The position numbers and the translations under genes were made by a program. The notes beneath the pieces were generated by a model that was not told the origin of the DNA, did not search any database, and worked only from the letters and a program-made list of their open reading frames with translations. This document shows, one piece after another, positions 1 to 64,000 of a DNA stretch of 64,000 bases. This DNA is from Flavobacterium sp. CFS9 (GTDB lineage Bacteria > Bacteroidota > Bacteroidia > Flavobacteriales > Flavobacteriaceae), in assembly GCF_041154745.1 (NCBI RefSeq), contig NZ_AP031573.1, forward strand, positions 2,542,001-2,606,000, given 5' to 3'. Position 1 is the stretch's first letter; each line of letters begins with the position of its first letter.

Positions 1-815
1 TACAATACAGAAATGTAACTTACAAGGCTAACGGAAAAGACACAGGATTAGTTGATGATAACTTCAATTTCTTTAACCCTAAAGCAGGTTTAAATTACGC
101 AGTCAACTCAAAAAATACTTTTTACTTTTCATACGCAAGAGCGAATCGTGAACCTAACAGAACCGATTACGAAGGCGGGAATGTAAAGCCTGAAAAATTA
201 AATGATTTTGAATTAGGTTGGAGATTCAATTCAGAGAAATTTCAATTGAATTCGAATGTCTATTATATGGCTTACAAAGATCAGTTGATTTTGACCGGAA
301 GACTGGATGATGTTGGAGCTCCAATTCGTGCTAACACGGAGAAAAGTTACCGTCTAGGTTTAGAAGTTGATGCTACAATACAGCTTTCTGAAAAGTTTAT
401 CCTTAGACCTAATTTCACTTTAAGCAGTAATAAAAATATTGATTTAGCGGTTGAAGGGACACATTATGGAACAACCAATATCGCTTATTCTCCATCAGTT
501 ATCGCAGGAAATATTATTGTATATAGTCCAATCCAAAATCTGCACATTTCGCTATTGCAAAAGTTTGTAGGAGAACAATACATGAACAATATCGAATTAC
601 CAGCAGCGAAACTGGCAGATTATTTCGTAAACGATTTGAATGTGTCTTATGAAATCAAACCAAAATCAGTATTCAAATCTATTTTGATTACAGGTCTGGT
701 AAACAATTTTCTGGATAAAAAATATGTTTCAAATGGAGCAATGTGGGATGTGTACCCTTACTACTATCCTCAGGCAGGAATTAATTTCTTAGCAGGATTG
801 ACATTGAAATTCTAG
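1..815 (+). CDS. TonB-dependent receptor, C-terminal fragment (5' end outside window)
   Basis: The reading frame is open from base 3 and ends at TAG 813-815, giving about 270 residues of an outer-membrane beta-barrel. Alternating polar and aromatic strands, the segment FSYARANREPNRTDYEGG with its nearby KPEKLNDFELGWRF, and a final strand ending in phenylalanine (LTLKF) are typical of the C-terminal half of Bacteroidota TonB-dependent receptors, probably for a siderophore, metal complex or vitamin. The plug domain and TonB box lie upstream of the window, so the substrate cannot be judged. Internal TTG or ATG codons are not real starts, because conserved barrel sequence continues upstream of them. 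A strong terminator follows. Confidence 0.85.
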   Translation, partial: QYRNVTYKANGKDTGLVDDNFNFFNPKAGLNYAVNSKNTFYFSYARANREPNRTDYEGGNVKPEKLNDFELGWRFNSEKFQLNSNVYYMAYKDQLILTGRLDDVGAPIRANTEKSYRLGLEVDATIQLSEKFILRPNFTLSSNKNIDLAVEGTHYGTTNIAYSPSVIAGNIIVYSPIQNLHISLLQKFVGEQYMNNIELPAAKLADYFVNDLNVSYEIKPKSVFKSILITGLVNNFLDKKYVSNGAMWDVYPYYYPQAGINFLAGLTLKF

Positions 816-848
816 AAAAAAGTAAAATGTAAAAAGTAAAATGTAAAC

Positions 849-888
849 AAAAGCCTGAAAAGTTTTAATTTTCAGGCTTTTGTTTTTT
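849..888. terminator. Bidirectional intrinsic terminator
   Basis: The stem AAAAGCCTGAAAA / TTTTCAGGCTTTT with a short AT loop is followed by a T-run at 883-888. It sits between the convergent TonB receptor (plus) and the lipoprotein gene (minus), and A-rich sequence on the other side lets it work for both. Confidence 0.85.
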
Positions 889-1300
889 AATTGTAAACGT
901 GGATTATTGTTCCGGTAAATTCTACCCGATATTGTTTTAATGGATAATCTTTGCCTCCCAATCCGGTAAATAAGCTATAGGCTGTTTTGTCGCAGGAACA
1001 AACCGCATTTATACCATCGATTGTCATGGCAGTGCAGGAAGTTACGGGCTGATTTGGACAGGCAGCATCAAACGCATTGTAACCACTTCCGGTATTAAAA
1101 ATGATAATTCCTTTTGCTCCGTAATTTGGAATAATCACACCATTACTTACAAATTTAAGATTGGAATAAGCAGGCAGATTAGTATCAACAGACAGGTTAA
1201 CAGCATAACTAGGAATGTAAGGGTTTTTGTCGCGTCTACTATTTTCACTACAGGAGAAAAGCAGAGAAACAAAGACAATTAAGTGCCAGAATTTTTTCAT
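887..1300 (-). CDS. Rieske-fold-like lipoprotein lacking the histidine ligands
   Basis: A 137-residue protein with a lipoprotein signal (lipobox LLFSC, Cys17), so probably membrane-anchored. The C-terminal half aligns by eye with a Rieske [2Fe-2S] domain: CPN at 81-83, then 17 residues, then CSCD at 101-104, followed by TAYSLFTG, where Rieske proteins have CxH ... CxxHGxxFdxxTG. Both cysteines are kept, but the two histidine ligands are Asn83 and Asp104. A normal Rieske cluster is therefore unlikely; a structural role, disulfides or another metal are possible. It is convergent with the TonB receptor and has its own -7 box at 1324-1331. The fold assignment is inferred from motif spacing alone. 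Confidence 0.65.
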   Translation of the reverse strand: MKKFWHLIVFVSLLFSCSENSRRDKNPYIPSYAVNLSVDTNLPAYSNLKFVSNGVIIPNYGAKGIIIFNTGSGYNAFDAACPNQPVTSCTAMTIDGINAVCSCDKTAYSLFTGLGGKDYPLKQYRVEFTGTIIHVYN

Positions 1301-1323
1301 TATTTGAATAAGAATTAGTGAAA

Positions 1324-1331
1324 CAAAAATA
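1324..1331 (-). promoter_or_regulatory. Promoter -7 box for the Rieske-like lipoprotein gene
   Basis: The minus strand reads TATTTTTG, matching the Bacteroidota TAnnTTTG box, 23 bases before the ATG at 1300. No clear -33 element is seen. Confidence 0.5.
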
Positions 1332-1392
1332 AATTATTTACATTTGGATTCTATATGATTAACATATAATTATGTACTATTAAAAATAATAG

Positions 1393-1400
1393 TATATTTG
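1393..1400 (+). promoter_or_regulatory. greA promoter -7 box
   Basis: TATATTTG matches TAnnTTTG exactly. Transcription should start a few bases later, immediately before the leader hairpin at 1409. The -33 region is weak. Confidence 0.6.
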
Positions 1401-1408
1401 TAATTAAG

Positions 1409-1433
1409 AAATCCCGTCCCGATGGGATTTTTT
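1409..1433 (+). promoter_or_regulatory. Terminator-like hairpin in the greA 5' leader
   Basis: AAATCCC / GGGATTT with an 8-base loop is followed by six T residues (1428-1433). It lies between the greA -7 box and the greA start at 1457, so it falls in the first 30 or so bases of the transcript. It has the form of an intrinsic terminator, and no gene precedes it on this strand that would need one. It may be an attenuator. Confidence 0.6.
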
Positions 1434-1456
1434 GTATTTATATAAACGACGAAGTT

Positions 1457-1933
1457 ATGAGTAAAGTATCTTATTATACAGCAGAAGGATTAAAAAAATT
1501 AAAAGATGAGTTGGAGCATTTAAAAAGTGTAATGCGTCCAAAGGCATCTCAAGATATAGCAGAAGCAAGAGATAAAGGAGATTTGTCTGAAAATGCGGAG
1601 TATGATGCAGCAAAAGAAGCACAGGGTTTATTAGAAATGAGAATTGCTAAACTGGAAGAAGTGTATTCTAATGCAAGATTAATTGATGAATCACAATTAG
1701 ATGTTTCGAAGGCGTTGGTTCTTTCTAATGTAAAAATTAAGAATCAAAGTAACGGAATGGAAATGAAATATACACTTGTTGCTGAAAGTGAAGCAGATTT
1801 AAAAACAGGAAAAATCTCTGTAACGTCTCCTATTGGAAAAGGGTTACTGGGGAAATCTGTTGGAGAAGTAGCTGAAATTACTGTTCCCAATGGAGTTTTG
1901 AAATTTGAGATTCTTGAAATTACCAGAGACTAA
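1457..1933 (+). CDS. greA: Transcription elongation factor GreA
   Basis: A 158-residue full-length GreA. It stimulates the intrinsic RNA cleavage of backtracked RNA polymerase. The N-terminal coiled coil carries the tip signature GDLSENAEY (residues 41-49), with acidic Asp42 and Glu45 that reach the polymerase active site; the C-terminal FKBP-like domain follows from about residue 80. It has its own promoter and a terminator-like leader hairpin. A HIT-family gene follows 65 bases downstream and is probably co-transcribed. Confidence 0.97.
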   Translation: MSKVSYYTAEGLKKLKDELEHLKSVMRPKASQDIAEARDKGDLSENAEYDAAKEAQGLLEMRIAKLEEVYSNARLIDESQLDVSKALVLSNVKIKNQSNGMEMKYTLVAESEADLKTGKISVTSPIGKGLLGKSVGEVAEITVPNGVLKFEILEITRD

Positions 1934-1998
1934 TTTTTTACGTTTAACTGTTTAATCGTTAAATAGGTTAGACGATTTACCCCATAAACAAAGAAATA

Positions 1999-2388
1999 AT
2001 GCCATCAATATTTACCAAAATAGTAAACGGAGAAATTCCTGCTTATAAAATTGCTGAAGATGATAATTATCTGGCTTTTTTAGATGTAAACCCAAATGCA
2101 AAAGGACACACACTTTGTATTCCGAAACAAGAAATCGACAAGATTTTTGATATGGAAGAGGAGTTGTATTTAGGATTAATGAAGTTTTCTAAAAAAGTTG
2201 CAGCAGCCTTGGAAAAAACGGTTCCTTGCAAGAGAGTTGGAGTGGCAGTTGTTGGTCTTGAAGTACCTCACGCACACGTACATTTGATTCCGTTAAACGA
2301 AATGGATGAAATGCGTTTTCATAACAAAGTAAAACTTTCTAAAGAAGAGTTTGAGGCTTTAGCTAAAGATATTCAGGCGAATTTATAA
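1999..2388 (+). CDS. HIT family nucleotide hydrolase
   Basis: A 129-residue histidine-triad protein of the HINT branch. The catalytic triad is HAHVHLI (His91, His93, His95), preceded by the conserved FLDVNPNAKGHTLCIPK segment. Such proteins hydrolyse adenosine phosphoramidates or aminoacyl-adenylates; the in vivo substrate is unknown. Length is normal for the family. It follows greA by 65 bases, an arrangement I recall from other Flavobacteria, suggesting one transcript. Confidence 0.93.
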   Translation: MPSIFTKIVNGEIPAYKIAEDDNYLAFLDVNPNAKGHTLCIPKQEIDKIFDMEEELYLGLMKFSKKVAAALEKTVPCKRVGVAVVGLEVPHAHVHLIPLNEMDEMRFHNKVKLSKEEFEALAKDIQANL

Positions 2389-2400
2389 GCAAAAAAACAA

Positions 2401-2545
2401 AGGGTTCAACTGATCGAAAACAAACTGTCCAACTGAGTGAAGTCGAAGTTGAGGGTTGTTTGAAAATAAAAGAATCTCGACTCCGCTCGATTTGACAGTT
2501 GAAGTTTGGTTTAAAAAAAATGACTTCGCTCGGTTTGAAAGGTGA
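2401..2545. repeat. Degenerate intergenic repeat cluster
   Basis: About 190 bases without a gene hold several imperfect copies of GACTTCGCTC / CTCGACTCCGCTCGATTTGACAG-type words in both orientations: GAGTGAAGTCGAAGTTGAG near 2434, CTCGACTCCGCTCGA near 2477 and GACTTCGCTCGGTTTGA near 2522. They can fold back on each other. Similar words scatter through Flavobacterium intergenic regions. No coding signal is seen. Confidence 0.5.
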
Positions 2546-2558
2546 AATAAAATAGATT

Positions 2559-2594
2559 AAAGTGTAGTGAAAGTAATTTTACTACACTTTTTTA
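2559..2594. terminator. Bidirectional terminator
   Basis: AAAGTGTAGT / ACTACACTTT with a 12-base loop, then T residues. The right arm contains the last codons and TAG of the minus-strand histidine kinase, so it can end both the greA-HIT transcript and the kinase transcript. Confidence 0.75.
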
Positions 2595-3730
2595 TTTAGT
2601 AAAATCTGAAAAGTAGTTCCTTTTCCAATTTCAGATTGTAAAACTTTTATCTTTCCGTTATGATATTCCTCAACGATCCTTTTGGTTAAGGAAAGTCCAA
2701 GCCCCCAACCACGTTTTTTGGTTGTAAAACCGGGTTCGAAAATAGTTTTGAACTGCTTTTTAGAAATTCCAGTTCCGGAGTCTTTTACATTAATTTTGAC
2801 ATGATGTGCATCTTCTTCAATTAGAAGATCCAGCGTTCCTTTTCCTTTCATCGCATCAATCGCATTCTTAACTAAATTCTCAATAGTCCAGCTGTGGAGC
2901 GTTGGATTTATCATTGCCAAAATGCTTTGTTGAGGAGTTTGATAAGAGAAAGTAACCTGTTTCGAAAAACGGGATTGTAAATATTGGTATGTATTTAAAG
3001 TTTCGGCAACAATATCTTTTTCTTCTAAAACAGGAACCGATCCAATTTTAGAAAAACGGTCAGTGATAGTCTGTAAGCGTTCAATGTCTTTTTCAATTTC
3101 AAGAGTTATAGACGAATCAATTTCTTCTGCTTTTAAAATCTCAACCCAGCCAATTAAAGAGGATAAAGGTGTTCCGATTTGATGCGCCGTTTCTTTTGCC
3201 ATTCCTGCCCAGAGTTTATTTTGGGTAGCCATTTTGGTGCTTCTGTAAAAATTATAAATCAAAGCCCCAAACAAAAAGATAATCAGCAATAAAGCGATGG
3301 GATAATATTTCAGCTTGTTTATCAATGCCGAATTTCCATAATACAATTCCTGATGTTTTCCAGGTGCATATTCAATAACGATAGGCTCGTTTTCGTTTTT
3401 CAGATTTTTAAGATAGGATAAGGTGCTTTCGTTATTTTGCAGTACTTCTTCCGGAACATTCACAGAACTAATCACTTTGTTATACATGGTAAGCATAACA
3501 GGAACCGAAGTATTGTTGTTGATGATTTCAAGCGGCAAATCTAAATTAGTATTTTCATCTGCATTGATCAGTGTCTTTTGCGCATTGGCCCAAAGATTCA
3601 TCTTTAAGCGCTCTTCGTTTTTAAAGATTTGGAAAAAAGTATAAGTGTTCCAGAGAATCAGGGAAATGATTAAAAAGGAAATGGTAATAATGATCCAACG
3701 GGTTGTATTTCTTCTCTCAGAAAAAGACAT
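2582..3730 (-). CDS. Membrane sensor histidine kinase (orphan)
   Basis: A 382-residue kinase starting at MSFSERRN; the open frame extends 13 codons further upstream, but that segment is AT-rich and lacks protein character. Layout: TM1 about 11-30, periplasmic sensor region about 31-142, TM2 about 143-163, then dimerisation/phosphoacceptor with His183 in AKETAHQIGTPLSSL, an N-box (WTIENLVKNAIDAM), G1 (DSGTGIS) and G2 (GWGLGLSLTKRIVEEY). The HQIGTPLSS form of the H-box is characteristic of a Bacteroidota subgroup. No response regulator is adjacent, so the partner is encoded elsewhere. The ligand is unknown. Confidence 0.92.
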   Translation of the reverse strand: MSFSERRNTTRWIIITISFLIISLILWNTYTFFQIFKNEERLKMNLWANAQKTLINADENTNLDLPLEIINNNTSVPVMLTMYNKVISSVNVPEEVLQNNESTLSYLKNLKNENEPIVIEYAPGKHQELYYGNSALINKLKYYPIALLLIIFLFGALIYNFYRSTKMATQNKLWAGMAKETAHQIGTPLSSLIGWVEILKAEEIDSSITLEIEKDIERLQTITDRFSKIGSVPVLEEKDIVAETLNTYQYLQSRFSKQVTFSYQTPQQSILAMINPTLHSWTIENLVKNAIDAMKGKGTLDLLIEEDAHHVKINVKDSGTGISKKQFKTIFEPGFTTKKRGWGLGLSLTKRIVEEYHNGKIKVLQSEIGKGTTFQILLNKKV

Positions 3731-3826
3731 AACTATTTTTTTGTGGTATAAATATAACGAAATATACACATTTAATATTTTGTGTAACGATAAAGATTTT
3801 TTTGTTTTAAAGTCGGAAACTATTTC

Positions 3827-3854
3827 TTTGGATTAAACGATTTTTCTATTTTTG
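3827..3854 (+). promoter_or_regulatory. Promoter of the flavin reductase-DUF3127 unit
   Basis: TTTG at 3827-3830 and TATTTTTG at 3847-3854 are 16 bases apart, close to the Bacteroidota TTTG / TAnnTTTG pair. The ATG follows at 3891. Confidence 0.65.
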
Positions 3855-3890
3855 TAGCTACGGAAATGAGATTCCTTTAAAAAGAAAAAT

Positions 3891-4766
3891 ATGATTAGTA
3901 TTGATCCAAAAGAAATACCAACGGCCAAATTGCAAGGCTATTTACAAAGTGCTGTAGGGCCCAGACCAATTGCATTTGCAAGTACAATTAGTGCTAAGGG
4001 AATACCTAATTTGTCGCCTTTTAGTTTCTTTAATGTGTTCAGTGCCAATCCGCCAATTTTGGTTTTTTCGCCAGCGCGACGTGTACGTGATAATACCATT
4101 AAACACACCCTGATTAACGCTGAGGAAACTCGTGAAGTAGTTATAAATGTTGTGAATTATGATTTGGTACAGCAAACATCGTTAGCGAGTACTGAATACG
4201 GAGATGGTGTAAATGAATTTATAAAAGCCGGTTTGACGCAAGTTCCGTCTGATTTTGTAAAGCCTTACCGTGTAAAAGAGTCTCCGGTACAGTTTGAATG
4301 TAAAGTCACTCAGATTATTCCATTAGGAGATCAGGGTGGTGCGGGAAATCTGATTCTTTGTGAAGTGGTTAAACTTCACATTAGCGAAGCCATTTTAGAT
4401 GAAAACGGAGCCATTGATCAGCATAAAATAGATTTGGTTTCAAGATTGGGCAGTAATTGGTACTCCCGATCGAATCAGGGACTTTTTGAAGTGCCAAAAC
4501 CCTTGACCACTTTAGGAGTAGGAGTAGATGTAATTCCTGACTTTATTAAAGAAAGCCCTGTTTTTGATGGGAATGATCTGGGGAAATTAGGGAATATTGA
4601 AGCCTTGCCTACCACAGAAGAAGTTAGTATATTTGTGAAAGAAAATTTTTCGGTAAAAGGAGTTTTAAGCTCTGACGATCTTGAAAAAGTACATTTGGAA
4701 GCCAAAAAATACCTCAATAAAGATGATATTTTGTCGGCCTGGAAAGTACTTTTAGCAAAACAATAA
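3891..4766 (+). CDS. Flavin reductase-like domain protein
   Basis: A 291-residue protein with an FMN-binding split-barrel flavin reductase-like domain over about residues 15-200. Signatures are AVGPRPIAFASTISAKGIPNLSP, then SFFNVFSANPPILVFSP, which line the flavin site in this family. The C-terminal 90 residues form an extra, mostly helical tail. Family members bind FMN and may reduce flavin with NAD(P)H or serve as flavoprotein partners; the specific reaction here is unknown. A DUF3127 gene follows after 31 bases, probably in the same transcript. Confidence 0.85.
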   Translation: MISIDPKEIPTAKLQGYLQSAVGPRPIAFASTISAKGIPNLSPFSFFNVFSANPPILVFSPARRVRDNTIKHTLINAEETREVVINVVNYDLVQQTSLASTEYGDGVNEFIKAGLTQVPSDFVKPYRVKESPVQFECKVTQIIPLGDQGGAGNLILCEVVKLHISEAILDENGAIDQHKIDLVSRLGSNWYSRSNQGLFEVPKPLTTLGVGVDVIPDFIKESPVFDGNDLGKLGNIEALPTTEEVSIFVKENFSVKGVLSSDDLEKVHLEAKKYLNKDDILSAWKVLLAKQ

Positions 4767-4797
4767 GAATAGAAACAATAATTAATATAGAAAGAAG

Positions 4798-5169
4798 ATG
4801 GAAGTTACAGGGAAAGTAAAAGTGGTGAACCCAGAGCAACAAGTTAGTGCTGCATTCAAAAAAAGAGAGTTGGTTGTTACCACAGATGAGCAATATCCAC
4901 AGCATATTTTGATCGAATTTACGCAAGATAAATGCGATTTATTAAGTAGCTACAAACAAGGTGAGGCAGTAAAAGTTTCTATCAATTTAAGAGGAAGAGA
5001 ATGGGTTAATCCACAAGGAGAAACCAGATATTTCAATAGTATTCAGGGTTGGAGAATCGAAAGACTGGCACCGGAAGGTCCTGGACAAACGCCTCCAATG
5101 CCAGCTGCAGAAGCTTTTGCACCTGCAACTAATTTAAACGAAGACGAACCGGACGATTTACCGTTCTAA
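4798..5169 (+). CDS. DUF3127 domain protein (OB-fold-like, SSB-like)
   Basis: A 123-residue protein recognised as DUF3127: MEVTGKVKVV, KRELVVTTDEQYPQ, and the core NLRGREWVNPQGETRYFNSIQGW. Beta-rich sequence followed by a flexible proline-rich acidic tail ending EDEPDDLPF closely resembles the architecture of single-stranded DNA-binding proteins, whose acidic DDDIPF tip recruits partners. A nucleic-acid-binding role is plausible but inferred. Length is normal. It is encoded directly before aat. Confidence 0.85.
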   Translation: MEVTGKVKVVNPEQQVSAAFKKRELVVTTDEQYPQHILIEFTQDKCDLLSSYKQGEAVKVSINLRGREWVNPQGETRYFNSIQGWRIERLAPEGPGQTPPMPAAEAFAPATNLNEDEPDDLPF

Positions 5170-5191
5170 GAAAGTTTAAATTTCAAAAATT

Positions 5192-5238
5192 AAATTCCAA
5201 ATTCCAATTCGTAAATGTGCAATTGGGATTTGGAATTT
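5192..5238. repeat. Long perfect-stem inverted repeat of AAATTCC words
   Basis: An 18-base arm (5192-5209) pairs with 5221-5238 with a single G-T pair, around an 11-base loop. It lies between DUF3127 and aat and is followed by TATTTTTG. It could act as a terminator-like structure. The TTGGAATTT/AAATTCCAA word recurs at 17995-18102 and 63836-63912. Confidence 0.65.
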
Positions 5239-5339
5239 ATTTTTGTATGTAAATTTAGTGCAGTAGTTTGTTAGTTCTGAAAAAGGAAAGGTTGAAACTC
5301 AATCCTGGAATTTGGAATTTTATAATTGATTTTTTTTAA

Positions 5340-5978
5340 ATGTATTACGTATTTAACGATTTGTTCTTTCCGCCCGTTTCAGAAGCCGATGAAGAAGGAA
5401 TTCTCGCCATTGGCGGAGATTTAGATCCGGAAAGACTAAAGTTGGCTTATCAAAGCGGAATTTTTCCCTGGTTTAATGAAGGAGAGCCTATTCTTTGGTG
5501 GTCACCGGATCCCAGAATGGTTTTGTTTTTGGATGAACTGATCGTGTCAAAAAGTATGCGTAATGTTTTGAATAGAAAACAATTCAAGGTTACTTTTAAT
5601 AAAAGTTTCAGAGAGGTGATTTCGAATTGCCAAAAAATAAAACGTGAAGGACAGGATGGAACCTGGATTTCAAACGAAATGATTGATGCTTATTGTAAGC
5701 TTAACGAGCAGGGAATCGCAAAATCTGTCGAGGTTTGGCAGGATGACGTTCTCGTTGGAGGCTTGTATGGGATCGATTTGGGTCATGTTTTTTGCGGCGA
5801 AAGTATGTTTTCGAAAGTATCAAATGCTTCAAAAGTAGCTTTCATAGCTTTGGTGAATTATTTAAAAGAAGGAAATTATAAACTCCTGGATTGTCAGGTC
5901 TACAACTCCCATTTAGAAAGTTTGGGCTGTCGTGAGATTGATCGCGAGGAGTTTATAGCGATCTTAAAAAAGGAGTGA
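5340..5978 (+). CDS. aat: Leucyl/phenylalanyl-tRNA--protein transferase
   Basis: A 212-residue Aat, full length. It adds Leu or Phe to N-terminal Arg or Lys of proteins, marking them for ClpS-ClpAP (N-degron pathway). Recognisable segments are FPPVSEADEEGILAIGGDL, the QSGIFPWFNEGEPILWWSPDPRMVL block and GGLYGIDLGHVFCGESMFS. The ATG at 5340 fits the family N-terminus. It is 170 bases after the DUF3127 gene, separated by an inverted repeat. Confidence 0.96.
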   Translation: MYYVFNDLFFPPVSEADEEGILAIGGDLDPERLKLAYQSGIFPWFNEGEPILWWSPDPRMVLFLDELIVSKSMRNVLNRKQFKVTFNKSFREVISNCQKIKREGQDGTWISNEMIDAYCKLNEQGIAKSVEVWQDDVLVGGLYGIDLGHVFCGESMFSKVSNASKVAFIALVNYLKEGNYKLLDCQVYNSHLESLGCREIDREEFIAILKKE

Positions 5979-6030
5979 AAGAGGTACACTTCATGTTGTG
6001 AAAAGGGCTTTTTAAAAACGAGATTGTTTG

Positions 6031-6741
6031 TTAGAAATTAAGTTTTGTAAAATTCCAGTTTATCGTATTAAAAAGCACCAGCTCATTGTTTAAAGTTGGT
6101 AATTCCAAAATTATTTTGAGGGTCTCATGTGCCATCATCGTACCCATAATTCCGGGTAATGTTCCTAAAACACCATTCAGATTACAATTCGGGACATCTT
6201 TCGGGTCCGGCATTTCGGGAAATAAATCACGTAAATTTTTACTGCCCTTGTGATTGAAAACGGAAATTTGTCCTTCAAACTTTAAGATGCTGCCATAAAC
6301 CAGAGTTTTTTGCAGCGCCACACAGGTATCGTTAACCAAATAGCGTGTAGTAAAATTATCCGAACCATCGACCACAATATCATATTGTTCAATAACCTGT
6401 ACGGCATTTTCCGGAGTTATTTTCTCGACTATAGCTTCGACTGTTATTAATGGATTGAGTTCTGAAACTGCTTCTTTTGCAACAACAGCTTTAAGTTGGC
6501 CAATTTCTTTTTCGGTATATAAAATTTGTCGGTGAAGATTATGAATCTCGATAGTGTCAAAGTCCATAATACCGATATAACCAACTCCTGCTGTGGCAAT
6601 GTATTGTAAAATAGGACATCCTAAACCACCGGCACCAATTACTAGAACCCTTGCCTTTTTGAGTTTTTCCTGACCTTCGTCGCCAATTTCGGGAAGAATG
6701 GTTTGCCTGTTGTAACGTAAAAATTCCTGTATGATGCTCAT
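6031..6741 (-). CDS. thiF: ThiF/MoeB-family adenylyltransferase (ThiS activation)
   Basis: A 236-residue E1-like enzyme, last gene of the thi operon, expected to adenylate the C-terminal glycine of ThiS. It has the nucleotide loop GAGGLG (37-42), the HNLHRQ segment with Arg71, Asp128 in VDGSDNFTTRYLVND, and Cys186 in NCNLNGVLGTLPG. The two CxxC zinc pairs found in E. coli ThiF and MoeB are absent: the expected CYRCLFP site reads NLRDLFP. It therefore probably folds without zinc. The gene is 68 bases after thiH. Confidence 0.9.
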   Translation of the reverse strand: MSIIQEFLRYNRQTILPEIGDEGQEKLKKARVLVIGAGGLGCPILQYIATAGVGYIGIMDFDTIEIHNLHRQILYTEKEIGQLKAVVAKEAVSELNPLITVEAIVEKITPENAVQVIEQYDIVVDGSDNFTTRYLVNDTCVALQKTLVYGSILKFEGQISVFNHKGSKNLRDLFPEMPDPKDVPNCNLNGVLGTLPGIMGTMMAHETLKIILELPTLNNELVLFNTINWNFTKLNF

Positions 6742-6803
6742 TTTGGTGAAATGTGGTTCGTGAAATGTGAAATGTGAGATGTGGTTTGTGAAACCTGAAA
6801 CCT
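6742..6803. repeat. GTGAAATGTG / CCTGAAACCTGAAAC word repeats
   Basis: A gene-free spacer made almost wholly of short direct words: GTGAAATGTGAAATGTGAG, then GTGAAACCTGAAACCTGAAAC. The same words occur at 10740-10803, 12650-12690, 16778-16950 and 63836-63860. Confidence 0.6.
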
Positions 6804-6809
6804 GAAACT

Positions 6810-7931
6810 TTAAATTTGTTGACTAAAACTTTTATCCCAGTCTTTCCAGACAGGTTCGTAGCCTGAATTCGTTATAATTTGTGCAATTTCTTTGGCACAA
6901 CGCTCGTCACTGATTTCAAATTGTTCCAGAGATTGCGGATCAACAACGTAGCCGCCGGGATTGGTTTTAGAGCCCGCGCTCATACTGGTCACACCAATAG
7001 GGATAATATTGTTTCTGAACTTCTCATTCTCACGTGTCGAGATTGAGATTTCCAAATCCTCATTCCATAGGCGATAGGCACAAATAAGCTGTGTCAAATT
7101 TTTGTCATCCATAATAAAATTAGGTTCAATAATGCCTTCTGCCGGGCGTAGTCTCGGAAAAGAAACCGAATATTTAGTCTGCCAGTATTTCTTTTGAAGA
7201 TAATCCAGATGTAGCGCATTAAAAAAGCTATCGGTTCGCCAGTCTTCCAAGCCTAATAAAACCCCCAATCCCATCTTATGGATACCTGCTGTCCCAATAC
7301 GATCGGGAGTTTCGAGTCTATAATCAAAGTTTGATTTTTTGCCTTTTGTATGGTATTTTTTATACACTTCCTGATGGTAGGTCTCCTGATATACCAAAAC
7401 GGAATATACACCAGCCTGATGTAAACGTTCGTAATCTTCGGTTGAAAGCGGCTGGACTTCCACAGAAATAATGGAGAATTCTTTTCGTATTAAGGCAATT
7501 GCATTCAAAAAATAATTGATGTTGACGGTATAATTTGCTTCACCGGTCACCAATAAAACATGGTCAAAACCAATCTCTTTTAAAGCTTCTACCTCAATTT
7601 TTATCTCAGCATCAGTAAGGGTTTTTCGTTTGATTTTATTGTCCAAACTAAATCCGCAATATGTACAGATATTTTGGCATTCGTTGCTTAGATATAAAGG
7701 AGCGTACATTTGTATGGTTTTTCCAAAACGCTTTTTGGTAATTTCATGGCATTTTTGTGCCATCTGCTCCAGATAATTTTGTGCAGAAGGAGAAATCAGA
7801 GTCAAAAAATCATCGAGGGTGTATTTGGCTTTGGCCAAAGTCCGCTCGACATCTTTCGATGTAATTTGATAGATTCTGGATTGAATATCATCCCAATTAT
7901 AGTTTTCAAAAACAGATTTAAATGTTTTCAT
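6810..7931 (-). CDS. thiH: 2-iminoacetate synthase ThiH (tyrosine lyase)
   Basis: A 373-residue radical SAM enzyme that cleaves tyrosine to dehydroglycine for the thiazole ring. The [4Fe-4S] motif is CQNICTYC (Cys85, Cys89, Cys92). The C-terminal ISTRENEKFRNNIIPIGVTSMSAGSKTNPGGY block is typical of ThiH. I chose ATG at 7931 (MKTFKSVFENY); an in-frame start 12 codons upstream would run through an inverted repeat and looks spurious. The anaerobic-type ThiH replaces glycine oxidase ThiO. Confidence 0.95.
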   Translation of the reverse strand: MKTFKSVFENYNWDDIQSRIYQITSKDVERTLAKAKYTLDDFLTLISPSAQNYLEQMAQKCHEITKKRFGKTIQMYAPLYLSNECQNICTYCGFSLDNKIKRKTLTDAEIKIEVEALKEIGFDHVLLVTGEANYTVNINYFLNAIALIRKEFSIISVEVQPLSTEDYERLHQAGVYSVLVYQETYHQEVYKKYHTKGKKSNFDYRLETPDRIGTAGIHKMGLGVLLGLEDWRTDSFFNALHLDYLQKKYWQTKYSVSFPRLRPAEGIIEPNFIMDDKNLTQLICAYRLWNEDLEISISTRENEKFRNNIIPIGVTSMSAGSKTNPGGYVVDPQSLEQFEISDERCAKEIAQIITNSGYEPVWKDWDKSFSQQI

Positions 7932-7935
7932 AGTT

Positions 7936-8021
7936 TTTAACCGCAAAGTGCGCGGAGTTTTACGCAAGGTTCACAAAGCTTGGTGTTCTTAGCACTTTTC
8001 TTTGGGAATTTTGCGGTTAAA
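7936..8021. repeat. Inverted repeat element between thiG and thiH
   Basis: Perfect 12-base inverted repeats TTTAACCGCAAA (7936-7947) and TTTGCGGTTAAA (8010-8021) bound an element with internal CGCAAGGTTCACAAAG words. One arm ends 4 bases before the thiH ATG, so the folded RNA would cover the ribosome entry region. The words resemble dispersed Flavobacterium intergenic repeats. Confidence 0.65.
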
Positions 8022-8030
8022 TTAGTTTGT

Positions 8031-8807
8031 CTAGTCATGTAAAAAAGCCGTTAAAGGACTCGAAGCCACAGCGTAATTTTGCTGATGAGCAATTTTAGCC
8101 TCAAAAGCTTTTCGGCCAGCAATGACTGCTTCTTTAAACGCTTCGGCCATTAATGTGGGATTTCCGGCTACGGCAATTGCAGTATTCACTAAAACAGCAT
8201 CAGCACCAATTTCCATTGCTTTTGCAGCATCCGAAGGTGATCCGATTCCGGCATCGACGATCACGGGAACATTACTTTGTTCGACAATAATTTCTAAAAA
8301 ATCAATCGTTTTTAAACCTTTGTTGCTCCCAATAGGAGAACCTAAAGGCATAACAGCTGTTGTTCCGGCGCTTTCCAGATGTTTGCATAATACAGGATCG
8401 GCATGGATGTACGGCAAGATGAAAAAACCAAGTTTGGCGAGTTCCTCTGTTGCTTTTAGAGTCTCTATCGGATCGGGCATTAAATATTTCGGATCGGGAT
8501 GAATTTCAAGTTTCAGCCAGTTCGTTTCTAACGCTTCTCTCGCCAATTGCGCAGCGAAAACGGCTTCTTTGGCGTTTCGTGCCCCCGACGTATTGGGCAA
8601 TAAATGGATGTTCGGATGATTTAAATGCGTTAGAATAGCATCAGTTTCGGTTTCGAGATCGATACGTTTCAACGCTACCGTGACCAACTCACTTTCTGAT
8701 GCCAAAATAGCATTTTCCATTTCCTGATTCGAACCGAATTTTCCTGTCCCTAAAAATAGACGGGAGCTTAAGGTTTTGTCTCCGATGTTAAACAATGACG
8801 TTTGCAT
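8031..8807 (-). CDS. thiG: Thiazole synthase ThiG
   Basis: A 258-residue TIM-barrel enzyme that builds the thiazole phosphate from deoxyxylulose 5-phosphate, dehydroglycine and ThiS-thiocarboxylate. The Schiff-base lysine is Lys99 in [10 protein letters not shown]. Phosphate-binding segments are GSPIGSNKG and [20 protein letters not shown]. Its start overlaps the end of thiE by 20 bases, indicating translational coupling. Confidence 0.97.
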
Positions 8808-9426
8808 ATAACTTTTCGTTTAATTGTTGAATGAGTTTTTCTTTTTGATCACTTTCTGTAAGCATTCCGGAGATTGCAATTCCATGAATCCCGGTTTCCA
8901 TTAAAGGAGAGACATCGTTCAGAGTGATTCCTCCAATAGCATAAACAGGAATCTCCAGTTTATTGCGTTTTAGCTCCTGAATAATTTTAAAATAACCTGA
9001 CAATCCCAGAATTGGACTTAGTTTTTCTTTGGTTGTTGTAAAACGAAAGGGCCCCAAACCAATATAATCGCAGCCATTTTTGATGTGATTTTCAATGTCT
9101 TCAAAAGTGTTGGCTGTTGCTCCTATGATTTTGGTATTTCCAAGTATTGTCCTTGCTTCGTCAATTTTCATGTCTGATAGTCCCAAATGAACTCCGTCTG
9201 CGGCGATCTGCTGAGCGAGATGCAGGTTGTCGTTTACAATAAAATTAGCGAGATATTCTTCGCATAAAAATTTTACTGCTTCCGCCAGAGTGAAAGTGTC
9301 TTTCTCCGTTTGATTTTTAAAACGTAACTGTACCCAATCGCATCCGGCATCTAGAGCCTGATGGATATTATACAGTTGTTCCTCTATGGTTTTCCCCTGA
9401 GAGATATATTGTAATTTATGATACAT
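8788..9426 (-). CDS. thiE: Thiamine-phosphate synthase ThiE
   Basis: A 212-residue ThiE that couples HMP-pyrophosphate with thiazole phosphate to thiamine phosphate. Family motifs are [41 protein letters not shown] and AIGGI. It overlaps thiD by 11 bases upstream and thiG by 20 downstream. A second, more divergent ThiE/TenI-like protein is encoded two genes upstream; this copy keeps the canonical motifs and is the likely synthase. Confidence 0.95.
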
Positions 9427-10171
9427 AATGATGTCCGATTAAGGTTGGAGTGGAATTCAGGTATTTTTCGATGTAGTTTTTCGCATTCCTGCAAGCTTTT
9501 TCCAAAGATGGATTACGTGCAAGATTTGAGGCAATCGCGGCGGATAATACACAGCCGGAACCGTGTTTGGCAAAGCATTTTTTATCAGAAGGCAGAAGGT
9601 CGATGATTTCGTTCTTTAGGAACAAACGATCCGTTCCGGTTGCCGAAGGATTATGCCCGCCTTTTAATAGAATGTTTGTTGGAATTTTATTCTGAAATTC
9701 AGATTGATTGGTAATAAAACCCGGAAACAATATTTCAATTTCGTTGTAATTAGGAGTAATTAAGTCAATTTTTGACAGCGTATCATTTAATTCTAAACGA
9801 TCTTCAATACTCATAAATTCAAATTGGGTAGACGATTTTAAAACCGGGTCCCAAACTATTAAAGTGCTTGGGGATGCTTGTTTTATGGTCGAAAGAATGG
9901 GATTCAGATAATCCAAAGACGGTACAATTCCAATTTTGACCGCACTGATTTTATAACGATCAAAAAAGGTTTCAATAGAATGAATTACAAAGCTCAAATC
10001 GGTCCATTGAATTTCAATAAACTCGTCTTCCGTCTGAATGGTATTGGCAGTTAAGATAGCAAAACCTGTTACCTGATGCTGCTCGAATGTTTTGATATCC
10101 GCTAAAACACCGGCACCGCCCGAAGGATCAAAACCTGCTATTGAAAGTGTGATTGGACGATTTGCTGACAT
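9416..10171 (-). CDS. thiD: Hydroxymethylpyrimidine (phosphate) kinase ThiD
   Basis: A 251-residue ribokinase-fold kinase that phosphorylates HMP and HMP-phosphate. Seen: SIAGFDPSGGAGVLADIKTF near the N-terminus, DPVLKSS, LLKGGHN, and the anion-hole/catalytic GSGCVLSAAI near residues 205-214. It overlaps the TenI-like gene by 34 bases and thiE by 11. Confidence 0.95.
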   Translation of the reverse strand: MSANRPITLSIAGFDPSGGAGVLADIKTFEQHQVTGFAILTANTIQTEDEFIEIQWTDLSFVIHSIETFFDRYKISAVKIGIVPSLDYLNPILSTIKQASPSTLIVWDPVLKSSTQFEFMSIEDRLELNDTLSKIDLITPNYNEIEILFPGFITNQSEFQNKIPTNILLKGGHNPSATGTDRLFLKNEIIDLLPSDKKCFAKHGSGCVLSAAIASNLARNPSLEKACRNAKNYIEKYLNSTPTLIGHHYVS

Positions 10172-10728
10172 AATTTGAATTGTTTTATAGGGTTTTTATT
10201 TTTCCAGATAGCTCCTAAAAGAGCCACATCATCAAAGCCATTTTCTAGTGTTTTTTGGATGTTTTTGACATCAATTCCTCCTAAAGCGATAACTTTAGTC
10301 TTGTGATTTATTTTCGAGTTTAAAGCTTCAAAAAGATTCGTTTCCGGATAATAGTCCTCTTTGGAAATACTTTGGTAGACCGGGCTTAAAAATGCGTAGC
10401 CAAACTCGGGTGGTAAGGAATTGAAATCTTCTATTGAATGCGTTGATGTGGAAAATATGATTCCATTTACAGTATTTAAATTGTTGTTTTTTCTTTCTTT
10501 TTCCGAAAAATGAATTCGGTTTATTCCAAAGTCTTCTGCCAGAACAGGATAATTGTGCAAAACCAGTTTGTTTCTGTTTTCTAATTTTATTTGATGAAGA
10601 AAAACTGCCATTTCATTTTCAGAAAAATCAGGCTTCCTGATATGAAGCAATGCCAATCCTTCTTCAAATAAAGAATCCAGAATGCTGATTTCATTTGCTA
10701 TAGCAGAAGGATTGGTAATTACGATCAT
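10138..10728 (-). CDS. TenI/ThiE-like thiamine phosphate synthase family protein
   Basis: A 196-residue TIM-barrel protein related to ThiE and TenI. It keeps short versions of the motifs (LLHIRKPD, LHNYP, NRIHFSEKE, STSTHS, LSPVYQSISK, VIALGGI) but lacks the ThiE GP-f-TxTK sequence. TenI isomerises the thiazole carboxylate tautomer, which would fit its place beside thiG; a second synthase activity cannot be excluded. It overlaps thiD by 34 bases and is 76 bases after thiC. Confidence 0.8.
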   Translation of the reverse strand: MIVITNPSAIANEISILDSLFEEGLALLHIRKPDFSENEMAVFLHQIKLENRNKLVLHNYPVLAEDFGINRIHFSEKERKNNNLNTVNGIIFSTSTHSIEDFNSLPPEFGYAFLSPVYQSISKEDYYPETNLFEALNSKINHKTKVIALGGIDVKNIQKTLENGFDDVALLGAIWKNKNPIKQFKLCQQIVQSHFQ

Positions 10729-10739
10729 ATTTTTTTGAG

Positions 10740-10803
10740 TTGTAAGATGTGAGTTGTGAAATGTGAAATGTAGAGTGGATAGCAGTCATTTCACATTTTA
10801 CAT
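10740..10803. repeat. GTGAAATGTG word repeats between thiC and the TenI-like gene
   Basis: Repeated GATGTGAG, GTGAAATGTGAAATGT, and the inverse ATTTCACATTTTACAT, so the spacer can fold on itself. It belongs to the same word family as 6742-6803. Confidence 0.55.
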
Positions 10804-10804
10804 A

Positions 10805-12697
<1,893 letters not shown>

Positions 12698-12749
12698 CTA
12701 AATCTTAGATGAAATTGGAATTTGCAGTTTTTAGAATTGAAAGTTATTC

Positions 12750-12956
12750 TTAACCTCCCTGAGTAGCAGAAATAATCAGAATTTCGTCAGTTTCGGATAC
12801 AAGTTGTTGGTTCCAGTTGGATTTTGGAACAACAGTATTGTTGATGGCAACGGCAATTCCGTTTTGTTTGTTCGGAATTTCGAGATCGAGCAATGATTGA
12901 ATGCTTAGCGATTCAGCATTGAATTTTTTGATTTGTTGGTTGATTTTTAGTTCCAT
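12750..12956 (-). CDS. thiS: Sulfur carrier protein ThiS
   Basis: A 68-residue ubiquitin-like protein ending in ATQGG; the terminal Gly-Gly is adenylated by ThiF and thiocarboxylated to give sulfur to ThiG. Segments [24 protein letters not shown] and [11 protein letters not shown] match the family. First gene of the thi operon, about 77 bases after the riboswitch. Confidence 0.96.
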
Positions 12957-13004
12957 TCCTTGTAAGTTTAGTATGTAGTTATACTTTAGGAATGGCTACA
13001 ATCA

Positions 13005-13018
13005 CGCATAGAAATGCG
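13005..13018 (-). promoter_or_regulatory. Small hairpin after the TPP aptamer (possible expression platform)
   Basis: CGCAT / ATGCG with a 4-base loop follows the aptamer on the minus strand. There is no T-run after it, so control would more likely be translational than by termination. Only a suggestion. Confidence 0.35.
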
Positions 13019-13033
13019 CGCAGAAGTCATCTT

Positions 13034-13114
13034 ACTTTTCCCTACGCTAGTATGAACTAGATCAGGTTCAGAGGGTAAAATCTCAGCCTGCAAAGTTGCA
13101 GACACCCCTAAAGT
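13034..13114 (-). promoter_or_regulatory. TPP riboswitch (THI element)
   Basis: On the minus strand the aptamer signature reads AGGGGTGTC ... GCTGAGA ... ACCCTCTGAACCTGATCT ... CTAGCGTAGGGAA. The helix P1 arms ACTTT (13110-13114) and AAAGT (13034-13038) pair. It sits between the -7 box at 13121-13128 and thiS, so thiamine pyrophosphate should repress the whole eight-gene operon. Confidence 0.97.
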
Positions 13115-13120
13115 GTGAAG

Positions 13121-13128
13121 CAAATGTA
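13121..13128 (-). promoter_or_regulatory. thi operon promoter -7 box
   Basis: The minus strand reads TACATTTG, a perfect TAnnTTTG, about 7 bases before the riboswitch P1 helix. No clear -33 element. Confidence 0.6.
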
Positions 13129-13240
13129 ATAATTTTTTTTTAAGTTTTTAGTCTCAGTTCTCAGTTTTCAAATTTTAGCCTAAAATACTTAGGTTTAAAA
13201 ACTGAAAGTTGTAACCGTGACTGCGACTGAAAACTGTAAA

Positions 13241-13813
13241 CTATCTAGTCCTTGTCCAGCAGTCTGCAACATGATCGTTAACCATACCGGTAGCCTGCAT
13301 ATGAGCGTAAATCACGGTTGATCCGACAAACTTGAAGCCTCTTTTTTTCAAATCTTTACTAATTTCGTCCGAAATGGGAGTAGTAGCAGGGACGTCTTTT
13401 AATGTTTTCGGGTTGTTGTCGATCGGTTTTCCGTTGACAAATTTCCAAATATAGTCTGAGAAAGTGCCAAATTCTTCCTGCACTTTCAGGAATGCCTGTG
13501 CGTTTGAAACAGTGGCGCGAATTTTAAGTTTGTTGCGAATAATTCCAGTATCCTGTAGTAAGGACTCTATTTTTTCTTCCGGATATTGAGCGATTTTTTT
13601 ATAATCGAACTGATCAAAAGCGGCTCTGAAATTCTCTCTTTTATTCAGAATCGTAATCCAGCTTAAACCTGCCTGAAAAGTTTCCAGAATTAAAAATTCG
13701 AAAATAGACGGGTCGTCATAAATGGCAACACCCCATTCTTCGTCGTGGTATTTTTTATATAAATCGCTGGAAGAACACCAGCCGCAGCGTACCAGATTTT
13801 TATTCTCCATCAT
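13241..13813 (-). CDS. tag: DNA-3-methyladenine glycosylase I
   Basis: A 190-residue Tag glycosylase that removes 3-methyladenine from alkylated DNA. Seen: RCGWCSSSDLYKKYHDEEWG at the N-terminus (zinc cysteine and histidine), FEFLILETFQAGLSWITILNKRE, and the C-terminal YAHMQATGMVNDHVADC with the remaining zinc ligands. Two ATG codons are adjacent at the start. It overlaps the transporter gene upstream by 14 bases, so the two are co-transcribed. Confidence 0.96.
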   Translation of the reverse strand: MMENKNLVRCGWCSSSDLYKKYHDEEWGVAIYDDPSIFEFLILETFQAGLSWITILNKRENFRAAFDQFDYKKIAQYPEEKIESLLQDTGIIRNKLKIRATVSNAQAFLKVQEEFGTFSDYIWKFVNGKPIDNNPKTLKDVPATTPISDEISKDLKKRGFKFVGSTVIYAHMQATGMVNDHVADCWTRTR

Positions 13814-14486
13814 TTAGGTGTTTGGATTTTTCGTGAACAGGATCTTTGTCTAAATATTTCTTAATCAGGTGATGTCCTGCATAAATCGCCGGTGTCAGTA
13901 AAACAGCTACAGACAGTTTGAAAATGTAACCTGTTAGTCCTGAGGAAATAAAGGTGTCAAAATCAATTTTTCCGGGTAACCAAAAGGCAATTCCAAGTAC
14001 AATAAAAGAATCAAACAATTGTGAGATTACAGTTGATCCAGTTGTTCTGAGCCATATTTTTCGCTCTCCGGTACGTCTTTTGAAAAACCAGAAGATCCAG
14101 ACATCAATCAATTGAGAAGCCATAAAGGCAATTAAACTCCCCACAATGATCCACATACTTTGTCCGAAAACCGCTTTAAATTGCTCGTCATTAACCGGAC
14201 TGATTCCTTTGGCCGCGGGTATTACGATTGCCATAAATAAGATCAGAAAAGCATAAGCAATCAGACAAGCCGTAATAAAGGACAGCTTTTTGACTCCTTT
14301 TTCGCCAAAATATTCATTGATTAAATCGGTTGTCAGAAAGACAATCGGCCACGGTAAAATACCGATACTCATTACAAAAGGGCCAATCTGGATTAATTTT
14401 CCTCCAATAAGTTCAGCTACGACAGCATTGGTTATAAAGATACCGGCTAGTACTACAAAAACAATTTCTCTACGGGTTTTAAACAT
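13800..14486 (-). CDS. Queuosine precursor transporter (VUT/YhhQ family)
   Basis: A 228-residue inner-membrane protein with about six membrane segments, matching the VUT/YhhQ family that imports queuosine precursors such as preQ0 or preQ1. Typical blocks are NAVVAELIGGKLI, GILPWPIVFLTTDLINEYFGEKGVKK and the C-terminal FDSFIVLGIAFWLPGK. The coupling to tag looks genomic rather than functional. A TAAATTTG box at 14508-14515 (minus) lies 22 bases upstream. Confidence 0.92.
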   Translation of the reverse strand: MFKTRREIVFVVLAGIFITNAVVAELIGGKLIQIGPFVMSIGILPWPIVFLTTDLINEYFGEKGVKKLSFITACLIAYAFLILFMAIVIPAAKGISPVNDEQFKAVFGQSMWIIVGSLIAFMASQLIDVWIFWFFKRRTGERKIWLRTTGSTVISQLFDSFIVLGIAFWLPGKIDFDTFISSGLTGYIFKLSVAVLLTPAIYAGHHLIKKYLDKDPVHEKSKHLNDGE

Positions 14487-14507
14487 GTGGTTCGGTTAAT
14501 GATGTTT

Positions 14508-14515
14508 CAAATTTA
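14508..14515 (-). promoter_or_regulatory. -7 box for the transporter-tag operon
   Basis: The minus strand reads TAAATTTG, 22 bases before the ATG at 14486. The -33 element is not obvious. Confidence 0.5.
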
Positions 14516-14614
14516 AACTATTTCTCTATAACTTTTTAGCGGAATATTTAAATTAAAGGGTAGTTTTTAGCGGATTCCAAAGTTAAAATTTCCAAATGAA
14601 TACTGATTTTTAGT

Positions 14615-14622
14615 TACATTTG
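14615..14622 (+). promoter_or_regulatory. -7 box for the M3 peptidase gene
   Basis: TACATTTG, 36 bases before ATG 14658. No convincing -33 element. Confidence 0.5.
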
Positions 14623-14657
14623 GAACAATAACCTATTTTAAAAACAAATCAACGATA

Positions 14658-16769
14658 ATGAAAAAATTAATGACAATTTTTCTCATGGGAACAACCTTAT
14701 TTGCGGCTGACGCACAGACCATTCAGGATAATCCACTGGTTCAAAAATGGAAAGGTCCTTATGGTGGGGTTCCTGCATTTAATGAGTATCAGGTTTCACA
14801 GTTTAAACCGGCAATTGAATTTGCGATTCAGGAAAAATTAAGCGAAATAGATGCGATTGCAAACAATCCAAAAGCGCCAACTTTTGAGAATACGATTGCT
14901 GCTATGGAGCGTTCAGGTGCAACAATGGATCGAATTTCGACTGTTTACGGAATTTACAGATCTAATTTAAGCAGCCCGGAATTTAGTGCTATTGACAGAG
15001 AAATGTCTCCTAAGTTTTCGGAGTTTAGTGATAAAATCAATCAGAATAAAAAACTCTTTGCAAGAATTGAAACACTTTATAATGCTAAAGAGAGTAAAAA
15101 GTTGACTAGTGAACAGCAGCGTTTAATATGGTTGTATTATACAAATTTTGTACGTCAGGGCGCAAAACTAAATGAGACTGATAAAACGAAAGTGGCTGCA
15201 ATCAATAAAGAGTTGGCGTCACTTTTTACCCGTTTTAGTCAAAACTTATTGGCAGAAGAACAAAATCAATATGTGGAATTGAAAACAGAAAGTGATTTTG
15301 ATGGTCTGCCTGAAGAGGTTAAGAAAGCAGCTATTGCTGAGGCTAAAGACAGAAAGCTGAATGTTATGGGTTGTATTGCTAATACACGTTCGTCAATTGA
15401 GCCTTTCCTGACTTTTTCTACACGCAGAGATTTAAGAGAGAAGGCGTTTGAGATTTTTGTAAAACGTGGAGATAATGGAAACGCTAATGATAACAATTCG
15501 ACGGCGGTTTCTATCTTAGAATTAAGAACTCAAAAAGCTAAGTTATTAGGTTTCCCAACTTTTGCGCATTGGAGTTTATCGAACAAAATGGCAAAGGATC
15601 CTCAGAAAACTTTAGATTTGATGCTTTCTGTATGGGAGCCTGCAGTTGCAAAAGTGCGTGAAGATGTAGCCGAAATGCAAAAAATCGCAGATGCAGAAGG
15701 AGGTAAATTTAAAATTCAGCCATGGGATTACCGTTATTATGCTGAAAAAGTTAGAAAAGCGAAGTACGATTTAGATCAAAATGAAGTTAAGCCGTATTTA
15801 CAATTAGAAAAACTAAGAGAAGGAATGTTTTGGGTAGCGGGCGAGTTGTTTAATTTGAATTTTAAACAAATTACAAATGTGCCGGTTTACCATCCTGATG
15901 TTCGTGTTTGGGAAGTAACTAATAAATTGACAGGTAAGGCTGTTGGTTTGTGGTATTTTGACCCTTATGCACGTGCAGGTAAACGTTCAGGAGCGTGGAT
16001 GAATGCCTATCGAAACCAGGAGAGAATGGATGGGGATGTGTTAACGATTGTGTCTAATAACTGTAACTTTGTGAAAGGAGCTCCAAACGAGCCTATTTTA
16101 ATCTCTTGGGAAGATGCTTCAACGTTGTTTCATGAGTTCGGACACGCGCTTCACGGATTGTGTTCAAATGTGACGTATCCAAGTTTAGCCGGAACTTCTG
16201 TAGCTCGTGATTATGTGGAGTTCCCGTCTCAATTATTAGAGCATTGGTTAGCGACTCCGGAAGTATTAAACAAATTTGCATTGCATTATAAAACAGGAGA
16301 ACCTTTGCCAAAGGCTCTAGTGGAAAGAATTGAGAGAGCAGGTACTTTTGGAGAAGGATTTTCAACTGTTGAAACGATTTCAAGTTCATTGATTGATATG
16401 AAATTACATTTAGCTACAGAAAAAATTGATCCAAAGAAATTTGAAAAAGAAACTTTAGATGCCCTTCATATGCCTTCAGAAATTGTAATGCGTCACAGAA
16501 TCCCGCAATTCGGGCATATCTTTTCAGGAGATGGTTATTCTGCCGGATATTACGGTTATTTATGGGCTGATGTGATCAATGCTGATGCATGGGAAGCTTT
16601 TACAGAAGGAAAAGGTGCTTATGATAAAGCGGTAGGTAAAAGATTGTTAGATAACATATTTAGCGTAGGAAACACTATTGATCAGGAGAAAGCCTATGAA
16701 AATTTCAGAGGAAGAGCTCCTAAATCTGATGCCTTGATGAGAGCCAGAAATTTTCCAATCAAGAAGTAA
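14658..16769 (+). CDS. dcp: M3 family metallopeptidase (peptidyl-dipeptidase Dcp type)
   Basis: A 703-residue exported zinc peptidase. An N-terminal signal peptide (cleavage near ADAQT) predicts a periplasmic location. The catalytic motif HEFGH is at residues 492-496 (FHEFGHALHG), with the third zinc ligand Glu in the downstream VEFPSQLLEHW segment, and the GYSAGYYGYLWADV block typical of Dcp/oligopeptidase A. Dcp releases C-terminal dipeptides from oligopeptides. It stands alone, with its own promoter box and a terminator downstream. Confidence 0.94.
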   Translation: MKKLMTIFLMGTTLFAADAQTIQDNPLVQKWKGPYGGVPAFNEYQVSQFKPAIEFAIQEKLSEIDAIANNPKAPTFENTIAAMERSGATMDRISTVYGIYRSNLSSPEFSAIDREMSPKFSEFSDKINQNKKLFARIETLYNAKESKKLTSEQQRLIWLYYTNFVRQGAKLNETDKTKVAAINKELASLFTRFSQNLLAEEQNQYVELKTESDFDGLPEEVKKAAIAEAKDRKLNVMGCIANTRSSIEPFLTFSTRRDLREKAFEIFVKRGDNGNANDNNSTAVSILELRTQKAKLLGFPTFAHWSLSNKMAKDPQKTLDLMLSVWEPAVAKVREDVAEMQKIADAEGGKFKIQPWDYRYYAEKVRKAKYDLDQNEVKPYLQLEKLREGMFWVAGELFNLNFKQITNVPVYHPDVRVWEVTNKLTGKAVGLWYFDPYARAGKRSGAWMNAYRNQERMDGDVLTIVSNNCNFVKGAPNEPILISWEDASTLFHEFGHALHGLCSNVTYPSLAGTSVARDYVEFPSQLLEHWLATPEVLNKFALHYKTGEPLPKALVERIERAGTFGEGFSTVETISSSLIDMKLHLATEKIDPKKFEKETLDALHMPSEIVMRHRIPQFGHIFSGDGYSAGYYGYLWADVINADAWEAFTEGKGAYDKAVGKRLLDNIFSVGNTIDQEKAYENFRGRAPKSDALMRARNFPIKK

Positions 16770-16777
16770 ATAGTTGT

Positions 16778-16950
16778 ATGCGAAATGTTATTTGTGAGAT
16801 GTAAAATGTGAGATGGAATTAGGAAGCTTGAGATATACTAAATAATCAGAGTTACTTTGAAGATGAGATAGATTCAGGCCGTCACCTTAAAAGATGCGAT
16901 TCTAACATCTTGCATCTCACAAACAACATTTCACAAATAAACATCTCACA
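16778..16950. repeat. Intergenic GTGAGATGT / ACATCTCAC inverted word repeats
   Basis: Direct words GTGAGATGTAAAATGTGAGATG (16794-16815) are mirrored by CATCTTGCATCTCACAAAC and CATTTCACAAATAAACATCTCAC (about 16908-16949), so the whole spacer could form a long imperfect hairpin. No coding potential is seen. Confidence 0.55.
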
Positions 16951-16952
16951 AT

Positions 16953-16988
16953 AAAAAAGCCCGAATAAATTAATATTCGGGCTTTTTT
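16953..16988. terminator. Bidirectional terminator between dcp and tsf
   Basis: AAAAAAGCCCGAATA / TATTCGGGCTTTTTT-type stem with an AATTA loop; A-run on one side and T-run on the other. It serves the convergent dcp and rpsB-tsf transcripts. Confidence 0.9.
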
Positions 16989-17005
16989 GTATTGAAAATA
17001 ATATA

Positions 17006-17968
17006 TTAACCTAAAGTAACTCTTTTGAAACCTGTGATCTCAACGTTGAATCCTTTAACGTAATCACCAACTTTTTTACTGTCATCTTTGATGAAGTTTT
17101 GATCCAATAAAGCTTTTTCCTGATCTAAAGTAGTGTTATCAGAGATGAAACGTTGTACTTTTCCTGGAAGGATTTTGTCCCAAATTTGCTCTGGTTTACC
17201 TTCAGCTTTTAATTCAGCTTTAGCATCTTCTTCAGCTTGTTTGATAACTTCAGGAGTTAATTGAGAGAAAGAGATGTATTTAGGAACATTTTTTAAAGTT
17301 TTTCCTAAACGTGCAGCTTCTTCATTATCTTTTTCGATTACAGCAATACGGGCAGCAAGTTCAGATTCAACGAAAGCAGGATCAAAATCTTTGTAAGATA
17401 ATGTATCAGCTCCCATAGAAGCTACTTGCATAGAGATGTCTTTTGTTAAAGTCTCAGCGTTGTCAACTTTAGCAGAAATAGCTGTTAAAGCAGCAATTTT
17501 GTTAACGTGAACATAAGATCCAACGAAAGCACCTTCTAAAATTTCGAAACCACCGATTTCGATTTTCTCACCGATAACACCTGTTTGCTCGATTAATTTT
17601 TCAGCAACAGTAATTCCGTTGAAATCTGAAGCTAAGAAATCTTCTTTAGAAGAGAAGTTGATCGCTTTTTCAACTAAATCTTTAGCTAAAGTTACGAAAG
17701 CTTCATTTTTACCTACGAAGTCAGTCTCACAGTTTAAAGTGATGATCGCTCCTTTAGTGTTGTCAGCATTGATGAAAGAAACAGCAGCTCCTTCAGAAGA
17801 CTCACGGTCAGAACGGTTAGCAGCAACTTTTTGTCCTTTTTCTCTAAGGATTTGGATAGCTTTATCGAAATCTCCTTCAGCTTCAACTAAAGCTTTTTTA
17901 CAGTCCATCATTCCGGCACCTGTAGATTGTCTTAATTTATTTACGTCTGCAGCAGTAATTGTTGCCAT
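17006..17968 (-). CDS. tsf: Translation elongation factor Ts
   Basis: A 320-residue EF-Ts, the nucleotide exchange factor for EF-Tu. The N-terminal UBA-like domain (VNKLRQSTGAGMMDCKKALVEAEGDFDKAI) and the core signature NCETDFVGKNEAF are clear. Length and order (rpsB then tsf, same strand, 137 bases apart) are standard. Confidence 0.98.
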   Translation of the reverse strand: MATITAADVNKLRQSTGAGMMDCKKALVEAEGDFDKAIQILREKGQKVAANRSDRESSEGAAVSFINADNTKGAIITLNCETDFVGKNEAFVTLAKDLVEKAINFSSKEDFLASDFNGITVAEKLIEQTGVIGEKIEIGGFEILEGAFVGSYVHVNKIAALTAISAKVDNAETLTKDISMQVASMGADTLSYKDFDPAFVESELAARIAVIEKDNEEAARLGKTLKNVPKYISFSQLTPEVIKQAEEDAKAELKAEGKPEQIWDKILPGKVQRFISDNTTLDQEKALLDQNFIKDDSKKVGDYVKGFNVEITGFKRVTLG

Positions 17969-17994
17969 AATATTTTGAATTTTAATGTTAAAAG

Positions 17995-18102
17995 TAAAAA
18001 TTCCATCTTCTAAATCCCAAACTCCAATTTTAATAAATTATCAACATAACGTTTTTAATTCTTATTTGGAGTTTGGAATTTAAAATTTGGAATTTAAAAT
18101 TT
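17995..18102. repeat. AAATCCCAAACTCC / GGAGTTTGGAATTT inverted repeat in the rpsB-tsf spacer
   Basis: CTAAATCCCAAACTCCAAT near 18011 is mirrored by ATTTGGAGTTTGGAATTT near 18063, then TTAAAATTTGGAATTT follows. The arms could pair around a 30-base loop. Same word family as 5192-5238. Confidence 0.55.
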
Positions 18103-18105
18103 GAT

Positions 18106-18873
18106 TTATTCTTCAGTTGCAGGAGCAGCCTCAGCCTCAGCAGCAGGAGCAGCTTCTTCAGCTACTTCAACTTCTTTTTCAGAACCTCTGTCAGAAAGAC
18201 CTTCGATTACTGCAGTAGTCACTAAAGATAAAATTTTGTCAATTGATTTAGAAGCATCATCATTTGCTGGAATTACGTAATCAACCTCTCTTGGGTCAGA
18301 ATTCGTATCAACCATTGCGAAAACTGGAATGTTTAATTTTTGTGCTTCTTTTATTGCGATATGTTCAGCTTTGATATCTACTACGAACAATGCTGCAGGT
18401 AGTCTAGACATATCAGCGATTGAACCTAAGTTTTTCTCTAATTTAGCACGTAAACGATCAACTTGCAAACGCTCTTTTTTAGATAGCGTGTTGAAAGTAC
18501 CATCTTTCTTCATTTTATCGATAGAAGACATTTTTTTAACTGCCTTTCTGATAGTTACGAAGTTAGTTAGCATTCCACCTGGCCATCTTTCAGTGATGTA
18601 AGGCATGTTTGCAGCTTTTGCTTTATCAGCAACGATGTCTTTTGCTTGTTTTTTGGTAGCTACGAATAAGATTTTTCTACCTGATGCAGCGATTTTTTTC
18701 AAAGCTTCGTTAGCTTCTTCAATTTTAGCTGCAGTTTTATATAGATTGATAATGTGAATACCATTACGCTCCATATAAATGTAAGGAGCCATGTTTGGAT
18801 CCCATTTTCTAGTCATGTGTCCGAAGTGAACACCTGCTTCTAGTAATTCTTTTACTTCTATTTTGTTTGCCAT
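18106..18873 (-). CDS. rpsB: 30S ribosomal protein S2
   Basis: A 255-residue S2. Signatures: LLEAGVHFGHMTRKWDPNM, IERWPGGMLTNF-type segment (ITERWPGGMLTNFVTI) and PVFAMVDTNSDPREVDYVIPANDDA. A 25-residue Ala/Glu-rich tail after residue 230 (EVAEEAAPAAEAEAA) is a low-complexity extension common in Bacteroidota. It precedes tsf. Confidence 0.98.
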   Translation of the reverse strand: MANKIEVKELLEAGVHFGHMTRKWDPNMAPYIYMERNGIHIINLYKTAAKIEEANEALKKIAASGRKILFVATKKQAKDIVADKAKAANMPYITERWPGGMLTNFVTIRKAVKKMSSIDKMKKDGTFNTLSKKERLQVDRLRAKLEKNLGSIADMSRLPAALFVVDIKAEHIAIKEAQKLNIPVFAMVDTNSDPREVDYVIPANDDASKSIDKILSLVTTAVIEGLSDRGSEKEVEVAEEAAPAAEAEAAPATEE

Positions 18874-19096
18874 TTTTGTACTAGTTTACGTTCTGTTGAT
18901 TAGCAATGTGTCTTTTTGGATTTTAGATTTTTAGATTTTAGATTTTTCAATCGTTAGTCTTTCAATCTTTTAATCACTTAACCCATTTAGATGCTAAACT
19001 ATTTCCTACCTCGATAGGAGAGCAACAACAACTGTGTTTTTTAATTTCAATAAATAATTGATAGTGTCCTGTACCAAATGTACAAGACAGGTAATA
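18874..19096 (-). other. rpsI-rpsB spacer with a 10-base-pair hairpin
   Basis: There is no gene in 223 bases. Next to the rpsI stop, 19065-19074 pairs with 19080-19089 (10 pairs, one G-U on the minus strand) around a 5-base loop; it lacks a T-run. The loop region also reads TACATTTG on the minus strand (19075-19082), which fits a -7 box, so a promoter for rpsB with a leader of about 200 bases is possible. TTTAGATTT words fill 18918-18945. Confidence 0.4.
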
Positions 19097-19483
19097 TTAA
19101 CGTTTAGAGAATTGGAATCTCTTACGAGCTTTCTTCTGACCGAATTTCTTACGCTCAACCATTCTTGGATCTCTAGTTAATAAACCTTCTGGTTTCAAGA
19201 TAGCTCTGTTTTCGATGTTCACTTCACACATTACACGTGCTAATGCCATTCTTACAGCTTCTGCCTGACCAGTTGAACCACCTCCGTAAACGTTTACTTT
19301 TACATCAAAGTTACCAGCATTTTCTGTCATAGATAATGGTTGTAAAACTTTGTATTGTAAAGTTGCAGTTGGAAAGTAAGTTGCGAATTCTTTTTTGTTT
19401 ACAGTGATTTTTCCTGTTCCTTCAGAAACATATACACGTGCAACAGCGGTTTTTCTTCTACCGATTTTGTGAATAACTCCCAT
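19097..19483 (-). CDS. rpsI: 30S ribosomal protein S9
   Basis: A 128-residue S9, full length. IGRRKTAVARVYV near the start, VYGGGSTGQAEAVRMALARV in the core, and the basic tail RKKFGQKKARKRFQFSKR that reaches the P-site tRNA. Its ATG shares one base with the rplM stop codon (TAATG), so it is translationally coupled to rplM. Confidence 0.98.
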   Translation of the reverse strand: MGVIHKIGRRKTAVARVYVSEGTGKITVNKKEFATYFPTATLQYKVLQPLSMTENAGNFDVKVNVYGGGSTGQAEAVRMALARVMCEVNIENRAILKPEGLLTRDPRMVERKKFGQKKARKRFQFSKR

Positions 19484-19938
19484 TACTTAAGATCGTTTAG
19501 GTTAACAGTTCTAGGTTTTTGAGCTCCGTGAGTATGCTCAGCACCTACAACAACATTTAGATTTCTAAAAAGTTCAGCTCCTAATTTGTTTTTAGGTAAC
19601 ATTCCTTTTACAGCTTTTTCTACTAATAATGCAGGATTCTTAGATTGCAATACTTTAGCAGTTAAAGTTCTTTGTCCTCCTGGGTAACCTGTATGACGCA
19701 TGTAAATTTTGTCATTCATTTTTGTACCTGTAAGGTTAATTTTTTCTGAGTTGATAACAATTACGTTATCTCCACAGTCAACGTGCGGTGTGTAACTTGG
19801 TTTGTACTTACCTCTTAAGATCATTGCAACCTTTGAAGCAAGACGACCTAAGTTATGACCTTCAGCATCAACAACAATCCACTCTTTAGTGATAGTGGCT
19901 TTGTTCGCTGAAATTGTCTTGTAGCTTAATGCGTCCAT
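19483..19938 (-). CDS. rplM: 50S ribosomal protein L13
   Basis: A 151-residue L13. Conserved WIVVDAEGHNLGRLASKVAMILRGK and RHTGYPGGQRTLTAK blocks. First gene of the rplM-rpsI operon, behind a near-consensus promoter and a 5'-terminal hairpin. The TAA overlaps the rpsI ATG by one base. Confidence 0.98.
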   Translation of the reverse strand: MDALSYKTISANKATITKEWIVVDAEGHNLGRLASKVAMILRGKYKPSYTPHVDCGDNVIVINSEKINLTGTKMNDKIYMRHTGYPGGQRTLTAKVLQSKNPALLVEKAVKGMLPKNKLGAELFRNLNVVVGAEHTHGAQKPRTVNLNDLK

Positions 19939-19961
19939 AATATTATTTTAATTAAACATTC

Positions 19962-19981
19962 CATCCCCAATAAAGGGGATG
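19962..19981 (-). promoter_or_regulatory. Hairpin at the 5' end of the rplM-rpsI transcript
   Basis: CATCCCC / GGGGATG around a 6-base loop, seven perfect pairs. It starts right after the -7 box and ends about 23 bases before rplM. Its place and GC content, unusual in this AT-rich spacer, suggest an autoregulatory r-protein leader, or protection of the 5' end. Confidence 0.55.
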
Positions 19982-20012
19982 CAAAAGTACAATTAATTAT
20001 TTTAAAACCAAA
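19982..20012 (-). promoter_or_regulatory. Near-consensus promoter for rplM-rpsI
   Basis: On the minus strand TTTG (20009-20012) and TACTTTTG (19982-19989) are 19 bases apart, matching the Bacteroidota TTTG-N19-TAnnTTTG housekeeping promoter. Confidence 0.85.
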
Positions 20013-20072
20013 TACCTGAAAAGAATATTTTATCTGCTGAAAATCAGGACATCAGTTTTCGATTTAAAACCA

Positions 20073-20112
20073 TAAAAAAAACCACCTTCACAAAGTAGTG
20101 CAAAGATGGTTC
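20073..20112 (-). terminator. Terminator after the ferritin-like genes
   Basis: On the minus strand AACCATCTT ... AAGGTGGTT (one mismatch) is followed by eight T residues, about 21 bases past the stop of the 20133 gene. Confidence 0.75.
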
Positions 20113-20132
20113 AATATTTAGAATTGTTTGTA

Positions 20133-20945
20133 CTAAACAATAAATAAATTGGCAATATCAACGACCTGTTGTGTCGTAAGCGGCTCATCATAAGCTTCTG
20201 ATCCTGCAGCAGCTCCAAACGAAGCTGCGGTGTTGAATCCTGCCTGTACGGTAACGCCTTCGCCATCGTAGACAGCTTGTGTTGCGGCAGGCATTCCTGC
20301 GCCTCTCTCACTGTTAGAGATCCATCCTTTTAATCCTCTTAATCGTCGTACTTCAGAAGCATGACGGGCTTCTACAGAGTGAATCTGTAATGCGGCAGTC
20401 AATAAATCCGGTGTAGTGATTAAATTTGCTGCCTGACCTTTGTAGGCTCTAACACCTGTATCTTCAAAGGCTTGTGCTAGTGCCAAAAAGGTTGGGTAGT
20501 CATGAAACGGATCAAAAGCTCCTCCAACGGTAAAGTCAAAAGTAGGTTTAGGAACAAAGTTGGGACTCATTGTACCGCCCAGTCCTTTTATTAAAAAAGC
20601 AACGTGATCTGACTCGTGCGCAGCTATTTGCTGGAAAACTTTCAAATCGCGTCCCCCATTTTCTCCTGCCGGAATCACACCTGAATCTAATGCCATGGCA
20701 TAAAATTCGTTTTCCAGATATTCTAAAGTTAAGGCAAACTGCAGAGCTCCGATTGGAGTTGCCGGTGTTGCGGTAATGTCTTTTGCTAGTGCTTTGTTCG
20801 CCATTGCAGATAATCCGAAAGGGATTGAGGCATAAGCCAGTGTTTTTCCAATATTTCCAAACTGATTAAAACTGTCTCTTCTTGAACCAGTGCTTCTCAT
20901 CAAGCTATCATCAGTAAACGTTTCTATAAATTTTAAAATATTCAT
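20133..20945 (-). CDS. Exported ferritin-like domain protein
   Basis: A 270-residue protein with a four-helix ferritin-like domain (PF13668 type) over about residues 65-215. Candidate metal-binding motifs in order are LEYLENEFY, HESDHVAFL, FEDTGVRAYKG and SVEARHASEV. The N-terminal SRRDSF followed by a hydrophobic stretch (ASIPFGLSAMANKALA) looks like a twin-arginine-type signal, predicting export after folding. It lies 26 bases after a second, related gene, probably as a two-gene operon. Metal oxidation or storage is inferred from the fold only. Confidence 0.85.
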   Translation of the reverse strand: MNILKFIETFTDDSLMRSTGSRRDSFNQFGNIGKTLAYASIPFGLSAMANKALAKDITATPATPIGALQFALTLEYLENEFYAMALDSGVIPAGENGGRDLKVFQQIAAHESDHVAFLIKGLGGTMSPNFVPKPTFDFTVGGAFDPFHDYPTFLALAQAFEDTGVRAYKGQAANLITTPDLLTAALQIHSVEARHASEVRRLRGLKGWISNSERGAGMPAATQAVYDGEGVTVQAGFNTAASFGAAAGSEAYDEPLTTQQVVDIANLFIV

Positions 20946-20971
20946 AATTTCTAAGTTTTAGCTTGTTAAGA

Positions 20972-21718
20972 TTAAGGTAAGTATTTGGCTGTGAATTTTG
21001 TGGTAATGAAGCCTCCTGCAATGGGTAGAATTTTGGAAGGATCCTGAGCAACATCCAAACCGGTACTTGCGTTTACAATATCATCGCCGGCAAAATCCTT
21101 AGAGTTAGGATTGATTAAGCTTCTGATAGCTGAGGCGTGTCTGGCTTCTACCGAAACAATTTTTCCGGCTAAAAGTAAATAATCAGCACTTTTAATTAGC
21201 TTTCCTGCTCCATTATAAGCGGCAACTCCGGTATCTTCAAGAGCTTTTGCTGTCGCAAGAACCTCGGTACGGCTGTTGAAATTTAAAGAACCATAGTTAA
21301 AAGCCAAGGAGGGAAGCAATTGAGAACTTGGGTCAGGAAGTGCTCCTGTTAAGGCGGCCTTGAAAAAATCCCTGTGAATGACTTCGTGATGATACAAGTC
21401 TGTTAATACCTGACGTTCGATAGGATTAAAAGTAACATTAAAGCTTGTTGAGTTTACGACTTTAGTATAAAAATCGGCTTCCAGCTGTTCCAGAGCATAC
21501 GCGTAGGTCAGTACTCCAAAATCGCCGGACCCTAAATCAAAGACTCCGTTTCTGATTCCGGGCAGCGTAGTGTCTTCCATATCATCGTCATTGTCGTTAT
21601 CGCTGCACCCGGCCATAAGAAGGCCTGCGCCAACTAATGTTAGGCCGCTGAGCTTAAGAAAGCTCCTTCTGTTGTTCAATGAAGGATCAACTTCATGAAT
21701 TTTAACTTCGTTTTTCAT
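20972..21718 (-). CDS. Tat-exported ferritin-like lipoprotein
   Basis: A 248-residue paralog of the next gene. The signal NNRRSFLKLSG plus the lipobox LLMAGC predicts Tat export and lipid anchoring, followed by an Asp/Asn-rich linker (SDNDNDDDMEDD-like). The ferritin-like domain has LEQLEADFY, HHEVIHRDFF, LEDTGVAAYNG and SVEARHASAI. I chose ATG 21718 over a TTG two codons upstream. The pair would place two diiron-type domains in the periplasm, one anchored and one soluble. Confidence 0.85.
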   Translation of the reverse strand: MKNEVKIHEVDPSLNNRRSFLKLSGLTLVGAGLLMAGCSDNDNDDDMEDTTLPGIRNGVFDLGSGDFGVLTYAYALEQLEADFYTKVVNSTSFNVTFNPIERQVLTDLYHHEVIHRDFFKAALTGALPDPSSQLLPSLAFNYGSLNFNSRTEVLATAKALEDTGVAAYNGAGKLIKSADYLLLAGKIVSVEARHASAIRSLINPNSKDFAGDDIVNASTGLDVAQDPSKILPIAGGFITTKFTAKYLP

Positions 21719-21842
21719 AATCAAGGATTTTAAAAGGTTAAAAGCATGTATTCAGGTATTAACGAAATTTTAAGGCTTGCGGTTTTGAAAAAGAAGTTAA
21801 TTTTAAAAAACACTCTGAAATTTTAAATAGGATAAGGTGTTT

Positions 21843-21875
21843 TTTGTTTTATTTTAGGTAATTCTACTATATTTG
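21843..21875 (+). promoter_or_regulatory. Promoter of the LacI-type regulator
   Basis: TTTG at 21843-21846 and TATATTTG at 21868-21875, spacer 21 bases. ATG follows at 21903. The 178-base region is shared with the divergent ferritin-like operon. Confidence 0.65.
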
Positions 21876-21902
21876 TATTAATTACATAAAATTTATTTTT
21901 AA

Positions 21903-22931
21903 ATGAAAGCTAAAGCAACTCTAAAGCAAATTGCGAAGGAACTGGGTGTTTCTGTATCGACTGTTTCTAAGGCATTGAATGATAGCCCGGAGATCAGTGA
22001 GCAAACAAAGGTGAAGATTAAGGAGTATGCCAAACTCAAAAATTATAAACCGAATGTTATTGGTTTGAATTTAAAGAATCGTAAAACCAAAACAATAGGT
22101 GTAATTATACCTAATATACTTAACTCCTTTTTTGCAAAGGTTTTTAGTGGTATCGAAAAAGTAGCCGATAAAAAAGGATATAATGTAATTACTTGTATTT
22201 CGAACGAATCTCTGGAAAAAGAAGTTCATACGCTTGAAATGTTAAGCAATGGAACGATTGACGGATTTATATTGTCAGTATCTGAAGAAGCGCAAAAATT
22301 AGAAGATTACGGTCATTTCTCGGCGATCATCGCTGATGGAACTCCTATTGTGATGTTTGACAGAATAGCAGACGGAGTAGAATGCGACAAAGTAATAGTA
22401 GACGATTTTGATTCTGCTTTAAATTCAACACAGCATTTAATTGATTTAGGATGCAAAAATATAGCGCTGATTTCGTCAGTAGATAATTTGAGCGTTGGGA
22501 AATTAAGAGCCGACGGTTACTTAAAAGCATTAGCAGATAATAATATTCCGGTAAATGAAAATATCATTATTCGTACCGACTCTGAAGATGATATGAAGAG
22601 TAAAATCGATAGCATTTTTGAACATAAAATTGATGCCATTTTTGCTTTAGATGAGAATGATTCGGTGGCTGCTTTACGCGTAAGCCTGAAAAAAGGATAC
22701 AAAGTTCCGGAAGATATTTCAATTATAGGTTTTGCAGATGGAATTCTGGCTTCAAGACGTTTGTCGCCAAGTTTAACAACGGTGAGCCAGCATGGAGTGG
22801 AAATAGGCGAGGTCGCAGCCAGACAGTTAATCAAACGTTTGGAGGAGGAATCTGAAGAAGAAACATCAGATTATGAAACAATCGTTATCAAAACAAAACT
22901 GAAAGAACGAGAGTCTACGAGAAAAGCTTAA
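21903..22931 (+). CDS. LacI family transcriptional regulator
   Basis: A 342-residue regulator. The N-terminal helix-turn-helix and hinge are clear (TLKQIAKELGVSVSTVSKALND, then LKNRKTKTIGVIIPNI), followed by a periplasmic-binding-protein-like effector domain (GYNVITCISN ... SIIGFADG ... TTVSQHGVEIGEVAARQLI). Effector and targets are unknown: no sugar-use genes are adjacent. A strong terminator follows at 22939. Confidence 0.95.
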   Translation: MKAKATLKQIAKELGVSVSTVSKALNDSPEISEQTKVKIKEYAKLKNYKPNVIGLNLKNRKTKTIGVIIPNILNSFFAKVFSGIEKVADKKGYNVITCISNESLEKEVHTLEMLSNGTIDGFILSVSEEAQKLEDYGHFSAIIADGTPIVMFDRIADGVECDKVIVDDFDSALNSTQHLIDLGCKNIALISSVDNLSVGKLRADGYLKALADNNIPVNENIIIRTDSEDDMKSKIDSIFEHKIDAIFALDENDSVAALRVSLKKGYKVPEDISIIGFADGILASRRLSPSLTTVSQHGVEIGEVAARQLIKRLEEESEEETSDYETIVIKTKLKERESTRKA

Positions 22932-22938
22932 TAAACAG

Positions 22939-22970
22939 AAAACCATCAGTTGCAACTGATGGTTTTTTTT
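22939..22970. terminator. Terminator between LacI regulator and small membrane protein
   Basis: Perfect inverted repeat AACCATCAG / CTGATGGTT with a short loop, then eight T residues. Confidence 0.9.
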
Positions 22971-22974
22971 ATGT

Positions 22975-23352
22975 TTAAAGTAAAAGTAAAAGAATAAATG
23001 CTACTAGAAAAAATAATAGTATTCTGAATTTCTTTTGTTGTTCTGCTTTACGCAAATAGCCCTCTTTTTCTAAATCCCAGGCGAATATAATTTCTATAAG
23101 TGTTTCTCCTAAATTAAATATAAAGTCAAAAATACTGTAACTTTCTCTGGAAATTTTTAACGCCTTAAGGTTTTCCTTTCTGTTTTCTACATATTTTGCC
23201 TGATCTATTAATTTAAAATTGACTTTTCGGGTATAGAGTTCGTCAATTGCTAATTTGTATGCCAGGGGATTCCATTTTTTTGGAGCTCCTGCTATCGCCA
23301 GTAATTCCTTTGTTGTTCTGCTTTTAATAGGCGGCTTAAAATCGTCTGTCAT
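22975..23352 (-). CDS. Small tail-anchored membrane protein, unknown function
   Basis: A 125-residue protein I do not recognise. It is basic and helical, with a KRTTKELLAI-like N-terminal segment (SRTTKELLAIAG), an amphipathic stretch near residues 73-90, and one hydrophobic segment at the extreme C-terminus (about 109-125, ending in five leucines). That predicts a tail-anchored protein with its body in the cytoplasm. It lies 48 bases upstream of polA on the same strand and may be co-transcribed with it. Confidence 0.65.
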   Translation of the reverse strand: MTDDFKPPIKSRTTKELLAIAGAPKKWNPLAYKLAIDELYTRKVNFKLIDQAKYVENRKENLKALKISRESYSIFDFIFNLGETLIEIIFAWDLEKEGYLRKAEQQKKFRILLFFLVAFILLLLL

Positions 23353-23400
23353 ATAAATTTAAGGCAAAATCTAAAATCAACACTCTGAAATCTAAAATTA

Positions 23401-26247
23401 TTAATGTGCAGCCAGCCAGTCTTTACCCATTCCAAGTTCAACTTCTAATGGAACAGCCATGGTAAAGGCGTTTTCCATTTCGTGTTTGATCATAGGCTGG
23501 ATTTTTTCGAGTTCGTCATTGTGAACATCGAACACAAGCTCATCATGTACCTGAAGCAGCATTTTAGATTTCCAGTTTTCGTCTTTTAGTTTTTTATGAA
23601 TGTTGATCATGGCAATTTTAATCACATCGGCAGCGCTTCCCTGGATGGGAGCATTTACAGCATTTCGTTCAGCAGCACTTCTAACAACGGCATTTGCCGA
23701 ATTGATGTCTTTTAAATAACGACGACGGCCTAAAATAGTTTGTACATATCCTTTTTCACGAGCAAATTCAATTTGTTCTGAAATATAAGATTTCAGTCTT
23801 GGATATGTTTTGTAGTAAGCTTCGATCAGAGCGGCACTCTCGCTGCGGGATAAAGAAGTCTGATTGCTCAGTCCGAAAGCAGAAACCCCGTAGATAATTC
23901 CGAAGTTAACCGTTTTGGCATTACTTCTTTGTTCGCGGGAAACTTCATCCAAAGGCACATCAAAAACTTTGGCTGCAGTGGCTTTGTGAATGTCTTCTCC
24001 GTTTTTAAAAGCAGCAATCATATTTTCTTCACCACTTAAAGCGGCAATAATTCTTAATTCGATCTGCGAGTAATCGGCAGAGATTAAAGTATAGTTTTCA
24101 TCACGTGCAACAAAAGCTTTACGAATCTGACGCCCTCTTTCGGTACGAATAGGTATATTCTGTAAATTCGGATTGTTAGAGCTCAAACGTCCTGTTGCGG
24201 CAACTGTTTGCATATAATCCGTATGAACGCGCTGTGTTTTTTTGTCTACCTGTTCCGGTAAAGCCAGTATATAAGTGCTTTGTAATTTCACCATTTGACG
24301 CCAGTCTAAAATTTCTTTTACGATTGGATTGTCGTTGGCTAAATAGGTTAAAACTTCTTCTCCGGTAGCATATTGACCGGTTTTGGTTTTCTTTTGTTTT
24401 GCTCCTCCAATTTTAAGCTTGTCGAACAAAATGTCACCCAGCTGTTTAGGAGAAGCCAGATTGAATTTTTCTCCGGCAGTTTCGTATATGTTTTGTTCCA
24501 GAGCTTTGATTTCAATATCCATTTCTTTAGACATCGCTTTTAAAAACTCCACGTCCAGACGAATTCCTTCTGTTTCCATATCGGCCAAAACACTTACTAA
24601 TGGAATCTCGATGTCATCAAATAGTTTCTTAGTCTCGGTTTTGTCTAGCTCTGTAGTGAAAATTTCTTTCAGTTGTAAAGTGATGTCAGCATCTTCTGCG
24701 GCATATTCCTTGATGTCTTCCAGGGCTACATCGCGCATTGAAATCTGATTTTTCCCTTTTTTGCCAATCAATTCCTCAATTGGTTTTGGAGCATATTTCA
24801 AATACGTTTCCGATAAAATATCCATGTTATGACGCATATCCGGATTGATCAGATAGTGCGCAATCATGGTATCGAAAAGTTTTCCTTTTACAGTTATGCC
24901 ATAATTAGAAAGGATTTTTAAATCGTATTTTAAATTCTGACCTATTTTCTCAATGCTTTCATTCTCAAAGAAAGGTCTGAATTTTTCAATTAAAACCTGA
25001 GCTTCTTCCTGACTTTCCGGAAACGGAACATAAAAAGCTTTTCCTTTTTCGTAAGAGAATGCAATACCCACTAACTCGGCGTGCAAAGCATCTAAACCGG
25101 TAGTTTCGGTATCAAAACAAACAGAAGTCTGGTTTTGCAGGTTCTGTAAAAGTAATTTTATTCCCAAATCTCCCTGAATCGCCTGATAGGAGTGAGGAGT
25201 ATTTTCTAAAGTATTGTAAAAAGAAGTTCGGGCTGTTTCTGTAGACTCTTCTGTAGATCCTCCTCCAAAAAGATCAAACTGATCTTCATTTTTAGGCTGT
25301 GGTTTTTTATACAATTTAGCGTCAGAAACTGGTGTTGAAGCTGTCGATTCTTCTCCGCCGCCCGTTTTAAACAAATTGTCAAATTGTTCGGCCATTCGTC
25401 TGAATTCCAATTCCTGAAAGATAGCTTCGGTTTTTTCAATGTCAGGACGCGTTAATTCATAATCGTTTTCATCAAAAGTTACCGGGCAGTCTAGTAAGAT
25501 AGTAGCCAGTTTTTTAGACAATAATCCTTTCTCTTTATTAGCCTCAATATTCTCCTTCATTTTTCCTTTCAGCTTGTCTGTATTCGCTAATAGGTTTTCC
25601 ATTGTACCAAATTCCTTAAGAAGTTTCTTGGCTGTTACTTCACCAACTCCCGGAAGTCCAGGAATATTATCGGCAGCATCACCCATCATCCCAAGGAAAT
25701 CAATCACCTGTTCCGGACGTTCAATTTCGAATTTAGCTAAAACTTCAGGAACTCCCCAAATCTCGATCCCATTCCCCATACGGGCAGGCTTGTACATGAA
25801 GATGTTTTCAGAAACCAATTGGGCAAAATCCTTATCCGGAGTTACCATAAAAACTTTATAGTTCTGTTTTTCTGCTTGTTTGGCGATAGTTCCAATTAAA
25901 TCGTCAGCTTCAAAACCTGACTCTTCGATAATCGGAATGTGCATGGCTTTTAACAATTCACATATATAAGGAACCGCAATTTTTATAGCCTCCGGTGTTA
26001 CATCACGATTGGCTTTGTATTCCGGGAACATTTCGTTACGCAAAGTACTTCCGCCTTTATCAAAAGCTACAGCCAGATGATCCGGTTTTTCACGTTTGAT
26101 AACATCCAAGAGCGAATTCATGAATCCCATGATCGCCGAGGTATCCATTCCTTTAGAGTTAATCCTTGGATTTTTTATGAAGGCATAATAGCCGCGAAAT
26201 ATTAAAGCGTAAGCATCAAGTAGAAAAAGGCGTTTTTGTGACGACAT
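23401..26247 (-). CDS. polA: DNA polymerase I
   Basis: A 948-residue Pol I with all three domains: N-terminal 5'-3' exonuclease (LLDAYALIFRGYYAF, SGFEADDLIGT, GVPEV near 170, GLPGVGEVTAKKLL), 3'-5' exonuclease with an intact DxE (CFDTETTGLDALHAELVGIA near 378), and polymerase (motif A SADYSQIELRI, O-helix RSNAKTVNFGIIYG, motif C QVHDELVFDV). Proofreading therefore looks functional. A TAACTTTG box lies at 26273-26280. Confidence 0.98.
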   Translation of the reverse strand: MSSQKRLFLLDAYALIFRGYYAFIKNPRINSKGMDTSAIMGFMNSLLDVIKREKPDHLAVAFDKGGSTLRNEMFPEYKANRDVTPEAIKIAVPYICELLKAMHIPIIEESGFEADDLIGTIAKQAEKQNYKVFMVTPDKDFAQLVSENIFMYKPARMGNGIEIWGVPEVLAKFEIERPEQVIDFLGMMGDAADNIPGLPGVGEVTAKKLLKEFGTMENLLANTDKLKGKMKENIEANKEKGLLSKKLATILLDCPVTFDENDYELTRPDIEKTEAIFQELEFRRMAEQFDNLFKTGGGEESTASTPVSDAKLYKKPQPKNEDQFDLFGGGSTEESTETARTSFYNTLENTPHSYQAIQGDLGIKLLLQNLQNQTSVCFDTETTGLDALHAELVGIAFSYEKGKAFYVPFPESQEEAQVLIEKFRPFFENESIEKIGQNLKYDLKILSNYGITVKGKLFDTMIAHYLINPDMRHNMDILSETYLKYAPKPIEELIGKKGKNQISMRDVALEDIKEYAAEDADITLQLKEIFTTELDKTETKKLFDDIEIPLVSVLADMETEGIRLDVEFLKAMSKEMDIEIKALEQNIYETAGEKFNLASPKQLGDILFDKLKIGGAKQKKTKTGQYATGEEVLTYLANDNPIVKEILDWRQMVKLQSTYILALPEQVDKKTQRVHTDYMQTVAATGRLSSNNPNLQNIPIRTERGRQIRKAFVARDENYTLISADYSQIELRIIAALSGEENMIAAFKNGEDIHKATAAKVFDVPLDEVSREQRSNAKTVNFGIIYGVSAFGLSNQTSLSRSESAALIEAYYKTYPRLKSYISEQIEFAREKGYVQTILGRRRYLKDINSANAVVRSAAERNAVNAPIQGSAADVIKIAMINIHKKLKDENWKSKMLLQVHDELVFDVHNDELEKIQPMIKHEMENAFTMAVPLEVELGMGKDWLAAH

Positions 26248-26272
26248 AAGTACAATTTATCAATTCAATTTT

Positions 26273-26280
26273 CAAAGTTA
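26273..26280 (-). promoter_or_regulatory. polA promoter -7 box
   Basis: The minus strand reads TAACTTTG, 26 bases before the polA ATG. Confidence 0.5.
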
Positions 26281-26473
26281 CGAATATCACTATAATATTA
26301 GGGAAGAAAATGCTTTGTTATTTGTTATTGATTCAGATGTCAATAGCTTATAGCTCTAAATTCCGTAAAACAATGCGACTTTAGTATGGGGCGTCGATCT
26401 TGAAGCAGTAGTAAGGCGAGCTTCAGGTTGCTTTTTTATAAATTAAAGTTAAAATTTGAATAGAGCATGGTTT
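26281..26473. other. Gene-free spacer between polA and the lysine-rich peptide genes
   Basis: About 190 bases with no supported gene. One hairpin, GAAGC (26403-26407) / GCTTC (26420-26424), is followed by a T-run at 26431-26436. It could end a short RNA on the plus strand, but no matching promoter is clear. Confidence 0.3.
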
Positions 26474-26508
26474 CTTCATTTTGTCTTCATATTACGAGGG
26501 TAAATTTG
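26474..26508 (+). promoter_or_regulatory. Promoter with CTTCAT direct repeats (response-regulator-type box)
   Basis: CTTCAT occurs at 26474-26479 and 26485-26490, an 11-base period, then exactly 10 bases later the -7 box TAAATTTG (26501-26508). The repeats overlap the -33 region (TTTG 26480-26483). OmpR-family regulators typically bind such direct repeats one helical turn apart. The same layout is found at 29213-29247. Confidence 0.7.
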
Positions 26509-26549
26509 ATCTGTAAAATAAAAGGTATTAATATAAAAATGTAGAAATC

Positions 26550-26732
26550 ATGAGAAATTTATTGATGTTATTAGTAGCAGTTTTAGGAACAAGCGTTATG
26601 GTACATGCATTTCCTGCTAAAGATGTTAAAGCAGCTCCTGCAAAAGAAGTAAAAGCAACCAAACATCCTAAACACAAAGCGGATAAAAAAGTAAAAGCAG
26701 CAAAAACAGCAGCTCCAAAAGCAAAAAGTTAA
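26550..26732 (+). CDS. Small secreted lysine-rich protein, copy 1
   Basis: A 60-residue protein: a signal peptide of about 20 residues (LLMLLVAVLGTSVM, cleavage near VHA) and a mature part made of Lys, Ala, Pro and His (EVKATKHPKHKADKKVKAAK). The mature chain would be about 40 residues, strongly basic and disordered. It is a paralog of the proteins at 26780 and 29291, with the shared signal peptide and a KADKK core. Its composition recalls the acid-shock protein Asr of enterobacteria, but no homology is claimed. Function unknown. Confidence 0.75.
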   Translation: MRNLLMLLVAVLGTSVMVHAFPAKDVKAAPAKEVKATKHPKHKADKKVKAAKTAAPKAKS

Positions 26733-26779
26733 GACAGTAGTAAGAATAAAATAAAAGACACCAATTTAAATTAAAAGTT

Positions 26780-26971
26780 ATGAAAAATCTAGTAATGTTA
26801 CTCGTGGCAGTTTTAGGAACAAGTGTTATGGTTAGTGCACAAACAACTCCGGCACCAACAGCTCCTGCAAAAGAAGTGAAAGCAACTAAACATCACAAAA
26901 ACAAAGCCGATAAAAAAATGAAATCGCAAAAAAGCGAAGCTCCAAAAGCAGAAACAACTAAAATGAAGTAG
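26780..26971 (+). CDS. Small secreted lysine-rich protein, copy 2
   Basis: A 63-residue paralog 47 bases after copy 1, in the same transcript. The signal peptide is nearly identical (LVMLLVAVLGTSVMVSAQTT), and the mature region has the same EVKATKHHKNKADKKMK core with a TKMK end. No promoter of its own is seen. A terminator follows at 27054. Confidence 0.75.
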   Translation: MKNLVMLLVAVLGTSVMVSAQTTPAPTAPAKEVKATKHHKNKADKKMKSQKSEAPKAETTKMK

Positions 26972-27053
26972 GGAGAATTGTTTTCGTTTTGCTTTCAAAG
27001 AATTGTATATGGGGCAAAACAGAAGTAATGATTATGAGAATGCGGTTGAAGAG

Positions 27054-27082
27054 AGCCGGTAAAGAAATTTACTGGCTTTTTT
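27054..27082 (+). terminator. Terminator after lysine-rich copies 1-2
   Basis: AGCCGGTAAA / TTTACTGGCT with a GAAA loop and one G-U pair, then seven T residues. Confidence 0.85.
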
Positions 27083-27160
27083 TATTCGTTAAATTTTTCA
27101 ATAATGCGCAGCAATGCTTTTTATAATTGCTTAAATTTAGTTGCGCTTAAAAGCTGAATT

Positions 27161-27835
27161 ATGAATATTTTGATTGTTGAAGATAATAAAGAACTTGCGG
27201 CAGAAGTGTATGATTTTCTGTGTAATGCGGGCTACATCTGTAAAATAGTTCACAATTGCAGTGATGCCCTGGAAGAGGTAAACAGTAATGATTATGATGC
27301 TATGCTGCTGGATCTTGGTTTACCTGACGGAGATGGATTTGAAGTGTTGAAAACCGTTCGGAAAACCAAATCGAAAATGGCTGTTATTGTGCTTACAGCA
27401 CGTGGAGAACTAGATGATCGAATAAACGGTCTGCATCTGGGAGCCGATGATTATCTGACCAAACCGTTTGCGCTCACAGAACTTAGTGCACGATTGTTTG
27501 CAGTCATTCGCAGGATGCACGGTTTTACGTTGAATAATTTAAGTATTCATGGTTTTTTATTGCAGCTTCAGGATTATAAAGTGAGTTATGATGAAACGCC
27601 CATTAATCTGACCAAAAAGGAATTTGATATTTTTCAATATTTAGTCCTCAATAAAAACAGAGTAATTACCAGATTACAACTAACAGAACATATCTGGGGA
27701 GACATTCTAGAAGTCAATTCCGACTCTAATTTTATTGACGTCCACGTTAGAAATCTTCGAAAAAAACTGGACAGGCATACCGAGATTGATTGGTTTGAAA
27801 CCGTTAGGAATGTAGGATATCGTATAAACGAATAA
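27161..27835 (+). CDS. OmpR-family response regulator
   Basis: A 224-residue regulator: receiver domain 1-115 with Glu7/Asp8, phosphoacceptor Asp51 (MLLDLGLPDGDGF), Thr79 and Lys101 (TKPFALTELSAR), then a winged-helix output domain (INLTKKEFDIFQYLVLNKNRVITRLQLTEHIWG ... VHVRNLRKKLD). The kinase gene follows after 12 bases. Paralogous small secreted protein genes flank this pair on both sides, with direct repeats at their promoters, making them likely targets. Confidence 0.95.
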   Translation: MNILIVEDNKELAAEVYDFLCNAGYICKIVHNCSDALEEVNSNDYDAMLLDLGLPDGDGFEVLKTVRKTKSKMAVIVLTARGELDDRINGLHLGADDYLTKPFALTELSARLFAVIRRMHGFTLNNLSIHGFLLQLQDYKVSYDETPINLTKKEFDIFQYLVLNKNRVITRLQLTEHIWGDILEVNSDSNFIDVHVRNLRKKLDRHTEIDWFETVRNVGYRINE

Positions 27836-27847
27836 ACAATACAGACT

Positions 27848-29185
27848 GTGAAGATAAAACACCAATTGGCTATTTTTAATGCGCTGACAAGACTGTTGGT
27901 TATTTTTATTTTATGGCTGATGCTGCCTATTTTGGTAGAAAATGTGGTGTACAGACATATCAATAACGGACTGCTCGAAAAGAAACAGAAGTTTATCGAA
28001 CATCTGAATCAGAATGAAATTGATGACTTTATTGAAAATTCAGGCGATTCGACAGAAACCTACTCGCAGTTTTCAACTCTTCACAGTGAATTTTTGGTAC
28101 TCTCTAAATCTTCTCTGAAACACGACCAGAAAAAACCTGTTTTTAGTAATGACTATCGGGTTATCGAAGGCGAAGAAAACGAATACCGAATTCTGCAATA
28201 TCATTTTACCTTCGGAAATCAGGGATATCAGCTCGAAATCGGAAGCAGTTTGGGAGAAGTAAAAGACCTTACTTTTATCATTCGGTTTTTTATTATCATC
28301 GTTTTTGTAGTGATATTGCTAATTACTTTTTTAGCAGATACCTTTTATATCGAATACTTATTAAAGCCTTTTTATAAAATTATTGATACCAAGATAAGGC
28401 GGGTCAACGAACCTGAAGCCTTCGATCATACCCCAATAAAAGCCAGGTCGCACGATTTCATGGAACTTGATTTTGTTTTAAACCAAATGATGGATCGTAT
28501 TGCGGAGCTTTTTAAAAAGGAAAAACAGTTTATATCAAATGTTTCCCACGAGCTGCTAACACCAATTGCCTTGCTCAAAAGCAAGTTTGAAAATTTATTG
28601 CAAAATGAGTCATTAGATGATAATGCCGTTGATAAAATTGCAGGATCACTGAAAACATTAGATATGCTTAAAAAAATCATCAACAATTTATTGTTGATCT
28701 CCAGAATTGAAAACAATCAATATGAAGCCAATGAGAATATAAATTTTCATGAAATGGTTGCCGATTTGCAGGAAGACTTGCAGGATCGCATCGACGACAG
28801 AGAAATTCAGTTTTGGAATAAAATGCAGCATCATTATGTTTTTACAGGAAATAAAACATTAATCCATATTCTCATTTATAATTTGGTTACCAATGCCATA
28901 AAATACAATAAACCGCAAGGCAGTATAATGGTTTCAGACGGTTTTCAGGACCACCACTATTTTATTTCAATAGCCGATTCCGGTGTCGGGATGAATGATT
29001 TTCAGTTAGAACAGATATTCAACAGGTTTACCAGAATTAGCTCAGATCAGGAAGGGCAGGGCTTGGGGCTTGCTATTGCCGAGAGTATTGCTTCTTTTCA
29101 TCATATCAAAATTAAGGTTGCTTCTGAGATTGGTAAAGGAACCACTTTCACATTGTTGTTTCCGGAAGCTATAAAACATAATTAA
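27848..29185 (+). CDS. Sensor histidine kinase, partner of the adjacent regulator
   Basis: A 445-residue kinase starting at GTG 27848, 12 bases after the regulator. TM1 about 10-31, periplasmic domain about 32-142, TM2 about 143-165, a HAMP-like linker, then His234 in FISNVSHELLTPIALL, N-box YNLVTNAIKYN, G1 DSGVGM and G2 GQGLGLAIAESI. The periplasmic loop carries clusters of Asp/Glu and Lys/His (DDFIENSGDSTE, KHDQKK), which might sense cations, pH or cationic peptides; that is speculation. The partnership is inferred from adjacency. Confidence 0.94.
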   Translation: MKIKHQLAIFNALTRLLVIFILWLMLPILVENVVYRHINNGLLEKKQKFIEHLNQNEIDDFIENSGDSTETYSQFSTLHSEFLVLSKSSLKHDQKKPVFSNDYRVIEGEENEYRILQYHFTFGNQGYQLEIGSSLGEVKDLTFIIRFFIIIVFVVILLITFLADTFYIEYLLKPFYKIIDTKIRRVNEPEAFDHTPIKARSHDFMELDFVLNQMMDRIAELFKKEKQFISNVSHELLTPIALLKSKFENLLQNESLDDNAVDKIAGSLKTLDMLKKIINNLLLISRIENNQYEANENINFHEMVADLQEDLQDRIDDREIQFWNKMQHHYVFTGNKTLIHILIYNLVTNAIKYNKPQGSIMVSDGFQDHHYFISIADSGVGMNDFQLEQIFNRFTRISSDQEGQGLGLAIAESIASFHHIKIKVASEIGKGTTFTLLFPEAIKHN

Positions 29186-29212
29186 AAGTTAATTTTTTCA
29201 GACTGGCCCAAT

Positions 29213-29247
29213 CTTCATTTTATCTTCATTTTGTGAGAATATCTTTG
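29213..29247 (+). promoter_or_regulatory. Second promoter with CTTCAT direct repeats
   Basis: CTTCAT at 29213-29218 and 29224-29229 (11-base period), then 10 bases to the -7 box TATCTTTG (29240-29247). Spacing is identical to 26474-26508 although the surrounding sequence differs, which argues for a shared binding protein. Confidence 0.7.
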
Positions 29248-29290
29248 GGGTATAATAAATGAGGATAATAATAATCATAAAACTAAAATC

Positions 29291-29476
29291 ATGAGAAAAT
29301 TAGTAATGTTAGCAGTAGCTGTTTTAGGAACAGTTGCAATGGTAAACGCTCAGACAACTCCAGCTAAATCAGCCCCTGTAAAAGAAGCAAAAGCTCCTAA
29401 AAAAGAGAAAAAAGCAGATAAAAAAGCGAAAAAAGAAGCAGCCGCTAAACCGGAAGCAGCAAAAACACAAAAATAA
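29291..29476 (+). CDS. Small secreted lysine-rich protein, copy 3
   Basis: A 61-residue paralog of the two upstream copies, on the other side of the two-component genes. Signal peptide LVMLAVAVLGTVAMVNAQTT, then a mature chain almost wholly Lys, Ala, Glu and Pro (KAPKKEKKADKKAKKEAA). It lacks the histidines of copies 1 and 2 and carries more Glu, so it may not be fully redundant. It forms a separate unit with its own direct-repeat promoter and terminator. Confidence 0.75.
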   Translation: MRKLVMLAVAVLGTVAMVNAQTTPAKSAPVKEAKAPKKEKKADKKAKKEAAAKPEAAKTQK

Positions 29477-29543
29477 AAAGGTGTAGTTTACTTCGGTAAA
29501 CACATGTTGTGGATTTTAAAAGGTTTTAAAAATTTGGTAGAGA

Positions 29544-29574
29544 AAAAGCTGATAGAGTAATCTGTCAGCTTTTT
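29544..29574 (+). terminator. Terminator after lysine-rich copy 3
   Basis: AAAAAGCTGA / TCAGCTTTT around a 12-base loop, then T residues. Confidence 0.75.
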
Positions 29575-29655
29575 GTTATTAACAGCGTTAAATTTTTGAT
29601 AATAAAAAGCTATAAGATTTTCATTCTTTGTTACTTTGCTTAAAACTAAAAATAA

Positions 29656-30891
29656 ATGATTCTTCGTTTTGTAATTTTATGTGCTCTTCTTTTATTTATT
29701 GAGTTCTATTCCTATCAGACCTTTCGCACTTTGATTAAATTAAGATGGGTGTTGGTAGGGTATCAGGTTATAAGCGTGCTGCTTTTAATTTTTATCGTCT
29801 ATTCCTTTTCGCAGGTTGATCGCTCTGTCGGACAAACCAGACAGTTTATGTTTACGACCGGTTTAATGCTGCTCGTTTATGTACCAAAAATTGTTCTCAC
29901 ACTTATCATGTTTGGAGAAGATATTTATAGATTAGGAGCTGGTATAGTAAATTATTTTGTCTACAATTCAAATGGTTCCGAGGCAATTCCGTCAAGACGA
30001 AAATTCATCAGTCAAATTGGTATGGGATTGGCAGCAATTCCGTTTCTTTCCTTAATTTATGGGATATTTGAGGGGAAATATAATTTTAAAGTAATCAAAC
30101 AGACTGTCTTTTTTCCGGACCTTCCGGATGCTTTTGATGGTTTCAGAATTACTCAGATATCAGACGTTCACAGCGGCAGTTTTGACAATCCGGATAAAAT
30201 AAATTATGCTATAGATCTGATTAACGCCCAGGAATCTGATTTGATTTTGTTTACGGGTGATATCGTCAATACACATGCTAAAGAAATGCATCCCTGGCTG
30301 GAGACTTTTAAGAGAATAAAAAACTACAAATACGGGAAATTTTCTGTTTTAGGAAACCATGATTATGGTGAATATGTAACCTGGCCTTCCGAAAAAGATA
30401 AAAAGGAAAATTTTGAAGAAATTAAGAGTCTTTATGGACAAATTGGATTCGAACTTCTGTTAAACGAACACCGATACATTCAAAAAGGAGATGACAAAAT
30501 TGCACTGATTGGTGTCGAAAACTGGGGAAAGAATTTTGCAAAGTACGGAGATATAGATAAAGCCTCGCAGAATGTGTCTCAGGACGATTTTAAAGTGGTC
30601 ATGAGTCATGATCCGACACATTGGGAATACGTAATTAAAGATCATCCGAAAAATTTTCATTTAACCTTGTCAGGTCACACACATGGCATGCAATTTGGGA
30701 TAGAAATACCGGGTTATTTTAAATGGAGTCTGGCTCAGTATATTTACAAACAATGGGCAGGCTTATATGAAAATGTAAGTCGATACGTTTATGTAAATCG
30801 GGGATTTGGTTTTCATGCTTATCCGGGGCGTGTAGGGATTATGCCCGAAATAACCGTGATTGAACTAAAAAAAGGGAACAATGTGGCTTAA
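29656..30891 (+). CDS. Membrane-anchored metallophosphoesterase
   Basis: A 411-residue protein. Three to four membrane segments fill the first 100 residues, a further hydrophobic stretch lies near 120-140, and a calcineurin-like phosphoesterase domain follows from about 150. Metal-site motifs in order: QISDVHSG, FTGDIVN, LGNHDYGEY, MSHDPTHWE and SGHTHGMQFG. Relatives include UDP-diacylglucosamine pyrophosphatase-like and cyclic nucleotide phosphoesterases; the substrate is unknown. It is followed by a thioredoxin-like gene with its own promoter box. Confidence 0.9.
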   Translation: MILRFVILCALLLFIEFYSYQTFRTLIKLRWVLVGYQVISVLLLIFIVYSFSQVDRSVGQTRQFMFTTGLMLLVYVPKIVLTLIMFGEDIYRLGAGIVNYFVYNSNGSEAIPSRRKFISQIGMGLAAIPFLSLIYGIFEGKYNFKVIKQTVFFPDLPDAFDGFRITQISDVHSGSFDNPDKINYAIDLINAQESDLILFTGDIVNTHAKEMHPWLETFKRIKNYKYGKFSVLGNHDYGEYVTWPSEKDKKENFEEIKSLYGQIGFELLLNEHRYIQKGDDKIALIGVENWGKNFAKYGDIDKASQNVSQDDFKVVMSHDPTHWEYVIKDHPKNFHLTLSGHTHGMQFGIEIPGYFKWSLAQYIYKQWAGLYENVSRYVYVNRGFGFHAYPGRVGIMPEITVIELKKGNNVA

Positions 30892-30905
30892 TTCGTTAAA
30901 AATGC

Positions 30906-30913
30906 TACATTTG
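30906..30913 (+). promoter_or_regulatory. -7 box for the thioredoxin-like gene
   Basis: TACATTTG, 53 bases before ATG 30966. The -33 region is poor. Confidence 0.5.
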
Positions 30914-30965
30914 TATATAATTACCTCTTTTTAAAAGATTAAAAAAGAATTAAATTTTTGGTTTT

Positions 30966-31268
30966 ATGTCAAAATTTGGAGAACTTATAAATGCTCAAGT
31001 TCCGGTGTTGATTGATTTTTACACCGATTGGAACGAATCATCTGTATCAATGCATCCTGTAATTAAGGATGTTGCGGCTGCACTTGGCGATAAAGCCAAG
31101 GTGATCAAAATTGATGTGGATAAAAATCAGGAATTAGCAGAAGCACTGCGTATTAAGGGACTTCCTACTTTAATGATTTATAAAGAAGGACAGATGATTT
31201 GGAGACAATCCGGCGAACTAGATGCGAATACAATTATAGGAATTGTTCAGGAACAATTTAATTTATAG
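30966..31268 (+). CDS. Thioredoxin-fold protein lacking both catalytic cysteines
   Basis: A 100-residue single-domain thioredoxin fold. VLIDFYTDW, the VDKNQELAEALRIKGLPTLMIYKEG block and the cis-proline Pro67 fit thioredoxins, but the WCGPC site reads WNESS (residues 22-26) and no cysteine occurs anywhere in the protein. It therefore cannot do thiol-disulfide exchange. A binding, chaperone or scaffold role is possible. The rest of the fold is well conserved, arguing against simple decay. Confidence 0.88.
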   Translation: MSKFGELINAQVPVLIDFYTDWNESSVSMHPVIKDVAAALGDKAKVIKIDVDKNQELAEALRIKGLPTLMIYKEGQMIWRQSGELDANTIIGIVQEQFNL

Positions 31269-31292
31269 AATACTACTTCTTAAGGATATTAT

Positions 31293-31928
31293 TTAGTGAA
31301 TAATATCAAATGTATACCCATTTTCTTTTAAAAAGTGTAAGGTTTTAGGCAGGGCGAATTTTAAATTTGGCGAGGCTTTTATACTGTCGTGGAATACAAT
31401 TACGCTTCCCGATTTTACATTTTTTGTTACGTTTTCAAGACATTTCTCAGGAGTGATGCTCTGATCGAAATCGGCGCTTAAAACATCCCACATGATAATT
31501 TTATACCCTAATTTTCGAAGGATTCTGGACTGTGCCTTTTTGATTTTTCCATAAGGCGGACGAAAGATAAGGTTGCATGTTTTTTCCTCTTCCAGAACGG
31601 CAGCACAATTTTGTACATTTTTAATATAATCATCCGTATGACTTTTCCAGCCATTAACATGATTCATGGTATGGTTGCCAATGGAATGTCCTTCTTTGAT
31701 TAGTTTTTCAAACAAAGAAAGGTTCGCTTTTATATTTTTTCCAATACAGAAGAAAGTGGCTTTTGCATCAAATTTTTTCAATTCAGACAGCACCCAGTCT
31801 GTAATCTCGGGAGTTGGGCCATCATCAAAGGTGAGGTATATTTTCTTTTCGTTGTTCGGAATGTCCCAACAATATTTAGAAAACACCTTTTTGATGAATG
31901 AATTAGTTTTTACCCAATAAAAGCTCAT
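31293..31928 (-). CDS. Polysaccharide deacetylase (NodB homology, CE4)
   Basis: A 211-residue NodB-domain enzyme that removes acetyl groups from N-acetylglucosamine-type polymers, perhaps peptidoglycan. CE4 motifs: TFDDGP (catalytic and metal Asp), NHTMNH (HxxxH metal ligands), RPPYG, WDVLSADF and IVFHDS. No signal peptide is obvious, though the N-terminus has a short helix (MSFYWVKTNSFIKKVFSKY). It lies between the thioredoxin-like gene (convergent) and the DUF2723 gene. Confidence 0.93.
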   Translation of the reverse strand: MSFYWVKTNSFIKKVFSKYCWDIPNNEKKIYLTFDDGPTPEITDWVLSELKKFDAKATFFCIGKNIKANLSLFEKLIKEGHSIGNHTMNHVNGWKSHTDDYIKNVQNCAAVLEEEKTCNLIFRPPYGKIKKAQSRILRKLGYKIIMWDVLSADFDQSITPEKCLENVTKNVKSGSVIVFHDSIKASPNLKFALPKTLHFLKENGYTFDIIH

Positions 31929-31958
31929 TTTGTTTTGGTTTACAGATATGTAAAATTA

Positions 31959-31999
31959 AAAAATGCAGCGCTACTAATCAAGCGGCGCTGCATTTTTTT
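31959..31999. terminator. Terminator after the DUF2723 gene
   Basis: AAAATGCAGCGC / GCGCTGCATTTT stem with a 13-base loop; A-run on the left and T-run on the right, so on the minus strand it ends the 32024-35302 transcript. Confidence 0.85.
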
Positions 32000-32023
32000 A
32001 ATTGCTATGTTTTTTGTATCTTA

Positions 32024-35000
32024 TTATTCTTTTTCTCTTCCAAAACGTTCAAAGACATTTACATAGGTGTTAAACGTTACTTTGTGTTTTTCATAGAAAG
32101 TAAGATCGTTGTTTTCTTTCATCACTTGTAATAGACTTCTGTAGCGTTCGATGTCGGTAATAATGTCAATCGCTAAGTCAGTTTGGTCACCCGGACTAAG
32201 AGTAGCATAATAGTTTAGTTCTTCTTTGTATTTCTGAACCAGTTGGTTTAGTAAATCGTGCGCTTTGGCAGTTTCTCCTACTTTGTAATATCCTCCTGCA
32301 AAAGGTTCTACCAATGAATAGTAGCCAAATTTATCTACCGGCATTTTTGTCATTGCCAGTTCGATCACTTTTTTAGCCTTATCGGTTTTGCCTTCAGTAA
32401 TTAACTGATCCATCAAACGGGATAAGTTAGTACGGTAGGTAATACTGTTTCTTCTGGTTTCAGGATCGTGATAAATATTACCATTGCTATTACCCCAATC
32501 CCATTTCATTACGATATCGTATGATTTATCTGCATCCATTTGTCCCATGTCCATAGGTCCTCCGTCTTTTGAAGGTACATTTTTAATAGGTACCAATTTG
32601 TAAACCATTCCGTCTAATTGCAGATAGTTTTTCAGCCATAAGTAATCTTCATCGTCAAAAGCTCCTCCGCTAAAATAAATTGGTCTTTTCCAATTATTGT
32701 TCGCAAGAATGTCCAGCATCATTAAACGGTTTTTGTATAAAGCGCTTCCTTTGATGTCGATATCCATATATGGAACAATAGAGTCGTTGTATTTTGGATT
32801 AACTACTTTGTTTTTGATAATCGCATTTTTGTCAATAGGAACTCTGATTTTGTTTGTAGGGTAAAAATGGATCGTTTGTCCGTTTTGTAAACCTACAGTT
32901 GATTTTGGATTTTTGATGAAATCAATAAAATCTTTGATGTTCCAGCGCGTGTCAATTTTAGGAATATGAGCTACATAGTCCAATTTATCTCCCACATATT
33001 CATCGTGAGTAAAAGATATCGGTAACGGATCAGATTCGTAGGCTTTCGCTTTCATTTGATCAATGTACCAGTCGGTCATGAACAAGCTGGTGTTTACTAT
33101 CTTGACATCGGTTCTGATGCCCTCAATTTCCTGAGCGTACCAAAGCGGGAAGGTGTCGTTATCTCCAATAGTAAATAAAATAGCATTTTTATCACATGAG
33201 TTTAAGTATGCTTTTGCCATTGCAACTGCAGTATATCTTCCCGATCTGTCGTGATCGTCCCAGTTTTGAGAAGCCATTAAAACCGGTGCAGCTAACAAAC
33301 TTCCGGCAATAATAATTGGACCGGCAATTTTAGGAGCGATATATTTTTGAATGCTTTCATAAAGTGAATAAACACCAAAACCAATCCAGATGGCAAACAC
33401 ATAAAAAGATCCTACCAATGCATAATCTCTTTCACGAGGCTCAAAAGGTCTTTCGTTTAAGTATATTTTTAAGGCAATTCCGGTAAATAAGAACAGAGCC
33501 AATAGTACATAAAAACTTTTTAAGTCCTTATTAGCATGGTACATTAATCCGATAAGCCCAAGAATAAATGGCAGGAAGTAATACACATTTCTTCCTTTAT
33601 TGTTGGTGACATCAGAGGGTAAGTTGTCTTGTGAGCCAAGGTGTAAAGAATCAAGAGCTTTGATTCCGCTGATCCAGTTTCCGTCAATATTGTCGTATTT
33701 CCCCTGAACATCACTTTGACGCCCAACGAAATTCCACATCAAATATCTCCAGTACATGTATCCGAATTGATATTCAAACATGAAGCTAAAGTTGTCCACA
33801 GCAGATGGTTTTTCGATAATCAGGTAATCACCATAGCTTTTTAAGAATTTCACATAACCTTCGTTATCAATCTGTTTTTGAGCATAAGCTTTTCTGAATT
33901 CTGAAACTGTTTTTTCAACTTCATTTCGCAATTGTGCTGTAGCTTTGTTGTATTCTTCCTCGGTTAACTGACTGGCATCAATTCCGTATTTTCCTAAATC
34001 CTGCTCGTAGTCATAATTTGGGTTTATTCTGAAGTTAGGCGGAGTCGTAAAGTTGATATAGTTTTGAATGTGTCCCATTTCGGTGCTCCACATTCTTGGA
34101 AGAATCGTTTTTTGGTTGTCGTCAGAGTTTTGCTGAGCGTTTTTGAAATTATTGGTAATGATGTATTTACCTGTTTTGTAATCTCTTTCGTAGTTTGGTG
34201 CTTTGTCTGAATACGGATTTTTTGCATCAAGACCTGCGAAATATTCAGTGTACTGAGGACCGTAAAAAAGAGGATTTACTCCATATTGCTCACGATTATA
34301 GTACGCCAGTACTTCGGCAGCATCCGAAGGTTTATTTTCGTTGATTACAGTATTGGCATTGGCACGTACAGGAAGCATGATCCAAGTAGAGAATCCAATA
34401 AGGATAAAGAGAATGCAAAGGATGATTGTATTGTAGAAAATTAATCCTTTTTGTTTCGTGTATTTTAGCCCAAAATAGAAGAAAGCAATTAGAATCAGTG
34501 TCACGAATATGGTTCCCGAGTTAAAAGGTAATCCAAAACTATTTACCATGAAAACTTCAGTATCTGCAAAGGCTTCCATTGTTAAAGGTAAAAGCAGTTT
34601 GAAAATGAAAAGCAGCACACCAATTACAACAACATTGGCAATAAGAAAGTTTTTGATGGTAACTTTTTCGTAATGTTTAAAGTAATATAGAAAACCAATA
34701 GAAGGAATGGTTAATAAGGCCATAAAGTGAACTCCAAACGAAAGTCCGATAACAAGAGAAATGATCAATAACCATTTGTTTCCTTTTGGTTTGTCCATGT
34801 CCTGTTCCCAGCGTAAACCAAGCCAGAAAAGTAAAGCGATTAAAAGGGAGGCCATGGCATAAACTTCCGCTTCAACAGCATTGAACCAAAAACTGTCTGA
34901 GAAAGTGTAGGCAAGAGCTCCAACAAAAGAACTTCCTAAAATAACAATTGAATTGTTTTGGTCAATTTCGGCAAAACGTCCTACTAGTTTTTTCAAAATC

Positions 35001-35302
35001 ATAGAAGAAGACCAGAACATAAATAGAATGGTAAAGGCACTTGAAAAAACGGACATCATATTAACCATTAAAGCAACGTGTTGTGCATCTGTCGCAAACA
35101 TTGCGAAAAAAGCACCCATCATTTGAAATAAAGGAGCTCCCGGCGGGTGTCCTACTTCCAGTTTTGCGGCAGTGGCAATATATTCTCCGCAGTCCCAGAA
35201 ACTCATCGTGGGTTCAACAGTTAATGTGTAAGTAATTAAAGCGATTGCAAATGCAAACCAACCAATAATAGTATTCCATTTATTGAAATTGAATTGTGCC
35301 AT
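32024..35302 (-). CDS. DUF2723 (GT117-type) membrane glycosyltransferase-like protein
   Basis: A 1092-residue integral membrane protein with about a dozen hydrophobic segments in residues 10-330 and 560-700, then a large soluble C-terminal region. The N-terminal block TLTVEPTMSFWDCGEYIATAAKLEVGHPPGAPLFQMMGAFF, with its acidic pair after WDC, is the DUF2723 signature; such proteins resemble GT-C/protein O-mannosyltransferases. Bacteroidota glycosylate many exported proteins, and a role there is plausible. Acceptor and donor are unknown. Single-gene unit with a terminator. Confidence 0.88.
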   Translation of the reverse strand: MAQFNFNKWNTIIGWFAFAIALITYTLTVEPTMSFWDCGEYIATAAKLEVGHPPGAPLFQMMGAFFAMFATDAQHVALMVNMMSVFSSAFTILFMFWSSSMILKKLVGRFAEIDQNNSIVILGSSFVGALAYTFSDSFWFNAVEAEVYAMASLLIALLFWLGLRWEQDMDKPKGNKWLLIISLVIGLSFGVHFMALLTIPSIGFLYYFKHYEKVTIKNFLIANVVVIGVLLFIFKLLLPLTMEAFADTEVFMVNSFGLPFNSGTIFVTLILIAFFYFGLKYTKQKGLIFYNTIILCILFILIGFSTWIMLPVRANANTVINENKPSDAAEVLAYYNREQYGVNPLFYGPQYTEYFAGLDAKNPYSDKAPNYERDYKTGKYIITNNFKNAQQNSDDNQKTILPRMWSTEMGHIQNYINFTTPPNFRINPNYDYEQDLGKYGIDASQLTEEEYNKATAQLRNEVEKTVSEFRKAYAQKQIDNEGYVKFLKSYGDYLIIEKPSAVDNFSFMFEYQFGYMYWRYLMWNFVGRQSDVQGKYDNIDGNWISGIKALDSLHLGSQDNLPSDVTNNKGRNVYYFLPFILGLIGLMYHANKDLKSFYVLLALFLFTGIALKIYLNERPFEPRERDYALVGSFYVFAIWIGFGVYSLYESIQKYIAPKIAGPIIIAGSLLAAPVLMASQNWDDHDRSGRYTAVAMAKAYLNSCDKNAILFTIGDNDTFPLWYAQEIEGIRTDVKIVNTSLFMTDWYIDQMKAKAYESDPLPISFTHDEYVGDKLDYVAHIPKIDTRWNIKDFIDFIKNPKSTVGLQNGQTIHFYPTNKIRVPIDKNAIIKNKVVNPKYNDSIVPYMDIDIKGSALYKNRLMMLDILANNNWKRPIYFSGGAFDDEDYLWLKNYLQLDGMVYKLVPIKNVPSKDGGPMDMGQMDADKSYDIVMKWDWGNSNGNIYHDPETRRNSITYRTNLSRLMDQLITEGKTDKAKKVIELAMTKMPVDKFGYYSLVEPFAGGYYKVGETAKAHDLLNQLVQKYKEELNYYATLSPGDQTDLAIDIITDIERYRSLLQVMKENNDLTFYEKHKVTFNTYVNVFERFGREKE

Positions 35303-35496
35303 ATTCAGGTGTTAAAATTTTGTATTTTTTATATCCTACAAAGAAAATGTTTTTTTATGGAAAGAAACGAGCATTAACAAAAAATTCTACAAAAGTATTT
35401 GGCTGGATTAAGTTATTGTTTGTGAAATACTTGTGTTTTTGCTAGCGATTTTAAAGAGAAAAAAACAATAAAAAATGATTTTTTTTGCTCAAAAAG

Positions 35497-35527
35497 TTTG
35501 CAGAAACTAAATAAAGCTTTAAATTTG
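35497..35527 (+). promoter_or_regulatory. Promoter of tRNA-Gln copy 1
   Basis: TTTG (35497-35500), 19-base spacer, TAAATTTG (35520-35527). A near-perfect housekeeping promoter 20 bases before the tRNA. Confidence 0.85.
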
Positions 35528-35547
35528 CACTCGCTTAATCGCACTGC

Positions 35548-35618
35548 TGGTCTATGGTGTAATGGTAACACTACGGTTTTTGGTGCCGTCTTTCTAGGTT
35601 CGAGTCCTAGTAGACCAA
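35548..35618 (+). tRNA. tRNA-Gln (anticodon TTG), copy 1
   Basis: Acceptor arms TGGTCTA / TAGACCA, anticodon stem ACGGT / GCCGT around loop TTTTGGT (anticodon TTG), T-arm CTAGG TTCGAGT CCTAG, discriminator A; CCA is not encoded. It forms its own transcription unit with promoter and terminator. Copy 2 lies 1011 bases downstream and is identical over the tRNA. Confidence 0.95.
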
Positions 35619-35624
35619 CGTAAG

Positions 35625-35652
35625 AAGCCTCTCATTCGAGAGGCTTTTTTTA
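35625..35652 (+). terminator. Terminator of tRNA-Gln copy 1
   Basis: AAGCCTCTC / GAGAGGCTT with an ATTC loop, then seven T residues. Confidence 0.9.
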
Positions 35653-35774
35653 TGCGCTGATGTTTCGGTTAGTATTAGGGTTTTAATAGGTTTTAAGGCT
35701 TTTTGTGTTGACGAGATAGTGGTTGGTTAAGTGTGTTTGGGTTTAAAAGTGAAAAATATAGTACATAATGATTG
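35653..35774. other. Gene-free spacer before the peptide gene
   Basis: G/T-rich on the plus strand with TTAGGGTTTTAATAGGTTTT-like words; no gene seen. Confidence 0.3.
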
Positions 35775-35803
35775 TTGTTTGTAAGTTTTTTTACGTATAT
35801 TTG
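35775..35803 (+). promoter_or_regulatory. Promoter of the double-glycine peptide gene
   Basis: TTG (35775-35777), 18-base spacer, TATATTTG (35796-35803). It predicts a leader of about 50 bases before ATG 35860. Confidence 0.7.
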
Positions 35804-35859
35804 ATGGTAGAATAAGTTTTTTTGTTATAGCTAATTAATAATTCTAAAAAATTAAAATT

Positions 35860-36036
35860 ATGAAAACTATTAAAGAAATGAATTTTACAGAGTTGGATTC
35901 TACTCAAATGAAACAAGTAAAAGGTGGGGGGCTTTTGAGTGATGCTTTAGCCTTGCTGAATGAGGGTAAGACAATATGGGAGGTAGCACGAATTCTAGGT
36001 GTAACTGTTCAGCAATTACTTGCCGTACTTGTCTAG
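35860..36036 (+). CDS. Double-glycine leader peptide (bacteriocin or signal peptide precursor)
   Basis: A 58-residue gene, easily missed because it is short. The leader MKTIKEMNFTELDSTQMKQV ends in KGGG; relative to cleavage after Gly23, the hydrophobic residues Val20 (-4), Met17 (-7), Leu12 (-12) and Phe9 (-15) sit exactly at the positions conserved in double-glycine leaders cut by C39-peptidase ABC exporters. The core (about 35 residues, LLSDALALL then IWEVARILGVTVQQLLAVLV) has no Cys, looks amphipathic-helical, and its last part resembles helix-turn-helix helices. The gene has its own promoter and terminator. No exporter is in this window. Confidence 0.75.
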   Translation: MKTIKEMNFTELDSTQMKQVKGGGLLSDALALLNEGKTIWEVARILGVTVQQLLAVLV

Positions 36037-36094
36037 TTTTGTGAAAAAAAAAGAAACGTTGTTGAATTTTTAAGTTCAAAAATGTTTGAAAATA

Positions 36095-36133
36095 AAAAGA
36101 GAAAGTTTTGCGTTGTGAAACTTTCTCTTTTTT
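36095..36133 (+). terminator. Terminator of the double-glycine peptide gene
   Basis: AAAAAGAGAAAGTTT / AAACTTTCTCTTTTT with a 9-base loop and a long T-run, about 60 bases after the stop codon. Confidence 0.9.
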
Positions 36134-36509
36134 TTTGTTTTTATGATGTTTGAAGTGAGTGTTTGTTGTTTTGTTAGTAGTGTTTCTGGTGTTCCAAGTG
36201 TTGCGTGTGTTTGCCGAAAAAAGGGGAGGATGTGGCTGAAGTTTCTGAAATTTCATTTGTGATTTTCTTGATTTTTGGTCTTTATGTATGGATGTTATTA
36301 CGATAAGTGTTTGTTGAGAGGAAAAAAATACTGGAGTGTGTGAAGAAAAAAAACAAAAAATTTGTGCTTTGTTTGTTTTTGGGGTTAGTGATTGGTTTTG
36401 TGAGGTTTGTGAGAGGTTTTAGGATTGGAGAAAAGGGGTGAGAGTGCCAAGGGGGTGGTGTTATGATTTGTTAATTCTGAAATATTGACATTTTTGTTGA
36501 GAAAAAGCT
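36134..36509. other. Gene-free spacer between peptide gene and tRNA-Gln copy 2
   Basis: About 375 bases, strongly G/T-rich on the plus strand (GTGTTTGTTG-type runs). Frames open here run through the tRNA or the terminator and have tRNA-derived sequence, so none is credible. No hairpin or repeat stands out. Confidence 0.35.
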
Positions 36510-36539
36510 TGTGTAAACTAAAAAAAGTTTTAATTTTGC
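36510..36539 (+). promoter_or_regulatory. Promoter of tRNA-Gln copy 2
   Basis: TTG (36510-36512), 19-base spacer, TAATTTTG (36532-36539). Confidence 0.8.
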
Positions 36540-36558
36540 ACTCGCTTAATCGCACTGC

Positions 36559-36629
36559 TGGTCTATGGTGTAATGGTAACACTACGGTTTTTGGTGCCGT
36601 CTTTCTAGGTTCGAGTCCTAGTAGACCAA
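36559..36629 (+). tRNA. tRNA-Gln (anticodon TTG), copy 2
   Basis: Identical in sequence to the tRNA at 35548-35618. Followed by its own terminator. Confidence 0.95.
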
Positions 36630-36636
36630 CAATAAG

Positions 36637-36668
36637 AAGCCTCTCAATTGAGAGGCTTTTTTTTTGCG
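36637..36668. terminator. Terminator of tRNA-Gln copy 2, also facing the stress protein gene
   Basis: Perfect AAGCCTCTCAATTGAGAGGCTT inverted repeat and a T-run; A residues on the left let it serve the convergent minus-strand gene as well. Confidence 0.88.
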
Positions 36669-36679
36669 CTGTATTTTTT

Positions 36680-37504
36680 CTAAATTTTAAAAGTAAGTAT
36701 CGGTCTGATAGCATGATTGACTAATCCCTCGCTGATGCTGCCATTGAAAAAATGAGCAAAGCCGGTTCTTCCGTGTGTACACATTCCTATGATGTCGGCA
36801 TTGATGCTGTTGGAGAAGTTGATGATTCCTTTTTCGATGTTGGTGTCGTTGTAAATATGAGCAGAGTAATTGGTTAAGTTGAATTCGGTTGCGAAGGTGT
36901 CTATTGTTTTCTGCAATTCATGAGTTGGTTTAAAACTGTTTGGGGTGCAGATGGTGACTAGGTGTATTTTGGAATCAAAAACACTGGCGAGTTTTAGGAA
37001 TCTTTTGAAAGGTTCCTTGGTTTCTTCTGAGAAATCTGACGCAAAAACAATAGTAGAGGTGTTGAAATTTGTAGTGTCTTTTTTTATTACTAGAACTGGG
37101 ATTTCAGAATTTCGAACTACTTTTTCTGTATTTGATCCTATTAATAGTTCTTCCATGCCTGACGATCCGTGTGATCCCATTACGATCAAATCGATTTCGT
37201 ATTCTTTGCTTACCTGGGTGATGCCGTGAATGGGTTTGTCTATTTTTACAATTTCCGTAATCGAAATTCCGTCCAGATAGGGTCTTGAAGAAACCTGATC
37301 CAGCATCTCGTTGGCTTTTTTCATGAAAAGCATTGTTTCGGGAATGCTTGCGCCTCCTAAAATGGCATCGTTCATCTGGCTGGGTAATTCGAGCATGTGT
37401 AAAATGATGATCTCAGCATTGTTTTTCTTTGCAATTTGTGAGGCAACTTTTAAAGCGTCCTCTGCATGTTCGGAGAAGTCGGTAGGTACTAGGATTCTTT
37501 TCAT
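36680..37504 (-). CDS. Tandem-domain universal stress protein
   Basis: A 274-residue cytoplasmic protein with two UspA domains. Domain 1 (1-142) keeps the ATP-binding pattern VMGSHGSSGMEELLIGSNTEKVV with VPTDFSEHAEDAL at its start. Domain 2 (about 150-274) starts FASDFSEETKEPF and has MCTHGRTGFAHFFNGSISEGLVN, a looser version with Gly and Ser still present. Such proteins respond to stress or growth arrest. Single gene, own transcript. Confidence 0.93.
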   Translation of the reverse strand: MKRILVPTDFSEHAEDALKVASQIAKKNNAEIIILHMLELPSQMNDAILGGASIPETMLFMKKANEMLDQVSSRPYLDGISITEIVKIDKPIHGITQVSKEYEIDLIVMGSHGSSGMEELLIGSNTEKVVRNSEIPVLVIKKDTTNFNTSTIVFASDFSEETKEPFKRFLKLASVFDSKIHLVTICTPNSFKPTHELQKTIDTFATEFNLTNYSAHIYNDTNIEKGIINFSNSINADIIGMCTHGRTGFAHFFNGSISEGLVNHAIRPILTFKI

Positions 37505-37590
37505 GGTGTTTTAGGGCTTGAATAGTTAAAAAATCGATCGTTTTGATGCTTTTATAAAGATAAGAAATATTTTTAGGTTAATCTATTTAT

Positions 37591-37619
37591 TTTGATTTAT
37601 AAAAAAAACACTATATTTG
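37591..37619 (+). promoter_or_regulatory. Promoter of rimP-nusA-infB
   Basis: TTTG (37591-37594), 17-base spacer, TATATTTG (37612-37619). Confidence 0.75.
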
Positions 37620-37647
37620 CACCGTTATTTATTAAAATCTAAATAAT

Positions 37648-37673
37648 GAGGGGACTAAGTGTCCCCTCTTTTT
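37648..37673 (+). promoter_or_regulatory. Terminator-like hairpin in the rimP-nusA-infB leader
   Basis: GAGGGGAC / GTCCCCTC, eight perfect pairs with a 5-base loop, followed by TTTTTAT. It lies after the promoter and ends about 13 bases before the rimP ATG. It has terminator form but stands before the operon, not after it. Confidence 0.7.
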
Positions 37674-37681
37674 ATAAAATT

Positions 37682-38146
37682 ATGACATTTAAAGAAAAAG
37701 TAAACGGATTAATTACAGAAGCTCTTCTGGAGAAGCCATCGATCTTTTTGATTGATCTGGCTGTGTCAGACTCTTTTAAGATTAGTGTTGGTTTAGATGG
37801 TGATAATGGAGTGGCGCTGCAGGATTGTATTGATATAAGTCGTGCAATCGAGAATAATCTGGATCGTGAAGAACAGGATTTTTCGCTTGAAGTAGCATCT
37901 GTTGGAGTAGGGTCGCCTTTGAAAATGACAAGACAATACATTAAAAATATTGGTAGAACGTTGATTGTTACTACAAATACTGAAAAAATTGAGGCAGAAT
38001 TGGTGGAAGCTAACGATGTTTTTATAATTTTGTCTTGGAAAGCAAGAGAACCGAAAAAAGTAGGAAAAGGAAAAGAAACAGTTCAAAAAGAGCAACAAAT
38101 ACCTTATACAGAAATTAAAGAGGCAATTGTTACAGTAACATTTTAA
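37682..38146 (+). CDS. rimP: Ribosome maturation factor RimP
   Basis: A 154-residue RimP, needed for 30S subunit maturation. I chose ATG 37682 ([15 protein letters not shown]); an in-frame ATG 12 codons upstream lies inside the leader hairpin. Family signatures: [36 protein letters not shown] and [15 protein letters not shown]. First gene of the classical rimP-nusA-infB operon; nusA follows after 13 bases. Confidence 0.95.
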
Positions 38147-38159
38147 TTAAAGAATTCGC

Positions 38160-39413
38160 ATGGAAAATTTAGCATTAATCGATTCATTCTCAGAGTTTAA
38201 AGATAATAAACTTATTGATCGTGTAACGCTTATGGCAATTTTAGAGGACGTGTTTAGAAATGCATTAAAGAAAAAATACGGTTCTGATGATAACTTTGAC
38301 ATCATCATAAATCCTGATAAAGGAGATATGGAGATCTGGAGAAGAAGAGTAATTGTTGCTGATGAAGATCTGGATTTTGAAAATGAAGAGATTACTTTGA
38401 CGGAAGCAAGAATGATTGAAGCTGATTTTGAAATCGGTGAAGAGGTTTCTGAAGAGGTGAAATTGATTGATTTAGGAAGAAGAGCTATTTTGGCTTTGCG
38501 TCAAAACTTAATATCTAAAATTCACGAACACGATAATACCAATCTTTACAAGCAGTTTAAAGATATTATCGGTGATATTTATACTGCCGAAGTGCACCAT
38601 GTACGTCCAAGAGTTGTAATTTTGGTCGATGATGAAGGAAATGAGATTGTGCTTCCAAAAGAAAAACAAATTCCATCTGACTTTTTCCGTAAAGGAGATA
38701 ACGTTCGTGGAATTATTGAAAGCGTTGAATTAAAAGGGAACAAACCTCAAATTATTATGTCAAGAACTTCTGAGAAGTTTTTGGAGAAATTATTTGAACA
38801 GGAAATTCCTGAAGTATTCGACGGTTTGATTACAGTTAAAAATGTAGTACGTATTCCTGGAGAAAAAGCAAAAGTAGCGGTAGATTCTTATGATGACAGA
38901 ATTGACCCTGTTGGAGCTTGTGTGGGGATGAAAGGATCTCGTATTCATGGAATCGTTCGTGAATTAGGAAATGAGAATATTGATGTAATTAATTATACAA
39001 ACAATATTCAATTGTTTATTACAAGAGCTTTAAGCCCGGCAAAAGTTTCATCTATCAAAATTGACGAAGAAAACAAAAGAGCTGAAGTTTTCTTGAAATT
39101 AGAAGAAGTTTCTAAAGCAATTGGTAGAGGAGGTCACAATATTAAATTAGCAGGTCAGTTAACAGGTTACGAGTTAGACGTTATTCGTGAAGGAGATGTT
39201 GCAGGAGCAACAGCAGATGAAGATGACGTAGAATTAACAGAATTCTCAGATGAAATCGAAGGCTGGGTAATCGAAGAATTTGCTAAAATTGGTTTGGATA
39301 CAGCAAAAAGTATTCTGAAGCAGGAAGTAGAAGATTTAGTAAGAAGAACAGATTTAGAAGAGGAAACTATTCTTGATGTTATGAAAATACTAAAAGAAGA
39401 GTTTGACAGTTAG
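38160..39413 (+). CDS. nusA: Transcription factor NusA
   Basis: A 417-residue NusA: N-terminal polymerase-binding domain (1-125), S1 domain (about 135-200, DIYTAEVHHVRPRVVILVDDEGNEIVLPKEKQIP), KH1 and KH2 domains (VGACVGMKGSRIHGIVRELGNENIDVI, then AIGRGGHNIKLAGQLTGYELDVI). It modulates pausing, termination and antitermination. The C-terminal acidic repeats of E. coli NusA are absent, as usual outside proteobacteria. Confidence 0.98.
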   Translation: MENLALIDSFSEFKDNKLIDRVTLMAILEDVFRNALKKKYGSDDNFDIIINPDKGDMEIWRRRVIVADEDLDFENEEITLTEARMIEADFEIGEEVSEEVKLIDLGRRAILALRQNLISKIHEHDNTNLYKQFKDIIGDIYTAEVHHVRPRVVILVDDEGNEIVLPKEKQIPSDFFRKGDNVRGIIESVELKGNKPQIIMSRTSEKFLEKLFEQEIPEVFDGLITVKNVVRIPGEKAKVAVDSYDDRIDPVGACVGMKGSRIHGIVRELGNENIDVINYTNNIQLFITRALSPAKVSSIKIDEENKRAEVFLKLEEVSKAIGRGGHNIKLAGQLTGYELDVIREGDVAGATADEDDVELTEFSDEIEGWVIEEFAKIGLDTAKSILKQEVEDLVRRTDLEEETILDVMKILKEEFDS

Positions 39414-39461
39414 TTGTCTGCTCTAACAACACAACGAAAAAGGTAATAATAAAAAGGTTAT

Positions 39462-42341
39462 ATGTCTGAAGAGAGAGTAATAAGAATAAACAAGGTTTTA
39501 AGGGAATTAAATATTTCGTTAGAAAGAGCTGTTGATTATCTAAAAGATAAGGGAATTGCTATTGATGCAAATCCAAATGCAAAAATTTCTGATAGCGAAT
39601 TTAATATCCTACAAAGCCAATTTGCGGGCGATAAGGGGAATAAGGAAGCTTCTAAAGAAGTAGGAGAAGAGAAAAGAAAAGAGAAAGAAGCATTACGTGT
39701 TGAACGTGAGAAAGAAATTGAAGACAAACGCAGACAAGACGAAGAACGCCAAAAACAACAGGAAGTTATAAAAGCGAGAGCGGTTGTAACAGGGCCTGTT
39801 CAAGTAGGTAAAATTGATTTAAACCCGAAGAAACCTGCAGTTGTTTCTACTCCTTCTGAGGAACCGGCTAAAACCGAAGAGCCAAAAGCAGTTGTTACTC
39901 CAACTCAACCAGAAAAACCTGTTCAAAAAGAAATTGTACAGCCAGAGCCGGTAGTTGCTCCTGTAGTTTCTGAAGAGAAAAAGGTAGAAAACCCTATTAT
40001 TACAGAGAAAAAAGAAGTAAAAGCTGAGTCTTCAAAAGTAGCACAGGAACCGATTATTTCAACTGATCCTACAACTTCTGAAGAAACGATTACTACACAA
40101 TATCAAAAATTATCAGGAACTACTCTTACCGGGCAGACCATTGACTTGTCTCAATTCAATAAGCCTAAGAAAAAGAAGGAAGATCCAAAGATAACTCCTA
40201 ATAAACCGGGAGCTCCGGGAGCCGGAAATAACGCTAATAAAAACAAGCGAAAAAGAATCGCTCCTAAGCCGGGAACTCCGGGTGCGCCAAAACCTGTAAC
40301 AGGTAATGCGCCGGGAACTCCAAATCCTAATAAAATTACACCAAATACCGGTGGAGGAGGTTTTAATGCAAACAGAAGTGCAAGGCCAGGTTTTGTTAAA
40401 GGAAACCGTCCTGCAATTGTAGCAAAAGTAGAGCCAACTGAAGAGGAAGTAAAAAACCAAATTAGAGAGACTCTTGAAAAACTTCAGGGTAAAGGTGGAA
40501 AATCTAAAGCTGCTAAATACAGAAGAGATAAAAGAGAAACGCACCGTCAGAAATCGGATGATGAGCAAAGAGCACTTGACGAAGGAAGTAAAACCATTAA
40601 GGTTACGGAGTTTGTTACGGTAGGTGAAATTGCAATCATGATGGACGTGCCGATTACAAAAGTAATTGGAACCTGTATGTCTCTTGGTATCATGGTTACC
40701 ATGAACCAGCGTCTGGATGCTGAAACTTTAACAATCGTAGCGGATGAATTTGGTTACGAAGTGGAGTTTATCACTGTTGATATCGAAGAAGCAATCGAGG
40801 TTGTTGAGGATAAAGAAGAAGATTTAGTAACGAGAGCGCCAATTGTTACGGTAATGGGGCACGTTGACCACGGTAAGACATCTTTGCTGGATTATATCCG
40901 TAAAGAAAATGTTATCGCTGGGGAGTCGGGAGGTATTACACAACACATTGGAGCATATGGAGTAACTTTAGATAACGGACAGAAAATTGCATTTTTAGAT
41001 ACACCAGGTCACGAGGCGTTTACCGCGATGCGTGCACGTGGAGCTCAGGTTACTGATATTGCTATCATTGTAATTGCGGCGGATGATGATATCATGCCAC
41101 AAACAAAAGAGGCGATTAGTCACGCACAAGCGGCTAATGTGCCAATTATTTTCGCGATCAATAAAGTGGATAAGCCAAATGCTAATCCGGATAAAATTAA
41201 AGAAAGACTGGCAGGTATGAATTTACTTGTTGAGGACTGGGGAGGAAAAATTCAATCGCATGATATTTCTGCAAAAACAGGATTGGGTGTGAAAGAATTG
41301 TTGGAAAAAGTTTTATTAGAAGCGGAAATTTTAGATTTAAAAGCAAATCCAAATAAAGCTGCTCAGGGAACTGTTGTAGAGGCATTCCTTGATAAAGGAA
41401 AAGGATATGTGTCAACAATTTTGGTACAGCAAGGTACATTAAAAGTTGGGGATTATATGCTGGCTGGTAAACACCATGGAAAAGTTAAGGCAATGCATGA
41501 CGAACGTGGACATGTTGTTAAAGAAGCAGGTCCTTCAACTCCGGTATCTGTTTTAGGTCTTGACGGAGCTGCAACTGCGGGTGATAAGTTTAACGTTTTT
41601 GAAGACGAAAAAGAAGCGAAACAAATTGCTTCTAAGCGTTCTCAATTAATGCGTGAACAATCAGTACGTACACAACGTCACATTACACTTGATGAGATTG
41701 GACGTCGTATTGCTCTTGGTCAGTTTAAAGAATTGAACGTAATCCTTAAAGGAGACGTTGATGGATCTGTTGAAGCATTATCAGATTCGTTCTCTAAATT
41801 ATCTACAGAAGAAATTCAAATTAATATCATTCATAAAGGTGTTGGAGCAATTACGGAAACTGACGTTATGTTGGCTTCTGCTTCTGATGCGATTATTATC
41901 GGATTTAACGTTCGTCCTGCAGGAAATGCGAGACAGCTTGCGGATAAAGAAGAAATTGATATCCGTTACTACTCTATTATCTATGCTGCAATCGATGACT
42001 TAAAAGATGCAATGGAAGGAATGTTGGCTCCTGAGATGAAAGAAGAAATTTTAGGAACTGCTGAAATTCGTGAGATTTTCAAAATTTCTAAAGTGGGTTC
42101 AATCGCTGGTTGTATGGTGATGGATGGTAAGATTATGAGAACTTCTAAAATTAGAGTAATCAGAGACGGAGTAGTGGTGCATACAGGAGAACTTGTAGCA
42201 TTGAAACGTTTCAAAGATGATGTTAAAGAAGTTACTAAAGGATACGATTGTGGTATTCAGATCAAAGGTTACAATGATATCGAAGAAAGAGATGTTATTG
42301 AGGCTTACCACGAAGTAGCAATCAAAAAGAAATTGAAATAA
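39462..42341 (+). CDS. infB: Translation initiation factor IF-2
   Basis: A 959-residue IF-2. A long low-complexity N-terminal part (about 60-330: Lys/Glu-rich, then Pro/Gly/Asn-rich) precedes the G domain: G1 GHVDHGKTS, switch [19 protein letters not shown]. Domains II-IV follow, ending [22 protein letters not shown]. It positions initiator tRNA on the 30S subunit. Last gene of the operon, with a terminator 18 bases later. Confidence 0.98.
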
Positions 42342-42358
42342 TAGTCAATACTTATATC

Positions 42359-42390
42359 AAAAGTCCCAGCGAGAGTTGGGGCTTTTTTTT
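42359..42390 (+). terminator. Terminator of rimP-nusA-infB
   Basis: AAGTCCCAGC / GTTGGGGCTT with a GAGA loop and two G-U pairs, then eight T residues. Confidence 0.88.
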
Positions 42391-42469
42391 GTGGGAATAT
42401 TTGAACGAAGTTTGTAGTGTTTAAAAAATGAAGGTTGATTATTATTTTCGTTTATTTCAATTTTAATGC

Positions 42470-42477
42470 TATTTTTG
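42470..42477 (+). promoter_or_regulatory. -7 box for the DUF4920 gene
   Basis: TATTTTTG, 19 bases before ATG 42497. It decides the start: a TTG codon at 42479 would lie at or before the transcription start. Confidence 0.55.
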
Positions 42478-42496
42478 ATTGAAAAAAAAATTAATT

Positions 42497-43006
42497 ATGA
42501 GAAAATTTATATATGCAATCGTTCTTTTTGTGAGTTTTTCTTCAGCGTCTTTTTCGCAGGAAGCAGTTGAAAAAAGTGCTCCTCCGGCAGGAAATGCTAT
42601 AGTGGGAGATCATTATGGTGCTGATGTTTCGAAAATTTCAGAAAGCAAAGCGATCACGGTTGAGAAGTTGAAAAACGACTTAAAAACGACTAATAAAGCT
42701 GAAAATATATCGGTGAAAGGAGTGGTGACCGATGTTTGTCCGAAGAAAGGATGCTGGGTTACGGTTAAAACAGAGGATGGTTCTCCGTTTTTTGTAAAAA
42801 TGAAAGATTATGCTTTTTTTGTGCCAACGGCCTTAAAAGGTAAAAATGTTGTTTTGGAAGGTACAGCTGAGAAAAAAATTACCTCTGTCGATGAGTTGAA
42901 GCATTATGCAAAAGATGCTAAAAAATCGAAAGCTGAAATTGATGCGATAACCAAGCCGAAAGAAGAAATTCGATTTATGGCGGATGGAATTAAGGTGGTG
43001 AATTAA
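42497..43006 (+). CDS. Exported DUF4920 domain protein
   Basis: A 169-residue protein with a signal peptide (FIYAIVLFVSFSSASFSQ) and a DUF4920 domain. The family core VKGVVTDVCPKKGCWVTVKTEDGSPFFVKMKDYAFFVP is beta-rich and has a Cys pair (CPKKGC) that could bind a metal or form a disulfide. Probably periplasmic. Function not established. Single gene with its own promoter box and terminator. Confidence 0.85.
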   Translation: MRKFIYAIVLFVSFSSASFSQEAVEKSAPPAGNAIVGDHYGADVSKISESKAITVEKLKNDLKTTNKAENISVKGVVTDVCPKKGCWVTVKTEDGSPFFVKMKDYAFFVPTALKGKNVVLEGTAEKKITSVDELKHYAKDAKKSKAEIDAITKPKEEIRFMADGIKVVN

Positions 43007-43045
43007 ATGTATTTTTTGATCTGCTATTTATTGATATTGAATTTT

Positions 43046-43077
43046 AAAATCCTGACTAAAGTTGGGATTTTTTTTTG
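43046..43077 (+). terminator. Terminator of the DUF4920 gene
   Basis: AAAATCCTGAC / GTTGGGATTTT with a TAAA loop and T-run. Confidence 0.75.
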
Positions 43078-43260
43078 GAGTAAAACGAACTTGCTTTGAG
43101 TGAATAATTGCGGTAAGATGCTTGTGGAATTAAAATTAGTGCCTGGAACCAAGAAGCTGTTATTTGATTTTTCTTTTTTGAGTGAGGATAATTGATTTTC
43201 TTTGTAAGATTATTTTTCGTTTGTATAAGAAGGTGAAGTTTAAACAATTGCTCATTTTGT

Positions 43261-44053
43261 ATGAAACTAAAGATGTTTTATAGGATTGCTGAACTTTTTG
43301 GTAAAAGATTTAGTATTAGGGCTAGCGCTATACCTAAGTTTACAAATGTTGAAGAGCTCAGAGTAGTAATGCCTGGATTATTGGAAGGGTATCTTTCTGA
43401 TGAGGAAATGCCAAATAGCCTGGTGTTGTTAACTCCTCTGCACAAACCTGAATCGGAAGCTTTTGGATTCGATTTAGAGTATGTCAGAAAGATGTCAAAG
43501 TCTAAGGATCAGATTCGTTTTTTTGCAGGCCGTAAACGATGCAAATTTGTCTTTTCCTAACGCGGTGAAATCATTTGAACCTATTGTAGCGATTGATATT
43601 AGTGATTTGCTTACGCCAAAATTGTACCATTTGATGCGCCGGGTGATGACAGATGCAGGATTATCGACCTATACGGCCAAGAATTTTTATAATCGTGAGC
43701 GGCCCTTTATGGTGAACGGGAAAAAAGTCTGTACTCCCGATCAGGAAGAAATTTTGCGCAAAGTTGGGGCTTTCCCTTCTGGTCATGCTGCTGTAGGGTG
43801 GGCGTGGGCTCTGGTGTTAAGTGAGCTTTTTCCGGATAAGAAAGAGTTGATTCTTAAAGGTGGACATGATTTTGGTGAGAGCCGCGTTGTTTGTAATGTG
43901 CACTGGTATAGTGATGTGGTTAAAGGAAGAGAAATGGGAGAGGCTGTTGTGAGGTGTCTTTATAGTAATGCTGTTTTTAATGCGGATTTAAAGCTGGTTA
44001 AGGAAGAGATTATTCAGGTTTTAGATTCTAAAAAAAAGATAAATAATGTTTGA
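43261..44053 (+). pseudogene. Class A (PAP2-type) acid phosphatase, frameshifted
   Basis: The reading frame is split. 43261-43560 encodes the N-terminal part (EEMPNSLVLLTPLHKPESEAFGFDLEYVRKM), and the rest of the enzyme continues in another frame to 44053: KNFYNRERPFM, FPSGHAAVGWAW and GESRVVCNVHWYSD, the complete KxxxxxxRP - PSGH - SRxxxxxHxxSD active site. The break is at a run of seven T residues (43518-43524); removing one T joins the frames as QIRFLQAVNDANLSFPNAV, as in intact homologues, giving about 263 residues. No clear signal peptide, unlike secreted PhoN enzymes. This may be a true null allele, a slippage site or a sequencing error. Confidence 0.85.
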
Positions 44054-44097
44054 TGTGAGAGGGCGAATTTGCAGTTTTGTAATCAGGGATAAGTCAT

Positions 44098-44130
44098 AAA
44101 AAAAAGCAGCTTCATCGAAGCTGCTTTTTT
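44098..44130. terminator. Bidirectional terminator between phosphatase and SPOR genes
   Basis: AAAAAGCAGCTTC / GAAGCTGCTTTTTTT nearly perfect inverted repeat; A-run and T-run on opposite sides. Confidence 0.9.
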
Positions 44131-44153
44131 TCTGTACTGTTCTAAAACGGAGG

Positions 44154-44543
44154 TTACTTTCCGGGCTTCAGTAAAAATACACTTTTATATCTCTTTTTGA
44201 TATCTGCCAGATTTCTTTCGGCTTCTATTCGGGTTTTAAAATTCCCTACAATTACCTTATAGTTAGGTGTGTTGAAAATTATGGTTCCATCGATGTTGCT
44301 GTATTCTCTTTTGAAATCCGATAACGTTTTCTTTGCCTCTTCACTTTTGCCACTGAAGATTTGAATTTTATAGGTATCGTTTGTACTTATTGATGTGTTA
44401 ATTTTGCGTTTATCGTTCAATAATTGCTCAAATTTTGGATCCTGATTTAGTGTTAAATTTTGATCCTGAGCCTGAATGTTATAAGCTAAAGTGATCATTG
44501 TTAGTGTGAAGAAAACTCTTTTAGAAGGGGTTAAAATTCTCAT
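44154..44543 (-). CDS. Secreted SPOR domain protein
   Basis: A 129-residue protein: signal peptide (FFTLTMITLAYNIQAQ), short linker, and a C-terminal SPOR domain (about 57-129: TYKIQIFSGKSEEAKKTLSDF ... YKVIVGNFKTRIEAERNLADIKKRY). SPOR domains bind denuded peptidoglycan glycans, often at division sites. The ATG at 44543 is chosen because the -7 box at 44562-44569 covers the next upstream in-frame ATG. Confidence 0.9.
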   Translation of the reverse strand: MRILTPSKRVFFTLTMITLAYNIQAQDQNLTLNQDPKFEQLLNDKRKINTSISTNDTYKIQIFSGKSEEAKKTLSDFKREYSNIDGTIIFNTPNYKVIVGNFKTRIEAERNLADIKKRYKSVFLLKPGK

Positions 44544-44561
44544 AATGTGGTGGTTTTTGAG

Positions 44562-44569
44562 CAAAAATA
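44562..44569 (-). promoter_or_regulatory. -7 box for the SPOR gene
   Basis: The minus strand reads TATTTTTG, 18 bases before ATG 44543. Confidence 0.5.
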
Positions 44570-44645
44570 CTATTTAAAATTTGTATGCGAAAATTTGATA
44601 TTATTTAGAATTGATATAAATTGATATTTAAGACTATTTTAAGGT

Positions 44646-44675
44646 TTTGAGAATAACACATAAGTCGTATTTTTG
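44646..44675 (+). promoter_or_regulatory. Promoter of the act-cox respiratory operon
   Basis: TTTG (44646-44649), 18-base spacer, TATTTTTG (44668-44675). About 80 bases of leader precede actA. No other promoter is clear until the terminator at 56308, so the eight genes probably form one transcript. Confidence 0.8.
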
Positions 44676-44762
44676 TGCAAGTTTTAAAAGAAGGTATTAA
44701 TTTTTTGTTGATTTACTACAGAAAAAATCATACCAAAAATTAGTAGATAATTATTATACTAT

Positions 44763-46097
44763 ATGAAAAAGGTGGGTAACCATAATTCGATCTCAAGAAA
44801 ATTGCTGCTTAGCTTATCGCTAACGCTGATTTTCTCCCTAACTTCATTTGCTCAAGATCCAGCTGCTCCTGCGGCGACTGAAGCTGCTGCTGCTCCGGCT
44901 GCAACTGCTGGTGGTGATCCGGTAAAAGGGAAAGAACTTTTTAATGCAAATTGCGCTGCATGTCACAAATTAGATGCAAAATCAACAGGTCCTGCCTTAA
45001 GAGGAGTTGCTGAAAAGCATGATAAAGCTTGGCTTTACAAATGGGTTCACAACAGTTCTGACATGATTAAGTCAGGAGACCCTGTAGCTGTGAAACTTTT
45101 TGAAGAAAACAACAAGTCAGTAATGACTTCTTTCCCTCAATTGTCAGAGGGGGATATTGATAATATTATCGCCTATACTTCTGAAGTAAAAGCTGAGCCG
45201 GCTGCTGCTGGTGGTGGGGCTGCAACTCCTCCTGGAACTAACGTTGAAGGTGGTGGTATTTCAAACAATATTATTTTAGGTGCACTTGCACTTGTAATGG
45301 CTATCTTGGTTGTGATGTTGTTCATGGTGAACAAAGTATTGACTAAAGTAGCTAGTAATAACGGAATTGTTGTTGCTCCTAAAGAGGCTACAACTCCTAT
45401 CTGGAAAGCATTCGCCAGAAACCAGTTTTTAGTATTAGTTACTGCAATATTCTTGCTATTGGCAAGTGGATATTTTGTGTACGGATACTTAATGCAAGTT
45501 GGTGTGGATCAAAATTATGAGCCAATTCAGCCAATTCATTATTCTCATAAAATTCACGCTGGTGATAACGAAATCAATTGTAAATATTGTCACTCTGCTG
45601 CTCGTGTAAGTAAGACTGCTGGTATTCCATCTTTGAATGTTTGTATGAACTGTCATAAAAACATCTCTGAGGTTGCTGAAACTACTGCTACTCCTGAGTA
45701 CAGCAAAGCATTTTACGATGCTCAGATCCAAAAATTATATGATGCAGTTGGTTGGGATAAGGCTAAACAAGCTTATACCGGAAAAACGCAGCCAGTAAAA
45801 TGGGTTCGTATTCACAACTTACCTGATTTTGTTTACTTCAACCACTCTCAACACGTTACTGTTGGAGGTATCGAATGTCAAACTTGTCACGGTCCTGTGG
45901 AAGAATTTGAAATCATGAAGCAGTACTCTAAATTAACAATGGGATGGTGTGTTGATTGCCATAGAAAAACTGATGTTAAGATGGAAGGAAATGCATACTA
46001 TGATAAAATTCATGCTGAACTTTCTAAAAAATACGGTGTAGAGAAATTAACTGCAGCGCAAATGGGAGGTTTAGAATGCGGTAAATGCCACTATTAA
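44763..46097 (+). CDS. actA: Alternative Complex III subunit A, multiheme cytochrome c with fused monoheme domain
   Basis: A 444-residue exported cytochrome with six CxxCH sites: CAACH near residue 59, then after two membrane segments (about 167-190 and 217-240) CKYCH, CMNCH, CQTCH, CVDCH and CGKCH. The N-terminal signal (LLLSLSLTLIFSLTSFAQD) is followed by Ala/Pro-rich linkers around a monoheme cytochrome c domain; the C-terminal half is the pentaheme ActA core. Electrons from menaquinol pass through these hemes to cytochrome c or directly to the oxidase encoded downstream. First gene of the operon. Confidence 0.93.
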   Translation: MKKVGNHNSISRKLLLSLSLTLIFSLTSFAQDPAAPAATEAAAAPAATAGGDPVKGKELFNANCAACHKLDAKSTGPALRGVAEKHDKAWLYKWVHNSSDMIKSGDPVAVKLFEENNKSVMTSFPQLSEGDIDNIIAYTSEVKAEPAAAGGGAATPPGTNVEGGGISNNIILGALALVMAILVVMLFMVNKVLTKVASNNGIVVAPKEATTPIWKAFARNQFLVLVTAIFLLLASGYFVYGYLMQVGVDQNYEPIQPIHYSHKIHAGDNEINCKYCHSAARVSKTAGIPSLNVCMNCHKNISEVAETTATPEYSKAFYDAQIQKLYDAVGWDKAKQAYTGKTQPVKWVRIHNLPDFVYFNHSQHVTVGGIECQTCHGPVEEFEIMKQYSKLTMGWCVDCHRKTDVKMEGNAYYDKIHAELSKKYGVEKLTAAQMGGLECGKCHY

Positions 46098-46129
46098 TCG
46101 AATTATTAAGATTTTAATATTTATATACA

Positions 46130-49100
46130 ATGTCATCAAACAAAAAATACTGGAAAAGTGTTGAGGAACTAGAAAATAGTTCTATTGTTGAGGCGCTTAG
46201 AAATAACGAATTTGTTGAAGAGATTCCTACAGATGAATTCTTAGGAAATGCAGATGCCTTAGCGTCATCTGGAACTTCACGTCGTGACTTTTTAAAGTAC
46301 GTAGGGTTTAGTACAGCAGCTGTTACACTTGCTGCCTGCGAAGGTCCTGTTCACAAGTCTATCCCTTACGTGTTACAACCGGAACAAATCATTCCTGGTG
46401 TTGCAGATTATTATGCAACAACTGTTTTTGATGGTTTTGATTTTGCTAACTTATTAGTAAAAACTCGTGAAGGTCGTCCGATTAAAATTGAGAACAATAC
46501 TATTTCTGGAGCTAAGTTTGCAGCCAATGCTAGAATTCACGCGTCAATCTTATCGTTATACGATAGCATGCGTTTGAAAGAACCTAAATTGGAAGGTAAA
46601 AATAGCAGCTGGTCTGCTGTTGATTTAAAAATTAAATCAAGTATTGCTGATGCAAAAGCAAAAGGCGGACAAGTAGTGTTGTTAACAAACACTTTGGCGA
46701 GCCCGTCTACTGAAAGATTAATTGGTGAATTTATCGCTAAAAACCCAAATGCAAAACATGTTGTTTATGACGCAGTTTCTTCGTCTGAAGCATTAGATGC
46801 ATTCCAAACGGTTTACGGTGAAAGAGCTTTGGTTGATTACGATTTCTCAAAAGCATCTTTAATTGTTTCTGTTGGAGCTGATTTCTTAGGAGATTGGCAA
46901 GGTGGTGGATACGATGGCGGATATGCAAAAGGACGTATTCCTCAAAATGGAAAAATGTCTCGTCACTTCCAATTCGAATCAAATATGACATTGTCCGGAG
47001 CAGCTGCTGATAAGCGTGTTCCAATGACTACTGCTGTTCAAAGACAAGCTTTAGTTCAAATATATAACATTATTGCAGGTGCTGCAGTTCCTGTTACTTT
47101 AGATGCTGCTTATAAAGCAGAGGTAGTGAAAGCTGCTCAGCAATTAAAAGCTGCAGGATCTAAAGGGGTTCTGGTATCTGGAATTGAAGATAAAAACGCT
47201 CAGTTATTAGTTTTAGCAATCAACCAAATTTTGGCTAGTGAGGCTTTCAGCACTGCTGGTACAAGACAAATTAGAAAAGGATCTAATGCGGTTGTTGCTC
47301 AATTAATCAAAGATATGAATGCTGGAAGTGTTCATACTTTAATCATGAGCGGTATTAATCCGGTTTACACATTAGCAGATTCTGCTTCTTTTGTATCTGG
47401 ATTGAAAAAAGTAAAAACATCAGTTGCTTTTTCTTTAAAAGAAGATGAAACAGCTTCTCTTGCAACTATCGCTGCTCCGGCACCTCACTACTTAGAGTCT
47501 TGGGGAGATGTTGTAATTACTAAAGGAACTTATAGTTTGACTCAGCCAACTATTCGTCCTATATTCAATACAAAACAATTCCAGGATGTTTTATTATCTT
47601 TAAACGGAGTTGGAGGTAATTTCTACGATTATTTAAAAGCAAATTCTGGAGCTTTAATTGCAGGTTCTTCTTGGAATAAAGTATTACACGATGGTCTTTT
47701 TGTAACGGGTTCTACTGCTTTATCTGCAGGTTCAGTTGATTATGCGGCTGCGGCTAGTGCAGTTTCAAAAGCGAAATCAGCTGGGGATTTTGAATTAGTA
47801 TTGTACACTAAAACAGGTATGGGAGATGGACAACAAGCTAACAACCCTTGGTTGCAAGAGTTTCCGGATCCAATTACAAGAGTTTCTTGGGATAACTACG
47901 TTACCGTTTCAAATGCTGATGCTAAGAAATTAGGATTATCTAATGAGATTGTTGCAAACGGAGGTTTGAACGGAAGTTATGCTACTATTACTACTGCTGA
48001 CGGTGTTAAGTTAGAAAACGTTCCGGTAATTGTTCAGCCAGGACAAGCTGTTGGTACAGTTGGTTTAGCAGTTGGTTACGGTCGTAAAGCAGCTTTGAAA
48101 GAAGAAATGCAAGTAGGTTTAAATGCTTACGCTTTATATAAAAATTTCAATAGTGTTCAGTCTGTTTCTATTGCGAAAGCAAATGGAGAGCATGAGTTTG
48201 CTTGTGTTCAGGGACAAAAAACATTAATGGGTAGAGGAGATATCATCAAAGAAACTACTTTGGAGATCTTCAATACTAAAGAAGCAAAACACTGGAATGA
48301 GCAGCCAATGGTATCTTTAGATCACCAGGAAGTTGAGGCTACAACAGTAGATTTATGGGAATCATTTGATCGTTCTACAGGACATCACTTTAACCTTTCT
48401 ATCGACTTAAATGCTTGTACAGGTTGTGGAGCTTGTGTTATCGCTTGTCATGCTGAAAACAACGTTCCTGTTGTTGGTAAAGCAGAGGTAAGAAGAAGCC
48501 GTGATATGCACTGGTTACGTATCGACAGATACTATTCTTCTGAAAGTACTTTTGAAGGTGATAACGAAAGAAAAGAAGGAATTGCAGGTTTATCAAGTTC
48601 ATTATCTACATTTAATGAAATGGAAAAACCAGGAGACAATCCTCAGGTTGCGTTCCAACCAGTAATGTGTCAACACTGTAACCACGCACCTTGTGAAACA
48701 GTTTGTCCGGTTGCCGCAACATCTCACGGTCGTCAAGGTCAAAACCACATGGCATACAACAGATGTGTTGGTACTCGTTACTGTGCAAACAACTGTCCAT
48801 ACAAAGTACGTCGTTTCAACTGGTTCTTGTACAACAAAAACAGTGAATTCGACTATCACATGAATGACGATTTAGGTCGTATGGTATTAAACCCAGACGT
48901 AAACGTTCGTTCTCGTGGAGTTATGGAAAAATGTTCATTCTGTATTCAAAGTACACAAGCTGTTATTCTTCAGGCAAAACGTGAAGGAAGAGTTGTGGCG
49001 AAAGATGAATTCAACAATGCTTGTGCTTGTTCTGCGGCTTGTTCTTCTGGAGCTATGGTGTTTGGAGATGTAAATGATAAAGAAAGCGAAGTTGCTAAGT

Positions 49101-49189
49101 TAGCAGAAAGCGAAAGAATGTATCATTTATTAGAGCATGTTGGTACAAAACCGAACGTTTTCTATCATGTAAAAGTTAGAAATACTTAG
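46130..49189 (+). CDS. actB: Alternative Complex III subunit B, molybdopterin-oxidoreductase-like iron-sulfur protein
   Basis: A 1019-residue protein. Tat-type signal SRRDFLKYVGFSTAAVTLAAC near residues 53-73; a large molybdopterin-oxidoreductase-like domain without evident cofactor ligands (about 75-730); and a C-terminal ferredoxin-like part with cluster motifs CTGCGACVIAC, CQHCNHAPCETVC, CVGTRYCANNC and CSFCIQS. In ACIII it hands electrons from the quinol site to the hemes. The SRRDF signal serves as the membrane-targeting segment. 32 bases after actA. Confidence 0.95.
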   Translation: MSSNKKYWKSVEELENSSIVEALRNNEFVEEIPTDEFLGNADALASSGTSRRDFLKYVGFSTAAVTLAACEGPVHKSIPYVLQPEQIIPGVADYYATTVFDGFDFANLLVKTREGRPIKIENNTISGAKFAANARIHASILSLYDSMRLKEPKLEGKNSSWSAVDLKIKSSIADAKAKGGQVVLLTNTLASPSTERLIGEFIAKNPNAKHVVYDAVSSSEALDAFQTVYGERALVDYDFSKASLIVSVGADFLGDWQGGGYDGGYAKGRIPQNGKMSRHFQFESNMTLSGAAADKRVPMTTAVQRQALVQIYNIIAGAAVPVTLDAAYKAEVVKAAQQLKAAGSKGVLVSGIEDKNAQLLVLAINQILASEAFSTAGTRQIRKGSNAVVAQLIKDMNAGSVHTLIMSGINPVYTLADSASFVSGLKKVKTSVAFSLKEDETASLATIAAPAPHYLESWGDVVITKGTYSLTQPTIRPIFNTKQFQDVLLSLNGVGGNFYDYLKANSGALIAGSSWNKVLHDGLFVTGSTALSAGSVDYAAAASAVSKAKSAGDFELVLYTKTGMGDGQQANNPWLQEFPDPITRVSWDNYVTVSNADAKKLGLSNEIVANGGLNGSYATITTADGVKLENVPVIVQPGQAVGTVGLAVGYGRKAALKEEMQVGLNAYALYKNFNSVQSVSIAKANGEHEFACVQGQKTLMGRGDIIKETTLEIFNTKEAKHWNEQPMVSLDHQEVEATTVDLWESFDRSTGHHFNLSIDLNACTGCGACVIACHAENNVPVVGKAEVRRSRDMHWLRIDRYYSSESTFEGDNERKEGIAGLSSSLSTFNEMEKPGDNPQVAFQPVMCQHCNHAPCETVCPVAATSHGRQGQNHMAYNRCVGTRYCANNCPYKVRRFNWFLYNKNSEFDYHMNDDLGRMVLNPDVNVRSRGVMEKCSFCIQSTQAVILQAKREGRVVAKDEFNNACACSAACSSGAMVFGDVNDKESEVAKLAESERMYHLLEHVGTKPNVFYHVKVRNT

Positions 49190-49222
49190 TAAAATTATTA
49201 ATTAGAAACAATATAAAGGATT

Positions 49223-50626
49223 ATGTCGTCTCACTACGAAGCACCCATTAGAAAACCTTTAGTTATAGGTGATAAATCTTATCACGATGTAACAGTAGAT
49301 GTAGCTGCACCTGTTGAGGGGCCTGCAAACAAACAATGGTGGATTGTATTTTCAATCGCATTAATAGCCTTCCTTTGGGGATTAGGTTGTATAATTTACA
49401 CTGTATCTACAGGTATCGGAACATGGGGATTAAATAAAACAGTTGGTTGGGCTTGGGATATCACGAACTTCGTTTGGTGGGTTGGTATTGGTCACGCCGG
49501 AACATTAATTTCTGCGGTATTATTACTTTTCCGTCAACGTTGGAGAATGGCTATTAACCGTTCTGCTGAAGCGATGACTATCTTCTCAGTAGTTCAGGCA
49601 GGTTTATTTCCAATTATTCACATGGGTCGTCCATGGTTGGCTTACTGGGTTTTACCTATTCCAAATCAATTTGGATCTTTATGGGTAAACTTTAACTCGC
49701 CATTACTTTGGGACGTATTTGCAATTTCAACGTATCTTTCGGTATCATTAGTTTTCTGGTGGACTGGTTTATTGCCTGATTTTGCGATGCTACGTGATAG
49801 AGCAATAACACCTTTCAATAAAAGAGTATATTCTATCCTAAGTTTTGGATGGAGCGGTAGAGCAAAAGACTGGCAGCGTTTTGAAGAAGTATCTTTAGTA
49901 CTTGCAGGTTTAGCTACTCCACTTGTACTTTCTGTACACACCATTGTATCGATGGACTTTGCTACTTCTGTAATCCCAGGATGGCATACCACGATTTTCC
50001 CTCCTTACTTCGTTGCAGGAGCAGTATTCTCAGGATTTGCAATGGTAAACACCTTGTTGATCGTTATGAGAAAAGTTTCTAACCTTGAAGCTTACATTAC
50101 ACTACAACATATCGAATTGATGAACATTATTATCATGATCACCGGTTCTATTGTAGGTGTTGCTTACATCACTGAGTTATTCGTAGCTTGGTATTCAGGT
50201 GTAGAGTATGAGCAATATGCGTTCTTAAACAGAGCTACCGGACCTTACTGGTGGGCATATTGGTCGATGATGACTTGTAACGTTTTCTCTCCACAATTCA
50301 TGTGGTTCAAAAAACTAAGAACAAGTATCATGTTCTCATTCATTATTTCGATTGTAGTAAACATCGGAATGTGGTTTGAAAGATTCGTAATTATTGTTAC
50401 TTCTTTACATAGAGATTACCTTCCATCTTCTTGGACAATGTTCTCACCAACATTTGTTGATATTGGAATTTTCATCGGAACAATTGGTTTCTTCTTCGTA
50501 TTGTTTTTATTATACTCCAGAACATTCCCTGTAATTGCTCAGGCAGAGGTGAAAACAATTTTGAAAGGAACAGGAGATAATTATATTAGAGAAAGAGCAG
50601 CAAATAAAGATTCACACCATGAGTAA
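49223..50626 (+). CDS. actC: Alternative Complex III subunit C (NrfD/PsrC-like quinol-binding membrane protein)
   Basis: A 467-residue integral membrane protein with about ten transmembrane helices. NrfD-like features are WVGIGHAGTLISAVLLLFRQRWR, HMGRPW and MWFERFVIIVTSLHRDYLPSSW. It forms one quinol site of ACIII. The end overlaps actD by 8 bases. Confidence 0.96.
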   Translation: MSSHYEAPIRKPLVIGDKSYHDVTVDVAAPVEGPANKQWWIVFSIALIAFLWGLGCIIYTVSTGIGTWGLNKTVGWAWDITNFVWWVGIGHAGTLISAVLLLFRQRWRMAINRSAEAMTIFSVVQAGLFPIIHMGRPWLAYWVLPIPNQFGSLWVNFNSPLLWDVFAISTYLSVSLVFWWTGLLPDFAMLRDRAITPFNKRVYSILSFGWSGRAKDWQRFEEVSLVLAGLATPLVLSVHTIVSMDFATSVIPGWHTTIFPPYFVAGAVFSGFAMVNTLLIVMRKVSNLEAYITLQHIELMNIIIMITGSIVGVAYITELFVAWYSGVEYEQYAFLNRATGPYWWAYWSMMTCNVFSPQFMWFKKLRTSIMFSFIISIVVNIGMWFERFVIIVTSLHRDYLPSSWTMFSPTFVDIGIFIGTIGFFFVLFLLYSRTFPVIAQAEVKTILKGTGDNYIRERAANKDSHHE

Positions 50627-51143
50627 TAAAGTAATATACGCCATTTATAATGACGATGATATTTTGATGGATGCAGTAAAGAAAACCAGAGCTGCTCATC
50701 ATCATATTGAAGAGGTTTTTACTCCATTCCCAGTTCACGGATTGGATAAAGCTATGGGCTTAGCACCAACAAGATTAGCAATTTGTGCATTTTTATACGG
50801 ATGTGTTGGTATTTCTGTTGCAACATTCATGATGAGTTATATCATGATTCATGACTGGCCTCAGGATATTGGTGGAAAACCAAGTTTCAGTTTCATTCAG
50901 AATATGCCTTCTTTTGTGCCAATTATGTTTGAGATGACTGTATTTTTTGCTGCCCACTTAATGGTGATCACTTTTTACATGAGAAGTAGATTGTGGCCAT
51001 TCAAGCAAGCTGAAAATCCTGATGTAAGAACAACAGACGACCATTTCTTAATGGAAGTTGCTGTAAATGATAACGAAGCAGAACTAGTTTCTTTTTTCGA
51101 AGGAACAGGAGCTGTTGAAGTTAAAGTAATCGAAAAGAATTAA
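50619..51143 (+). CDS. actD: Alternative Complex III subunit D (DUF3341)
   Basis: A 174-residue DUF3341 protein with two membrane helices (about 65-85 and 105-125), N-terminal YAIYNDDDILMDAVKKTRAAHHHIEEVFTPFPVHGLDKAMG and the GGKPSFSFIQNMPSFVPIMFE segment typical of ActD. A peripheral/membrane scaffold subunit of ACIII. It overlaps actC by 8 bases. Confidence 0.95.
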   Translation: MSNKVIYAIYNDDDILMDAVKKTRAAHHHIEEVFTPFPVHGLDKAMGLAPTRLAICAFLYGCVGISVATFMMSYIMIHDWPQDIGGKPSFSFIQNMPSFVPIMFEMTVFFAAHLMVITFYMRSRLWPFKQAENPDVRTTDDHFLMEVAVNDNEAELVSFFEGTGAVEVKVIEKN

Positions 51144-51151
51144 TTGTAGCT

Positions 51152-51697
51152 ATGAAAAGGATATATAAAATAACACTTTTAGTTGGTATAACTATTTTAG
51201 TTTCATCTTGCCACAATAATTCGGCACCAAACTATCAGTATTTCCCAAATATGTATGAATCTGTTGCTTACGAGCCATATACAGAAGCAAAAATATTTAA
51301 GGGAGGAAAAGAAGGACAGCTTCCTGTAGAAGGAACTATCAATAGAGGTTTTGAACCTTATGAGTATGAGAATTCAACTGCTGGTTATGAATTAGCGAAA
51401 GCAAATTTAAAATCACCTTTGACTGAAGCTGAAAAAAGTTCTGAAAAAGGAAAAGAACTTTTCGAAATTTACTGTATCAGCTGCCATGGTGCAACTGGAA
51501 ATGGTAAAGGTAAATTGGTTGAAAGAGAAAAATTTCTTGGAGTACCTAGCTACAAAGACAGAGAAATCACTGAAGGAAGTATCTTTCACGTTGAGACTTA
51601 TGGTTTAAATGCAATGGGTTCACATGCAAATCAATTAAGTGCCCACGAACGTTGGTTAGTTGCTGACTATGTTCTAAAACTAAAAAGCCAATTATAA
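51152..51697 (+). CDS. actE: Alternative Complex III subunit E, monoheme cytochrome c lipoprotein
   Basis: A 181-residue cytochrome c. Lipobox LVSSC near Cys20, the QYFPNMYESVAYEPYTE segment, heme site CISCH (about residue 109) in CISCHGATGNGKGK, and axial Met probably in GLNAMGSHANQLS. It carries electrons out of ACIII. 8 bases after actD. Confidence 0.94.
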   Translation: MKRIYKITLLVGITILVSSCHNNSAPNYQYFPNMYESVAYEPYTEAKIFKGGKEGQLPVEGTINRGFEPYEYENSTAGYELAKANLKSPLTEAEKSSEKGKELFEIYCISCHGATGNGKGKLVEREKFLGVPSYKDREITEGSIFHVETYGLNAMGSHANQLSAHERWLVADYVLKLKSQL

Positions 51698-51724
51698 TTG
51701 TTGAACAAACTGATCGTAATAGAT

Positions 51725-53245
51725 ATGTATACATTTTCAAGTAAATTAAAAACTTTTTCTATCGTCCTAATGGTTCTTGGCCTATTAGGAATTGGGTATG
51801 GTTTTTTAAATGCACCTAAAGATATTCAAGAAGTTGAAAAAATACTAGCTGCAGATGCTCATGGTTCTCATGGAGCTGCACATGGTGAAGCTACAGAGGC
51901 TTCTCATGAAACTGCAGGTCATGAAGCTACTGAAGCTTCACATGAAGGTGCTGCACATGTAGAAGCTCCGGCAGCTTCTCATGAAAAAGCAGAAGCTTCA
52001 CATGATTCACACGAAGGTGCAGCACACGCAGAAACTCCAGCGGTTTCTACTGAAGCTGCTAAAGATTCACATGATTCACACGAAGGTGGTGAGCATGCGA
52101 AAGTTGATGCCGCAGGTGAGCATGAAAAACATTTAGAACACGTATTACACCAATTGCAAAACAAGCCTTGGTCAGCATTATATGTTGCCTCTATTTTCTT
52201 CTTGTTGCTTTCTATGGGAGTATTAGCTTTTTATGCTATTCAACAAGTGGCTCAGGCAGGATGGTCTCCGGTTTTATTCAGAGTTATGCAGGGAATCACA
52301 GCTTACTTACCAGCTGGTTCTGTAATATTCTTTATTATTCTGGTACTTTGCGGATTGCATTTCAATCATATTTTTGTATGGTTAGGAGAAGGAGTTACAG
52401 ATCCTAAACATGCTAATTATGATGCAATTATTGCAGGAAAAGCAGGTTATTTGAACTTTCCTTTCTGGATCGTTAGGGCAGCAATCTTTTTATTAGGATG
52501 GAACATTTACCGTCACTATTCCAGAAAAAACTGTTTGGCTCAGGACGAAGCTAATGATGATCTTTACTACAAAAAGAACTTCAAAATCTCTGCGGGATTC
52601 TTAGTATTCTTTATTGTTTCTGAGTCTATCATGGCATGGGATTGGATTATGTCATTTGACCCACACTGGTTCAGTACTTTATTTGCGTGGTATGTTTTTG
52701 CTTCTTTCTTTGTAAGCGGTATTACTACAATTGCATTAGTTACTATTTACTTAAAATCTAAAGGATATTTAGAGTATGTAAATACAAGTCACATTCACGA
52801 TTTAGCTAAATTCATGTTTGGTATCAGTGTTTTCTGGACTTACTTATGGTTCTCACAATTCATGTTGATCTGGTACGCAAACATTCCAGAAGAGGTTACT
52901 TATTTCGTAACTAGAATTCAATTATACAACTTACCATTTTTTGGAGCTGTAGTTATGAACTTTTTGTTCCCATTATTAATATTGATCAATACAGACTTCA
53001 AACGTCTTAATTGGGTTATTGTAATGGCTGGTATAGTGATCTTGTTAGGACACTATGTTGACTTCTTTAATATGATTATGCCTGGTACAGTTGGAGATAA
53101 ATGGTTTATTGGAGTTTCTGAAATTGCATCTATTCTTTTCTTCTTAGGTTTATTTATTTTTGTTGTATTTACTGCATTAACTAAAGCTCCTTTGTTAGCA
53201 AAAAGAAATCCTTTCATTGAAGAAAGTAAACATTTTCATTATTAA
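51725..53245 (+). CDS. actF: Alternative Complex III subunit F with long His-rich insertion
   Basis: A 506-residue membrane protein paralogous to ActC, with about ten helices and a second quinone-like site. ATG 51725 is chosen; an upstream TTG directly after the actE stop adds nine unlikely residues. Between TM1 (about 10-30) and the next helix (about 155) lies a region (45-145) of Ala, Glu, Ser and about 18 His, built from degenerate units such as ASHEGAAH and DSHEGGEH. At DNA level CATGATTCACACGAAGGTG occurs twice. It would sit on the periplasmic side and may bind metal. Confidence 0.92.
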   Translation: MYTFSSKLKTFSIVLMVLGLLGIGYGFLNAPKDIQEVEKILAADAHGSHGAAHGEATEASHETAGHEATEASHEGAAHVEAPAASHEKAEASHDSHEGAAHAETPAVSTEAAKDSHDSHEGGEHAKVDAAGEHEKHLEHVLHQLQNKPWSALYVASIFFLLLSMGVLAFYAIQQVAQAGWSPVLFRVMQGITAYLPAGSVIFFIILVLCGLHFNHIFVWLGEGVTDPKHANYDAIIAGKAGYLNFPFWIVRAAIFLLGWNIYRHYSRKNCLAQDEANDDLYYKKNFKISAGFLVFFIVSESIMAWDWIMSFDPHWFSTLFAWYVFASFFVSGITTIALVTIYLKSKGYLEYVNTSHIHDLAKFMFGISVFWTYLWFSQFMLIWYANIPEEVTYFVTRIQLYNLPFFGAVVMNFLFPLLILINTDFKRLNWVIVMAGIVILLGHYVDFFNMIMPGTVGDKWFIGVSEIASILFFLGLFIFVVFTALTKAPLLAKRNPFIEESKHFHY

Positions 53246-53264
53246 TATTTAAAGAAGTAAACAG

Positions 53265-54461
53265 ATGACAAGTTTGTTGGTAATTATAGTTTTAGTTTTA
53301 TTAGCAGTTGCATTGTGGCAATTGACCAAGATATTTGATCTTACGCAGGTAGGATCCTCTTCTTCGGACGATTCGCAGGTTGCATCCGATAATGATAATA
53401 ATGTTCAGGGATATATCATGTTTGGCTTCTTGGCTTTCATTTATATCTTTACGATTTACGGTTTATTGAAATGGGGTAATTTAGCACTTCATACACCGGC
53501 TTCAGAGCACGGACTTTTGGTAGATAACTTAATGAACATTACATGGGTATTAATATTCACAGTTCAGGTTATTACACAAGGATTATTATACTGGTTCTCT
53601 TTCAAAAACAGAGGACATAAAGATAAAAAAGCTTTATTCTTTGCTGATAGTAATAAATTAGAAGCAATTTGGAGTATTATTCCATCTGTAGTTTTGGCTT
53701 GTTTGATCCTTTACGGATTATACGCTTGGAACAACATTATGTTTGTTGATAAAGACGAAGATGTAATTGAAATCGAATTATACGCACAACAATTTAAATG
53801 GACAGCAAGATATGCTGGTCAGGACAATGTTTTAGGAAAAGCAAACGTTCGTTTAATTGAAGGTGTAAATACTTTAGGAGTAGACATGTCTGATCCTAAT
53901 GCTCAGGATGATATTGTAGTTACTGAATTGCATATTCCAAAAGGTAAAAAAGTACATTTCAAAATGCGTTCTCAAGATGTATTACACTCAGCTTACATGC
54001 CTCACTTTAGAGCGCAAATGAACTGTGTTCCCGGAATGGTTACTGAATTTGCTTTCGTTCCAACTTATACAACTTCTGAATACAGAGAGTTGCCATTTAT
54101 GGTGGAGAAAGTTGCACACATCAACAAACTTAGAGCTGAAAAAAGTGTTGAGTTAGTTGCTAAAGGTGGAACAGCTTTAGATCCTTACACATTTGATTAT
54201 TTATTATTGTGTAATAAAATCTGCGGATCTTCTCACTACAACATGCAAATGAAAGTAGTTGTAGATACTCCGGAAGATTATAAAAAATGGTTAAGCGAAA
54301 AAGCTACCTTAGCTCAGGATATTAAAGCTGCCGCTGCTGCAGATGCTGAAAAAAAGGCTGGTGAAGAAGCAAAAGCAAGCACTGATAGTACTGCTAAAGA
54401 TACTGTGAAAGCAGTTATTGATACAGTTAAGGCAGTTGTAGCTAAAGTGGCTATGAAATAA
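53265..54461 (+). CDS. coxB: Cytochrome c oxidase subunit II
   Basis: A 398-residue subunit II. Two or three membrane helices in the first 170 residues, then a cupredoxin domain with the CuA site: HSAYMPH and CNKICGSSHYNMQM (Cys, Cys, His, Met). No fused cytochrome c domain. After residue 345 the C-terminus is an Ala/Lys/Glu-rich tail. It accepts electrons from the ACIII cytochromes encoded just upstream. Confidence 0.96.
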   Translation: MTSLLVIIVLVLLAVALWQLTKIFDLTQVGSSSSDDSQVASDNDNNVQGYIMFGFLAFIYIFTIYGLLKWGNLALHTPASEHGLLVDNLMNITWVLIFTVQVITQGLLYWFSFKNRGHKDKKALFFADSNKLEAIWSIIPSVVLACLILYGLYAWNNIMFVDKDEDVIEIELYAQQFKWTARYAGQDNVLGKANVRLIEGVNTLGVDMSDPNAQDDIVVTELHIPKGKKVHFKMRSQDVLHSAYMPHFRAQMNCVPGMVTEFAFVPTYTTSEYRELPFMVEKVAHINKLRAEKSVELVAKGGTALDPYTFDYLLLCNKICGSSHYNMQMKVVVDTPEDYKKWLSEKATLAQDIKAAAAADAEKKAGEEAKASTDSTAKDTVKAVIDTVKAVVAKVAMK

Positions 54462-54492
54462 TATTTATTAAGAAAATTTAAAGTACACATAT

Positions 54493-56295
54493 ATGTCAGC
54501 AGAAGCGCACGGTCACGATCACGGACACGATCACGAGCACGAACATCATCATAAAGACACGTTCATTACTAAATATATCTTTAGTATTGATCACAAAATG
54601 ATTGCTAAGCAATACTTAATTACAGGTATTGTAATGGGAGTAATTGGTATTGCAATGTCGTTGCTTTTCAGAATGCAATTGGCTTGGCCAGAAGAGTCTT
54701 TTAAAATCTTTAATGTATTATTAGGAGATAAATTTGCACCTGATGGTGTAATGGCAAATGATATTTATCTGGCTTTGGTTACCATTCACGGTACCATCAT
54801 GGTATTCTTTGTACTGACGGCCGGTTTGAGCGGAACCTTTAGTAACTTATTGATTCCACTTCAAATTGGAGCGCGAGATATGGCTTCCGGATTTATGAAT
54901 ATGATTTCATACTGGTTGTTCTTCTTATCTGCTGTAGTAATGTTATGTTCCTTATTTGTTGAAGCTGGACCGGCATCTGCAGGTTGGACAATTTACCCTC
55001 CATTAAGTGCTTTACCACAAGCAATCCCAGGTTCTGGAACAGGTATGACTTTATGGTTAGTTTCGATGGCTATCTTTATCGCATCTTCTTTAATGGGATC
55101 TTTGAACTACATTGTAACAGTTATCAACCTTAGAACAAAAGGGATGTCTATGACAAGACTTCCATTGACAATCTGGACATTTTTCGTAACAGCTATCATT
55201 GGTGTTATTTCGTTCCCGGTATTATTGTCAGCTGCTTTATTATTGATCTTTGACAGAAGTTTTGGTACTTCATTCTTCTTATCTGATATCTATATTGCCG
55301 GAGAAGTTTTACACTACCAAGGAGGTTCTCCTGTATTGTTCGAACACTTATTCTGGTTTTTAGGACACCCTGAGGTTTACATCGTAATCTTACCAGCGAT
55401 GGGTCTTGTTTCTGAAATTATGGCTACAAACTCTCGTAAACCAATCTTTGGTTACAGAGCGATGATTATGTCAGTTCTTGCAATTGCATTCTTATCTACA
55501 ATTGTTTGGGGTCACCATATGTTTATTTCAGGTATGAATCCTTTCTTAGGATCTGTATTTACTTTCACCACTTTATTGATTGCAATTCCATCTGCTGTAA
55601 AAGCGTTCAACTGGATCACAACTTTATGGAAAGGTAACTTACAATTCAACCCTGCAATGTTATTCTCTATCGGAATGGTTTCTACTTTCATCACTGGAGG
55701 TTTAACAGGAATCATTTTAGGAGACAGTACTTTAGATATTAATGTTCACGATACTTACTTCGTAATTGCTCACTTTCACTTAGTAATGGGTATCTCTGCA
55801 CTTTACGGAATGTTTGCTGGTATTTACCACTGGTTCCCTAAAATGTACGGTAGAATGTTAAATAAAAACTTAGGTTACATTCACTTTTGGGTAACAGCAG
55901 TTTGTGCTTACGGAGTATTCTTCCCAATGCACTTTATCGGATTAGCTGGTTTACCAAGACGTTATTATACAAACACAAACTTCCCATTATTTGATGATTT
56001 ACAAAATGTGAATGTTTTAATTACAACATTCGCTCTTGTAGGAGGTGCGTTCCAATTAGTATTCTTATACAACTTCTTCGTTAGTATTTTCTACGGTAAG
56101 AAAGCTGTTCAGAATCCATGGAAATCAACAACATTAGAGTGGACTACTCCTGTAGAGCATATCCACGGTAACTGGCCAGGTGAAATTCCTCACGTATACC
56201 GTTGGCCGTATGACTACAGTAACCCGAATCACGATGTAGATTTTGTACCGCAAAATGTACCGATGAAAGAAGGTGAAGAAGTTCTACACCACTAA
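54493..56295 (+). CDS. coxA: Cytochrome c oxidase subunit I
   Basis: A 600-residue heme-copper oxidase core with about twelve helices. Heme and copper ligands: the early THGTIMVFF-type helix (TIHGTIMVFF), WFLGHPEVYIVILPAMG with the His-Tyr pair, VWGHHMF for CuB, and the HDTYFVIAHFHLVM heme ligands. The N-terminus is His-rich (HGHDHGHDHEHEHHHKD), echoing the His-rich insertion of ActF. Last gene of the operon, followed by a terminator. Confidence 0.97.
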   Translation: MSAEAHGHDHGHDHEHEHHHKDTFITKYIFSIDHKMIAKQYLITGIVMGVIGIAMSLLFRMQLAWPEESFKIFNVLLGDKFAPDGVMANDIYLALVTIHGTIMVFFVLTAGLSGTFSNLLIPLQIGARDMASGFMNMISYWLFFLSAVVMLCSLFVEAGPASAGWTIYPPLSALPQAIPGSGTGMTLWLVSMAIFIASSLMGSLNYIVTVINLRTKGMSMTRLPLTIWTFFVTAIIGVISFPVLLSAALLLIFDRSFGTSFFLSDIYIAGEVLHYQGGSPVLFEHLFWFLGHPEVYIVILPAMGLVSEIMATNSRKPIFGYRAMIMSVLAIAFLSTIVWGHHMFISGMNPFLGSVFTFTTLLIAIPSAVKAFNWITTLWKGNLQFNPAMLFSIGMVSTFITGGLTGIILGDSTLDINVHDTYFVIAHFHLVMGISALYGMFAGIYHWFPKMYGRMLNKNLGYIHFWVTAVCAYGVFFPMHFIGLAGLPRRYYTNTNFPLFDDLQNVNVLITTFALVGGAFQLVFLYNFFVSIFYGKKAVQNPWKSTTLEWTTPVEHIHGNWPGEIPHVYRWPYDYSNPNHDVDFVPQNVPMKEGEEVLHH

Positions 56296-56307
56296 AAATA
56301 CTTTAAG

Positions 56308-56335
56308 AGACTGTCTGCAAAGACAGTCTTTTTTG
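56308..56335 (+). terminator. Terminator of the act-cox operon
   Basis: GACTGTCT / AGACAGTC with a GCAA loop, then six T residues. Confidence 0.9.
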
Positions 56336-56379
56336 TTTTTAGACTATCTGCTAAATGGACTAATAATTCGCTAAAACAC

Positions 56380-56520
56380 ATTTTGACACGAATTATACGG
56401 ATTTACTTCGTAAAAAAGCGGATTAGAACAGATTAATTAAAGATCCGTTTTAATCTGCGTCTTCGCGTTAGCGAATCTGTACAATCTGCGTTTGATTTGA
56501 CAGATTTCCACGATTATCAA
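56380..56520. repeat. Intergenic AATCTG/CAGATT repeat element
   Basis: Within a gene-free stretch of about 665 bases, CAGATTAA (56429-56436) and TTAATCTG (56450-56457) are inverted, with further CGAATCTG, CAATCTGCG and CAGATTTCC words. It resembles dispersed intergenic repeats of Flavobacteria. Confidence 0.5.
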
Positions 56521-56961
56521 TATAAAAAATCAGTATAAGCTGTTTTTCATTTTTAAAAATTAGTTCGAGTAATGAATAGTCATATTTGTTTTTAGAGCTG
56601 TGTTCAGCACTTAGAATAGAATTTCAGGTTATATTATTTAACGATCATAAGATTTAATCCAAATTTCAATCGTGACAGGGTCATTATTTAAATTTGCTTT
56701 TGCCCTTTCAGGGTCATTCTACATCTTAATCTAATTTATAGTACTTTGCTCATGCTTTTCAGACTTTAGTTCTTTTTCTTCCCAACTTTTGTTCCCGATC
56801 CGAAAAGGTTAATTAGTTGTAGTGGTCATAATTACCCTTAGTTTAGTGTGGATTGTAAAAGTGAGAAAAATAGCAATTTAAGTATTTGAGGGATAGATTA
56901 TTATCGTATATTTATGTGGAGGTAGTTTTGATTTTCCATTAGTAATTTATTCACTGGTAAT
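56521..56961. other. Gene-free spacer upstream of mprF
   Basis: About 440 bases. I see no credible gene, RNA or strong promoter; a CTTTTTCTTCC-rich stretch near 56770 and AT-rich sequence precede mprF. It could contain a decayed gene, but none is recognisable. Confidence 0.3.
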
Positions 56962-59589
56962 ATGAAGACACAGACGATTTCCCATACGATTTTTAGTTTT
57001 TTTAAAGACAGAAAGGGAGTCTCTTTTTTACGTGAGAATGATAAAATTATCCGACAGTTTGTATTTACTATTTTTTTTATCGGAATCGGAATCTGGTTTA
57101 TCAAACACGAACGTTCGGAATTAGTAGAAGTTAATACTGTAATTACCAATGCTAGCTTTTTTTGGGTTTCGTGCGGAATTGCCCTTGCTCTCTTGTATGT
57201 GTCTCTTCAGGCGTTAATGTATTTTGCCTCTTTCAAAGCTGTTCAGAGCGGGATATCGTTTAAACAGGCCATTATTTTATTTCTCAAACGGAACTTTGTT
57301 AGTGTATTTTTGCCGGCGGGTGGGATTTCTTCTTTGGCGTTTTTTACAAAATCGATTGAAAAGAGTGGTGTAAAGCCGACTCAGATTCATTTTGCTTCTG
57401 TGGTTTATGGTTTTGTCGGGATACTCTCGGTTATTATCGTGGCCATTCCTGCATTACTTTACTCTTTATTTGAAGGAACTGTTGGATCTGGCGAGGGATA
57501 TGCCTTGGGAGCAGTTGTGGTTTTAGCTCTGTTTGTTTTTCTGATTTATAATTCGATAATAAAGAGGGGAGCACTGTACCGGCTGGTTATAAAACTTCTT
57601 CCTTCTGCAGTTGTCTTTCTCGATGATTTGCGGCAAAACAAAATCTTAAAAAAGAACTTTCTGCAAGTTGTCTTTTATTCTGTACTCATCGAGTTTGCGG
57701 GAATAGCGCATTTGTATATTGCGATGATTGCCTTAGGATTTGAACCGTCATTGCCTGCCGCTGTAATTGGGTACATTGTTTCGGTTATTTTTTTAATCGT
57801 TTCTCCTTTTTTAAGGGGACTGGGGGCTATCGAAATTTCAATGAGTTTTATATTGATACAATTCGGGTTTGATAATGTTAGTGCTATCGCCATCACTTTT
57901 CTGTATCGTTTCTTCGAATTTTGGATTCCATTGCTGGCGGGAGCATTAATTTTTTTGTTCAATGTCAATACTTTATTGATGCGAGTGGTGCCGTCGTTTT
58001 TGCTTTTTGTTCTGGGATTGATAAATATAGTTTCCGTTCTAACCCCGGCGATTTCAGAACGTTTGCACATTTTGAGAAATATTATTCCTGTCTCGGCTAT
58101 TAAAGCATCCAATTATTTCGTGATAACTGCCGGTTTGTTCATGCTGGTGAATGCCGCATTCATGCTCAAAGGTTTGCGAAATGCTTGGTGGTTTGCCATT
58201 TTTTTAAGTGGTATTTCGGTCGTCGGACATCTTACCAAGGCGATTGATTATGAAGAAGCAGTAATTGCCCTGATTGTTTTCATCAGCTTAATTGTTACCA
58301 GAAAAGAATACTATATAAAAAGTAATTCGCATTTGCAGAGTATCGGATTAAAAACAGTTTTAATCACTATGGCAGCGGTTTTAGTGTACAGTATTCTGGG
58401 ATTCTACTTTTTGGATAAGAAACATTTTGGAATCGATTTTCATTGGGAACAATCGATTAGATATGGATTTCAGAATTACTTTTTGGTGGGCAGCTCTGAG
58501 TTGATTCCTCTCGACAGATTCGCGAGACGGTTTTTACTTTCGATAAATATTAGCGGTTTTTTATCTATCGGTTTTTTGATTTTCGCTTTAATTCGGCCTT
58601 ACACCATAAAGAAAGAAGCAGTAGAAGATGATTTTTTGTTGGCTAATAATCTTCTGGTTCAGTATGGAACTTCTGCTTTGGACTATTTCAAAACGTATGA
58701 CGATAAAAATATTTTTATAGCGAAAAGTAAAAAGTCTTTTTTAGCTTATCGTGTGGCGGATAGCTTTGCGGTGGTTTTAGAAAATCCCGTGGCAGCATCG
58801 GAGGATGAATTTAAACAATGCATTGTCGAGTTTGATCAGTATTGTTACGAGAACGGTTTACGAAGTATTTATTATCGTGTTCCTGAAGAAAATTTAAAAG
58901 TCTTTGCCTCATTGCACAAAAAGAGTTTGTTTATAGGACAGGAAGCGGTTGTGGATTTATCGGTATTTACGATGGAAGGCGGTGCGAAAAAATCGTTGCG
59001 TAATGCGATAAGCAAAGTCAAAGAAAAAGGTTTTAAAACGACTATTCATACCGCGCCGGTAAAGGATGGATTACTTCAAAAAATAAAAGCGGTAAGCGAT
59101 GAATGGCTTGCAAATACGGGAAGAACTGAAATCGTTTTCTCGCAAGGTAAATTTGAGTGGGAGGAACTCAAACAGCAAACCATCATAACAGTCGAAAATA
59201 CTGAAGAAAAAATCGTGGCTTTTTTAAATGTGATTCCGGATTATGCTAAAGGTGAAGGAACATACGATTTGATTCGGAAAACCAATGATGCACCAAACGG
59301 GATCATTGATTTTATCCTTTTGGAACTTTTTGCTTATTTGAAAACTCAGGGCTTGACCTCAGTCAATTTAGGGTTAGCAGCGTTAAGTGGAATCGATGAC
59401 CCGGATACCTTTCCCGAAAAGTCAATGAAGTTTGCTTATGAAAGAATTAAATATTTTTCGCACTATAAAGGATTGCGTGATTTTAAAGAAAAATTCTCTC
59501 CGGTTTGGTGCAACAAATACTTAGTTTATAAGCATGATTACGATTTATTACAAGCCCCGTTAGTTTTAAATAAAGTCGTAAAACCATAG
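56962..59589 (+). CDS. mprF: Lysylphosphatidylglycerol synthase/flippase MprF-like protein
   Basis: An 875-residue protein with the MprF two-part design. The N-terminal half (about 35-560) has a dozen or more membrane helices and FLPAGGISSLAFFTKSIEKSGV, typical of the flippase domain; the C-terminal part (about 580-870) is the DUF2156 aminoacyl transferase with tandem GNAT folds (SLRNAISKVKEKGF, IIDFILLELFAYLKTQGLTSVNLGLAALSGI). It should transfer Lys (or Ala) from aminoacyl-tRNA to phosphatidylglycerol, making the membrane less anionic and more resistant to cationic peptides. It heads a run of co-oriented genes. Confidence 0.92.
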   Translation: MKTQTISHTIFSFFKDRKGVSFLRENDKIIRQFVFTIFFIGIGIWFIKHERSELVEVNTVITNASFFWVSCGIALALLYVSLQALMYFASFKAVQSGISFKQAIILFLKRNFVSVFLPAGGISSLAFFTKSIEKSGVKPTQIHFASVVYGFVGILSVIIVAIPALLYSLFEGTVGSGEGYALGAVVVLALFVFLIYNSIIKRGALYRLVIKLLPSAVVFLDDLRQNKILKKNFLQVVFYSVLIEFAGIAHLYIAMIALGFEPSLPAAVIGYIVSVIFLIVSPFLRGLGAIEISMSFILIQFGFDNVSAIAITFLYRFFEFWIPLLAGALIFLFNVNTLLMRVVPSFLLFVLGLINIVSVLTPAISERLHILRNIIPVSAIKASNYFVITAGLFMLVNAAFMLKGLRNAWWFAIFLSGISVVGHLTKAIDYEEAVIALIVFISLIVTRKEYYIKSNSHLQSIGLKTVLITMAAVLVYSILGFYFLDKKHFGIDFHWEQSIRYGFQNYFLVGSSELIPLDRFARRFLLSINISGFLSIGFLIFALIRPYTIKKEAVEDDFLLANNLLVQYGTSALDYFKTYDDKNIFIAKSKKSFLAYRVADSFAVVLENPVAASEDEFKQCIVEFDQYCYENGLRSIYYRVPEENLKVFASLHKKSLFIGQEAVVDLSVFTMEGGAKKSLRNAISKVKEKGFKTTIHTAPVKDGLLQKIKAVSDEWLANTGRTEIVFSQGKFEWEELKQQTIITVENTEEKIVAFLNVIPDYAKGEGTYDLIRKTNDAPNGIIDFILLELFAYLKTQGLTSVNLGLAALSGIDDPDTFPEKSMKFAYERIKYFSHYKGLRDFKEKFSPVWCNKYLVYKHDYDLLQAPLVLNKVVKP

Positions 59590-59596
59590 TTAGGTG

Positions 59597-60259
59597 ATGA
59601 AAACGGAGAGAACAGTACGGTTCAATTGGACTAGAATTACAGCAGTAATCTGTATAATCACCTGTATTTCTGATTTTGCAGTGTTGTTTGTTTTGGGAGG
59701 ATATTATCAGGAGTATAGTCAGCTGCGTAACACCATTAGTTCTTTGGGAGCAACTATTAGTCCGGTATCGAGATTAATTTCTGCCTGGTGGATTTTCATT
59801 GGAATCATATTCATTTTTTTTGGAGTCATTTTCAAAAAAGCCTTTGATAAAGATGGAAGATATGTAAAACTTGCTTCTATGCTGATTATGGTATATGGAT
59901 TAGGAGAAGGGATAGGCTCCGGTTTGTTTAAAGCAGATGTAATAAACGGTCAAAAGACTTTTTCGTTTCTTCTGCATGATATCGCAGGCGGTATCGGAAT
60001 TATTGCTGGAGTATTGCTGCCTTTAGTAATGTGTCGGGTAATTTCGAAAGAAGATAATTCACAATTTTACTGTTTTTCATGGATTGTTTTTATCATTGGC
60101 ATTAGTACGCTGTTGCTCTTTGGGATTCGTTTTCCTTCTGTTGCAGGCGATTTAATTGCTTCATGCAAGGGGCTATGGCAAAGGCTTTTTCTGCTGAATC
60201 TGTATGTTTATTTTATGGCAATTTCCGTCATAATGTATAATAGGGAAATTATAGTTTAG
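59597..60259 (+). CDS. DUF998 membrane protein
   Basis: A 220-residue protein with six predicted membrane helices, matching DUF998 (ICIITCISDFAVLFVLGGYY, NTISSLGATISPVSRLISAWWI, IYGL-type GEGIGSGLF and a C-terminal YFMAISVIMYN). The ATG at 59597 follows the mprF stop by 7 bases; a GTG one codon earlier is possible. Tight coupling to mprF suggests a role in the same lipid pathway. Function not established. Confidence 0.85.
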   Translation: MKTERTVRFNWTRITAVICIITCISDFAVLFVLGGYYQEYSQLRNTISSLGATISPVSRLISAWWIFIGIIFIFFGVIFKKAFDKDGRYVKLASMLIMVYGLGEGIGSGLFKADVINGQKTFSFLLHDIAGGIGIIAGVLLPLVMCRVISKEDNSQFYCFSWIVFIIGISTLLLFGIRFPSVAGDLIASCKGLWQRLFLLNLYVYFMAISVIMYNREIIV

Positions 60260-60287
60260 GATTTCATAATGTTAAAAAATAATCAAG

Positions 60288-61718
60288 ATGAATAAAATTA
60301 TAACACTTCTTTTGTCGGTTTTTATTTTTGGGACTAACGGTTATGCTGTAACAACAGATACGCTGAGAGTTGGACCATTTGGAAAAGTGACGATTTACAA
60401 ACCCAAAACAGCACCAACGGCGGTTGTTTTGTTTGTTTCAGGTGATGGAGGATGGAACAGCGGTGTGGTGGATATGGCTAAAAATATTGTCGATCAGGGC
60501 GCTGTGGTTGCGGGGATTGATATTCAGCATTATTTTAAGGAAATAAAAAAAGAAAAATCTAAATGTTATTATCCTGCCGGAGACTTTGAAGAGCTTAGTC
60601 TGATGCTGCAAAAAAAGATAAAGTTAAAGCAATATTTAAAGCCTATATTGGCCGGATATTCTTCCGGAGCAACGTTGATTTACGGTATGCTGGCCCAGGC
60701 TCCCGCGAATACTTTTGGCGGAGCCATTGCTTTAGGGTTTTGTCCTGATATTGAAACTGACAGGACTTTATGCGACGGATCAGGGTTAACCTCACATGTT
60801 TTGAAAGAGGGTAAAGCTTACTTTCTGGAAAAAACAGAAAAATTATCGGCTCCTTTTATCGTCTTGCAGGGAATTACCGATCAGGTTTGTAATTATGCCG
60901 ACACCAAAAAATATATGGAAGGCATGAAGCAGGGAAAATTAATTACACTGCCCAAAGTAGGACATGGATTTTCTGTTACTAAAAACTGGCTGCCACAATT
61001 TGCCGGTGCTTTCAGGGAGATTTTGAACACCCCGAATTATAGCCAGCAGAAATCAGAACAAAATGCTTTGCTTAAAGAACAGCATCTTGCACCTTTGCCT
61101 TTTGAAATGCCGTTAATCTTAATTCCGACAAAGAGTAAAGAGGAAACTTTACCTGTAGCTTTTTTAATTTCGGGTGATGGAGGATGGACCAGTTTTGACC
61201 AGTCTGTCGGTGAGGTACTAGCAGAGAAGGGAATTGCCGTAATAGGATTGGATTCCCAGAAATATTTTTGGAATGCCAAAACTCCTGTCGAGACTTCGAA
61301 TGCAATAGCCAAAGCAGTGGAACATTATTTACAGCAATGGAATCGAAAAACATTCATACTTGCCGGTTATTCATTTGGTGCTTCTGTCATTCCTTTTGTG
61401 ACAGGTAATTTTCCGGAAACCGTAAAAGAAAAATTAAAAGGATTGTATTTGTTATCTCCGGATGCAAAAGCTGATTTTGAAATTCATATTGCAGATATGC
61501 TGAGTATGGAAAGTTCGAGGGATACTTATGATGTGATTTCCGAAATCAAAAAAATCAAATCATATAATCCAATTTGTTTTTTTGGGGATGAAGAAGAGGC
61601 TGCAACCCGAAATCGTTTTTCAGAAGCCGGAATTAAAACTATTGCTTTGCCCGGATCACATCACTACAATAATGATTATAACAAAATAGCAGAGAGTATT
61701 CTGAAAGAGATCAAATAA
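60288..61718 (+). CDS. acvB: AcvB/VirJ-family hydrolase with two VirJ domains (lysyl-phosphatidylglycerol hydrolase type)
   Basis: A 476-residue exported protein: signal peptide (LLLSVFIFGTNGYA), then two tandem alpha/beta-hydrolase-like VirJ domains. Domain 1 (about 40-245): FVSGDGGW, IDIQHYF, nucleophile elbow GYSSGATL, and His in VGHGFSV. Domain 2 (about 260-475): LISGDGGW, LDSQKYFW, elbow GYSFGASVIPF, and SHHYNN. In Agrobacterium AcvB degrades lysyl-phosphatidylglycerol and is encoded beside the MprF homologue LpiA; the same pairing here supports that function. 28 bases after DUF998. Confidence 0.85.
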   Translation: MNKIITLLLSVFIFGTNGYAVTTDTLRVGPFGKVTIYKPKTAPTAVVLFVSGDGGWNSGVVDMAKNIVDQGAVVAGIDIQHYFKEIKKEKSKCYYPAGDFEELSLMLQKKIKLKQYLKPILAGYSSGATLIYGMLAQAPANTFGGAIALGFCPDIETDRTLCDGSGLTSHVLKEGKAYFLEKTEKLSAPFIVLQGITDQVCNYADTKKYMEGMKQGKLITLPKVGHGFSVTKNWLPQFAGAFREILNTPNYSQQKSEQNALLKEQHLAPLPFEMPLILIPTKSKEETLPVAFLISGDGGWTSFDQSVGEVLAEKGIAVIGLDSQKYFWNAKTPVETSNAIAKAVEHYLQQWNRKTFILAGYSFGASVIPFVTGNFPETVKEKLKGLYLLSPDAKADFEIHIADMLSMESSRDTYDVISEIKKIKSYNPICFFGDEEEAATRNRFSEAGIKTIALPGSHHYNNDYNKIAESILKEIK

Positions 61719-61873
61719 CAAAAGTCACTGCATTATTCGGGTTTTGGGTAAAAAAAATCACGCGTGAAGTACCGCAGATTCTGGGATTGTAATTTATTTT
61801 GAAAAAAATGTATTTTTTGAGGTAACAAATAGTAGAGCACTGCATCAAAAGAGAAACTTTAAAAAATAACATT

Positions 61874-62710
61874 ATGAAAACTAAATCAATTTTACTTGTC
61901 GTGTTCATGCTTATTATTTCAAAATCTGTTTTTTCGCAAACCGCTTTTAAGGTCGACGTAAAAGGAAAAGGAGCGCCAGTTTTATTATTTCCTGGTTTTG
62001 GCTGTACAGGAGAAGTTTGGAATGAAACTGTAGCCGAACTTTCTAAAAATTACGAATGCCATATTTTTACTTTTGCCGGATTCGGAAATGTTCCTCCAAT
62101 TGAAGGTCCTTGGTTGTCTGCAATAAAAAATCAGGTTGTCTCTTATGTCAATACTAAAAAACTAAAAAAAGCCACCTTAATAGGGCATAGTTTAGGAGGA
62201 ACTCTAAGTTTGTGGCTGGCAGCCGAAGAAACAAATTTGTTCAAAAAAGTAATTCTAGTGGATGCTTTACCGGCGAGTGCGGCTCTCATGATTCCAAACT
62301 ACAAAGGAGATGTCATTCCTTATGATAATCCGCAAAGCAAGATGATGCTGGCGATGGATCAAAAGGCTTTCAGCGCGATGAATTCTCAGGCAACGTCTTA
62401 TATGTGTCTCAATAAAGAAAAGCAGAAAACAATCAACGAATGGATGAATGCCGCTGACCGAAAAACCTATGTATACGGTTATATCGATATGCTCAATTTG
62501 GACTTGCGTAAAGAAATTGCCAAAATTAAAATCCCTGTAGTAATTTTAGCGGCGACTAATCCCGATCTTGCAACCGTACAAAATACCTATAAAGCGCAAT
62601 ATGAAAATCTACCATCGGTTAAAATTTATTTTGCAGCAAACTCAGCTCATTTTGTAATGTACGATCAGCCGGAATGGTTTATGGAAAAAGTAAAATCAGA
62701 AATACGTTAA
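61874..62710 (+). CDS. Exported alpha/beta hydrolase
   Basis: A 278-residue hydrolase with a signal peptide (LLVVFMLIISKSVFSQ). Oxyanion region FPGFGCTGEVW, nucleophile GHSLGG (Ser about 110), acid in VVILAATNPD, and catalytic His in NSAHFVMYDQPEWF. A periplasmic esterase, lipase or related role; the substrate is unknown. It lies 155 bases after acvB and one base before the sigma factor gene, so it is coupled to the sigma factor and could be its sensed or regulated partner. Confidence 0.9.
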   Translation: MKTKSILLVVFMLIISKSVFSQTAFKVDVKGKGAPVLLFPGFGCTGEVWNETVAELSKNYECHIFTFAGFGNVPPIEGPWLSAIKNQVVSYVNTKKLKKATLIGHSLGGTLSLWLAAEETNLFKKVILVDALPASAALMIPNYKGDVIPYDNPQSKMMLAMDQKAFSAMNSQATSYMCLNKEKQKTINEWMNAADRKTYVYGYIDMLNLDLRKEIAKIKIPVVILAATNPDLATVQNTYKAQYENLPSVKIYFAANSAHFVMYDQPEWFMEKVKSEIR

Positions 62711-62711
62711 G

Positions 62712-63206
62712 GTGAATAAAAAAGAACAATTTAACGAGATATACGACAAGCATTACAACAAAGTGTTTCGTTTGTGCAAGGGGTATTTTTGTGGAGATAT
62801 TGCATTGGCTTCTGATGCTGCTCAGGAAGTTTTCATCAAGGTTTGGGAGCATTTAGACACCTTCCGAAATGAATCGAGCATCAGTACCTGGATTTACAGG
62901 ATCACTGTTAATACCTGTCTTCTTTACTTACGAAAATCTTCTGCCAAAAAAGAAATCAGAACTGATATAATGCCTAAGGTCGCTTCAGAAGTCTATTCGG
63001 ATGAAAAAGAAGAACAGCTGCAGCAAATGTATCAATGCATACAAAAGCTCGAAGAAACCAATAAGATGATCATTCTGATGATTTTAGACGGGATCGAATA
63101 TCCGGAAATATCAGATGTAATCGGGATTACGGAAGAAACGCTTCGGGTTAGAATTCATCGAATTAAAAAAAGTTTAACGCAATGTGTACAAAATGAAAAC
63201 ATTTGA
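62712..63206 (+). CDS. ECF RNA polymerase sigma factor
   Basis: A 164-residue ECF sigma factor starting at GTG 62712. Region 2: YDKHYNKVFRLCKGYFCGDIALASDAAQEVFIKVWEHLDTF and ISTWIYRITVNTCLLYLRK; region 4: LILMILDGIEYPEISDVIGITEETLRVRIHRIKK. The next gene overlaps it by 14 bases and encodes a membrane protein, the usual sigma/anti-sigma arrangement. Targets unknown. Confidence 0.93.
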   Translation: MNKKEQFNEIYDKHYNKVFRLCKGYFCGDIALASDAAQEVFIKVWEHLDTFRNESSISTWIYRITVNTCLLYLRKSSAKKEIRTDIMPKVASEVYSDEKEEQLQQMYQCIQKLEETNKMIILMILDGIEYPEISDVIGITEETLRVRIHRIKKSLTQCVQNENI

Positions 63207-63762
63207 AGATTTACAAAACATTTGGGATCAGCAAACAGCATCCGATATAAAACCAGCCGCCACTGATGTCATTGAAAAGGCAGAGGCACATACCAAAAAA
63301 ATAAAACGCAATCATTTGTGGACCAGAATGATTCTGAGTCTGACGGCAATCCTACTTATCGCTTATTACATTTGGGTGGGAGCCTACAAACAAACCGTTT
63401 TCAGTTTCGGATTGGGGATAATGATTACCATGCTGGCAGTTCGTATCGCTTTGGAGTGGATGAGCGCAAGAAAATTTGAGAACTTAAAGACAGACGTTCC
63501 TTTAATCGAATATAGCAGGCAGGCTCAGCAGTTTTATCAATGGAGAAAAAAAATCCATTACATTTTTACGCCCATAATTTATATGACTTATGTTGCCGGC
63601 TTTACCTTGCTTTTGCCCATTTTTAAAGAAAATTTCTCCAAAGGGTTTTATCTCTATATCCTCATTAGCGGATTTGGCTTTTTACTGTTTTTCGGACTAT
63701 TGTTAGTGAGAATTATAAAAAAGGAAGTAAAGCTTCTGGACTTTTTAAAAAACATCTCGTAA
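63193..63762 (+). CDS. Membrane protein, probable anti-sigma factor
   Basis: A 189-residue protein with a cytoplasmic N-terminus of about 40 residues (MKTFEDLQNIWDQQTASD and KAEAHTKKIKRN) and four membrane helices (about 42-60, 64-84, 122-142, 152-172). The N-terminal pattern is common in Bacteroidota membrane proteins that follow ECF sigma genes, but no zinc-type anti-sigma motif is present. I chose ATG 63193, which overlaps the sigma gene by 14 bases, over GTG 63184. Role inferred from position. Confidence 0.7.
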   Translation: MKTFEDLQNIWDQQTASDIKPAATDVIEKAEAHTKKIKRNHLWTRMILSLTAILLIAYYIWVGAYKQTVFSFGLGIMITMLAVRIALEWMSARKFENLKTDVPLIEYSRQAQQFYQWRKKIHYIFTPIIYMTYVAGFTLLLPIFKENFSKGFYLYILISGFGFLLFFGLLLVRIIKKEVKLLDFLKNIS

Positions 63763-63835
63763 AAAGAGTATGGCAATTCAACTGGCGGATAACGAAGGGT
63801 GTTCACCACTAGTCCGACAAAGTAATGACTTAGAA

Positions 63836-63912
63836 CCTGAAACCTGAAACTTGGAATTTAGGATTTGGAATTTGAGATTTAGGCTCTAGGATTTGGAATT
63901 TGTAATTTTTTA
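63836..63912. repeat. CCTGAAAC and TTGGAATTT word repeats
   Basis: GAACCTGAAACCTGAAAC followed by TTGGAATTTAGGATTTGGAATTT and a further GGATTTGGAATTTG. It combines both word families found elsewhere in the window. Confidence 0.55.
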
Positions 63913-63950
63913 TTTGAAATAGAACTGTTTTACAAACTAATTTCTTTGTC

Positions 63951-63958
63951 TATCTTTG
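63951..63958 (+). promoter_or_regulatory. -7 box directly before the last gene
   Basis: TATCTTTG ends 4 bases before ATG 63963, so the transcript would be leaderless or nearly so. Confidence 0.5.
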
Positions 63959-63962
63959 TAAA

Positions 63963-64000
63963 ATGAATGAAAACTTAGATCCCACTACAAAAGGGTACAA
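63963..64000 (+). CDS. ruvB: First codons of a probable ruvB (continues beyond window)
   Basis: Only MNENLDPTTKGY is visible. This N-terminus matches what I recall of the Holliday junction helicase subunit RuvB of Flavobacteria; the AAA+ domain would lie outside the window, so it cannot be confirmed here. The ATG is placed right after a -7 box. Confidence 0.5.
   Translation, partial: MNENLDPTTKGY

Follow-up and report, generated by a model that had tools for sequence, protein, structure and literature searches.

An orphan double-glycine leader peptide gene with a conserved leader and a variable core at a tRNA-Gln locus of Flavobacterium

Double-glycine peptides are often discovered through a neighbouring exporter gene; this adjacency is usual for double-glycine substrates and is not taken as strictly defining. 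In the stretch of Flavobacterium sp. CFS9 DNA analysed here (64,000 nucleotides, hereafter the window, from a genome that forms a single contig of 5.37 Mb), a 58-codon open reading frame lies between two tRNA-Gln genes. An earlier note on this DNA had read it as a double-glycine peptide gene, possibly for an orphan bacteriocin or signal peptide that uses a transporter encoded elsewhere. We asked whether this frame is a gene, whether its product is likely to be exported, and which role the peptide may have. The orphan reading was supported by the conservation of the frame, by the C39 exporters of the genome and by the contrast between leader and core.

The gene and its locus

The 58-codon frame was found exactly where the earlier note had placed it, and its translation is MKTIKEMNFTELDSTQMKQVKGGGLLSDALALLNEGKTIWEVARILGVTVQQLLAVLV (Table 1). 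It is bracketed by both tRNA-Gln copies, and the UspA gene is oriented convergently to it. According to Pfam, none of the eight neighbouring genes examined encodes an immunity protein, a modifying enzyme, a sensor or receptor kinase, an exporter or a radical-SAM enzyme, and the interval between the peptide gene and the second tRNA contains short open frames only, with no recognisable small gene. Immunity genes are hard to spot by homology. Across the locus, Rfam detected the two tRNAs and nothing else. The segment 36150-36599 of the window is apparently non-coding, and its + strand has a very pronounced GC skew (0.56-0.69).

Table 1. Features of the peptide locus (positions in the window) and full C39 exporters of the host genome (positions in the genome)
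Feature	Position	Strand	Basis or remark
TMEM260-like membrane protein, 1092 aa	32024..35302	-	Pfam; other positional anchor
tRNA-Gln (TTG anticodon), first copy	35548..35619	+	tRNA/Rfam match
TTG, candidate upstream promoter element	35775..35777	+	TTA in G182
Candidate -7 box TATATTTG, fits flavobacterial TAnnTTTG	35796..35803	+	consensus match
Double-glycine leader peptide precursor, 58 aa	35860..36036	+	ORF list, homology, synonymous-only change
Leader, residues 1-23, MKTIKEMNFTELDSTQMKQVKGG	35860..35928	+	conserved part
Core, residues 24-58, GLLSDALALLNEGKTIWEVARILGVTVQQLLAVLV	35929..36033	+	predicted helices 25-34, 39-46, 50-57
Intrinsic terminator	36094..36132	+	-19.1 kcal/mol, z = -6.5
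tRNA-Gln (TTG anticodon), second copy	36559..36630	+	tRNA/Rfam match
Universal stress protein (Pfam Usp; "UspA")	36680..37504	-	Pfam; positional anchor in relatives
Type A exporter	548 kb		HlyD-like partner, two Rce1-like (CPBP) protease genes, several GG peptides
Type B exporter	2.091 Mb		full C39
Type C exporter	2.168 Mb		near VKOR-domain gene with weak C39 match

A profile search of 398 genomes of the genus revealed strong homologs (E below 1e-9) in 12 of them, the window's own counted (G000, which is the host, G182, G290, G230, G206, G253, G409, G100, G159, G304, G125 and G144). Under looser thresholds, 19 of the 398 matched in a protein search at E up to 0.1, and 24 matched at E up to 0.01 a profile built on ten sequences. 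The gene sits between the TMEM260-like and UspA homologs in 11 of the 12 carriers (the window and ten loci); in G144 it lies at another place, outside this interval. Flavobacterium tructae (L010) encodes an identical peptide. Compared with the nearest carrier, G182, the window has 4 substitutions in 177 coding bases, all of them at third positions and all synonymous, whereas the flanks differ at 14 of 180 bases upstream, at 7 of the 148 aligned just downstream, and at 68 of 516 between the gene and the second tRNA. Because the coding changes are all synonymous against more divergent flanks, this comparison (one pair, four changes) points to purifying selection on the coding sequence, to which the homologs of ten further genomes add. 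The frame is kept in related genomes, as the earlier note had proposed to check, and a chance open reading frame is ruled out by this conservation and selection; judged from these comparisons, the frame is a genuine gene under selection. Short open reading frames with a core-like stretch (LLNRGF.PWEVA.IL) and without a leader were also seen at L002, L022 and L024 (E 0.015-0.09), and may be due to chance.

When the search was widened to the family, 10 of 397 genomes (own counted) gave a match at E up to 0.001; no strong homolog beyond the genus was present among these 397, the best other match having an E of 5e-7. Six regions were obtained from 5 of the nine other family genomes. In five of these regions GG peptides occur together with a gene of the C39, HlyD or CPBP-like kind, which in L215 is CPBP-like only; the stretch from L213 showed no such combination. 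In the open-licence literature, no report of this peptide was found among titles and abstract openings.

The distribution is patchy. When 1.5 kb beside UspA was surveyed in the closest 30 of 356 matching genomes, the peptide was present at 4 of the 30 loci, own counted. Genome G397, with 93% nucleotide identity around the locus, has one tRNA-Gln and no peptide. The tRNA-Gln repeats at 35548-36630 measure about 180 bp each with their flanks, and the state of G397 is as expected if recombination took place between them, or if it represents the condition before insertion. In eight carriers (G290, G206, G409, G159, G230, G100, G304 and G125) both tRNA genes of the pair precede the peptide gene, and in the last-named G125, as in G230, G100 and G304, an aldehyde dehydrogenase and an AraC-type regulator are encoded between the pair and the peptide. 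The tRNA-Gln-to-UspA interval of L067, L069, L070 and L072 appears as a small variable spot that holds these two genes. In G125 (L072, about 8950-9110) we also noticed a tandem copy upstream of the intact gene, with another core and a leader that lacks its first part, which may reflect duplication, diversification and decay at a single locus.

The earlier note had assigned to the gene its own promoter, a TTG separated by 18 bases from a downstream box, and a strong terminator. Both promoter elements are present with this spacing, and the box begins 64 nt ahead of the ATG. It fits TAnnTTTG, the consensus of the sigma-A -7 box mapped in F. psychrophilum (PMC9723704, in excerpt), and it recurs in the carriers: an exact TAnnTTTG lies at most 100 nt upstream in 9 of 12, with one of the remaining three masked by N, and starts inside -75 to -50 in 6 of 12, compared with 271 of 6000 mononucleotide shuffles. 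The upstream TTG did not hold up, as it is not conserved, G182 having TTA at this place. A scan for E. coli-type promoters gave a background level (3 found, 2.8 expected), the flavobacterial promoter type being outside its reach. The terminator was confirmed, and none of 200 shuffles was equally stable. At seven carrier loci (L089, L091, L015, L016, L018, L020 and L023), a block like TATCAGTATTTT stands directly before TAnnTTTG, followed in four of the seven by ATACTGCAG. Neither the window nor G182 has this pair of motifs, which was seen a single time elsewhere, in L117; the TATCAGTATTTT-like block is possibly a regulator site.

Leader and core

The leader ends in KGG/G, the stroke marking the presumed cut after Gly23, and the hydrophobic residues that the earlier note had located at -4, -7, -12 and -15 are V20, M17, L12 and F9. 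To compare the two halves of the precursor, we aligned 11 distinct sequences; G182 was left out because its protein equals that of the window, the end of G253 was cut back where the assembly has a gap of N, and G125, found by the profile search, was then added. The mean column entropy was 0.87 bits for the leader and 1.90 bits for the core, for which the 33 columns with at least 8 letters were used; conservation is thus concentrated in the leader, and the core varies. L12, M17, V20, G22 and G23 are invariant in 11/11 sequences, and F9 is kept in 10/11. Among the 4845 possible sets of four positions within leader positions 2-21, the set -15/-12/-7/-4 ranks first in lowest entropy; by hydrophobicity alone, 15 of the 4845 sets do equally well, because every sequence also has a hydrophobic residue at -20 and at -17. 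In the co-crystal of the C39 domain of LahT, positions -4, -7 and -12 are seated in the protease groove, and charged residues at -4 or -7, as well as most changes at -12, impair cleavage (PMC6363468, in excerpt). The combination that marks C39/PCAT substrates, GG with hydrophobic residues at -4, -7 and -12, is present as V, M and L in all 11 sequences. No other evidence speaks as strongly for the conserved half being an export leader as this pattern of conservation taken together with the groove positions of LahT.

No family cut-off was reached by the window peptide in the profile and Pfam scans. The leaders of TIGR04149, those of radical-SAM-modified RiPPs, are also GG leaders of Bacteroidetes, and 9/11 members match this model at E up to 1; assignment to it was rejected, since the window peptide reaches 16.8 bits where the cut-off requires 25 and has no Cys, and no radical-SAM gene was found among the eight neighbours.

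As the earlier note had described for the window peptide, the core is devoid of Cys, and this is true of every member. The net charge of the cores ranges from -6 to +1 and is mostly acidic, with -1 in the window; typical bacteriocins are cationic. The proposed amphipathic helix fared less well: in the window, the best 18-residue hydrophobic moment is 0.52 (p 0.02, 500 shuffles), but the idea is weakened because just 3 of 11 members reach p 0.05. Pairwise core similarities, expressed as alignment scores against 200 shuffles each, ran from z 19.6 down to below 0. The cores of G290, G230, G253, G100 and G159 form a related group, to which the window is weakly linked (z 1.8-5.8); G409 and G304 form a pair, of which G409 also touches G253 (z 6.7), and G206, G125 and G144 are loosely linked or unlinked.

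C39 exporters of the host genome

The exporter that usually accompanies C39/PCAT substrates is missing from the vicinity, the nearest full C39 exporter being about 0.41 Mb away, in agreement with the earlier statement that the gene is far from any. The host genome encodes three full-length C39 exporters, here called types A, B and C, plus one C39-like domain just below the cut-off, and C39 exporters are present in 12/12 carriers.

Elsewhere in the host genome, the peptide profile has three matches at E up to 10. The top two, at 552 and 555 kb, correspond to GG peptides, one located at the type A exporter and the other 6.5 kb from it. The remaining match lies at 398 kb (E 1.1), and the sequence fetched around it encodes no exporter of type A, B or C. 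Of 13 other regions of the genus with weaker profile matches, 11 hold a type A exporter in the fetched stretch, the exceptions being L109, with HlyD pieces only, and L118, with nothing. According to these matches, the leader resembles those associated with type A. The GG peptides of type A loci in Flavobacterium (L064 and relatives), which occur in the same genome, have small cores and, by eye, a leader of nearly equal length and register, with hydrophobic residues at the -15, -12, -7 and -4 places followed by GG or AG, as here. Their genes, unlike the window gene, lie close to the exporter, and those of L064 are also close to two Rce1-like (CPBP) membrane protease genes; the window gene stands alone at a fixed chromosomal place, and its core is predicted to be helix-turn-helix (HTH)-like. 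We then compared the presence of type A (85% identity or more) in carriers and non-carriers, scoring 14 candidates per genome in 82 genomes with UspA of at least 73% identity, from which G322 and G299 were left out. Type A was present in 5/12 carriers and in 26/68 non-carriers; it is therefore not tied to the peptide, and a strict pairing of the two was rejected. L118 and L121 encode Cys-rich peptides with a GG leader, and the stretches fetched there showed no exporter of type A, B or C.

Type C is present in 12/12 carriers at 89-100% identity. Its presence there discriminates nothing, because it was found in 30/30 genomes tested, in one as a fragment only. In G182, G304 and G125 it is the sole full C39 exporter; the same holds for G253 when one disregards a frame of 523 aa that matches C39 weakly. 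An exporter acting in trans is plausible because type C accompanies the peptide in all 12 carriers and is the sole full exporter in three; by elimination, we infer export via type C where it stands alone. The peptide that neighbours type C itself has a somewhat different leader.

Possible roles of the peptide

Taken alone, export after cleavage at Gly23 is quite likely. Residues F9, L12, M17 and V20 of the 23-residue leader would bind the C39 protease domain of an ABC transporter of the peptidase-containing type, whose gene lies elsewhere in the genome; this transporter would cut after Gly23 and, with an HlyD-like partner, export a mature core of about 35 residues. The likeliest exporter would be the widely conserved type C, and the bacteriocin-type exporter of type A would be an accessory candidate where present. 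With modest confidence, drawn from comparison of sequences, we consider the gene to encode the precursor of a secreted, unmodified, Cys-free bacteriocin-like peptide, exported in trans and acting on close relatives. The freed peptide, with its three predicted helices, would most likely be a narrow agent, and an antagonistic role would explain why a constant leader precedes variable cores, why the gene is patchily present and why one copy has decayed. When compared with class II bacteriocins, the core has no Cys, the moment given above, a charge of -1 and no modifying enzyme among the eight neighbours; a cognate immunity gene was found neither among these neighbours nor in the interval to the second tRNA. 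The absence of an immunity gene, an exporter and a modifying enzyme nearby, the non-cationic core and the lack of association with type A count against this reading as a whole.

The main rival is a peptide exported and cleaved in the same way that serves as a cell-cell signal (pheromone), which is possible although we doubt it. A single gene with its own -7 box and terminator and no immunity gene among eight neighbours would suit a signal, as would the mostly acidic cores. The leader is also weakly similar to the profiles of the ComC and BlpC pheromone precursors, BlpC matching 7/11 members at E up to 1 and ComC 6/11 at E up to 0.1. Membership in these families was rejected, given scores of 16 against 70 bits for BlpC and 15 against 20.4 for ComC and the absence of a receptor kinase among the eight neighbours. 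An adjacent quorum-sensing kinase was likewise discarded: no gene for a sensor kinase or receptor lies among these neighbours, and the extra genes of the four syntenic relatives are of other kinds, an aldehyde dehydrogenase and an AraC-type regulator. The cores also diverge widely between species, although those of pherotypes can do so as well.

The earlier note had likened the last 17 residues of the core to an HTH recognition pair. AlphaFold2 indeed predicts the core as a compact three-helix, HTH-like fold, and HTH proteins top the Foldseek lists for the models of both the window peptide (probability up to 0.97; close alignments with rmsd of about 0.6-1.4 A across about 32-35 residues) and its relative in G159. 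No structural match was significant for the window model (Foldseek, VIA) or for the G159 model (Foldseek). The sequence comparisons were less favourable to the likeness: the best Pfam match, HTH_7, has an E of 6e-4 but only 20.4 bits against a cut-off of 23.8, and among the 11 members the window's own is the single one with a hit to any HTH model at E up to 0.1. A sequence search of the PDB gave five weak repeats in one chain, 8vd6 (independent E about 2-3 each, summed 1e-15). The HTH fold usually occurs inside DNA-binding proteins. It is conceivable, though unlikely, that such peptides are exported "naked" mini-HTH domains with few basic residues and a double-glycine leader, used as a strain-specific signal or toxin via a conserved trans exporter and diversified at one spot, from tRNA-Gln to the universal stress protein gene. 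We regard as very improbable an intracellular mini-HTH protein that is never exported, for which the Foldseek lists would speak and the GG pattern would be a coincidence. Least probable of all is a decaying remnant of a bacteriocin cassette that once had a dedicated exporter and now releases nothing in this strain; the patchy presence (4 of 30 UspA loci), the single tRNA-Gln of peptide-free G397 and the truncated copy of G125 would fit it, but the synonymous-only change against G182 and the intact frame, -7 box and terminator oppose it.

The bacteriocin-like reading has parallels in known systems. Bacteroidetocins are likewise GG-leader peptides of Bacteroidetes with a C39 ABC exporter and no obvious immunity gene; they have at least two Cys, a leader of 15-16 residues and an adjacent exporter and TM-protein gene, and most of their loci also have a thiol oxidoreductase (PMC6671954, in excerpt). 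In the window peptide we found neither the Cys nor the short leader, and neither the adjacent exporter nor the TM-protein and oxidoreductase genes that this excerpt describes; assignment to the bacteroidetocins was rejected for want of Cys and of an adjacent exporter. The class II microcins of Enterobacterales, likened here by their description, share the GG leader, the C39 transporter and a variable core, and among the verified ones two pairs share one export system; they differ in belonging to another phylum and in having immunity candidates, which accompany 93.7% of E. coli microcin hits (PMC9746304, in excerpt).

Peptides of this kind are already known; the orphan position, the predicted HTH-like core and the variability at one locus set this one apart as a variant. 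Orphans with a conserved position, a conserved leader and a variable core can escape exporter-based discovery, and type C may serve peptides scattered across flavobacterial genomes. In another genus of the same family (L211 and L212), a C39 exporter similar to type A (59-60% identity) is accompanied by arrays of GG peptides whose cores are rich in glycine and valine.
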